From a virus, in the IMG/VR virus record IMGVR_UViG_3300044993_000096, positions 1-31,923 of that record: DNA of 31,923 nucleotides. One strand, given 5' to 3'. How positions within the stretch are numbered: position 1 is the stretch's first letter; the number at the start of each line of letters is the position of its first letter. Under the pieces are notes generated by a model that was given only the letters and a program-made list of their open reading frames with translations, ran no database searches and was not told the origin of the DNA. Both the position numbers and the translations under genes were made by a program. This document shows positions 1 to 31,923 of this stretch, piece after piece.

Positions 1-122
1 CTCATGAAGCAACCCATTGCCTGCACTACATAACAGGGCTAGATCAATCTATACCAGAGCCACTCATTGAAGTAATATGTCAGTCAACAGCGAGCTTATT
101 TATGGATTTAATAAAAAAATGA
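1..122 (+). CDS. C-terminal part of zinc metallopeptidase-like protein (long allele, 5' truncated by window edge)
   Basis: Reading from base 3, this encodes HEATH followed by a tail ending EVICQSTASLFMDLIKK and a TGA at 120-122. It is the same gene that begins near 31590 at the other end of the window, with ten extra bases at 44-53 that keep the frame open. HExxH is the zinc-binding and catalytic motif of zincins. The downstream glutamates (in PEPLIEV) could supply the third zinc ligand, as in ImmA/IrrE-like peptidases; that assignment is inference. The gene overlaps the next one (ATG at 77) by 46 bases, which supports translational coupling. This longer version is probably the functional allele. 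Confidence 0.6.
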   Translation, partial: HEATHCLHYITGLDQSIPEPLIEVICQSTASLFMDLIKK

Positions 123-364
123 ACGGAAGAGTTATTTTCTTCCCACTGAAGTTTGCCCCTTCACAAGAAAGGCTAGGAGAGCTTGAGAAAATGCAAATGG
201 AGCTGCGTTATAATCGCCAGAATTTTCTAAGAGCAATAGCCAACGAATCTAAATTTCAGCAGGCGATTGCCCATATCAGATACAAGCACATACTGAAAGA
301 AAAACTTAAGCTTATCAAGTGCGAACCAACAGCAGAAGATAATTGCGAATTGTCGAACTCATAG
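77..364 (+). CDS. Hypothetical protein, 95 aa
   Basis: I do not recognise this protein. It is a small, lysine-rich, mostly helical-looking product with no membrane segment or clear motif. Its start lies inside the end of the metallopeptidase gene, so the two are probably co-translated across the circular joint. Its stop (TAG, 362-364) is immediately beside the stop of the convergent exonuclease gene, making it the last gene of the rightward block. The first 102 bases are repeated at the right end of the window. Confidence 0.55.
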   Translation: MSVNSELIYGFNKKMNGRVIFFPLKFAPSQERLGELEKMQMELRYNRQNFLRAIANESKFQQAIAHIRYKHILKEKLKLIKCEPTAEDNCELSNS

Positions 365-1315
365 CAGAAGATGCTTGCGAATCGTAGAATCAATGAGGTT
401 TTCTTTCTCTCGAAACACAGCGCCACAGGATACACACTGTTTAGTCTTGAACGCGCCAGTGTTTGTGACAATCGGCTCTAGGTTCCTAAACTCCCTTGAT
501 CCACAGTGACAGGCATTATCTTGAATAAACACATTCCATCGGATGGTCTTATCGTATTTTCTTAGCCTCAAATAGCAGGCTTCAAGAGTAATTACGTCGC
601 GCACATTATAGTCTTTTAGCACTTTAAAAGCCTCCATATTCCCTTTCGCGCATTGCTTAAAAAGCTCTATACCTGGAAACTTCGAGTGATCTAGTTTTTC
701 TATCACCCCAAGATATTTGGCCAGATATTCCAGCTTGTGAGAGCTGAGACCGGGGAAGTGTTTTTTTGCTACTCGATAAGTGCAGACCGTTCGATATGGG
801 CGGTTGTCCGGAAAGTCGTAAAAAAGAAAGCGAGAGCGGAGTTTTCCAATATCAAACTTTGCGTTGTGCACAATGACAACATCGGCTTCATTGAGAAGTC
901 GATAAGCCTCATGAGTTAAAAGTCTATCATCTCTTGGTGCCTCTGGTTTGACTGAGTGATAGATGACTTGCTTAGAGTCTAGCCACTTTGCTGCAAACGA
1001 GAGAAGAGTCCAGTCATGCTCGATTGAACTTGTACTGTGGTACTGCTCACGAATCCCGTAGCTCCAAAGCTCAATAGGGGCCGTTTCAATATCGAGCAAG
1101 AGAATCTTTGGTGGAGATGGATCGAATCTGGTTAGACGTTGGTTTGGGTGAAGATCAAGTCCTGCAAGGCGGCACAATTGATTAAAGCTGAAAGAACCAA
1201 AGCGAGTTGACCCGTTGCCGATGTATCCCCTGAACTCATCCCGCGTTGGTTTACGACCCAGCTCGGCGGCTAGCGCTTTAAGCTTGGCGATTAACTCCAT
1301 CTCGGCATCGGTCAT
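359..1315 (-). CDS. DEDD-family (DnaQ-like) 3'-5' exonuclease with N-terminal homing-endonuclease-type repeat and C-terminal zinc ribbon
   Basis: The 318-residue protein has the three exonuclease motifs of the RNase H-like DEDD superfamily: DIET at residues 75-78 (Exo I), NAKFD at 151-155 (Exo II) and YNVRD at 236-240 (Exo III, with tyrosine five before the aspartate). It should degrade DNA or RNA from 3' ends using two metal ions. Residues about 8-55 (LGRKPTRDEF, then a short helix-turn-helix-like stretch) resemble the repeat found in phage homing-type nucleases and probably bind DNA. The C-terminus has paired cysteines (269/271 and 294/297), consistent with a zinc ribbon. There is no phage polymerase, so this is not a proofreading partner; recombination or host-nucleic-acid degradation is more likely. 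The Shine-Dalgarno signal before the ATG is poor. It is the last gene of the leftward block. Confidence 0.78.
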   Translation of the reverse strand: MTDAEMELIAKLKALAAELGRKPTRDEFRGYIGNGSTRFGSFSFNQLCRLAGLDLHPNQRLTRFDPSPPKILLLDIETAPIELWSYGIREQYHSTSSIEHDWTLLSFAAKWLDSKQVIYHSVKPEAPRDDRLLTHEAYRLLNEADVVIVHNAKFDIGKLRSRFLFYDFPDNRPYRTVCTYRVAKKHFPGLSSHKLEYLAKYLGVIEKLDHSKFPGIELFKQCAKGNMEAFKVLKDYNVRDVITLEACYLRLRKYDKTIRWNVFIQDNACHCGSREFRNLEPIVTNTGAFKTKQCVSCGAVFREKENLIDSTIRKHLLL

Positions 1316-1347
1316 GGATAAATTTTTTCAACAAAAACTGCTTATGT

Positions 1348-1500
1348 CTATTTTTTCTTAGAAATCAGATCTATGATCTTCTGAATTAAGCTTGCTACTT
1401 TTGTATGGCCGTTTGCTAGCGCCTGCATTTTCTGAGCTTCAAGATTTGAAAGTGTTTTAGCCTTTGACTCTATTTGCACTTTTTTGGATTCGCTAGGCAT
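1348..1500 (-). CDS. Small lysine-rich protein, 50 aa
   Basis: An ATG at 1500 opens a 50-codon frame (MPSESKKVQIESKAK at the start, ending in three lysines) that closes with TAG at 1348-1350. It overlaps the end of the upstream lipoprotein gene by 31 bases and fills the gap before the exonuclease gene. The product is basic and probably helical, with no recognisable domain. The tight overlap with a neighbour and sensible composition argue for a real gene, but its small size leaves doubt. Confidence 0.4.
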   Translation of the reverse strand: MPSESKKVQIESKAKTLSNLEAQKMQALANGHTKVASLIQKIIDLISKKK

Positions 1501-1808
1501 ATCTCAAGCCTCTCAGTAACAGAATCAAAATGCGCACGGAGCTTTTCGTAATTTTCTGGAGATGTAGCAATATAACCAAAGCAGTCGGTTATTATCTCAA
1601 ACTCTCCATCATAACACGAACACAGAGAACCCTCTAACACAATACAACTAGGAACCTTTGGTGGCTTGATTCTTGGTGAGTTGCACCCCTGCATACTCGA
1701 CAAGATAAAGAGCGCGGTTAAGGTTAATAAGCTTTGTCGAATCACGCTGCTCGCGAGCAAGTTTGATCTGCTCAATAACTTCTTTTCTGGCTTTATTAAT
1801 TGCTTCAT
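1470..1808 (-). CDS. Probable outer-membrane lipoprotein (o-spanin-like)
   Basis: The 112-residue product has a basic N-terminus, a hydrophobic stretch (SLLTLTALFILSSMQGC) and a lipobox-like MQGC with the cysteine at about residue 42. A proline-containing segment (PRIKPPKVP) follows. A lipidated protein whose gene starts inside another small gene in the lysis region is the classical arrangement of Rz1-type o-spanins, which join an inner-membrane partner to disrupt the outer membrane. Its first 160 bases lie in another frame of the 90-aa gene upstream. Compared with typical Rz1 it is long, and the mature part contains five more cysteines. The function is inferred from the signal and the position. 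Confidence 0.6.
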   Translation of the reverse strand: MKQLIKPEKKLLSRSNLLASSVIRQSLLTLTALFILSSMQGCNSPRIKPPKVPSCIVLEGSLCSCYDGEFEIITDCFGYIATSPENYEKLRAHFDSVTERLEICLANPKKCK

Positions 1809-1920
1809 GATCCTGACCTATTTGTTGAACCTTCCAAGATAAATAAGCCTCAACTATCTGGTCTAGTATCTTGGCAGTCTTCTCCCAAGCAGCTAAAGCC
1901 GAGACAATTGAGGCCCACAT
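1648..1920 (-). CDS. Small helical protein of the lysis region, 90 aa (possible spanin partner)
   Basis: The product starts MWASIVSALAAWEK and continues as a long charged amphipathic helix (residues about 20-70) of coiled-coil character. The N-terminal segment is only weakly hydrophobic, so it is not a textbook i-spanin, yet it occupies the Rz position: after the endolysin and hosting the start of a lipoprotein gene in another frame. Five nucleotides after the upstream stop separate it from that gene, so it is translated with the cassette. It may be the inner partner of the lipoprotein, or an unrelated virion or lysis accessory. Confidence 0.55.
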   Translation of the reverse strand: MWASIVSALAAWEKTAKILDQIVEAYLSWKVQQIGQDHEAINKARKEVIEQIKLAREQRDSTKLINLNRALYLVEYAGVQLTKNQATKGS

Positions 1921-1922
1921 AA

Positions 1923-2195
1923 TTAAGCTTTTTCGATTTCTTTCACTTTATCATTGATCTTCAAGATCAGATCAACGGCCTCAGCAACATCGACATCCTT
2001 AGCCTCTTTCCATACTTCATCAATAGCCTTGAAAGCCTCGATGATTTCTGGTGCCTTTTTGACAAGCTCCATAAAGGCGGGCAAATCTTGAAGATCGACT
2101 TTCTTGTCAGCAGAAATTTTCTTCCCAGCAATAACAATATGTCCAAGAGCATCTACCACTTTTTCAATTTTCTCAGTTCCAAGTTTTTGGCTCAT
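1923..2195 (-). CDS. Small acidic helical phage protein, 90 aa
   Basis: The ATG overlaps the endolysin stop in an ATGA arrangement and follows a GGAGG ribosome binding site. The protein is helical and rich in lysine, aspartate and glutamate, with a central KKVDLQDLPAFMELV stretch and no transmembrane segment. Small soluble proteins with a similar run of helices accompany lysis genes in other phages as far as I recall, but I cannot assign a function. It cannot be the holin by itself because it lacks a membrane span. Confidence 0.65.
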   Translation of the reverse strand: MSQKLGTEKIEKVVDALGHIVIAGKKISADKKVDLQDLPAFMELVKKAPEIIEAFKAIDEVWKEAKDVDVAEAVDLILKINDKVKEIEKA

Positions 2196-2578
2196 GTTTC
2201 CTCCGTGAATTTGCGACCTATCTGAATGTGCAGGTGCGGTTGATTTGTTTTGCTCTTATCAATTATGAATTTTCTCATCCCATCTGCCAACGAAATAGCT
2301 CCAAGGTGACCGTATTTTTTGTTAAAATCTGACACAAATGACATGAGAAAAGCATCTGACCATCCTTTAGTTCTAACATCCACCGCCCGCCCTTCTCTGT
2401 GTGTTGACGATACCCTTCCAATAGCGTCATCCTCTTCTTTTGTTGTTAATGTTTCAGTTAAAACAAAATCAACAGAGTGAGAGGCGCAATGCCAGCCCAT
2501 CTCGACACAGATAGAAAACAATTTCTTGTTAATAAGCTTTGATCTTTCTTCAACTTGTTTATTCTTGAATTTTATCAT
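2192..2578 (-). CDS. Endolysin, M15-type peptidase (L-alanyl-D-glutamate or D-Ala-D-Ala peptidase-like)
   Basis: The 128-residue protein carries the M15 zinc-peptidase signature: SSTHREGRAVDV at about residues 58-69, giving His60 and Asp67 as ligands, and PHLHIQIG at 114-121, giving His115 or His117. M15 phage endolysins cut peptide bonds in peptidoglycan stems. It has no signal peptide and no separate cell-wall-binding domain, so release would need a holin. The length fits single-domain phage enzymes. The gene overlaps its neighbours by ATGA junctions on both sides, consistent with one translated lysis cassette. Confidence 0.88.
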   Translation of the reverse strand: MIKFKNKQVEERSKLINKKLFSICVEMGWHCASHSVDFVLTETLTTKEEDDAIGRVSSTHREGRAVDVRTKGWSDAFLMSFVSDFNKKYGHLGAISLADGMRKFIIDKSKTNQPHLHIQIGRKFTEET

Positions 2579-2895
2579 TCAACGAGTGCGGCTTGAGTTA
2601 TTGAAGCAAAACCGCCAGTCGAAACTTGTAAAAAAGCGAGTTTTTCGCCTGGTATAATTGCAAAGTATTCTACTTTTCCAGCTGGCATAAACATACTTGT
2701 GTTTGTTGCAGTTGGGTTTGCTCCTTTTGCAACATAACAATCAACAGATGCCACAACACGGACAAGACCAGATGTAATCACAACCGATTGTGTACTTGTT
2801 CCAGAAATTGTTACGCGCGACATATCGCCAGGGAAGAAAAACGGCATTGGGATTCCAAGTCTTCCTAGTGCAAAATCTGTTACTGGTTGTGTCAT
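2575..2895 (-). CDS. Small beta-rich structural protein, 106 aa
   Basis: Sequence features are beta-type: VTISGTSTQSVVIT, VRVVASVDCYVAKGANPTATN, then FMPAGKVEYFAIIPGEKLAFLQV. Proteins with this pattern (a small barrel with Pro-Ala-Gly before an aromatic-rich strand) occur next to tail-fibre genes in many phages and are presumed to be virion accessory proteins. The exact role is unknown. A GAGAGGA ribosome binding site precedes the ATG. It lies between the TM-plus-coil protein and the endolysin. Confidence 0.65.
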   Translation of the reverse strand: MTQPVTDFALGRLGIPMPFFFPGDMSRVTISGTSTQSVVITSGLVRVVASVDCYVAKGANPTATNTSMFMPAGKVEYFAIIPGEKLAFLQVSTGGFASITQAALVE

Positions 2896-2897
2896 AG

Positions 2898-3134
2898 TTA
2901 TTTCCTCTCAATAAGTGCCTTTTTAATTATACGCATATCATCTTTCAGGTCATCAAGTTTTGAATCAATATGCTTAATGTCGCCTTGTCTCCACTCTGCT
3001 ACCTTCTCAATAACTTCTTTCTTAACCTCCGACTTAGCTCTATCAATATACTGCACAACACCAACGGTCATCGTGATGATCGCAACGATTGCCGCTATTG
3101 ATTTCTTAATGAGGTTAAAAAGTAAGTCGATCAT
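2898..3134 (-). CDS. TM-plus-coiled-coil protein: holin or i-spanin candidate, 78 aa
   Basis: One N-terminal membrane helix (about residues 12-31, SIAAIVAIITMTVGVVQYI) is followed by a charged coiled coil running to the C-terminus. This layout fits an i-spanin (Rz-like) or a single-span holin. I chose the ATG at 3134 because it forms an ATGA overlap with the stop of the upstream fibre gene; six further codons are open upstream. No other protein in the lysis region has a clear membrane anchor apart from the lipoprotein, so this is the best candidate for the inner-membrane lysis component. Confidence 0.65.
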   Translation of the reverse strand: MIDLLFNLIKKSIAAIVAIITMTVGVVQYIDRAKSEVKKEVIEKVAEWRQGDIKHIDSKLDDLKDDMRIIKKALIERK

Positions 3135-4936
3135 TTTATTTTGCCCTGGCAAAAGTATTCTCTCGCAATAGAGGTGGGTGTCCCAGATACGTTTAGAACT
3201 GTACCTGCATAAGTGGTGCTGGTGGTGGTTTTTTCTCCTACAAATCCCCCGCCTCCAGCATTAGCAGAGTGCCAACAATTCGGAATCCCATCCCAATAGT
3301 TACTTGTAAACGTACAAACTGGAGTCGTGGCATTGGTACAGCTTGCAAAGCAGCCACCAATCTGATCTGAAATTACCCCCGTTGATGAAATCTTAGCCGA
3401 GCATAGTGCTACTCTTCCACCATTAGGGCTTGTTACAACATCTTGAAAAGTGCCTGTAATAATGTTGCGGAATTTGTAGTCTGGTGGAGACTTGGTGCAC
3501 ACTATTTCTACTGCTCGATTAACCTCGGCACTTGTGCCTTTTGCTGTAAAGGATAGCGAAGAAGAGGATAGTGTTTTAAAATGCGGCGAAATGCCTAGTT
3601 CTGTTGAGTTTTCAAGCATGGATATTTCGCAAACAGGGGCAGATGTAAATATCCCAGAGTTAAACGTGCAGGTCTTAGTTGTGCCTGATGTACAATCCCC
3701 GCTAATCCAATCTAAATTTTCTGCACTCACAACTCCCGAAGCACTCACCTTCGCACTAAATACATTCTCACAATCCGTCGCCCTTATGCATTGTTGAGAG
3801 TAAAGAGAGATGCGAGGGTTGAGGTTTTTACCACGGAATTTTAGGCGGAAGTGGTAGGCTACGTTTGGGTTGTTTATTTCAAAAAAACCTGAGTTAATAC
3901 AACCCCCATTCGTTAATCCGTTTAAGGTGCAAACCTGAAATCTATTAGATGAAACCGCTATTGCAAATCCGGTGTAAAAAGATGGATGTCCATTGTTCAC
4001 TGACACTGATTTTCCAATTGTTGCCGCCGCCCTAGATGTGCCAGAAGAGTCGTTTGATGACCCTGTCACTGTCGATATTGTCCCTAATGGCTGACTGTCA
4101 GCATACTCAATCCCTGCTGGGAGGTGGAATAAGTAACCTCCAGACCCGTTTGCCGCTCCTGCGTTTGAGTCTGCTCTATATCTGTATTCACATTCATAGT
4201 CTTCGCCGACTACTCTGCATCTAACACTGTCCTCTTGTTTGGTTGTAGCTTTTGTCGGGTTTGTGCTAGTTGCTGTTATTGTCATGGGACCGTAATCAAC
4301 CCAGGGCCCTATTGCCGCAGCTTCGTAGATTGATCCATCTGGAATGATTCCAACATAAGCATCATCAACAATGATTGTTCCAGTAGATGAAGTCACATCA
4401 ATATCAATTCCGGAAGATGTACCGCCTAAGAGGAAAGGAATTTCATATTCCTTCCAGACTCCAGTCTTATCTAAAGTTAAGCAGATTGAAGTTTGTTTAG
4501 ACCCGTTTACTCTAGGACACAAGGTTGCGTTGGCTGTATTCTTTGCCCATACTTTTAAAACGCCTTGGACACCACTTAGCTCCGATGCGTTTATTGTCGT
4601 ATCTTGCTGGAGGTTGCAGGTTTGGGATGAAACAACGCACTTCCATGCTTTGCCGCCAGATATTTTCTGAGACGTTTCGGCCGATCGTGTTCCTGTTCCA
4701 GAAGCTGTCCAACCTGAGTCATAGGTTTGATGTTCAAAATTAGGATTACGAAGCAGGTTTTTGTTTCCAGTTTCAATAAGTGCGTCACCGCCTAATAGTG
4801 GAGTGACTTGATTATTTGGTGTTTGTATATTGACTGGATAGTTTGGAACTGATTGATTTTGACCTTTAATACCCAAAGGGTATGCTAACGAATTTAAGGA
4901 AAGTGTCAAAGCAATGAGTGCTGCTAATTGTTTCAA
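3131..4936 (-). CDS. Cysteine-rich fibre/adhesin-like protein with N-terminal Sec-type signal peptide (TTG start)
   Basis: A TTG at 4934-4936 preceded at good spacing by GGAGGT (4942-4947) starts a 601-residue protein whose first residues, MKQLAALIALTLSLNSLA followed by YPLG, are a textbook signal peptide. An upstream ATG in frame exists (to 5014) but lies inside the previous gene and would bury the signal. Residues about 70-215 look like a carbohydrate-binding jelly roll (NLLRNPNFE, GVWKEYEIPF, IIVDDAYVG). Two related modules follow near the C-terminus (SAKVSASGVV...CTFNSGIFTSAPVCE and SAKISSTGVIS...CTFTSNYWDGIPNC). Many paired cysteines suggest disulfides. Its place after a fibre gene suggests receptor binding, but export is unusual for a virion protein. 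Confidence 0.75.
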   Translation of the reverse strand: MKQLAALIALTLSLNSLAYPLGIKGQNQSVPNYPVNIQTPNNQVTPLLGGDALIETGNKNLLRNPNFEHQTYDSGWTASGTGTRSAETSQKISGGKAWKCVVSSQTCNLQQDTTINASELSGVQGVLKVWAKNTANATLCPRVNGSKQTSICLTLDKTGVWKEYEIPFLLGGTSSGIDIDVTSSTGTIIVDDAYVGIIPDGSIYEAAAIGPWVDYGPMTITATSTNPTKATTKQEDSVRCRVVGEDYECEYRYRADSNAGAANGSGGYLFHLPAGIEYADSQPLGTISTVTGSSNDSSGTSRAAATIGKSVSVNNGHPSFYTGFAIAVSSNRFQVCTLNGLTNGGCINSGFFEINNPNVAYHFRLKFRGKNLNPRISLYSQQCIRATDCENVFSAKVSASGVVSAENLDWISGDCTSGTTKTCTFNSGIFTSAPVCEISMLENSTELGISPHFKTLSSSSLSFTAKGTSAEVNRAVEIVCTKSPPDYKFRNIITGTFQDVVTSPNGGRVALCSAKISSTGVISDQIGGCFASCTNATTPVCTFTSNYWDGIPNCWHSANAGGGGFVGEKTTTSTTYAGTVLNVSGTPTSIAREYFCQGKIK

Positions 4937-4937
4937 G

Positions 4938-6569
4938 CTATACCTCCAAAATTTCAACCGACTGCCCTGCTGTGTCTGAAATGACGTAAAAATCTCCAGG
5001 TCCATCAAACTCAACTCTATCAGGGCCTACAATCTCCATACCGTTAGAAGTTGTCACAGATGCTCCACCGACAAAAATTTTCCCAGTGTTTCCAATTGTA
5101 CCCTTGATGTACAATTTTTTTCTGGTTGTGGCAGGAGGGTTTCCGTCATACGTTGCTCTTACTGCGTTAGTCCCAACAGTCAACTTTGCACTCACTGGGA
5201 CGTTGTTAAAACCTACATTCTGGTTTACTTCTTTAAGAACCTCAAGCAACCCTTTAGTAAGGGCAACCAATCCAGCAGTGTTAAACTGGTTTGTCTCTGG
5301 TAAGTCAGAAGCATCACCAAGCGCATTTGATGAGATCACAACCTTGCCAGTGCCATCAACCAGAATCTCCTTGTGAACGCTGTTAACACTATCAAACCCA
5401 AGAGTTACAGAGGCAGATTTAAGAGCTGTTCCTGAAGCGTTATCTGTAGTTTGAGAGTTTCCAGCAACACTTGATGTGCTTATAAAGTTTGTACCATTTG
5501 ACAACCTTGCGCTCACGGGAGTCGCAGCAGCTTCGTGCCTTGTTGCAAGAACTGTTCGGAGGGTGTTAGAGTCCGAAGCACCTGAGTCGTAGCTAAGTTC
5601 GTTACCAGCGCGCTTTAAGTTTGCTGACACTCTGAGTGTTTGTGCGCTATCTGCACCAGCATCAAAATCAGCAGCTCCAGTGGCATTACCAATTTGTGAA
5701 GCTGTTCTGATCGCTCCTGTAGCCGCACCATAGTCGTTGGACACTTTGTTGTTGATAGCTGAGAGTGTTGTCTCTGTCGCAATTCCAGATGCCGATGCAT
5801 TAACCACCAACTCGCCTGATGTGTTAACTTTTAATTGCTGGAAGTCGCCGTTGCCATCAACGCCACCAATCGCTAAACCTGCGCTGCCTGCACTTAATCC
5901 ATCCGTGTTAACAGCATCATCAATCAATTCAACAGATGTCTTGATGGCATTTAAATGACCTGTTTGAGTTTGCTGCTCGGTCAATGTTGCTGCGTTTGTT
6001 GGAAGCGGAGATGACAAAACACCAATCTGCAATTCACCAGCAGCATTTGTCTTAAGTCTTACGTTATTAGTACCATCTGATCCGAGAACCTGAATGCCTC
6101 GGTTAACATGAGCTGAACCAGCGAGGTTTGTTGAATCTGAAAGCAGAGAAGTGTCACCGTCGATTGTTGTTAAAAGAGCGTTAGCATCGTCATCTTTGAC
6201 CTTGAGTGCGTAAGTTGTTGCATCACTATTAAGAGCAACCTTAGCTTTGTTGTTTGTAACAGGATCGCCAATCGCCATTGAGTCATTCAATGCGCTTGTG
6301 CTTATATTTAAGTCGCCAGCCGTGATATTTACGTCTCCAGTTAACCCTACAAGCTTAACTGGAAGCGGGTTGCTGTTGGCCGGGTTTGAGTCTTCTTTAA
6401 CCGGGACTCGGACTCCGTTTTTAATAAAGAATTGCGCAGATGGAAGAGGTCTATTGTTTGCAGCATTAGAAGTGTCTTCTGTTACAGTTGTGTTTACGCC
6501 GTCAAGGCTATACTTAACAGGAGGAATTGAAACAGAAACAGGTGTTGGTGGGTAAAGATAGAGCGCCAT
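4938..6569 (-). CDS. Tail fibre-like protein, 543 aa
   Basis: The protein is low in cysteine and rich in Asn, Thr, Ser and Ala, with repeated beta-type units such as LKTNAAGELQIGV (about residue 170) and LKVNTSGELVVNA (about 250), a pattern seen in trimeric tail fibre shafts. The N-terminus (MALYLYPPTPVSVSIPPVKY) probably attaches to the tail, and the C-terminal region (IFVGGASVTTSNGMEIVGPD) looks like a compact beta domain. The GGGGG-type ribosome binding site lies just before the ATG. It ends two bases before the TTG start of the exported fibre-like gene, whose ribosome binding site lies inside its last codons, so the two are coupled. Confidence 0.7.
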   Translation of the reverse strand: MALYLYPPTPVSVSIPPVKYSLDGVNTTVTEDTSNAANNRPLPSAQFFIKNGVRVPVKEDSNPANSNPLPVKLVGLTGDVNITAGDLNISTSALNDSMAIGDPVTNNKAKVALNSDATTYALKVKDDDANALLTTIDGDTSLLSDSTNLAGSAHVNRGIQVLGSDGTNNVRLKTNAAGELQIGVLSSPLPTNAATLTEQQTQTGHLNAIKTSVELIDDAVNTDGLSAGSAGLAIGGVDGNGDFQQLKVNTSGELVVNASASGIATETTLSAINNKVSNDYGAATGAIRTASQIGNATGAADFDAGADSAQTLRVSANLKRAGNELSYDSGASDSNTLRTVLATRHEAAATPVSARLSNGTNFISTSSVAGNSQTTDNASGTALKSASVTLGFDSVNSVHKEILVDGTGKVVISSNALGDASDLPETNQFNTAGLVALTKGLLEVLKEVNQNVGFNNVPVSAKLTVGTNAVRATYDGNPPATTRKKLYIKGTIGNTGKIFVGGASVTTSNGMEIVGPDRVEFDGPGDFYVISDTAGQSVEILEV

Positions 6570-6571
6570 AA

Positions 6572-6931
6572 TTATGCCCCCGATGATGCGCCAGCGATGT
6601 GCGCAGTGATGTTTCCAGTTCCAGTCGAGTTCTGAAATTTAAGACGCAAGAATGTGAATGGGTTATCTCTGACGATAACCTGGTCTTTTAAAGAAGAACC
6701 ACCATTTAGTGTTATGACAGTTCCAAAATCTAATTCTGACCAAGTTTTTGGTTCAGTGTTCTCTTGATCTATTGATCCTTCAACCTTTAGAGTTCCGTTG
6801 ACAGTCGGATCAATCTCAAGCTCGTAGATAACAACATCTAGCTGCTTGACTCCAGTTTCTTCTGATGTCGGGTTTGTTGTTGAATCAACTGCGTCCCAAA
6901 GTTTGTACTTGGGCGCTCTTAGTTTTCTCAT
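6572..6931 (-). CDS. Small structural protein, 119 aa (probable tail/fibre accessory)
   Basis: The product is beta-rich, with stretches such as LDVVIYELEIDP, GTLKVEGSID and FTFLRLKFQNSTGTGNITAHIAG. This pattern occurs in small head or tail accessory proteins of phages. It begins after GGGAG close to the ATG and ends two bases before the tail fibre gene. No catalytic motif or membrane segment is visible. I infer a virion role from position only. Confidence 0.6.
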   Translation of the reverse strand: MRKLRAPKYKLWDAVDSTTNPTSEETGVKQLDVVIYELEIDPTVNGTLKVEGSIDQENTEPKTWSELDFGTVITLNGGSSLKDQVIVRDNPFTFLRLKFQNSTGTGNITAHIAGASSGA

Positions 6932-6975
6932 AGCGCTCCCTGATAAGAGGTTTCCGTTAATACGGCCTAATTAAA

Positions 6976-9690
6976 TTAAACTCTTCTTGTGAACACCCTG
7001 TCAAAGTCTGATTGAACCCTGCCGGATGAATTTAATTTATTTGCCGCTGTAGCGGGTATTTTTTTGGTTGGTGCTTGAGCAGATTGATTAGGAATTTTAC
7101 CCTGTAGCAACATGAGGTTTCTTTTGTCCACAAGAGGGGATGCTTGGGCACCAAGAAGTATGTTCAAATTCTGGCGCTGAAGCTGATTAAGCTTTTTGGG
7201 CATATTCTGAAGAATGTCTTGTTGCATTTTGCTAAATAGTTTCGGAAACACGACCTTTAAAGCCTCCAATGACCTTGGGTTAACATACCCATCTTTGATC
7301 TGGTCAATGACCTTAAAAGGCTTTTCTATTGCCAGTAGATAGTCATTAAAGCGAGCAGCATCCAACCTGCTGGGTTGATAATCGTCATTTAATTGATACG
7401 AGTCACGCTTAGGGAATTGACTTTGTAAAAATTGGAGCGCTGCAATTTGTCGAGACTGGAGCGCCTTGGCGGTGTTGGGCATTGCTGAGTTTAGATTTTT
7501 GTTGCCCCTAATGAGTTCCTCAATCAGACTAGATGGGTCTTTATCCATCATCTCAAGGAGTTTTTTGGCCCTCTTAACTTGCTCTTCGGACATCTGCATT
7601 GGTGGCGTGACTCTTGCCGCTCTTTCCGTTGCTTTGAAAAACCCTTTTGCGGCCGAACCAATCCGACCAATAACGGAGTTTTTCGCAGCCTCCGCTGCTG
7701 CCATAGTTGGCAGACCCTTATTGAAGTAATCTCTCAACCCCTTTGCGCCACCTTTGTAAAGCGCATAGCGACCGTATTCAGTGGCTTGATATATTGGGGA
7801 AAGAATTGATCGCCATGCCGTAGCAAAGTCTGTTCCGCTTGGGTTGATGTTTGGCGGAAGAGCATCAACAACCAATTTAACATCTTGAAGAACTTGCTTG
7901 TATTTAGAAGAGAAAATCAGCTTTTTCTGTGTTTCATCTAGCTTATCAAGTTTCTTTAGGAATGTGGGAAGCGAGTAAGTCCCGTCAGCCTTTTTGGACT
8001 CAGCCAAAAGCTCGTTTAGTTTGTTTCTCCTTGCAACATCAAAAGCCTCAGGGAACTGCTCTGCAAGCTTAACTGATTTGTTATAGTTGTTTAAATCAAA
8101 GAAAACTTTGGTTAATTTTTCTGGCTTAACATCTGCAAGTGCATCAATGATGCCTTGAGCTGTCTTTGCTTTGATTCCAAGTTCTTTTGCCGCAAAATCC
8201 TTGTACTTGTCATAAAAAGCCTTATAGGTTGACTTGGCTTCATTCCATCCAGACATCCATTCTTGCAGCGCTTTGGCATCTCTTCCAAAAATTTTTTTGG
8301 CGCTTGATTCTATTAGCTCATTTTCTAGGTCTGTTGCGTATTTGTACAAATCTTCGAGAACCCCGCCGAGTGTTGCTTTTCCTTCTCTAAATGCTTGTGA
8401 AGCGTATTGACCTATGACTTTTTTAGCTTCGCCAACACCATTAAGATCCGTCCTGCTTGTGAGAATATCAACAAGCTCTTTTGCTTGTGACTTTTCTGAC
8501 TTGAGAAGCGTTCTAGCAGCAATATCTTCATTAAGAAAATCTCGCGCAACTGCAAGCCTTTTTGTATCAACTGCCGTCTCTCCGAAAGTGTCAAAAATAG
8601 CCTTGTAGGTCATCGGAGCCTCGCCAAGATCAGCAATCATCTGGTCGCGAAGACCCTGCTTGATTGCCTCGCCTGACCCTGCTCGGCTAAACGTCTCAGG
8701 TTTAACAACATCTATGACGGTTCTCTGAAGCCCCTCATCCAACGCCTCTCTCTCTGCTCGAATTGAAATAGCAGGGAGCGATGCGCCACCGCCAACTGAT
8801 GACTCAAGCTTACCTATTGCTGGTTCTGCCGATAGCGTTCCGATTGTTGGTTTTAATCCAAGTCTTTCGGCTGCCTCCCTAACCCCAACCTTCTCGGTTA
8901 GATTGATGGTGTTAAGCATTTTGTCTTCAGAGTCAACAAGCTTTACCAATTCTGCCTTTTCCTCTGGAGTTAGGTCAGTTCTTTTTTCAATCAACCTTTT
9001 CTTGTAGGAGCCGCTGATCTTTTTTAAACCTCTCTCGGCCGCACCCGCTACTGCTCCTATTGCTCCACCAGTTAGTGCCCCATAGGCCGCACCAGTTCCA
9101 CCAGCTGCAAGAATAGCTTCGCCAGTGAACTCGGCATCACCTAAAGCCTCTTCGGTAACAAGCTGAGATTCTCCAAGGATTGCGCCTTCAATGAGTCCGG
9201 CCGTTCCAATCTCTGCTGCTTTTTTAGCAATTGTCTGTTTGAGTCCATCGCCTACAATTTTCTGAGCGACTTTTTCAGCAACTTTTGAACCTGAACGCTG
9301 CGCAAGGCTCGCTGCTAAAGCTGCTGGCGTTTTTGCTAACGCTCTTGCTACTAAACCCGTACCGCCAGACGCAACAACAGGAATTACGTTTCCGGTAATT
9401 TCACCGAATGTTGACCACCCTTCATTGTATTCCTTTACTTTCTTTAGCTCTTCTTGGGATACAAGATTGGTCTTTGTTAAAAGCTGATCCGATAAGCCAA
9501 GAGAAAGACCGCGCGCAGTTGAGTATAGGATTGCTTTACCAATACTGTTGCCGTACTTAACTTCATCCTGCTCCCGTTTGATTTCATCAGGTGTCTGAAG
9601 CCTCGCACCCTGAGCTAGTGCATCTTGCAGCTGATCTGCTGGGATGTATCCGACTTCACCATTTGGCGCGACGATCTTAATTTCCTGCAT
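6976..9690 (-). CDS. Large internal virion / DNA-ejection protein candidate, 904 aa
   Basis: The N-terminus (IKIVAPNGEVGYIPADQLQDALAQGARL) resembles the opening seen in large internal proteins of podoviruses. Residues about 90-220 contain glycine- and alanine-rich hydrophobic segments (GLIEGAILG, ILAAGGTGAAYGALTGGAIGAVAG) of glycine-zipper type that could insert in a membrane. The rest is long, helical and charged. Together with the two Ala/Gln-rich genes just upstream it forms a set of three, as in P22-like (gp7, gp16, gp20) or T7-like ejection systems, where such proteins leave the head to form a channel for DNA entry. The assignment is by composition, size and order. I see no lytic transglycosylase motif. 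Confidence 0.65.
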   Translation of the reverse strand: MQEIKIVAPNGEVGYIPADQLQDALAQGARLQTPDEIKREQDEVKYGNSIGKAILYSTARGLSLGLSDQLLTKTNLVSQEELKKVKEYNEGWSTFGEITGNVIPVVASGGTGLVARALAKTPAALAASLAQRSGSKVAEKVAQKIVGDGLKQTIAKKAAEIGTAGLIEGAILGESQLVTEEALGDAEFTGEAILAAGGTGAAYGALTGGAIGAVAGAAERGLKKISGSYKKRLIEKRTDLTPEEKAELVKLVDSEDKMLNTINLTEKVGVREAAERLGLKPTIGTLSAEPAIGKLESSVGGGASLPAISIRAEREALDEGLQRTVIDVVKPETFSRAGSGEAIKQGLRDQMIADLGEAPMTYKAIFDTFGETAVDTKRLAVARDFLNEDIAARTLLKSEKSQAKELVDILTSRTDLNGVGEAKKVIGQYASQAFREGKATLGGVLEDLYKYATDLENELIESSAKKIFGRDAKALQEWMSGWNEAKSTYKAFYDKYKDFAAKELGIKAKTAQGIIDALADVKPEKLTKVFFDLNNYNKSVKLAEQFPEAFDVARRNKLNELLAESKKADGTYSLPTFLKKLDKLDETQKKLIFSSKYKQVLQDVKLVVDALPPNINPSGTDFATAWRSILSPIYQATEYGRYALYKGGAKGLRDYFNKGLPTMAAAEAAKNSVIGRIGSAAKGFFKATERAARVTPPMQMSEEQVKRAKKLLEMMDKDPSSLIEELIRGNKNLNSAMPNTAKALQSRQIAALQFLQSQFPKRDSYQLNDDYQPSRLDAARFNDYLLAIEKPFKVIDQIKDGYVNPRSLEALKVVFPKLFSKMQQDILQNMPKKLNQLQRQNLNILLGAQASPLVDKRNLMLLQGKIPNQSAQAPTKKIPATAANKLNSSGRVQSDFDRVFTRRV

Positions 9691-9693
9691 TGG

Positions 9694-10935
9694 TTACTTC
9701 CTAAAGGATATTCCCTTCATTCCCGACACTTGCTCGCCTGGATCTTTACCAAGCCCCCTAATTCTTTCCTCTACTATTTTTTGAAACATATCTAGTTTCT
9801 TTCTTTGCATTTCCGCAGAGTCATCGAATTTCGGAGCCATTGCCATAAATCGCTTTTCTTCGTCTTTGTTTACTTGGCCACCTGATTGCATTCTGCCAAG
9901 ACTCTCGACAAAGAGTCTTAGGTTTACAGTGAAGTCATTGTCTCCAAACAGAGTAAAAGTGTTGTCACCTTTGGAAAGTGCTGCCCTCATTCCTTGAACT
10001 GCATTCAAAGCATCCCGTGCTGAGTCTAGTCTTTTTTGTTCCTCAATTGAAAATTTCTTATCAGCTTTACTTGCCCCAATCTTCATAAGCTCAAGTTGTA
10101 GTTGAGCTTCTTTTTCTGCAATGTTTTGTTGCGCTAGTGCCAACCCCTGTTCTGCTTTAGCTCGAACCAATGGCCCTTTTGCTGTAGCCGCCACTTTTTT
10201 TAATTCAAGCTCAGCCTGTTGTGCCGCCTTCAATCTGATTGCGGCTTTGGCAGCATCGAGCGAGCCTAGCTTTTGCTCCAAACTTGAAAGCGTGTTTTTT
10301 TTGTTTGCTAGATTTTTCTCTTGAAGCGATATGTCCCGCTCAATTTCATCATCAATGATCTTAATTGCATTCTGAGCGCCTTGTGGTGTTAGTGACGCAA
10401 GAAATAGACCAATGCCTGCCATAATTTTCTCGCCAGTTGATCTTTTCTCCCAAAAGCCTTTGGGTTCAATTTTTGTATTGGCAATTTCTTGGCGAAGTTT
10501 GTCAGCCTCTTGTTGAACGGCGTTTACTTTTGCAGCCTGCTCTGCCTCTTCTTTTTCAATCTGCTTTTGGGTTTTTTCGTATATAGAGGCTTCCTCTAGG
10601 CCAAGCTTTTCGGTTGCAGCAGATTCGGCCATCAACCCCCTGGCCAGTGACGGTGCCTGCGGCGCTTGTGGCGCGACTGGAGCAGGTGCAATTTCTTGCT
10701 GTAACTCAACTGGACGAGATATAGCAGCTTGAGTCACTGCATTTTGGGTTGGTATTGCTACTTGACCACCCTCTGCTCTTAGCCTTGCCAACTCTGCTTC
10801 TTGCTGAGCAAGTTTTTCGTCTGCAAGGCTTTGCCCTGGTAGTGCGTAAGGGATCATAGCTTGACCACCCATAGCTCTGAGTTCTGCTTTTTGTCTTTCT
10901 GCCTTTGGGTTTATTGGATTTTTTTCTATTTGCAT
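9694..10935 (-). CDS. Internal virion protein candidate, 413 aa, coiled-coil
   Basis: The protein is rich in Ala, Gln, Glu and Lys. A low-complexity N-terminal third (repeated PAPVAPQAPQAPS) leads into a long coiled coil (about residues 105-150 and 190-290) and a short hydrophobic patch near residue 170 (IMAGIGLFLASLTPQGAQNA). It lies between two other candidate ejection proteins and stops three bases before the 904-aa gene. An AGGAT ribosome binding site precedes the ATG. I infer a place inside the capsid or in the ejected channel. Confidence 0.6.
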   Translation of the reverse strand: MQIEKNPINPKAERQKAELRAMGGQAMIPYALPGQSLADEKLAQQEAELARLRAEGGQVAIPTQNAVTQAAISRPVELQQEIAPAPVAPQAPQAPSLARGLMAESAATEKLGLEEASIYEKTQKQIEKEEAEQAAKVNAVQQEADKLRQEIANTKIEPKGFWEKRSTGEKIMAGIGLFLASLTPQGAQNAIKIIDDEIERDISLQEKNLANKKNTLSSLEQKLGSLDAAKAAIRLKAAQQAELELKKVAATAKGPLVRAKAEQGLALAQQNIAEKEAQLQLELMKIGASKADKKFSIEEQKRLDSARDALNAVQGMRAALSKGDNTFTLFGDNDFTVNLRLFVESLGRMQSGGQVNKDEEKRFMAMAPKFDDSAEMQRKKLDMFQKIVEERIRGLGKDPGEQVSGMKGISFRK

Positions 10936-10940
10936 AAATC

Positions 10941-11411
10941 CTACTTTTTCCCACCACTAAGCGCAGCTTGGCCCATTCCACTTAAAGCTCCAATCAAGTT
11001 GCGCTGACCGGCCTGCTGAGATTCAATGTTCTGCGCTCTTTGCTGAGAGTATTGACCAAGGATTAACTCCTGCGCTCTTCTCCTTTCTTCTTCGTTTAAA
11101 ATAGCAGCCTGCTGAGCTGCATTTGCTTGCGCCTCTTGTGTCGCCATTTGTGCGCTTCTAAAAGCTAGAGCAGGGTTGACTCCTCTTGCCGAAGCAGCTG
11201 CGCTCATTCCCATTCTGGCAGCGTCTTGGAGCGCCTGGTTGTATTGCATCTGAGAAAGCATAGGGCCTTGTCCCATTGCTGTCTGAGCAACTTGCGACTG
11301 CACCTGACCAGCTGCACCTCTTAATGCGGAATCCACTTGAGCAGCTCTTTGCTGTGTAAGCCCAAGAGCATCAGTGACTGACCTAGTTGCGTTATTAAAC
11401 CCCTTTCCCAT
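10941..11411 (-). CDS. Ala/Gln-rich internal virion protein candidate, 156 aa
   Basis: Composition is strongly biased to Ala, Gln, Met and Gly, with helical repeats such as SAAASARGVNPALAFRSAQMA and ANAAQQAAILNEEERRRAQE. Small proteins of this type form one of the ejection proteins in P22-like phages. A good AAGGAG site lies before the ATG. It is the first of three adjacent genes with this character, which supports the grouping even though similarity to a named protein is not claimed. Confidence 0.6.
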   Translation of the reverse strand: MGKGFNNATRSVTDALGLTQQRAAQVDSALRGAAGQVQSQVAQTAMGQGPMLSQMQYNQALQDAARMGMSAAASARGVNPALAFRSAQMATQEAQANAAQQAAILNEEERRRAQELILGQYSQQRAQNIESQQAGQRNLIGALSGMGQAALSGGKK

Positions 11412-11413
11412 AT

Positions 11414-11734
11414 TTAAATCTCCTTAACCGTAGTAATACAGTTAGCGTTGGCAGAGTGAAGTCTTAGCCCCCAACTAAAGTGTGACATAAGAGCAACAAA
11501 ATCACCACCTGATCCAACAACAACCTGCCCCCATATTTTCGTGCATCCTTTTTGCTGAGCGACTTCTTGAACCTTGTCCGCTAACTCTGTTGCGATATTT
11601 TTTCGTCTGTATTCAGGCTTTACATATAGATCAATAATAAAACAGTCCTGCCCGACTATTGAGTACAAAATAAAACCATACTCATTTTGTATGACTTCCT
11701 GCCCCAATCTTTCTTTTACATAATCAAAGTACAT
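11414..11734 (-). CDS. GNAT-family acetyltransferase, 106 aa
   Basis: The core acetyl-CoA-binding motif A is present as IIDLYVKPEYRRKNIATELADKVQ (about residues 33-56, with the R-x-x-x-I-A form of the pyrophosphate loop). The substrate is unknown. The start overlaps the stop of the large tail gene (TAATG). An acetyltransferase inside a virion operon could modify a virion or host protein; a second one sits beside the terminase. Confidence 0.75.
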   Translation of the reverse strand: MYFDYVKERLGQEVIQNEYGFILYSIVGQDCFIIDLYVKPEYRRKNIATELADKVQEVAQQKGCTKIWGQVVVGSGGDFVALMSHFSWGLRLHSANANCITTVKEI

Positions 11735-14679
11735 TAATACTGCCTTGCTGTGTTAATTTTTGCTGTTCCTTGCTTGATCCCAATCTCCAACATCATGCCA
11801 ACAAGGTCAAGTGAGCGCCCTGTTCCAGTGTCAAAGATTTCTATTTTTATAGACTCACATTTTTGCTTAGCTAAGTGAATTTTAAATTGATAGATTCCTT
11901 GGCTTGGGTCTGGTGTTATTGTGTAAGTTTCAACATAGGAGTCATCGTAGTCATACTTAACCTTAACAGTGAGTGTATGAGCTGAATAATACCGGCCAAG
12001 AATCATGACCCTGTAGGCTCTACCGAATGCCTGAACATTTGTAAGCTTCAGCCAACCGCTCACATATCTCATGCTGATACTTGGTGGAGTTGGCTCCCCA
12101 AAGTTATCAACATATGCGCTTGATAATTGTGAGGCGACGCTATTCTTCAACAGAACAGTCTTTGACCTCCATTGAGCAGCAGAAGCAACTCCAGAAATTG
12201 TGTCAATAGACCACTTTTGTTGCAGGTAATCATAACAAAGAATTCTCTGGGAGGTTACAAACATCGCCAGATTTTCGGTTTGGTAAATTGTCGAGTCTAT
12301 AATTGCTTCGTTATTAAACTCCTCAACTCCAGCGCCAACATAGGAAACAGACAATCCCCCATCAATTAAGTAAATACCCTTAGACGATTTAAAGAAAATA
12401 CCGGCCGGAGTAAGTAAGACAGATCTAGGCTCTATGCACCCAATGTCATCAGTTAAAAGCTCCGGCTCTGAGAATGTTGAGTCTTGTCCAAGCTCATTTG
12501 CACCATCGCCTGAAATCCAATAAATAGTATTCTGCCTAAAGATAATAAGCTTATCTCTAATACCTTGAACCGCTGTTATCTTATCGAAGTATGTTCCAGC
12601 TGATAATTGGTTAAGATAGAGAAGTTCAGAGAATGATGGAAGCTCTCCAGGAATAAACTTGTTAGAATAGTAGACCTCATCTCTTTGGTCTGCTGCCACA
12701 ATAAAAACCCTGTTATTGTGAACACAAGCATGAAGCGCTGGAGGTGGTGCGCGATGTGGAGACACTCCTCCGATTGTGTAAACAAAAGGAGAGGCGGCCG
12801 GGATTGCTGAGTCGGCGTAAGTGTCAACAAGCTGAAGGTTTGATGATGATGGCCATAACCCACCAACATCAGGGACGATTGATTCAAGAATGAATCTTCT
12901 ATTTGATCCGTTGGCGCTTGTTCGGTAAATTTTAACTTTTGCTCCGCTTATCTGTTGGCATACTCTTACAGTTATCGTAACAGACGAGGTTGAGCCTGTA
13001 GTGGTTACTGTTGCAATGTTGCTTTCAGCTGATCTCGTCACTCCTGCCGTTGAGTCGTAATTTTCAAAAACAGCGCTATAGGAATATGTGCCAGCTGCAA
13101 TTGATCCACCAGTCCCAGAGGCTGCTAAAGATATTACAGGGGCAAAATGAAAACCAAGCGAGTTGCAAGAGAAGCCATCATAGAACTTAGCCGCTCCGCT
13201 AAAGTTAACCAAGGAGGTGCCGGCAGTTAAAACTTTACCATACAAGTCATTCGTGTTTTTAAAATTTAACGAAAAAATTTCGCAATTACCTGATAGAGTG
13301 ACCTGAGTCGAACTTTCTCTGACTACCGGGCCTGCTCTTCTGATTGCGAAGAAAAACTCATCTCCAACATTTGAAACAGACGAAACTGCGTAGCGAGAAA
13401 GACCGTTGCTAAAATTTCTAGTTGTAATTGCTTGAGCATAAAGCCCTGTTGCCACTTGCCGAACCTGAAAATGCTCAATCTTGCAAACAGTAAGAGAGCC
13501 TGAGTAAACTCCATCAATGGTGTTTGCAGGGTCCGACCCAACACCTCCAATCATCGGGATAAAAACACCTTCACCAGCATATATCGGGCGAGATGCAATA
13601 ATGTGCCACGACTCGTCGGCGAGCACTGTTATTGCTTGTGTTGATTTTAATACCAATAAGACCCTAGTTCTAATCTCAGACGCAGCGGTGTACGAGCAAG
13701 CAATAAAAAGATAATCACCGGATTCAGTTATTGCTATTCTGGCCGGATCATCGCTTCCGATAGGGCTAGCAAGTGTGTGTGTGGCTGTCCAATCAGTTGC
13801 GCCTGTCGCAACGTGAATCTGCCTAACTGTTAAATTGTTAGAGCCATCATAAAAGTTTGCTACCCACGCCTTAACGCCATCCGAAACAGCAATATCAGCA
13901 TGGCCAGTACCGGCACCCAAAATTGACCCAGGATTAACAGCAGTTGTCGTACCGTTAAAATTTAAAACCCGAATAGAGTCGCTTGAATTTTGACCCAAGA
14001 AACAAATCATCTTGGATCGGTCAGTCGTTACAGCGGACGACACATTGTGCTGGTTGCCGGAAAAAGGAGTGTTCAACAAAACGTCGCCGAACATATTATA
14101 AACCCGAACAAATGCCGATCCCGTCGTGTAAACAACGCCAACCCTAACAAACGTCCCGTCAGTTAAAATTCTACATGTAATGCCGCGTTGAATCGCAGGT
14201 GTATTTGTCAACACCGGTATTTTCTTAACATTGTCCCCATCCATTATGTATAAAGTGCAGTCTGTCCCTGATGCGTACACGGCTATCTTGTATTGACCGT
14301 AAGCGTCGCAGTCAACAAGGTAACAATCTTCCTCTATTCCAAAGTCTGCGACCTTTTGAAGTTGCAATGGGGCTGCGCTTTGCCCAAGCTGCGTTCCTTT
14401 TGAGGCATCAACCTCTTTCCAATCACCCAAAAACTGATATGTCTTACCATACTCGGCATCACAAAAAAGCTGGTTGTTATCTGTGACAATTCTTCTTAAA
14501 TTCAATTCTCCAGTACCTACACCAATCGGAGCATACCCATTGCGCTTTACATTGGCACCTGTCTTGAAAAAACGAACGTTTTCCTGCCGCTCAGAACCTT
14601 CAGTATTAACCAAAAACTTGTCAGTTTTGGTGTCGATTGACGGGTTTACCGGAATGTCTATGTTCTGTTTTTGTAGCAT
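11734..14679 (-). CDS. Large tail protein, 981 aa (tail nozzle/stabilisation-like, P22 gp10-type by position)
   Basis: This protein is almost wholly beta-type with many short repeated strands (DGVKAWVANFYDGSNNLTV, ESGDYLFIACSY) of propeller-like appearance. It opens IDIPVNPSIDTKTDKFLVNTEGSERQENVRF, typical of podoviral tail proteins that extend the tail below the adaptor. I start it at the ATG at 14679, which overlaps the previous stop as TGATG; a TTG 12 bases earlier is also in frame. Its position right after the two connector genes and before the ejection proteins matches the gene order of short-tailed phages. Family membership is inferred. Confidence 0.7.
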   Translation of the reverse strand: MLQKQNIDIPVNPSIDTKTDKFLVNTEGSERQENVRFFKTGANVKRNGYAPIGVGTGELNLRRIVTDNNQLFCDAEYGKTYQFLGDWKEVDASKGTQLGQSAAPLQLQKVADFGIEEDCYLVDCDAYGQYKIAVYASGTDCTLYIMDGDNVKKIPVLTNTPAIQRGITCRILTDGTFVRVGVVYTTGSAFVRVYNMFGDVLLNTPFSGNQHNVSSAVTTDRSKMICFLGQNSSDSIRVLNFNGTTTAVNPGSILGAGTGHADIAVSDGVKAWVANFYDGSNNLTVRQIHVATGATDWTATHTLASPIGSDDPARIAITESGDYLFIACSYTAASEIRTRVLLVLKSTQAITVLADESWHIIASRPIYAGEGVFIPMIGGVGSDPANTIDGVYSGSLTVCKIEHFQVRQVATGLYAQAITTRNFSNGLSRYAVSSVSNVGDEFFFAIRRAGPVVRESSTQVTLSGNCEIFSLNFKNTNDLYGKVLTAGTSLVNFSGAAKFYDGFSCNSLGFHFAPVISLAASGTGGSIAAGTYSYSAVFENYDSTAGVTRSAESNIATVTTTGSTSSVTITVRVCQQISGAKVKIYRTSANGSNRRFILESIVPDVGGLWPSSSNLQLVDTYADSAIPAASPFVYTIGGVSPHRAPPPALHACVHNNRVFIVAADQRDEVYYSNKFIPGELPSFSELLYLNQLSAGTYFDKITAVQGIRDKLIIFRQNTIYWISGDGANELGQDSTFSEPELLTDDIGCIEPRSVLLTPAGIFFKSSKGIYLIDGGLSVSYVGAGVEEFNNEAIIDSTIYQTENLAMFVTSQRILCYDYLQQKWSIDTISGVASAAQWRSKTVLLKNSVASQLSSAYVDNFGEPTPPSISMRYVSGWLKLTNVQAFGRAYRVMILGRYYSAHTLTVKVKYDYDDSYVETYTITPDPSQGIYQFKIHLAKQKCESIKIEIFDTGTGRSLDLVGMMLEIGIKQGTAKINTARQY

Positions 14680-15011
14680 CAAAACACCCAAATCCTCGCA
14701 GTCGCCGCGGCACTTGCCCTCAAGACAAGATTTGTTTCAGGAGAGCTAGTTGATGATCTCCAGATGACTGCGTTTGTTCTTAAATCTAAAACAATAAACC
14801 CTACTATGTTACGGCCCAATTTGTGCTGGAAAACTTTATCAGAAGTCGGAATTGATACTAAATCAGTCTCAATGCCATTGGAAACTTCTGTTAAGAATCT
14901 TCCGCGAATAAAGTCAGCGTTCAAAAGCGAAAACTGATCCTTAATGTATCCCTGAATTTTATTAAGATCCGGGTTGTCTGTGTAGAGTTTTTTTAACTCA
15001 GGAAGTGCCAT
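14679..15011 (-). CDS. Head-tail connector or tail accessory protein candidate, 110 aa
   Basis: The protein is small with a helical N-terminus (MALPELKKLYTDNPDLNKIQ) and a beta-rich remainder ending in LVLRASAAATARIWVF. Similar sequences follow the adaptor in some short-tailed phages as far as I recall. The ATG overlaps the adaptor stop as TGATG and its own stop overlaps the 981-aa tail gene, so all three are probably made in step. No enzymatic motif is visible. Confidence 0.55.
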   Translation of the reverse strand: MALPELKKLYTDNPDLNKIQGYIKDQFSLLNADFIRGRFLTEVSNGIETDLVSIPTSDKVFQHKLGRNIVGFIVLDLRTNAVIWRSSTSSPETNLVLRASAAATARIWVF

Positions 15012-15685
15012 CAGCGCCCCCAGCGGTTAAGATCGCGCCTTCTTGAATTATCATAAATGCGAGACGGCTCGGAGGTGTCACGATTATCAATCATCGCTTC
15101 CATGCGCTGATCTAGTTTAATAAGCTCCTGATCTAGTTGTGATGTGTCAGACTCTTCTTTGACTAGCGCTTTTCTTGCAGCGTACACAATGACATAAGAC
15201 TCCCAACCGTTATAACCCTGAAGCGTATCAGAGTTTGCTGCAAGCTCTTGCGGAATAGGGACGTAAGTCAGTCGAACAACTCTTCCACCCAAAAGGTTTT
15301 GTGGCGTGAAAACAATCTGGTTGGCCCTTAGCCGATAGCGAATGTCTGGAATGTAGTAGTTAATTGGCGATGCCCCAAAATTTCTTTCTGAGACCTCAAA
15401 GCGACGCATCTTGTAGTAATAGCCGTCATCACCTTTCACTTCGACATAAAGAATCTTATAGAAATCAGCCGGAAGAGCGTAGGCTTCAGTGTTGCTAACA
15501 AGCGTTATCAAAGTGTCAGCAGCAAAGTAATCTTCTCCAACCTTCGAGATCATTTTGTCACGAAGGTCAGCGATTGCTTCATTGATATAAACATTCAATT
15601 CAGCATCAGTGACGAATTGAGAATTTTCCATGTTCGCGCGCTGGCGAACACGCGTTCTTAACTCTTGAAGAGTTACTAGGGCCAT
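15011..15685 (-). CDS. Head-tail adaptor protein, 224 aa
   Basis: The product has the helical N-terminus of podoviral adaptors (LQELRTRVRQRANMENSQFVTDAELNVYINEAIADLRDKM), then a beta region (AYALPADFYKILYVEV, IRYRLRANQIVFTPQ, RLTYVPIP), and a C-terminal helical part with an Arg-rich tail. Adaptors of the P22 gp4 / gp6-like class form the ring under the portal. Position after capsid genes and before the tail protein agrees. An AGAGGGG site lies before the ATG. Confidence 0.75.
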   Translation of the reverse strand: MALVTLQELRTRVRQRANMENSQFVTDAELNVYINEAIADLRDKMISKVGEDYFAADTLITLVSNTEAYALPADFYKILYVEVKGDDGYYYKMRRFEVSERNFGASPINYYIPDIRYRLRANQIVFTPQNLLGGRVVRLTYVPIPQELAANSDTLQGYNGWESYVIVYAARKALVKEESDTSQLDQELIKLDQRMEAMIDNRDTSEPSRIYDNSRRRDLNRWGR

Positions 15686-15688
15686 ACA

Positions 15689-15940
15689 CTACCCCTCTTC
15701 TAAAGATTCCTCTTCTTGGTAATCCTCTTCTTTCTCACACATCATAAAGAAGTCTTTGAGCACAGAAGCAAACTTCTTTGCGTCGTCTTCTTTGATAGCT
15801 TGAATCATGTCCTTAGCGGCTGCCTCGTAAGCAGGGGAAAAGTCAGATTCAAGTCCTTTTGAAACTTTCTTTTCCTCCGGCTTAGACTCACCCAGAACAA
15901 TGCTAACAATTTTTTTCTTGTCCATCATTGGGAGAAGCAT
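15689..15940 (-). CDS. Small acidic protein, 83 aa
   Basis: This is a strongly acidic product (C-terminal half ending EEDYQEEESLEEG) with a lysine-rich N-terminus. AAGGGG before the ATG at 15940 supports that start over two later ones. It is located between the capsid accessory protein and the adaptor, so a role in head assembly is possible. I see no motif and assign no function. Confidence 0.55.
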   Translation of the reverse strand: MLLPMMDKKKIVSIVLGESKPEEKKVSKGLESDFSPAYEAAAKDMIQAIKEDDAKKFASVLKDFFMMCEKEEDYQEEESLEEG

Positions 15941-15949
15941 GGTTTCCCC

Positions 15950-16315
15950 TTAGTTAACGCTTGAGTTAGAGAGAACTAAAGTAATGTAAACCTTCAGCGT
16001 CGCCGATGCGTCAACGGCTGCACCAGTAGCATCAACTGTCTGAATTACAATAGTCTTTGCTGATACAACATCAACAGCGCCAATCTTTCCAAAAAGAGCG
16101 GCTGAGGTTTCTGCAACTTGAGCGCTTGCGCCCAAAAGCGCCTGGTACTTATCATCGAGTTTTAGCGTGTAAGCGCCAGTCCCAGTTTTGGTAATTGTTC
16201 CACCAATGAAAGACTGAGAAGCAACTGAAGCGTTGGCTGCAATGTTAACATGACCCGCCAGCACAATTTGCTTTCTTGCTAGACCCTGGACTTCTGAGAA
16301 ATTTCTGTTTGCCAT
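15950..16315 (-). CDS. Capsid decoration/accessory protein candidate, 121 aa
   Basis: From the ATG at 16315, preceded by AAGGAAT, the protein reads MANRNFSEVQGLARKQIVL and continues in short beta strands rich in Ala, Thr and Val, ending in ITLVLSNSSVN. The in-frame extension upstream overlaps the capsid gene in another frame and is not coding. A small beta protein directly after the major capsid gene is a frequent place for a decoration or head-stabilising protein. No experimental family is claimed. Confidence 0.6.
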   Translation of the reverse strand: MANRNFSEVQGLARKQIVLAGHVNIAANASVASQSFIGGTITKTGTGAYTLKLDDKYQALLGASAQVAETSAALFGKIGAVDVVSAKTIVIQTVDATGAAVDASATLKVYITLVLSNSSVN

Positions 16316-16367
16316 TTTTATTCCTTGGAAGATGGAGGAGCCGAAGCCCCTCCATAAGTTAAAGACC

Positions 16368-17573
16368 TTAAATCTTGAAATTCCCATTGTATCCTGGGGC
16401 CATGCAGCCAAACTGCTTATAGCCACCAATGCGAATCTCCATGCTGTCTGCGTTAGAAACGCGCAACATTTTGTTTCCGTCTTGGTCAAGGATACGAATT
16501 GACTTCTTTAGTGAAGCAAGTTTCCAAGTGTTTTGCTGTACAACCCAGAGGCGGTTGCTTGGAACTGTGATGTCAGCAAGAACAGTCACAGGCAGCTTGC
16601 CAGAGTTCACTTTGATACCACGGAAGCCAACGCCAACCTCTTTTGCCAGCACGTCAACATACTGAACCTTAGAGCCCAAAGAGTTTTCAAGCTCAGCAAA
16701 CTTCTCAAAGTTCAAGAAAGCGTAATCAGCGCTTGAACCTTCACGGTGAACGCGCTTCATAGCCTTAACAAGAGCCTCCTCAATAGGAAGATTGCTGAAG
16801 TCGTCGCGGATACCACCCAAGCGAACAGAGTCAACTGTGCGGTCAACACCAAAGAAAGGAGTTGAGGTGGGGTCATTTTCTGGAATCCAAGCAGAGAAAC
16901 CTTTTGGCTTAGCTTGGAAGTCGCCTTGAATCACAAGCCAGTCGTTCACAGTAATGCCTGAAATTGTGTTCAGTGCAGCAGACATTGTGAGAACGCCAGT
17001 GTTGCGATTGATTGCTGAGATTGTGAGTGAACCAGTGCGGAGGGTACCGCCAACTTTAGCAGAAGCAAACTGAATCACTTGTCCAACTTCAAAACGCACA
17101 ACTGCTTCAGGGTCACGAAGAGTGAGAGCAGAGAGTGTCAAGTTTTGAGATGATGCGATCTGAGCAAGTGTGCCCTCGCCATCTTCAGCAAGGGAGAGGG
17201 CTTCAGATGTTACAGCGGCCTTAGTAGCGCCTTCAATTTCGTGCTGGAGAGTGCGAACGAAAGCACCTTGGTCAACCTCAGCTGCTTCAATTTCTTCGTT
17301 GGTGAGCTTAGCGATTGCATAATCAGAAGCACGCTCAAGGAAGAATGCCACGTTCTTGGTGTAATTGCTGTTAGCTTGAGCGTTTGAGAAAGTCGCAGAG
17401 CGCCCTGGGTTGTTTCCGTATTTAACGGGAAGCTTCATGGTGTCGCCGTAGAACTGCTCGTCACGAGGCATTAAAGCCAAGAAAGGATAGTCCTGGTATG
17501 TCAGATCAAGTGGAAGACCTTTTGGATAGATGTCCTTTAGTACTGCCTGAATTGTGGCGTTTGAAATTGCCAT
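16368..17573 (-). CDS. Major capsid protein, 401 aa
   Basis: Size, order (portal, scaffold, capsid) and the N-terminus MAISNATIQAVLKDIYPKGLPLDLTYQDYPFLALMP support an HK97-fold capsid protein. The body contains alternating helices and strands, including FVRTLQHEIEGATKAAVTSEA and a C-terminal IRIGGYKQFGCMAPGYNGNFKI. A strong GGAG site lies just before the ATG. The protein follows a separate scaffold, so an N-terminal delta domain is not needed. Among window genes it has one of the most GC-rich and regular codon uses, as expected for an abundant protein (visual impression only). Confidence 0.85.
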   Translation of the reverse strand: MAISNATIQAVLKDIYPKGLPLDLTYQDYPFLALMPRDEQFYGDTMKLPVKYGNNPGRSATFSNAQANSNYTKNVAFFLERASDYAIAKLTNEEIEAAEVDQGAFVRTLQHEIEGATKAAVTSEALSLAEDGEGTLAQIASSQNLTLSALTLRDPEAVVRFEVGQVIQFASAKVGGTLRTGSLTISAINRNTGVLTMSAALNTISGITVNDWLVIQGDFQAKPKGFSAWIPENDPTSTPFFGVDRTVDSVRLGGIRDDFSNLPIEEALVKAMKRVHREGSSADYAFLNFEKFAELENSLGSKVQYVDVLAKEVGVGFRGIKVNSGKLPVTVLADITVPSNRLWVVQQNTWKLASLKKSIRILDQDGNKMLRVSNADSMEIRIGGYKQFGCMAPGYNGNFKI

Positions 17574-17583
17574 TTTTTACTCC

Positions 17584-18486
17584 TTATTCTGTAGGGTATT
17601 TACCCTCTTTCAGTTTTTTAATTGCTAACTCCATACGCTGAGACGGAGTTAGTTCCTCCGACGCAGGATGAGAAAGCGGTGTCATGTCTTCGTTTATTGT
17701 AGCGCGTGACTGCTGCACTCGTTGCATCCAGGAATCTTCTGGACTCTTGAACTTTGACTGAATCTTCTTAGATTTAAGCAGCGGTTCAAGTTGTGCGTCA
17801 AGATATTTTTCTAATCTCTCTGCTGCATCCTTTAAATCCATTGGGACAATATCTTCCTTCCCAGCTTTCTGTTGACGCATAACATCTTCATAAATGACTT
17901 CATAGATCAATTCGTTAGCTTCTGGTTGAGAGTACAGCAGCTCATATGTGTCTTTGTTCTGATCCAAAAACAACTTAATGCTATTCTTGAACTCTTTTAT
18001 CTGGTATTCGCTTTCACGAGCACGGATTTCTGCTTCTTTTTCTTCAATTGCCTTGCGAAGTTTTTCCTCGTATTCTTGATCCTTTTTCTTTAGCGCCTCT
18101 TCAATCTGCTTAAAGCGCTTAGCTACTGGATCAAGCTCCTCGTCATTTAGATTCTCAAGCGCCCACTTGTTAAATGTCTCAACATCACCCTCCCAACCAA
18201 GCTCTCTGAGGGCTTCTAGTGGGTTTTGCTTAACCTTCTCTTGGACGCTTGCATACTTACTAAAGAGCTTTTCCTTCTCTTCAATTTCTTTGAGTTTCTG
18301 CGCAAGCTCCTGCTCTTTCTGTTTTGTTTTTCTTTCTAATTTAGAGATAAGATCAAATCGCGGATCCTTAACCTCAATGCTGTTTTCCGCCACTTTTCCA
18401 TTTTTCGCCACGCCGGACGCATCTGCTCCGACGCTTCCAGTTGGCTGCGCTGATCCACTATCCAAAACTTGTGATGCAATACTCAT
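17584..18486 (-). CDS. Scaffold protein, 300 aa
   Basis: The long central charged helix (about residues 45-190, runs such as KTKQKEQELAQKLKEIEEKEK) and lysine-rich C-terminus (MELAIKKLKEGKYPTE) are typical of phage scaffold proteins, which direct capsid assembly and then leave. It sits between portal and capsid genes. A GGAGAAG site precedes the ATG. No protease is seen fused to or beside it, so maturation cleavage is not evident. Confidence 0.78.
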   Translation of the reverse strand: MSIASQVLDSGSAQPTGSVGADASGVAKNGKVAENSIEVKDPRFDLISKLERKTKQKEQELAQKLKEIEEKEKLFSKYASVQEKVKQNPLEALRELGWEGDVETFNKWALENLNDEELDPVAKRFKQIEEALKKKDQEYEEKLRKAIEEKEAEIRARESEYQIKEFKNSIKLFLDQNKDTYELLYSQPEANELIYEVIYEDVMRQQKAGKEDIVPMDLKDAAERLEKYLDAQLEPLLKSKKIQSKFKSPEDSWMQRVQQSRATINEDMTPLSHPASEELTPSQRMELAIKKLKEGKYPTE

Positions 18487-18497
18487 AACTGCTTCTC

Positions 18498-20306
18498 CTA
18501 GATGACTGTTTGTTCAGGGTTCAAAACTTCGCCCTGCATTTGTTCTTGATTTGCTAGTGCCGCTTGCTGCTCATCGACTGCCATAACATCAACGGCAGGT
18601 GTTATGTCTTCAGCTGTCGCTACCGGCTCTTCTTGTGGGGGATTTACTAGATACATTGCATCATTAATCCAGCGAAGCAGCAGGTCTAGTTTTTCTTCTG
18701 GGCACTTCTCTTTTTTGTAATAGAGGTAAGCGGACTGCATATAAGTTATGCCATTTACCAAGTCTTGATATTGCTCAGGTGGAATGTACTCACCAGACTC
18801 AAGCATGATGTCGATTGTTGCTAATATGTCGTTAAACTTGGCATTCTTAAACATCGTCACCTTTTCTGTGTCTGGGAAATCAAGAAGCGATAAACCTTCC
18901 TCAGGCGAAAGAAGCCCAGCCCCCAGCATTTCTTGGACGTATTCAAGGCGACCTGCTGGTGTTTTAGGAAGCATTGAGGTTGGGTAAACCTGAATGTGAT
19001 ACTTATCTAAATGCACATCTTTGAAGCTAATTCTCTGACAACCTTTTGAGTCGCTAGCAAGAAACTCAACTTTTTGTCCGCTCTCTTCCATCTCTTGGCA
19101 CTCTTCAAGAATTAGCTCGGCAATATCCATGTGAAGCTGCTCCCAAGTCTTTGCCAAAGATGCAAAGCGCTCGGTTTCAAGGTCGTTATACTCACGCAGT
19201 GCTTTGCCTGAATTTAGCCCAGCTGGTTTCTGGGAAGTCACAGACAAGGATGATAACCCCACCTCGTTATATGCAAGCTGGATCATGTCTGCGAGATGTT
19301 TGAAAAGCTCAGGGGACACGGCGCTTGGATTGATGAATGTCGGAGGTGTTCCAAGATAGCCGATCATTGCCCCAACATCATTATTGAAGTGAGACTTGAT
19401 AATCTTCGACTGATAGTCATAAAGAACTTTAGGGGAAGCAACAAGGCGGAGACTGTCGGAGATTCTCTTGAGCGTTTTATTGATCTCAATCTGGTGCATC
19501 GTGAGAGTTTCGGCGACTCCCTTGTGATAGTATCCAACAAGGTTACGAATAAAACCAATATGAGCAAACGGAAACGAACCGCGAGTCCATTCTTCAGGTT
19601 CTACTAGGTCATCTTCGCCAACAATAATTCTATGCTCGCCGCCTTTGTACTTTCCTTTTTTATCTTTCTTCCCAAGCTTCCAAAACTCCACAACCGGGAC
19701 AAGGTTGTGCTCTGATCCTGAGTTCATGTAAAAAGGTGCCTGAACTCCTTTAATTTCATCAATCTTTGCAGCTTTCTCTGGATACATTGCTTTGAGTGTG
19801 TTCTTGTCAACCAGTCGTGTTTGCCACATACGCCGAGGTTTGCCGTAGATTGCCTCATTCTCATCAACAAAAATTTCGAGCGTGAGAGCTGGCTCGACGC
19901 ATAACTCCCCCTGGTTAGAATAGACTTTTACAAAACCATCACCGTAAACCAGGGCTTGCAGCAAAGCTTGCGGAGTCTTTTGATATGTTTTTGTTGCCTG
20001 AAACGCCCCAAGAACAAACTGTGTTCTCTTCTCGGCTTTTCGGCGATTAGACCAGTCACCGTTATCGGTCAAGAACATCGGGCGCGGAGAGTTTTTCACA
20101 AGCTTGGACACGAGCGTATCGACGCATGACTGGACAACGTTGAGCCTGATGCCAGCATCTCCAAGGTAACCCATATATGTGTCTGAGTCCGCTTTGATTG
20201 TGCTGTGCCCGTATGTATAAAAGTGTCGCATCAAGTTTTCTTGGCGAGTGTTTTGATAGCTCGTTATTGATCTTAAATGCTTAATGATATTCTGTGCTGA
20301 TTCCAT
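18498..20306 (-). CDS. Portal protein, 602 aa
   Basis: This large helical and beta mixed protein directly follows the terminase genes. Residues near the N-terminus (RQENLMRHFYTYGHSTIK, YLGDAGIRLNVVQSCVDTLVSKLV) and the middle (WEQLHMDIAELILEE) are in keeping with portals of short-tailed phages; the C-terminus is a glutamine-rich tail. It would form the dodecameric ring through which DNA is packaged. I prefer the ATG at 20306 because AAGG lies at proper spacing from it; the ATG at 20312 is in frame but too close to that site. Confidence 0.82.
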   Translation of the reverse strand: MESAQNIIKHLRSITSYQNTRQENLMRHFYTYGHSTIKADSDTYMGYLGDAGIRLNVVQSCVDTLVSKLVKNSPRPMFLTDNGDWSNRRKAEKRTQFVLGAFQATKTYQKTPQALLQALVYGDGFVKVYSNQGELCVEPALTLEIFVDENEAIYGKPRRMWQTRLVDKNTLKAMYPEKAAKIDEIKGVQAPFYMNSGSEHNLVPVVEFWKLGKKDKKGKYKGGEHRIIVGEDDLVEPEEWTRGSFPFAHIGFIRNLVGYYHKGVAETLTMHQIEINKTLKRISDSLRLVASPKVLYDYQSKIIKSHFNNDVGAMIGYLGTPPTFINPSAVSPELFKHLADMIQLAYNEVGLSSLSVTSQKPAGLNSGKALREYNDLETERFASLAKTWEQLHMDIAELILEECQEMEESGQKVEFLASDSKGCQRISFKDVHLDKYHIQVYPTSMLPKTPAGRLEYVQEMLGAGLLSPEEGLSLLDFPDTEKVTMFKNAKFNDILATIDIMLESGEYIPPEQYQDLVNGITYMQSAYLYYKKEKCPEEKLDLLLRWINDAMYLVNPPQEEPVATAEDITPAVDVMAVDEQQAALANQEQMQGEVLNPEQTVI

Positions 20307-20314
20307 AACCATCC

Positions 20315-20590
20315 TTAGAATTTAGGAAAGCCGTTTTTGGGCTTTTTAATGTACAAAAGTTCATCTATATTTTCTGCACTGTTTCCATCATTTGTCATCA
20401 CCACGTCGGGTTGAAAAGCGAGCGGACTTAACACAAGCTCAATGTTGTCTTTTTTGAGATGAAGAACTTTTTTTTGAATCATTAAATCAATTAGCTCGGT
20501 CAATAGAGAAATCTCTCCTCTCTCATTTGCTCCAACATCCTTCTTACTTCCTCTTCCATTTGTTTTTTTATCTGTTCGTCCGGTGTCCAT
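20315..20590 (-). CDS. Hypothetical protein, 91 aa, overlapping terminase end
   Basis: The gene starts within the last 91 bases of the terminase gene, using a GAGGAA site before an ATG at 20590. Its N-terminal 25 residues are charged and low-complexity (TDKKTNGRGSKKDVGANERG). The following part (LLTELIDLMIQKKVLHLKKDN) is helical. The dual coding of the overlap is unusual but the ribosome site is good. An internal ATG at 20482 could be the true start instead. Confidence 0.5.
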   Translation of the reverse strand: MDTGRTDKKTNGRGSKKDVGANERGEISLLTELIDLMIQKKVLHLKKDNIELVLSPLAFQPDVVMTNDGNSAENIDELLYIKKPKNGFPKF

Positions 20591-21894
20591 TCTTTCCTCT
20601 CTAATTGTGGGTTTCTATTGTTTAAAGCGTGTCGCCATGCGTAAATAGTTGCATCACTAAGATGATTTTCGCATCTTGGGTCTTCTTCGTCTGAATCTTT
20701 GAGCCACTGTAATTCTGCCCATTCTTCGGCAAGTTGGCGAGTCTCATCGCGCACGAGTTTGATGATTCCTTGTTTTACGTCATCGGATAGCATTCTGAGA
20801 TACGTTGCTTTTCCTGTTTTCTCGGCGCTCTCCATGGGGATCTGGTGCCTTCTTTGAATCTCCTGGACTCCCTGTTTGTTGGCCCCATCGACAATGATTT
20901 TGTAAATTGGATACTTTTGCTTAAGAACTTTGATTTGATTCGCAACATCGGTGAAGTCCATGCCAGACGCTTTTGAAGCGTGAGCCACGAAAATTTCTCG
21001 CTCATCGGGATGATAGGCAAGCACGGCAAAAGCTGATGCGTCATTAAACCCAAGATCAACACCAAGAACGTAAAACCACTTTCTGTTAGGCAGCTCATCT
21101 GCATAATTATGTGCGGTTATATGCACAATCAAAAGTCCATCATCTGCGCACCACTGGTTGAGGTAGTGAGTTTTGAACCATGATGTTGTGGCGACATTTG
21201 GATCATTCGAAAGAAGCTCGTTGATTGTTTTAGTCCAGTTTTCTTTCATGTAAGGATTATCGTAGGCAGTCCACTTATGGATTGACCACGAGAGAGATTT
21301 TTCTTTTCCTTCGGTTACTTCTTGAAAGAATGTTCTGGGGATGTTTTCTGGCGTTCCCAGAAGAGTCAGGTCTCCTTGAACGTCAGAAAGTGCTGGCCAT
21401 ATCATTTGCAGGACGAGATGCTTAACATCAACAGTCATTGAGCCACATTCATCAATGCCGATAGTGGTGTACTTTTGTCCAAGAATTCGCTTCATTTCTC
21501 GATAAGTCGCATCGACACCAAAAAACCGAAGGCTACTTCCGTTTTCAAACTCAAATCGCCCTTCCTGCCTATATGCTTTACTTGAGATTTTTTTTGATTC
21601 AAGCTCCTGCTCAATGATGTCCCACAAGATGCCCTTGGCGGAGTCAAGTGTTAGCGCAAGAAAAAGACCTTTAGAACTACTATCGTTAACAATGCGATTA
21701 AGTGCCTTCTTTGCCCACGCAGTAGATTTGCCAGCTCGGCGAGTGCATTGCCACGCTTGGGCCCTGGATTTGTCCGCAAGTACCGCTGCCTGAGTTTTGA
21801 AGTTATAATCAGTGAAGTCGTATCTAACGCCCTCTCTGCGTCTAATTTCAGCAAGTATCGCCTGTAGTCTTCGAGCGTCCTTGGCATCTAGCAT
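20500..21894 (-). CDS. Terminase large subunit, 464 aa
   Basis: The ATPase domain shows a Walker A-like CTRRAGKST (residues 50-58) and Walker B IGIDECG with the acidic pair at 148-149. The C-terminal nuclease domain has the RNase H-like aspartates in VLGVDLGFND (Asp280), IIVDGANK (Asp336) and NHLSDATIYAW (Asp414). It cuts and pumps concatemeric DNA into the head through the portal. The protein is of normal length. Whether packaging is headful or site-specific cannot be told here. Confidence 0.92.
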   Translation of the reverse strand: MLDAKDARRLQAILAEIRRREGVRYDFTDYNFKTQAAVLADKSRAQAWQCTRRAGKSTAWAKKALNRIVNDSSSKGLFLALTLDSAKGILWDIIEQELESKKISSKAYRQEGRFEFENGSSLRFFGVDATYREMKRILGQKYTTIGIDECGSMTVDVKHLVLQMIWPALSDVQGDLTLLGTPENIPRTFFQEVTEGKEKSLSWSIHKWTAYDNPYMKENWTKTINELLSNDPNVATTSWFKTHYLNQWCADDGLLIVHITAHNYADELPNRKWFYVLGVDLGFNDASAFAVLAYHPDEREIFVAHASKASGMDFTDVANQIKVLKQKYPIYKIIVDGANKQGVQEIQRRHQIPMESAEKTGKATYLRMLSDDVKQGIIKLVRDETRQLAEEWAELQWLKDSDEEDPRCENHLSDATIYAWRHALNNRNPQLERKEWTPDEQIKKQMEEEVRRMLEQMREERFLY

Positions 21895-21897
21895 GCT

Positions 21898-22104
21898 TTA
21901 TAGTTTCAGGTAGGCGATGTTCGAGGCGTGAATTACATAGCGATCTTCCGGCTTTGATTTTTTGTTCACATACAGAACCATCTTTTCGGAATCGTACATA
22001 AGATAAAAGTCTTTCTCCATGAGGGTTTGTGTTGTGGTTCCTGGGATTGATACAGCAAGCTTCACCTGTTGAATCGGTGTTAGTTTAGTCTCACTCTTTG
22101 ACAT
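21898..22104 (-). CDS. Small hypothetical protein, 68 aa
   Basis: I start it at an ATG at 22104 preceded by GGAGG. The product (MSKSETKLTPIQQVKLAVSI, later DRYVIHASNIAYLKL) is beta-rich near the C-terminus and has no motif. It overlaps the end of the acetyltransferase gene by 14 bases and stops just before the large terminase, so it belongs to the packaging gene group. Function unknown. Confidence 0.55.
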   Translation of the reverse strand: MSKSETKLTPIQQVKLAVSIPGTTTQTLMEKDFYLMYDSEKMVLYVNKKSKPEDRYVIHASNIAYLKL

Positions 22105-22492
22105 GATTGCCTCCATAGAAAGCGTAAGGGTTGTATGAAAAAGTTTTGTCGATTAGTTTTTGAGTTAGTTTTGTGACGTGAGAATAGACTTTGGGGGAGC
22201 CAAGAGCTTTCCACATCGAACGAGCAATGCCAAGTCCTCTGAAAATTTCTTTTGTGAAAATAAAGTGGATGACTTCACTGTTTCCGCAAGCAAACCCAAT
22301 GAACTGCCCTTCATCCTCTTCGTTGATCGCCACGACACCGGAAAGATGGTTTTTGATTAGGATTTGATGTTCTTTATAGTAGATTGGCTTGATTGGGTGT
22401 GGCTTAAAACCATTATAGAGATTCTGTTGTAGCCAGTTGGCTATCACAAAGGAGTGGTGCTCTTGCTGTATGGGCACAATTTTAATCTTCAC
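22091..22492 (-). CDS. GNAT-type acetyltransferase-like protein, 133 aa (GTG start)
   Basis: The fold pattern is that of GNAT enzymes: SGVVAINEEDEGQFIGFACG, then VIHFIFTKEIFRGLGIARSMWKALG with the R-G-L-G-I-A acetyl-CoA loop at about residues 84-89. It is placed between small and large terminase genes. Such proteins occur at this position in several podoviruses as far as I recall, but the substrate is not known. The GTG start overlaps the small-terminase stop by 11 bases and lacks a clear ribosome site, so translation is probably coupled. Confidence 0.7.
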   Translation of the reverse strand: MKIKIVPIQQEHHSFVIANWLQQNLYNGFKPHPIKPIYYKEHQILIKNHLSGVVAINEEDEGQFIGFACGNSEVIHFIFTKEIFRGLGIARSMWKALGSPKVYSHVTKLTQKLIDKTFSYNPYAFYGGNHVKE

Positions 22493-22865
22493 TTGCTTTC
22501 TTTAAAAGAGACTCAGCTTCTTTTTTGAGTTCATCAATGTCTTTCTTTGTGACATCGTTGTAGTTAATGTCTTGCTTTTCTGACTGACTAAGATACTGTT
22601 TGCCAAGCCATATCAACATCGAGACATTCCCCTGCATGGCCACATCATATTGCTTTTTGAGAAGATTGATGCGCATGGGCTCTTGCCTTTTTGCTTTGTA
22701 GTCCGCAAAACTGTAACCTCTTTCTTTTAATCTCCTTGCAAGCGAGTCAACAGAGATACCGAGCTTCTCGGCGCAGTACTCCTGGGATGCCCAGACGATC
22801 AAAGCATCAAGTTGATCCCATCCATCAAACTCAATGTCTTCAAGCTGCTTAGTTGGTCGCGCCAT
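22482..22865 (-). CDS. Small terminase subunit candidate, 127 aa
   Basis: A helix-turn-helix lies at about residues 28-55 (EYCAEKLGISVDSLARRLKERGYSFADYKAKR), followed by a helical stretch (LLKKQYDVAMQGNVSMLIWLGKQYL) found in many small terminases and a charged C-terminal coil. It would recognise the packaging site in phage DNA and hand it to the large subunit. Its position a short distance upstream of the large subunit supports the call. The start overlaps the methyltransferase gene end by 17 bases. Confidence 0.72.
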   Translation of the reverse strand: MARPTKQLEDIEFDGWDQLDALIVWASQEYCAEKLGISVDSLARRLKERGYSFADYKAKRQEPMRINLLKKQYDVAMQGNVSMLIWLGKQYLSQSEKQDINYNDVTKKDIDELKKEAESLLKKASED

Positions 22866-24114
22866 CTCTCTCTACCTTTATTTCTTCGTAAGTTTGTCCG
22901 GTTGATTCAAGTTTCGCTTTTTGTCCGGTGTATTGCTCCCAGCGCTTAATAATTACGTCGCAGTATTTTTCTGACAGCTCCATGGTTGCAGAATATCTGC
23001 CGTGCTTTTCACAGGCAATTAGTCCACTACCAGACCCTCCAAATGGTTCATACAACCAATCACCTAGCCTGGTATGATTTTGTATAGGCTTCTCGTATAT
23101 TATTAATGGTTTTTGAGTGGGATGATCTGTCTTGTCATCTTTAGACCCAGACATTATGTGATTAGGGATAGCGGCATCCCAAACGGTTGTTTGTTTTCTG
23201 TCACCCAACCAATTATGACCAGCCCCTTTTCTTACTGCGTACCAACATGGTTCGTGCTTCCAATGATAGTAAGATCGCCCCATAACTAAGATGTTTTTGT
23301 TCCAAATAATTTGCTGCTTAACATCAAAATTAGCTCTTCTTAAACTATCCATAACAACGTCAGAAAAAGAAGAAGCGTGCCAAACATACGCTATATTTCC
23401 AGGAAACAGAACCCAAGCATCGTACCAGTCAGCTTTGTCATCATTTTCCACGATGTTGGCGTTTCCTTTACCCATCTTCCTGCTCCCCATCGCCTCATCT
23501 CTCCAACTTTGATCGAGCTTAACTCCGTAAGGTGGGTCAGTGACCATGAGATTTGGGTTGTTGTCAGCGATAAGCCGCTTAACATCATCAATCATGGTCG
23601 AGTCGCCGCACAACAATCTGTGCTTTCCAAGAATCCAAAGATCACCGCGCCGCGTGATCGGATGCTCAACTTCGGGCACGGCATCCTCATCTGCTTGCGG
23701 CCCAAACTTCTCAATTGGCTCAAGCACAAAGTCTTTTATACCAAGCATATCAATGTCAAAATCAGGGCCCAAACCCAGCGTTTCTGGATTGACCATTGCC
23801 AGATCAAGCTCGGCCCAAGATGCGATGGCATTGTCGCTTGTCATATAAGCATAAAGCTGAGCGTCAGAATCAAATTCTTGAAAAGTAACCGGGACTTTTT
23901 TGTATCCAAGTTTTTTCGCTGCGAGGAGTCGCCCATGTCCGGCGACGATCAAGTTAGTGCCCTTCTGCACCACCACGGGATTGCGAAAGCCCTGGTACTC
24001 AATAAGTTTTGCTAGACGCTCAATTTGTGAGTCTGGGTGCTTGTTCATGTTTTTTGGATGCGGAACTAGCAAGTCGATTGAAACCAATTCAATTTCTTTG
24101 GCCTGAACTTTCAT
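22849..24114 (-). CDS. ParB-like nuclease domain fused to class beta DNA N4/N6 methyltransferase
   Basis: Residues 1-100 have the ParB/Srx fold pattern (LVPHPKNMNKHPDSQIERLAKLI, VVVQKGTNLIVAGHGRLLAAKKLG). From about 155 on follows an amino-methyltransferase with DPPY at 193-196 (catalytic) and, later, EPFGGSGSG at 356-364 (S-adenosylmethionine binding). That order is the class beta arrangement. HPTQKP at 331-336 is another family hallmark. It would methylate adenine or cytosine in DNA, perhaps to protect phage DNA from host restriction or to mark DNA before packaging. The neighbouring gene is the small terminase. Confidence 0.88.
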   Translation of the reverse strand: MKVQAKEIELVSIDLLVPHPKNMNKHPDSQIERLAKLIEYQGFRNPVVVQKGTNLIVAGHGRLLAAKKLGYKKVPVTFQEFDSDAQLYAYMTSDNAIASWAELDLAMVNPETLGLGPDFDIDMLGIKDFVLEPIEKFGPQADEDAVPEVEHPITRRGDLWILGKHRLLCGDSTMIDDVKRLIADNNPNLMVTDPPYGVKLDQSWRDEAMGSRKMGKGNANIVENDDKADWYDAWVLFPGNIAYVWHASSFSDVVMDSLRRANFDVKQQIIWNKNILVMGRSYYHWKHEPCWYAVRKGAGHNWLGDRKQTTVWDAAIPNHIMSGSKDDKTDHPTQKPLIIYEKPIQNHTRLGDWLYEPFGGSGSGLIACEKHGRYSATMELSEKYCDVIIKRWEQYTGQKAKLESTGQTYEEIKVERDGATN

Positions 24115-24124
24115 CTACACGCCT

Positions 24125-24283
24125 CTATTTTTTCTTCTCACCATACGCTTTGATCGCTATGCGGATGAGTTCCGAAACATTTCCACGTGCAAGCTGATTA
24201 GACTTCTCCACGAGTTCGCGCAGCTCGTCTTCAGTGAGGCGAAAGATGACTTTTAGCTTTCTGAGTTTTTTAATTGTCTGCAT
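24125..24283 (-). CDS. Ribbon-helix-helix DNA-binding protein, 52 aa
   Basis: The ATG at 24283 opens a 52-residue frame ending TAG at 24125-24127. The protein has the ribbon-helix-helix pattern: a beta strand (LKVIFRLTEDE), then helix A (ELRELVEKSNQLARG) and helix B (NVSELIRIAIKAYG). Such small proteins bind DNA as dimers and regulate transcription. It sits immediately upstream of the methyltransferase gene, so it may control the late operon. Confidence 0.65.
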   Translation of the reverse strand: MQTIKKLRKLKVIFRLTEDELRELVEKSNQLARGNVSELIRIAIKAYGEKKK

Positions 24284-24337
24284 AACTTAGGTATATCGTC
24301 CCAAGTCATGCAAGTCAATTTAGAAATACCACCGTCA

Positions 24338-24529
24338 TCAACGCCGAAGCCGTTTCAGCTCGGCTTCCGCTCTAGCAGCGTCAATCGCGTCAAGTGCGCC
24401 CTTCACGCCCACCTCGTCAATCAACATCATAACTTTATCAACAATGTCTTGAAGCGTGCATTTAACTTCCTCAATTTTCTCTTTGTGCTCAGGTGAGTAC
24501 CTGATACTTCTGGTTATAGACTTACTCAT
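24338..24529 (-). CDS. Small helical protein, 63 aa
   Basis: A basic N-terminus (SKSITRSIRYSPEHKEKIEEV) with a strand-helix look precedes a helical charged rest (AIDAARAEAELKRLRR). The first part is reminiscent of a ribbon-helix-helix start, but the second helix is too long for certainty. Three bases separate it from the upstream stop. No function is assigned. Confidence 0.5.
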   Translation of the reverse strand: MSKSITRSIRYSPEHKEKIEEVKCTLQDIVDKVMMLIDEVGVKGALDAIDAARAEAELKRLRR

Positions 24530-24532
24530 GAC

Positions 24533-24799
24533 TTACTCCAAGCCGTCTCGGTTATACCTTAATTTCTCAATCTTACCTAAGTGCAGTCGCACCTCATCAA
24601 AACTCTCATCAATGCTCTCTAGGTACTCTTCAACATATAGCATATCGCGGATAATGTGCAGCGCGTGAATGCTATCCTCCGCGCCAAGCGCTTCAACAAG
24701 CTGCGCCCACAGCACCTCACCGCTTGTCTTGGGTAGATTATCTTTCTGATATGCGCGTTCATTGATGAGTATTTGAGTTATCTTGTTGCTTCTTTTCAT
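24533..24799 (-). CDS. Hypothetical helical protein, 88 aa
   Basis: I start it at the ATG at 24799 because GGGGG lies just upstream and the longer frame would run through the neighbouring gene. The product is mixed charged and helical (LWAQLVEALGAEDSIHALHIIRDMLYVEEYLES). It begins one base after the stop of the 155-aa gene. Not recognised. Confidence 0.55.
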   Translation of the reverse strand: MKRSNKITQILINERAYQKDNLPKTSGEVLWAQLVEALGAEDSIHALHIIRDMLYVEEYLESIDESFDEVRLHLGKIEKLRYNRDGLE

Positions 24800-24800
24800 A

Positions 24801-25268
24801 TTACCCCCTACTAGACGCAACTTGCGCCAGTTCGGCATGAGTCCAACAATCGACATCACTCCAACAAGAGACTTCTCTTCCGAAGTCTCTTTCGATCGCA
24901 GCGAGCAAGTCATCCACAATGGCTTGAAGCTCGTCAGTCAGCTCTTTCGATGCTGGGGAGTCGTCGAGAGTCGCAGTCACGATAGTCTTGTAGTCTTCAG
25001 TCGATGTCATAGTGACTTCAAGCGTGCCCTGGCACTTTTCTTTTATGGCTGCTAGGCGACGAGAAAGTGCTGGCAGCTCTTTTAGGTAGCCGCTTTTTAA
25101 GATGGTGCCAGTCGGCTCTAGGGTACCTTCCATGGTCACGTCTTCAGTGAAAAGTGCCTCAAAGCCACCAAGCTCTTCGATGGAAAAACCCAGGTGCTTT
25201 AAGTCGTCTCTTAAGTATCCTGACCAGATAGCTATCACTTCTTTATACTTGTCTTCTTGAAAAATCAT
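24801..25268 (-). CDS. Hypothetical acidic protein, 155 aa; first gene of the leftward block
   Basis: The ATG at 25268 follows an AAGGAG site with good spacing; an in-frame start at 25298 is possible but lacks this. The protein is acidic, with beta strands in the middle (GTLEVTMTSTEDYKTIVTATLDD) and a helical C-terminal part containing two cysteines. I do not recognise it. As first gene of the leftward transcription unit, its promoter should lie in 25269-25422. Confidence 0.55.
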   Translation of the reverse strand: MIFQEDKYKEVIAIWSGYLRDDLKHLGFSIEELGGFEALFTEDVTMEGTLEPTGTILKSGYLKELPALSRRLAAIKEKCQGTLEVTMTSTEDYKTIVTATLDDSPASKELTDELQAIVDDLLAAIERDFGREVSCWSDVDCWTHAELAQVASSRG

Positions 25269-25422
25269 ATATGCTCCTTGTTGACCACATACTACCATGA
25301 AAAAGGCTGCGATGCGTAAAGCGTGTAAAAAATACAGTAGGATTTAAAGCATGGAAAATTTTCATTGTTTAGGTTTTAAACAGATTTAAGTGGTAGACTA
25401 AGATTTAACAAGGAGCTAACCA
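25269..25422. promoter_or_regulatory. Divergent intergenic region, probable promoters
   Basis: This AT-rich stretch separates the leftward block from a plus-strand small gene, so promoters for both directions should be here. No pair of hexamers is convincing: on the minus strand a TAGTAT with upstream TGG is a possible extended -10, and on the plus strand TAGACT near 25395 is another. No clear operator repeat is visible. Confidence 0.35.
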
Positions 25423-25590
25423 ATGGATATCATTATTATTTTAGGCTTAATTGGGTTAATTTTCGGATTCGGTTTTGTTGTTGGACTGATTGAATTCTGT
25501 TTCTACGCCTTTTTCATTCTTATTGCTATCAGCGTACTCTTTAAAGTCGCAAGCTTTTTCTTCGAGCTTTTCGACGAGATAAAAAAGTAA
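25423..25590 (+). CDS. Small membrane protein, 55 aa
   Basis: The ATG at 25423 follows AAGGAG and the frame closes with TAA at 25588-25590. Almost the entire product is hydrophobic, with two likely membrane helices (IIIILGLIGLIFGFGFVVGL and FCFYAFFILIAISVLFKVA) and a short acidic-basic C-terminus (DEIKK). It could be an early membrane protein such as an exclusion or holin-type factor; I cannot tell. It lies alone upstream of the structured RNA region. Confidence 0.6.
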   Translation: MDIIIILGLIGLIFGFGFVVGLIEFCFYAFFILIAISVLFKVASFFFELFDEIKK

Positions 25591-26272
25591 GTTGCCAGAT
25601 CGGGTTTTTTCTTAGAAAAAAGAAAGGCCTGAAGTTCTCAAAAGGTTACCACACTTCAGGCCCAAGACTTTGGTGGTCTTAGGATACCAAAAAGATCACC
25701 AAAGTCAAGGAGTTTTCCAGTAAGGTTTCTATAGAAAAAACCTGGAGCGCTTCGGGCGGTGTAACCGAACCAAGCAGAGAGTTTAAAACTTAAAAGATTC
25801 TTTAAAGTGCTTTCTTCACTGATGAAAGTTTCAAAAGATTTTTTGGGCGTTTTCACTCTATAAAGCCGCCTCTTAAGAAGCAAGCTTGAAGGGCCATAGA
25901 GGATCGGGTGAAGGCAATTTTCTGTGAGGGTTAATAGCTGCATCAGTTGAAGTCTGAGAAAGAGTTTCGGTTACTTGCTTCTCTTCTCTGCCCGACTGCC
26001 ATACTCGAAAGAGTCTTAGGGCGCTCTCAGGCTTCAAAGTGGTTCAGCGTTAGTGCGATTTTGGGTGTTATGGCAGAAAAAGCCTATGGCTCTTCTTTGC
26101 CTGAAAATCAAGAACTGTAATTTTTTCAATCTATGTTGTTTTTTTGAATTTCTTTTTTGTAGTGTTGGCTCGTATCTGCAAAATACACTGACATTTTCCG
26201 CTGCTTTCCTTGTTGCAGCGTTAAAGCCGCCGACTAGCTTCCTTGCAGATATGCTAGTCGGTTGTGCTTTTT
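25591..26272 (+). ncRNA. Candidate large structured noncoding RNA (about 500-650 nt)
   Basis: There is no convincing gene here. The plus strand holds a stack of complementary segments: 25626-25635 with 25653-25662 (10 bp); 25666-25680 with 25692-25706 (15 bp, one G-U); 25724-25728 with 25738-25742; 25745-25750 with 26021-26026; 25752-25757 with 25990-25995; 25761-25769 with 25966-25974; and 25856-25861 with 25896-25901. A hairpin ACTC-GAAA-GAGT sits at 26003-26014. Several segments nest, closing an arch of about 280 nt. The wobble pairs and the GNRA loop favour the plus strand as RNA. Possible 3' ends are the U-run at 26121-26126 or the terminator-like hairpin at 26230-26274. The layout resembles the phage-borne ornate large RNAs (GOLLD, ROOL) in scale, but no motif identity is claimed. 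Confidence 0.55.
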
Positions 26273-26282
26273 AGGAGGTTCT
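26161..26282 (+). promoter_or_regulatory. Structured leader with alternative pairing, upstream of membrane gene
   Basis: Two hairpins (26199-26204 with 26215-26220, and 26230-26238 with 26253-26261) lie just before an AGGAGG ribosome site. The 14-base loop of the second is complementary to 26171-26181 over 11 positions (one G-U) through 26243-26253, so it can form a pseudoknot or compete with the hairpins. Both hairpin loops carry TTCCTTG. This may be an attenuator or the 3' domain of the RNA upstream. Confidence 0.45.
26230..26274 (+). terminator. Possible intrinsic terminator
   Basis: A perfect 9-bp stem (CCGACTAGC and GCTAGTCGG) with a 14-base loop is followed after TTGTGC by five Ts. The U-run is displaced from the stem by six bases, so termination may be weak. 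The next gene's ribosome site begins directly after it, which suggests controlled read-through rather than a simple end. Confidence 0.4.
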
Positions 26283-26465
26283 ATGCTTGAGTATCTCGCT
26301 AATAACTACATCAGAGTCGCAGTCATCCTGAATTATTTAGTATCTATTGGCATTGTGATTGTATCTATAGATGAGATTAACAGCTGGTTGTGTTGGCTTT
26401 CTGTCTCAATGTCTGTGTTTTCCATCATTTTCGGTAAGTACTTCGGAATAAAAGAATCAATTTAG
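26283..26465 (+). CDS. Small two-span membrane protein, 60 aa
   Basis: The ATG at 26283 follows AGGAGG, a strong ribosome site. The product has two hydrophobic helices (AVILNYLVSIGIVIVSI and WLCWLSVSMSVFSIIFG) linked by a short acidic turn. It is the first gene after the structured region. Not recognised; an early host-membrane function is possible. Confidence 0.6.
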   Translation: MLEYLANNYIRVAVILNYLVSIGIVIVSIDEINSWLCWLSVSMSVFSIIFGKYFGIKESI

Positions 26466-26478
26466 CTTTGGAGTTCTT

Positions 26479-26724
26479 ATGTTTGACCATAAAACTATGA
26501 AAGAAACTTTCGAGAACTTTGATCTTATAGGTGAACTAGAAAAGTTTTTGGATGGGATCGAGATTGCACGCTACGGCAAAATTCTTGGCGAAGATGGCCC
26601 TTTTGGTGACCAATTCAGTCAGTATCTTTACGAGCTAATCCAGATGCGACTAGATCACTTTGATGAATACATGAAGTTAGTTGGTCGAATTAAAAAAACT
26701 TACGGAGGTCAAGATGAAAACTGA
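26479..26724 (+). CDS. Hypothetical protein, 81 aa
   Basis: This is an acidic helical product (FENFDLIGELEKFLDGIE, MRLDHFDEYMKLVGRIKK) without membrane segments. GGAG precedes the ATG. Its end overlaps the Gp157-like gene start by 11 bases, so it belongs to the recombination operon. Function unknown. Confidence 0.6.
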   Translation: MFDHKTMKETFENFDLIGELEKFLDGIEIARYGKILGEDGPFGDQFSQYLYELIQMRLDHFDEYMKLVGRIKKTYGGQDEN

Positions 26725-27238
26725 GGATAGGTTGACGCTGTACGACATCACTGATGACATCGTTAAAGTCTTTGATGCTGTCACAGAGAGAGAGGGCGAG
26801 GTGACACCAGAGCTCGATGCTGCGCTTCAAAAAGCGGAAGCTCTCCTGCTTGAGAAAGCTCATCGGTGTGCTGGGTATCGTGAGTCGCTCGAGGATGCGA
26901 TCACTCGCATAGAATCCAGGATAGAAGAGCTAGAAGCGCTTAAAATGCGCTTTAAAAGCAAGCTGGAGTCTTTTGATGATTATGTAACCACTTGTCTTAG
27001 AAAGCTCCCAGAGCAGGAAATTAAGGGCGATCTAGTTACAATCAAACTTCGCAAGCCGGCTAAGCAGGTGGAGATTTACGACGAGGCGCTTATACCGCTT
27101 GAGTTTGTAAAGATTCCTGAACCAAAAGCGGTCATTCAAAAAGCTGAGATTGCCAAAGCGCTCAAAGATGGCGTAGATGTGCCGGGCGCTAGGCTAGTTG
27201 ATGGTAAACAATCCGTAACTTACAAGGTGGGTGTATGA
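26714..27238 (+). CDS. Siphovirus Gp157-like protein, 174 aa
   Basis: The order of features fits the Gp157 family: N-terminal helix (LTLYDITDDIVKVFDAV), long central coiled coil (about residues 45-95, YRESLEDAITRIESRIEELEALKMR) and a basic beta region (TIKLRKPAKQVEIYDEALIP, VPGARLVD). Gp157 proteins lie next to single-strand annealing proteins in many phages and are thought to aid recombination or resistance to host defence; the function is not settled. The ATG at 26714 with GGAGG is chosen over a longer in-frame start. The stop overlaps the RecT gene start by ATGA. Confidence 0.82.
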   Translation: MKTEDRLTLYDITDDIVKVFDAVTEREGEVTPELDAALQKAEALLLEKAHRCAGYRESLEDAITRIESRIEELEALKMRFKSKLESFDDYVTTCLRKLPEQEIKGDLVTIKLRKPAKQVEIYDEALIPLEFVKIPEPKAVIQKAEIAKALKDGVDVPGARLVDGKQSVTYKVGV

Positions 27239-28149
27239 GTGATTTAACGAAGTACGAAGAGATTTTACTGAAAGGCGATGAAGTCAAAAGAAGCTTTGCA
27301 GCAAACTATGTTGCAAGCCTTTTCAAAACTCACTCCTGCGCGCAAGAGGACATTATTCAATTCTTGCATCAGGCGCAGCTTTCTGGAGCCAACCCGGTCT
27401 TAAAAGAAATTTACTTGATCGAAAGAAACGTAAAAATCAAGGGGGAGTATGGTCAGGACAAGTGGATTAAGCGCGGAACTGTAGTTTACTCGTACAACTT
27501 TCTTCTTCGCGTTGCAGCTCAAACTGGAGAGTTTGATGGTTACACAGAAAACTTTGAGGTCAAACCTTTCTTTGATCCCGTTACTGGTAAACTCGGAAAA
27601 GAGGAGTTGGTTTGCACTGTTGTAGTCAATAGAAAAAACCACGGATCTTACCCATACACTTCGCGCTGGTCTGAGTACGCGCAGGACACAACTCAGTGGA
27701 AAAGTAAGCCATACATAATGCTTGGAAAAACAGCGCTTGCTGGTGCCTTGAGAAGAGCTTTTCCAGAAGCGATGGGTGGCGTGTTCCTTGAGGAAGAGAT
27801 CAGAGATGAAGATTTTAAGCAAGATGCTATTGAAGCAGATGCGGAAGTCAAAGAAAGAAAAGCCGAGTTATTAGCTGAGAAAGTTGAGCAACAAGACGAA
27901 AGAGATGCAGTCATTGAATTAATCAAAGAGCGCATGGGCAAAATCACCAACGGCAAAACTGCGACTGAAAAAGGTTTAGCACTCAAAGAAATCTGCGGCG
28001 TGAACCGCTTTCAGGACTTGTCGCAAAAAACACTGGCAGAACTTAAAGCGATCTCAGAAAAAGCTCTAGGAATACTTGAAGAAAAAGCTGTGAGGGCTGC
28101 AAAGAAGGTTAAAACTGTTAAAGATGTAACATTCAAGGTGGAGCAATGA
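27235..28149 (+). CDS. recT: RecT/Bet-family single-strand DNA annealing protein, 304 aa
   Basis: The core matches the RecT superfamily: FLHQAQLSGANPVLKEIYLIER, then VYSYNFLLRVAAQTGEFDGY, a basic and aromatic middle (NRKNHGSYPYTSRW) and YIMLGKTALAGALRRAFPEAM. RecT binds single-stranded DNA and anneals complementary strands in phage recombination. The C-terminal third is charged and lysine-rich. No exonuclease partner of the RecE or lambda-Exo type lies beside it; the DEDD exonuclease at the far end of the genome or a host nuclease may serve. Confidence 0.9.
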   Translation: MSDLTKYEEILLKGDEVKRSFAANYVASLFKTHSCAQEDIIQFLHQAQLSGANPVLKEIYLIERNVKIKGEYGQDKWIKRGTVVYSYNFLLRVAAQTGEFDGYTENFEVKPFFDPVTGKLGKEELVCTVVVNRKNHGSYPYTSRWSEYAQDTTQWKSKPYIMLGKTALAGALRRAFPEAMGGVFLEEEIRDEDFKQDAIEADAEVKERKAELLAEKVEQQDERDAVIELIKERMGKITNGKTATEKGLALKEICGVNRFQDLSQKTLAELKAISEKALGILEEKAVRAAKKVKTVKDVTFKVEQ

Positions 28150-28457
28150 AGCCGTATGGGCTGAACGCTGGTCGAGTGATCTATGAAGCCAGACAAATGA
28201 AGAGACTTTCTCAAAAAGAACTTTCTTTCTTAACTGGATACAAAAACGGGCAATTCATTTCAAATATCGAGCGCGGGCTATGCAATTGCCCGCCAGCTCT
28301 TTTCCCAAAACTAGTTGAGATTTTGTCGCTTGATCCAGCATCTTTTAAAGAAGCTATGATGAAAGATATTTGCGCCTGCCTTGAGTATGACATTAATAAA
28401 GCAATCGAGTTTCACAATCAAAGAACCAAGGAGGTAGGACATGGCTACACGTTGTGA
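28146..28457 (+). CDS. XRE-type helix-turn-helix regulator, 103 aa
   Basis: The N-terminal half is a Cro/CI-type helix-turn-helix (IYEARQMKRLSQKELSFLTGYKNGQFISNIERG, about residues 12-44). Compared with usual repressors the protein is small and has no dimerisation domain of the lambda kind; a cysteine-containing helical end follows (KDICACLEYDINKAIE). The start overlaps the recT stop by ATGA. A 14-bp perfect palindrome just downstream (28485-28498) is a candidate binding site. Confidence 0.8.
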   Translation: MKPYGLNAGRVIYEARQMKRLSQKELSFLTGYKNGQFISNIERGLCNCPPALFPKLVEILSLDPASFKEAMMKDICACLEYDINKAIEFHNQRTKEVGHGYTL

Positions 28458-28484
28458 CTATTAATGAGATTGATCTGAGTAAAC

Positions 28485-28498
28485 TGGAGTATACTCCA
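28485..28498. promoter_or_regulatory. 14-bp palindrome, candidate operator over a -10 element
   Basis: The sequence TGGAGTATACTCCA is a perfect inverted repeat in the gap after the regulator gene. Its centre contains TATACT (28490-28495), a good -10 hexamer about 20 bases before the ATG of the next gene. A matching -35 at the usual distance is weak. A dimeric repressor bound here could block that promoter; whether the XRE protein does so is inference. Confidence 0.5.
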
Positions 28499-28513
28499 AA
28501 ACACTAAGGAGAT

Positions 28514-28759
28514 ATGATGGTATTTAAGATTAGACACTACTACTATGCTATTGACAAAGAAAAGTACATAGAAGAGGGGGAAAGCGTTTTCCTGCCAAGT
28601 GATTCTATTAAAGCTATTGTGATTCGCGATCATGGTGACTATGCGCAGATTGTGACTGACTGCAACCTAAAACTTCCAGCATTTATCGTGAAAAAAGAAT
28701 GTGCTTTAGAGATTGTTGAGAAACTACAAGCGCAGCAAAGTAAAGCGGTGGGGGGTTAG
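28514..28759 (+). CDS. Hypothetical protein, 81 aa
   Basis: AAGGAGAT precedes the ATG. The product is beta-rich at the start (MMVFKIRHYYYAIDKEKYIE, IKAIVIRDHGDYAQIVTDC) and helical at the C-terminus (ECALEIVEKLQAQQSK). No motif is known to me. It begins directly downstream of the palindrome and may be the first gene of a regulated unit. Confidence 0.55.
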   Translation: MMVFKIRHYYYAIDKEKYIEEGESVFLPSDSIKAIVIRDHGDYAQIVTDCNLKLPAFIVKKECALEIVEKLQAQQSKAVGG

Positions 28760-28760
28760 T

Positions 28761-29177
28761 ATGAAAATCACAGAAGAGGACGGAATAAAAACTTACCAAA
28801 TTGAAGAATCCGACTGTGTTGATAGGGGTTGGTGTTTTGAAATTGAAGGGGCTGCTTATGATGGGAACCTAAAGGTATCTCTATCCAAAGCTCTTGCGGT
28901 AAGAGACAATCAGATAGTGAGAGGTTTTGAGGTTGTGAGAGGCTGTCAGCTCATTGAAGGAAGTCAAACAGTGTATGGCTATCAAATTATCGAGGGCAAA
29001 GGCAAACAAATTATCGAAGGCAATCAGACCGTCAAGGCATGCCAGATTATTGAAGACGACCAGATTGTTGGTGGGGATCAGATTGTGATAGGCAATCAGT
29101 TTATTGGAGGCGATCAAAAAGTAAAGGGCATTCAGGTGGTTGGAGGTTATCAAAAAGTTGAAGGCAAAAAACTCTAG
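28761..29177 (+). CDS. Hexapeptide-repeat, probable beta-solenoid protein, 138 aa
   Basis: After a 45-residue leader the sequence becomes a run of six-residue units of the form x-Q-x-[IV]-x-G: CQLIEG, SQTVYG, YQIIEG, NQTVKA, CQIIED, DQIVGG, DQIVIG, NQFIGG, DQKVKG, IQVVGG, YQKVEG, about fourteen in all. Such regular spacing of aliphatic and glycine residues suggests a solenoid of beta strands. The glutamine at the second position of nearly every unit would form a ladder. GGGGG precedes the ATG at 28761. I know of no function; candidates are DNA mimicry, antirestriction or surface binding. Confidence 0.7.
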   Translation: MKITEEDGIKTYQIEESDCVDRGWCFEIEGAAYDGNLKVSLSKALAVRDNQIVRGFEVVRGCQLIEGSQTVYGYQIIEGKGKQIIEGNQTVKACQIIEDDQIVGGDQIVIGNQFIGGDQKVKGIQVVGGYQKVEGKKL

Positions 29178-29204
29178 GTATTAATTAGAAAGGGAGGTTT
29201 TAAA

Positions 29205-29432
29205 ATGAGCTACTACGATATGAGCATTCACCATAACCCATCTGGCGCAGCTTGGGCTAAATTTTTTATGGAGATGAAAAACAAAGTCAATTTTGAGATT
29301 GATGAAGACTTAATGTTGGGTTGGTTTTGTAACGCTATGGAAGCAAGGTCAAATTACGAACAAAAAGAAATTGATTCCCTAAAAACCCAGCTTGCGGAAG
29401 CTAAGAAAACAATTGAGAAGATGAGAAAATGA
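29205..29432 (+). CDS. Hypothetical protein, 75 aa
   Basis: A GGGAGG site lies before the ATG. The N-terminus (MSYYDMSIHHNPSGAAWAKFF) is typical of a small phage early protein; the C-terminal half is a coiled coil (EQKEIDSLKTQLAEAKKTIEKMRK). Its stop overlaps the next small gene by ATGA. Function unknown. Confidence 0.6.
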   Translation: MSYYDMSIHHNPSGAAWAKFFMEMKNKVNFEIDEDLMLGWFCNAMEARSNYEQKEIDSLKTQLAEAKKTIEKMRK

Positions 29433-29581
29433 AAACTATTTTAATGTTTTGCTTGTTTTTTGTAACGTCTTGCGGCGAAGAGCATAACTATGTGACGGAT
29501 ATGCGAAATAAAGCCAGAAGTGTTGTCTGCACAAAAGAAGAGCTTGCGCTCGTAGCGCTTGAGTTTGATGTGTGCAGTTGA
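29429..29581 (+). CDS. Tiny lipoprotein, 50 aa
   Basis: The ATG overlaps the previous stop (ATGA). The protein starts MKTILMFCLFFVTSC, a lipoprotein-type signal sequence with the cysteine in a V-T-S-C lipobox, followed by a short charged mature part with two further cysteines. It would be anchored in a host membrane. Possible roles are superinfection exclusion or blocking of a receptor; this is inference. Confidence 0.55.
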   Translation: MKTILMFCLFFVTSCGEEHNYVTDMRNKARSVVCTKEELALVALEFDVCS

Positions 29582-29649
29582 TCAAGCTACTTCTCAAGCT
29601 ACTGCTTGGATCAAGCAAAAGTTAATCACTGTAGGAGCATGGGGCAATT

Positions 29650-29736
29650 ATGAATAAACTAGAAAAACTTGTTTTTATTTTAGGGTCTGTGTCATGGTTT
29701 CTTATGCTGACATTGTGGGTTTTGGAGGTTTTATGA
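29650..29736 (+). CDS. Single-span membrane microprotein, 28 aa
   Basis: An ATG after a weak AGGAG-type site opens a 28-residue frame that is a single hydrophobic helix (LVFILGSVSWFLMLTLWVLEVL). Its stop overlaps the next ATG as ATGA, and the GGAGG serving the next gene lies inside it. That arrangement favours a real translated gene. Function unknown. Confidence 0.45.
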   Translation: MNKLEKLVFILGSVSWFLMLTLWVLEVL

Positions 29737-30107
29737 TTAAAAGTTACTCACAGATTCCTGCCTTCAAAAAAGAAATTGAAATGCTTTCCGACATCAGGCG
29801 CAACGTGTCTCGTCAAAAAGCGCATGAGGTTTTTTCGATATACCAGCGAAGCTATGGGCATGCTGTTTACAAGTATGATAAAATTGTTTTCAGGGCGAGC
29901 AACAAAACAGAGTGCAAGAAGTTTATTTTGAGAAGCTATTTTGGTATGAACACTATCCCTAAAGAGTTTCCCCAAGGCTTCGTTGCGATCAACACAAGCA
30001 AAGGTTTTGCGCTATACGGACACGGGAAGTATCTCATGAACTCCAAGGACATGGAACCGCTTTACGTTCATGCCCACTTCAAGATAAGGTTTGGTTATGA
30101 CGTTTGA
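29733..30107 (+). CDS. Hypothetical basic protein, 124 aa
   Basis: The ATG at 29733 has GGAGG at good spacing and overlaps the stop of the microprotein. The protein is basic, with a helical start (FKKEIEMLSDIRRNVSRQKAHEVFSIYQRS) and a beta-rich second half (YGHGKYLMNSKDMEPLYVHAHFKIRF). It is not recognised. A longer in-frame start 39 bases upstream lacks a ribosome site. Confidence 0.55.
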   Translation: MIKSYSQIPAFKKEIEMLSDIRRNVSRQKAHEVFSIYQRSYGHAVYKYDKIVFRASNKTECKKFILRSYFGMNTIPKEFPQGFVAINTSKGFALYGHGKYLMNSKDMEPLYVHAHFKIRFGYDV

Positions 30108-30177
30108 TGATTATATGCAATTCGGGTTCTGGTGCTGCGTCGTTTTTCTGGTAGTCTTTAAGTTGTGGGGGCTTTGA
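30097..30177 (+). CDS. Single-span membrane microprotein, 26 aa
   Basis: This 26-codon frame starts within the end of the previous gene and has the hydrophobic core FWCCVVFLVVFKLWGL. It stops two bases before the metallopeptidase-like gene. It is very short, so translation is uncertain, but its placement in a tight row of overlapping genes with another microprotein is suggestive. Confidence 0.38.
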   Translation: MTFDDYMQFGFWCCVVFLVVFKLWGL

Positions 30178-30178
30178 T

Positions 30179-30610
30179 ATGTTTCGAGATAAGACGAACG
30201 ATAGAAAAATTCAGCAAGCAATTTACATCGCCCAAGATTTCCTAGAAAACCACCTATCCATCATCAAGAAAGAAACTCACTTCACTTACACGAAAATGAC
30301 CGTAAGCCAGGTTTACGAAACAATAAAAGACCGCATTAGAAGAGGAACCTATTCTGAGATTCATCTCTACACGTCGAAATGGCCATGGTCGAAAGCGGTG
30401 GCCTACACAACAAGCGGGTCGAGCAAAATTTTTATCAATACCAGCAAACTACCAGAACGAACCATTGCTGATTATGTCAACACTTTAACCCATGAGTACC
30501 TTCACCTGTGCGGGTTTTCTCACGGATCAAACTCTCCAAAAGGCAAAGAACAGAGTGTTCCTTACCGCATTGGTCAGCTTGCAGAGAATTATGCTAAGCT
30601 TTTTACATGA
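30179..30610 (+). CDS. Zinc metallopeptidase-like protein with extended HExxHxxGxxH motif, 143 aa
   Basis: At residues 105-115 is HEYLHLCGFSH: the histidines at 105, 109 and 115 with Glu106 and Gly112 match the extended zinc site of metzincin-type peptidases. There is no signal peptide, so it would act in the cytoplasm. The substrate is unknown: host regulators, restriction factors or a virion protein are possible. GGGGG lies upstream of the ATG. It overlaps the next gene by ATGA. Confidence 0.65.
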   Translation: MFRDKTNDRKIQQAIYIAQDFLENHLSIIKKETHFTYTKMTVSQVYETIKDRIRRGTYSEIHLYTSKWPWSKAVAYTTSGSSKIFINTSKLPERTIADYVNTLTHEYLHLCGFSHGSNSPKGKEQSVPYRIGQLAENYAKLFT

Positions 30611-30837
30611 AGTGTCTTTTTTGTGACAACGAAGGGAAGCCGACAAAGTTTCGAGACTACAAGGAGCTTGATTGTGAGAAAAGCTGGAATTTTTATCCTT
30701 GCTGCGGCTCTAGTGACTGTAGGAGTCCTAAAAACTTTCGCCGAAAAGCTTTCAAGGCTTGGGCGTTAGCCAATGGTTGGAAGCGTTATAACGGATGGAG
30801 GAGAGTAAATGCGAGCGACTGGACGGCAAAACTTTGA
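30607..30837 (+). CDS. Cysteine-cluster (zinc-finger-like) protein, 76 aa
   Basis: CLFC near the start and CC with another Cys a few residues on (PCCGSSDC, about residues 31-38) form a likely zinc site. The rest is basic and rich in Trp and Arg (AWALANGWKRYNGWRR), consistent with nucleic-acid binding. It is in the group with the HNH nuclease, whose start it overlaps by 29 bases. Specific function not known. Confidence 0.6.
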   Translation: MKCLFCDNEGKPTKFRDYKELDCEKSWNFYPCCGSSDCRSPKNFRRKAFKAWALANGWKRYNGWRRVNASDWTAKL

Positions 30838-31102
30838 AGCTCACGGGCACGCTTGCATCGTCTGTGGTATGCGCGGCGAAGGCATGGTGACATGGCATCA
30901 CATTCTCACAAGAAAAGCTCGTCCGGACTTGACCAACGAGCCGAGAAACCTAATTCCAGTTTGTCAAACGCATCACAATCGCTTTCACGAAAAAGGAACT
31001 TCTCACATGGCAGAGAATTTCCCAAGAGTCAAAAATTGGCCTATTAATCGAGGCTGGAAGTTTGATACCTTTCTAAAAAAGTGGACTCTTCATGAAGACT
31101 AA
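30809..31102 (+). CDS. HNH endonuclease, 97 aa
   Basis: The beta-beta-alpha-metal motif is visible: Cys16 and Cys19 (ACIVCG), then the WHHI at 29-32, Asn47 (PRNLIPVC) and HHNRFH at 55-60 with Cys52. Such small nucleases nick or cut DNA. They are often near terminases to help packaging, but here it lies in the recombination region at the other end. It is convergent with the resolvase gene, with which it overlaps by 59 bases. Confidence 0.85.
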   Translation: MRATGRQNFEAHGHACIVCGMRGEGMVTWHHILTRKARPDLTNEPRNLIPVCQTHHNRFHEKGTSHMAENFPRVKNWPINRGWKFDTFLKKWTLHED

Positions 31103-31451
31103 ACTCAATTTTCCAGCTCTCAGATAGAACTTTTCTTGCTGTAATCTTAACCACAAAACAATCATCAATCTTTAAAGCCTGACATACGCCATCAATTGAG
31201 AGCTTTAAAAAGTTATCTAAATCGCCGGCCGTTTTTGATACTTTTCCAGAGCCAGCCAACCAAGGTCCGTGGAAGTCAACAATTACCTCTAGTGGCTTTT
31301 CTATGCCATAAAACTCGGGAAATTTTTCAAGTGCCGCATCACCCCAACGCTTCTTGTAATCCTGGCCTTCTTTAGTCAAGAATCTCCGGCCATTCCTAGT
31401 CTGCGACCAGATCCGACCCATCGAAAGCGGTTTTTCGTGCAGCACTATCAT
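31044..31451 (-). CDS. rusA: RusA-type Holliday junction resolvase, 135 aa
   Basis: The RusA active-site pattern is present: GDLDNFLKLSIDGVCQALKIDD at residues 76-97, with aspartates at 77, 79, 87 and 96/97. RusA cuts four-way junctions made in recombination and so resolves branched DNA before packaging. The length is normal. It is the only recombination gene on the minus strand within the rightward block, and its 3' end overlaps the HNH gene. Confidence 0.9.
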   Translation of the reverse strand: MIVLHEKPLSMGRIWSQTRNGRRFLTKEGQDYKKRWGDAALEKFPEFYGIEKPLEVIVDFHGPWLAGSGKVSKTAGDLDNFLKLSIDGVCQALKIDDCFVVKITARKVLSESWKIEFSLHEESTFLERYQTSSLD

Positions 31452-31589
31452 AATGTAAGCCTAGGACAATTTTTATGCGTTAGCAAGTCGCCAATCTTCT
31501 GGGACAATTAAATCACGGTCTCATTGGTGTGTGATCTTTCGGGGCTTGGATTTATGGATGATGAAAAGCCCCACTTTTTAAGGATGAAA

Positions 31590-31820
31590 ATGTCACTAAA
31601 GATTTTAGGAAGAAAAGTAAAGATCAAGCTCATTGCCCAAGATAAGCTGGCAGCAATTTCCAAAGACGAGCATACAATTGGACTTTTTGATCCAAACAAA
31701 ATGACTATCTTCATATCCAGTGACCTTTCAGAGCGCGATAGGCTGTACATACTCGCTCATGAAGCCACCCATTGCCTGCACTACATAACAGGGCTAGACC
31801 AGAGCCACTCATTGAAGTAA
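31590..31820 (+). CDS. ImmA/IrrE-like zinc metallopeptidase, short (frameshifted) allele
   Basis: From the ATG at 31590, with AAGGA at five bases, this reads MSLKILGRKVKIKLIAQDK and reaches HEATH at residues 57-61. In this copy it ends soon after as GLDQSHSLK. In the other copy (bases 1-122) ten extra bases keep the frame open to a 95-residue form that includes the likely third zinc ligand. The family cleaves repressors of phage or stress genes, so an antirepressor-type role is plausible but not shown. Confidence 0.6.
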   Translation: MSLKILGRKVKIKLIAQDKLAAISKDEHTIGLFDPNKMTIFISSDLSERDRLYILAHEATHCLHYITGLDQSHSLK

Positions 31821-31923
31821 TATGTCAGTCAACAGCGAGCTTATTTATGGATTTAATAAAAAAATGAACGGAAGAGTTATTTTCTTCCCACTGAAGTTTG
31901 CCCCTTCACAAGAAAGGCTAGGA
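31756..31923. repeat. Terminal overlap with bases 1-178
   Basis: These 168 bases repeat the window start (1-178) except for base 31766 (C here, A at 11) and the absence of ten bases present at 44-53. Exact agreement elsewhere indicates a circular or redundant genome. The differences suggest a mixed population or an assembly of two strains rather than a biologically fixed terminal repeat. Confidence 0.85.

Follow-up and report, generated by a model that had tools for sequence, protein, structure and literature searches.

A gene-free, helix-rich stretch in the presumed early region of a phage genome is a candidate orphan structured RNA

Nearly 690 bases without an evident gene lie between two short rightward genes of a phage genome, and the question is whether this DNA specifies a folded RNA, controls its neighbours as a leader, acts as DNA or has no function as a unit. 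The window, i.e. the whole stretch of DNA analysed, is the complete IMG/VR record IMGVR_UViG_3300044993_000096 (31,923 bases). Most of it is filled by leftward genes, including those for the capsid, portal, terminase and a ParB-methyltransferase. Rightward genes start at ∼25.4 kb, where a 55-aa ORF is followed by the stretch under study, a 60-aa ORF, an 81-aa ORF, and Gam-like and RecT-like genes. The setting is as follows:

25300-25422, no strand: divergent intergenic region, flanked by ORF 24801-25298 (leftward) and ORF 25423-25590 (rightward)
25423-25590, plus: 55-aa hydrophobic, single-pass membrane-like ORF with an AAGGAG ribosome-binding site; the first rightward-strand gene
26283-26465, plus: 60-aa ORF, second gene of the rightward early operon (ATG at 26283)
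26714-27238, plus: Gam-like gene of the rightward early operon
27235-28149, plus: RecT-like gene of the rightward early operon

The region 25300-25422 is the presumed origin of the rightward early transcript. A promoter-like sequence, TTAACA-17-TATCAT, was found at 25405-25433 (10/12 match) in a promoter scan in which the count of such sites equalled the shuffle mean. Between 25434 and 27000 the same scan detected nothing promoter-like on the plus strand, and the genes downstream may therefore depend on read-through. The cumulative GC skew reaches its minimum at 25296, at the divergent gene boundary, a position that fits a nearby origin or merely the switch of coding strand. The 55-aa ORF had no family match in Pfam or PHROGs.

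The claim that nearly 690 bases lack a believable gene was borne out for positions 25593-26282, in which all ORFs are of 95 aa or fewer. The longest (95 aa, 25656-25943, minus strand) has no ribosome-binding site, no Pfam or PHROGs match above threshold, and a codon score of 0.047, compared to a 95% null limit of 0.066 for shadow frames and a mean of 0.192 for in-frame sequence. A 57-aa plus-strand ORF starting at TTG (25947-26120) scored 0.12 but is too short to judge, and its translation gave only weak, sub-threshold family matches. Positions 26184-26214 match positions 6139-6169 of G044 (31 nt, 87%, E 9e-5), inside a Cro/C1-type HTH gene of that phage; the idea of a decayed repressor gene was dropped, since six-frame reading of the stretch gave no other trace of an HTH gene.

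Every pairing named in the original prediction was found where it had been placed. To gauge structure without choosing a fold, perfect Watson-Crick helices of at least 9 bp were counted. Positions 25593-26272 contain eight, against a shuffle mean of 1.8 (1 of 500 shuffles reached eight); seven of them have at least three G-C pairs, against a mean of about 1.0, a number reached by none of 500 and then none of 1000 shuffles. The helix count was unequalled in 184 windows of 680 nt across the genome. Helix-rich windows elsewhere in related phages were mostly repeats or high-GC coding DNA; the present stretch contains no direct-repeat array that could account for its helices. The folding energy of plus-strand positions 25591-26272 was −219.3 kcal/mol, against −189.0 ± 5.7 for shuffles (z −5.4). 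Since its long perfect helices far exceed chance, the stretch probably makes a folded RNA, of unproven structure and function.

The structural signal is uneven, being concentrated in a three-way junction at the 5′ end (25600-25745) and in a pseudoknot and terminator-like hairpin at the 3′ end (26171-26272). The folding energy is exceptional only at these two ends (25616-25712, z −6.1; 26160-26272, z −4.2). The observation that the stretch is structured is thus sound, with the two ends stronger and the central arch weaker than originally described. Four helices had not been noted before (25603-25612/25733-25742, 25876-25884/25974-25982, 25996-26003/26069-26076 and 26173-26181/26243-26251). The elements, all on the plus strand, are:

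25600-25745, plus: 5′ three-way-junction-like domain, a closing helix around two hairpins
25626-25662, plus: hairpin 1, a 10-bp perfect stem (pair probability 0.98)
25666-25706, plus: hairpin 2, a 15-bp stem with one G-U (25666-25680/25692-25706; pair probability 0.99)
25744-26031, plus: nested arch, 25744-25752/26019-26027, 25752-25759/25988-25995 and 25761-25769/25966-25974, G-U allowed
25876-25884/25974-25982, plus: candidate pseudoknot helix of 9 bp, joining the arch interior to a 15-nt interruption on the arch 3′ strand
25996-26003/26069-26076, plus: candidate pseudoknot helix of 8 bp beside the GAAA hairpin 26003-26014, crossing the arch
26171-26261, plus: 3′ candidate pseudoknot, in which 26171-26181/26243-26253 pairs an upstream strand with the loop of hairpin 26230-26261
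26230-26272, plus: terminator-like hairpin, then TTGTGCTTTTT; AGGAGG (26273-26278) comes immediately after, ahead of the ATG at 26283

Both local hairpins of the original prediction, with stems of 10 and 15 bp, were confirmed. The helix that closes the 5′ domain around them, 25600-25612/25733-25745, has 10 Watson-Crick pairs (25603-25612/25733-25742) and 13 pairs when G-U is allowed; the 160-nt plus-strand window 25621-25780 gave a z of −6.7, the lowest of 1060 windows tested. At the 3′ end, two helices of 9 bp or longer fall within the 113 nt from 26160 to 26272, where shuffles average 0.014 (0 of 1000 reach two). One is the 9-bp stem of the terminal hairpin 26230-26261; helix 26171-26181/26243-26253 has nine Watson-Crick pairs (26173-26181/26243-26251) and up to 11 with G-U, one of which competes with that hairpin. 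Positions 26222-26272 fold with a z of −4.9, and the T-run after the hairpin ends 10 bases ahead of the next start codon. The 14-nt loop of the terminal hairpin exceeds the limits of the terminator scan. Both 3′ hairpin loops (26199-26250) contain TTCCTTG, which is complementary to CAAGGA at two upstream sites, the ribosome-binding site of the 55-aa ORF (about 25407-25413) and a position just past hairpin 2 (25706-25711); this may be chance.

A structured plus-strand RNA is supported by the excess of helices, the absence of a gene and a G-U bias. The tentative reading preferred here is that the stretch is a structured non-coding RNA of roughly 650-700 nt, forming part of the early rightward transcript. 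The layout (divergent region, short ORF, fold and terminator-like hairpin) suggests that the RNA is made with the early transcript and partly terminated. Transcription would start in the divergent region near 25300-25430 and pass through the 55-aa ORF, and the RNA would consist of a three-way junction at its 5′ end, a long-range domain in the centre and, in a fold predicted only in outline, a pseudoknot beside a weak intrinsic terminator at 26230-26272. Partial termination at 26272 would release a stand-alone RNA, while read-through would feed the Gam/RecT operon. The RNA might act in trans, as supposed for GOLLD and ROOL, or in cis only, as HK022 put does.

The two strongest structural signals, the tandem hairpins at 25626-25706 and the pseudoknotted terminator at 26171-26272, are exactly those that a cis-acting leader would use to set read-through into Gam/RecT, acting like the HK022 put RNA or a classical attenuator with no role for the RNA after transcription. 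This reading is unlikely, even though the two stem-loops occupy 81 nt a few hundred nucleotides downstream of the presumed early promoter and the next early gene has its ribosome-binding site right against the terminator-like hairpin. In HK022, the distance from PR downstream to putR is about 270 nt, and the put RNAs, which are about 70 nt long with two stem-loops, act only in cis (PMC9378689). A likeness to put is possible, on the strength of just the two adjacent hairpins early in the presumed transcript, here too upstream of a terminator-like hairpin. However, the stems of the present stretch are uninterrupted and 3 nt apart, unlike those of put, and the stretch is ten times longer. No significant sequence similarity was found to positions 25000-40000 of HK022, a segment in which the positions of putL and putR were not located. 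Nor was a second copy found for the leftward operon, unlike put, which is present at both early promoters; within the window, model R1 recovered nothing but itself and its antisense. Moreover, a leader would not account for the roughly 400 gene-free nucleotides that separate the two elements.

That intervening sequence raises a different possibility, judged slightly less likely still than a leader: two real local elements flank unconstrained or decaying sequence, the arch and the central pseudoknots being due to chance, and there is no large RNA. In agreement with this, positions 25716-26140 fold no better than shuffles (z −0.4 to −1.2), the central part alone (25741-26160) has two helices of at least 9 bp against 0.41, a count reached by 62 of 1000 shuffles and not significant, and the stretch is missing from phages that share neighbouring modules. 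The arch had been proposed from three segments pairing in order (25745-25750/26021-26026, 25752-25757/25990-25995 and 25761-25769/25966-25974) and interrupted by a GAAA-capped hairpin. The pairings are present, as is the hairpin (ACTC-GAAA-GAGT at 26003-26014), but the significance of the arch taken alone is marginal, ranging from 0 of 400 to 141 of 400 shuffles depending on the scoring scheme. The arch domain folds with a z of −2.1 with the best boundaries and −0.9 with slightly wider ones. Folding 25716-26040 gives a minimum-free-energy structure that contains the arch whole; when 25591-26140 is folded, the pair probability of the arch is 0.005 and the unconstrained fold is better by 7 kcal/mol. 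The two candidate pseudoknot helices each share a base with a neighbour, 25974 with an arch helix and 26003 with the GAAA hairpin, respectively. Against a chance centre, the 21 bp of the three ordered arch helices were reached by only 7 of 500 shuffles (with gap limits chosen after the arch was seen), and no genome window without the arch attains this total. Further, when the two local hairpins are left out (25707-26272), four perfect helices of at least 9 bp remain, against 0.7 (4 of 1000 shuffles). The central arch is plausible, not proven.

The original prediction held that the G-U pairs make sense only on the plus strand. Allowing G-U lengthens six plus-strand helices by a total of 16 bp (25600-25612/25733-25745, 25666-25680/25692-25706, 25744-25752/26019-26027, 25752-25759/25988-25995, 26171-26181/26243-26253 and 26229-26238/26253-26262), against 5 bp in three minus-strand helices. 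A bias toward the plus strand therefore stands, but it is moderate rather than exclusive, and a plus-strand RNA is moderately favoured by the G-U extensions. The minus strand also beats its shuffles (z −3.6), as perfect inverted repeats must. That the stretch works at the DNA level, serving as a replication origin or similar site through inverted repeats in the duplex or in single strands, is improbable: the GC-skew minimum adjoins the stretch and the perfect inverted repeats are alike on both strands, both of which beat shuffles, but that minimum coincides with the leftward-to-rightward gene switch, a sufficient cause alone, iterons and direct-repeat arrays are absent from the stretch, the G-U extensions favour one strand, and origins do not typically have long-range or pseudoknotted helices. 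The ColE1 RNAII pre-primer is a folded RNA of several hundred nucleotides; the present stretch resembles it in size and in lying near a possible origin, but has no Rfam similarity, and neither an origin nor an antisense RNA I is in evidence.

Returning to the preferred reading of a large structured RNA, four observations count against it: no homologue was found, the energetics of the arch are weak, the minus strand folds too, and the stretch is absent from L205 and G044. The search for homologues in related phages, which had been proposed as a check, returned none for the stretch in viral contigs, genomes, and phage and plasmid collections; most scans targeted neighbouring proteins or close copies, and distant RNA homologues may exist. 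Viral contigs were reached via RecT, the capsid (single sequence and alignment), the methyltransferase, a terminase alignment, Gam, ORF 24801 and the overlapping minus-strand ORF, and genomes via the terminase and the same minus-strand ORF. BLAST and nhmmer against all fetched loci gave nothing for the stretch, and a single-sequence covariance model of 25600-25745 found no homologue over 1.14 Mb. Recurring weak matches to 26140-26160 were rejected as T-rich low complexity. L002/G001, the nearest relative by capsid (74%), is a fragment without this genome segment. L205 is 88% identical in DNA over 24125-25244, including a relative of gene 24801-25298, and G044 is identical at 86% over 24850-25264, 93% over 3753-6401 and 82-96% over pieces of 28476-29736. 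These similarities indicate that both exchange modules with this phage; the stretch is absent from each, and neither is among the helix-rich windows listed.

The size and setting had been likened to those of GOLLD and ROOL. tRNA genes near GOLLD are frequent rather than universal, and ROOL assembles into a homo-octameric cage. GOLLD frequently exceeds 800 nt and lies close to tRNA islands, and ROOL is a large phage RNA with a complex fold and several pseudoknots (PMC12286853). The RNA proposed for the present stretch would be comparable to GOLLD as a large structured phage or prophage RNA of unknown function, and the stretch resembles ROOL in its candidate pseudoknots. It differs from both in matching no Rfam family at the gathering threshold or at E up to 10, from GOLLD in its early-operon position and lack of tRNAs, and from ROOL in having no tRNA island or known relative. 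The earlier statements that no known motif matches and that no tRNA cluster is present hold: Rfam hits at gathering and permissive thresholds were at chance level only, and the 31.9-kb record has no tRNA gene. Assignment to the GOLLD or ROOL kind is unsupported, given the lack of an Rfam match, of tRNAs and of homologues (hence of covariation) and the early-operon setting. One sequence is not enough to claim a new family. It is doubtful that the stretch represents a new class of large phage RNA with pseudoknots, one that has no relation to GOLLD, ROOL or OLE and is produced early in infection and not from a tRNA island; as an orphan structured phage RNA it is a good candidate. Phage RNAs that are both very large and structured are known in small number, and what they do is an open question. 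If real, an RNA of the early operon whose 5′ junction and 3′ pseudoknot are defined would be a small, testable case, and it would show that RNAs of this sort can go unnoticed in homology-based discovery owing to the scarcity of their relatives.

Some minor observations concern the shared modules. G044 (L209-L211) is a 46.6-kb phage record from another metagenome that shares probable tail genes, ORF 24801 and the repeat-bearing ORF 28713 with this phage; the common modules suggest a common host. ORF 28713-29177 contains an internal short repeat at 28881-29167 (QIIEGDQ/QVVGG variants) and aligns to the G044 copy in several registers. On the minus strand, a hairpin of 14 bp plus 5 bp at 24270-24318 covers the start of a 52-aa ORF (24125-24283), which matches ribbon-helix-helix weakly (E 0.019). 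An operator is one possibility for this hairpin, an RNA hairpin masking the start codon another; L205 keeps the whole stem at about 3625-3680, with one compensatory double change from A-U to G-C.
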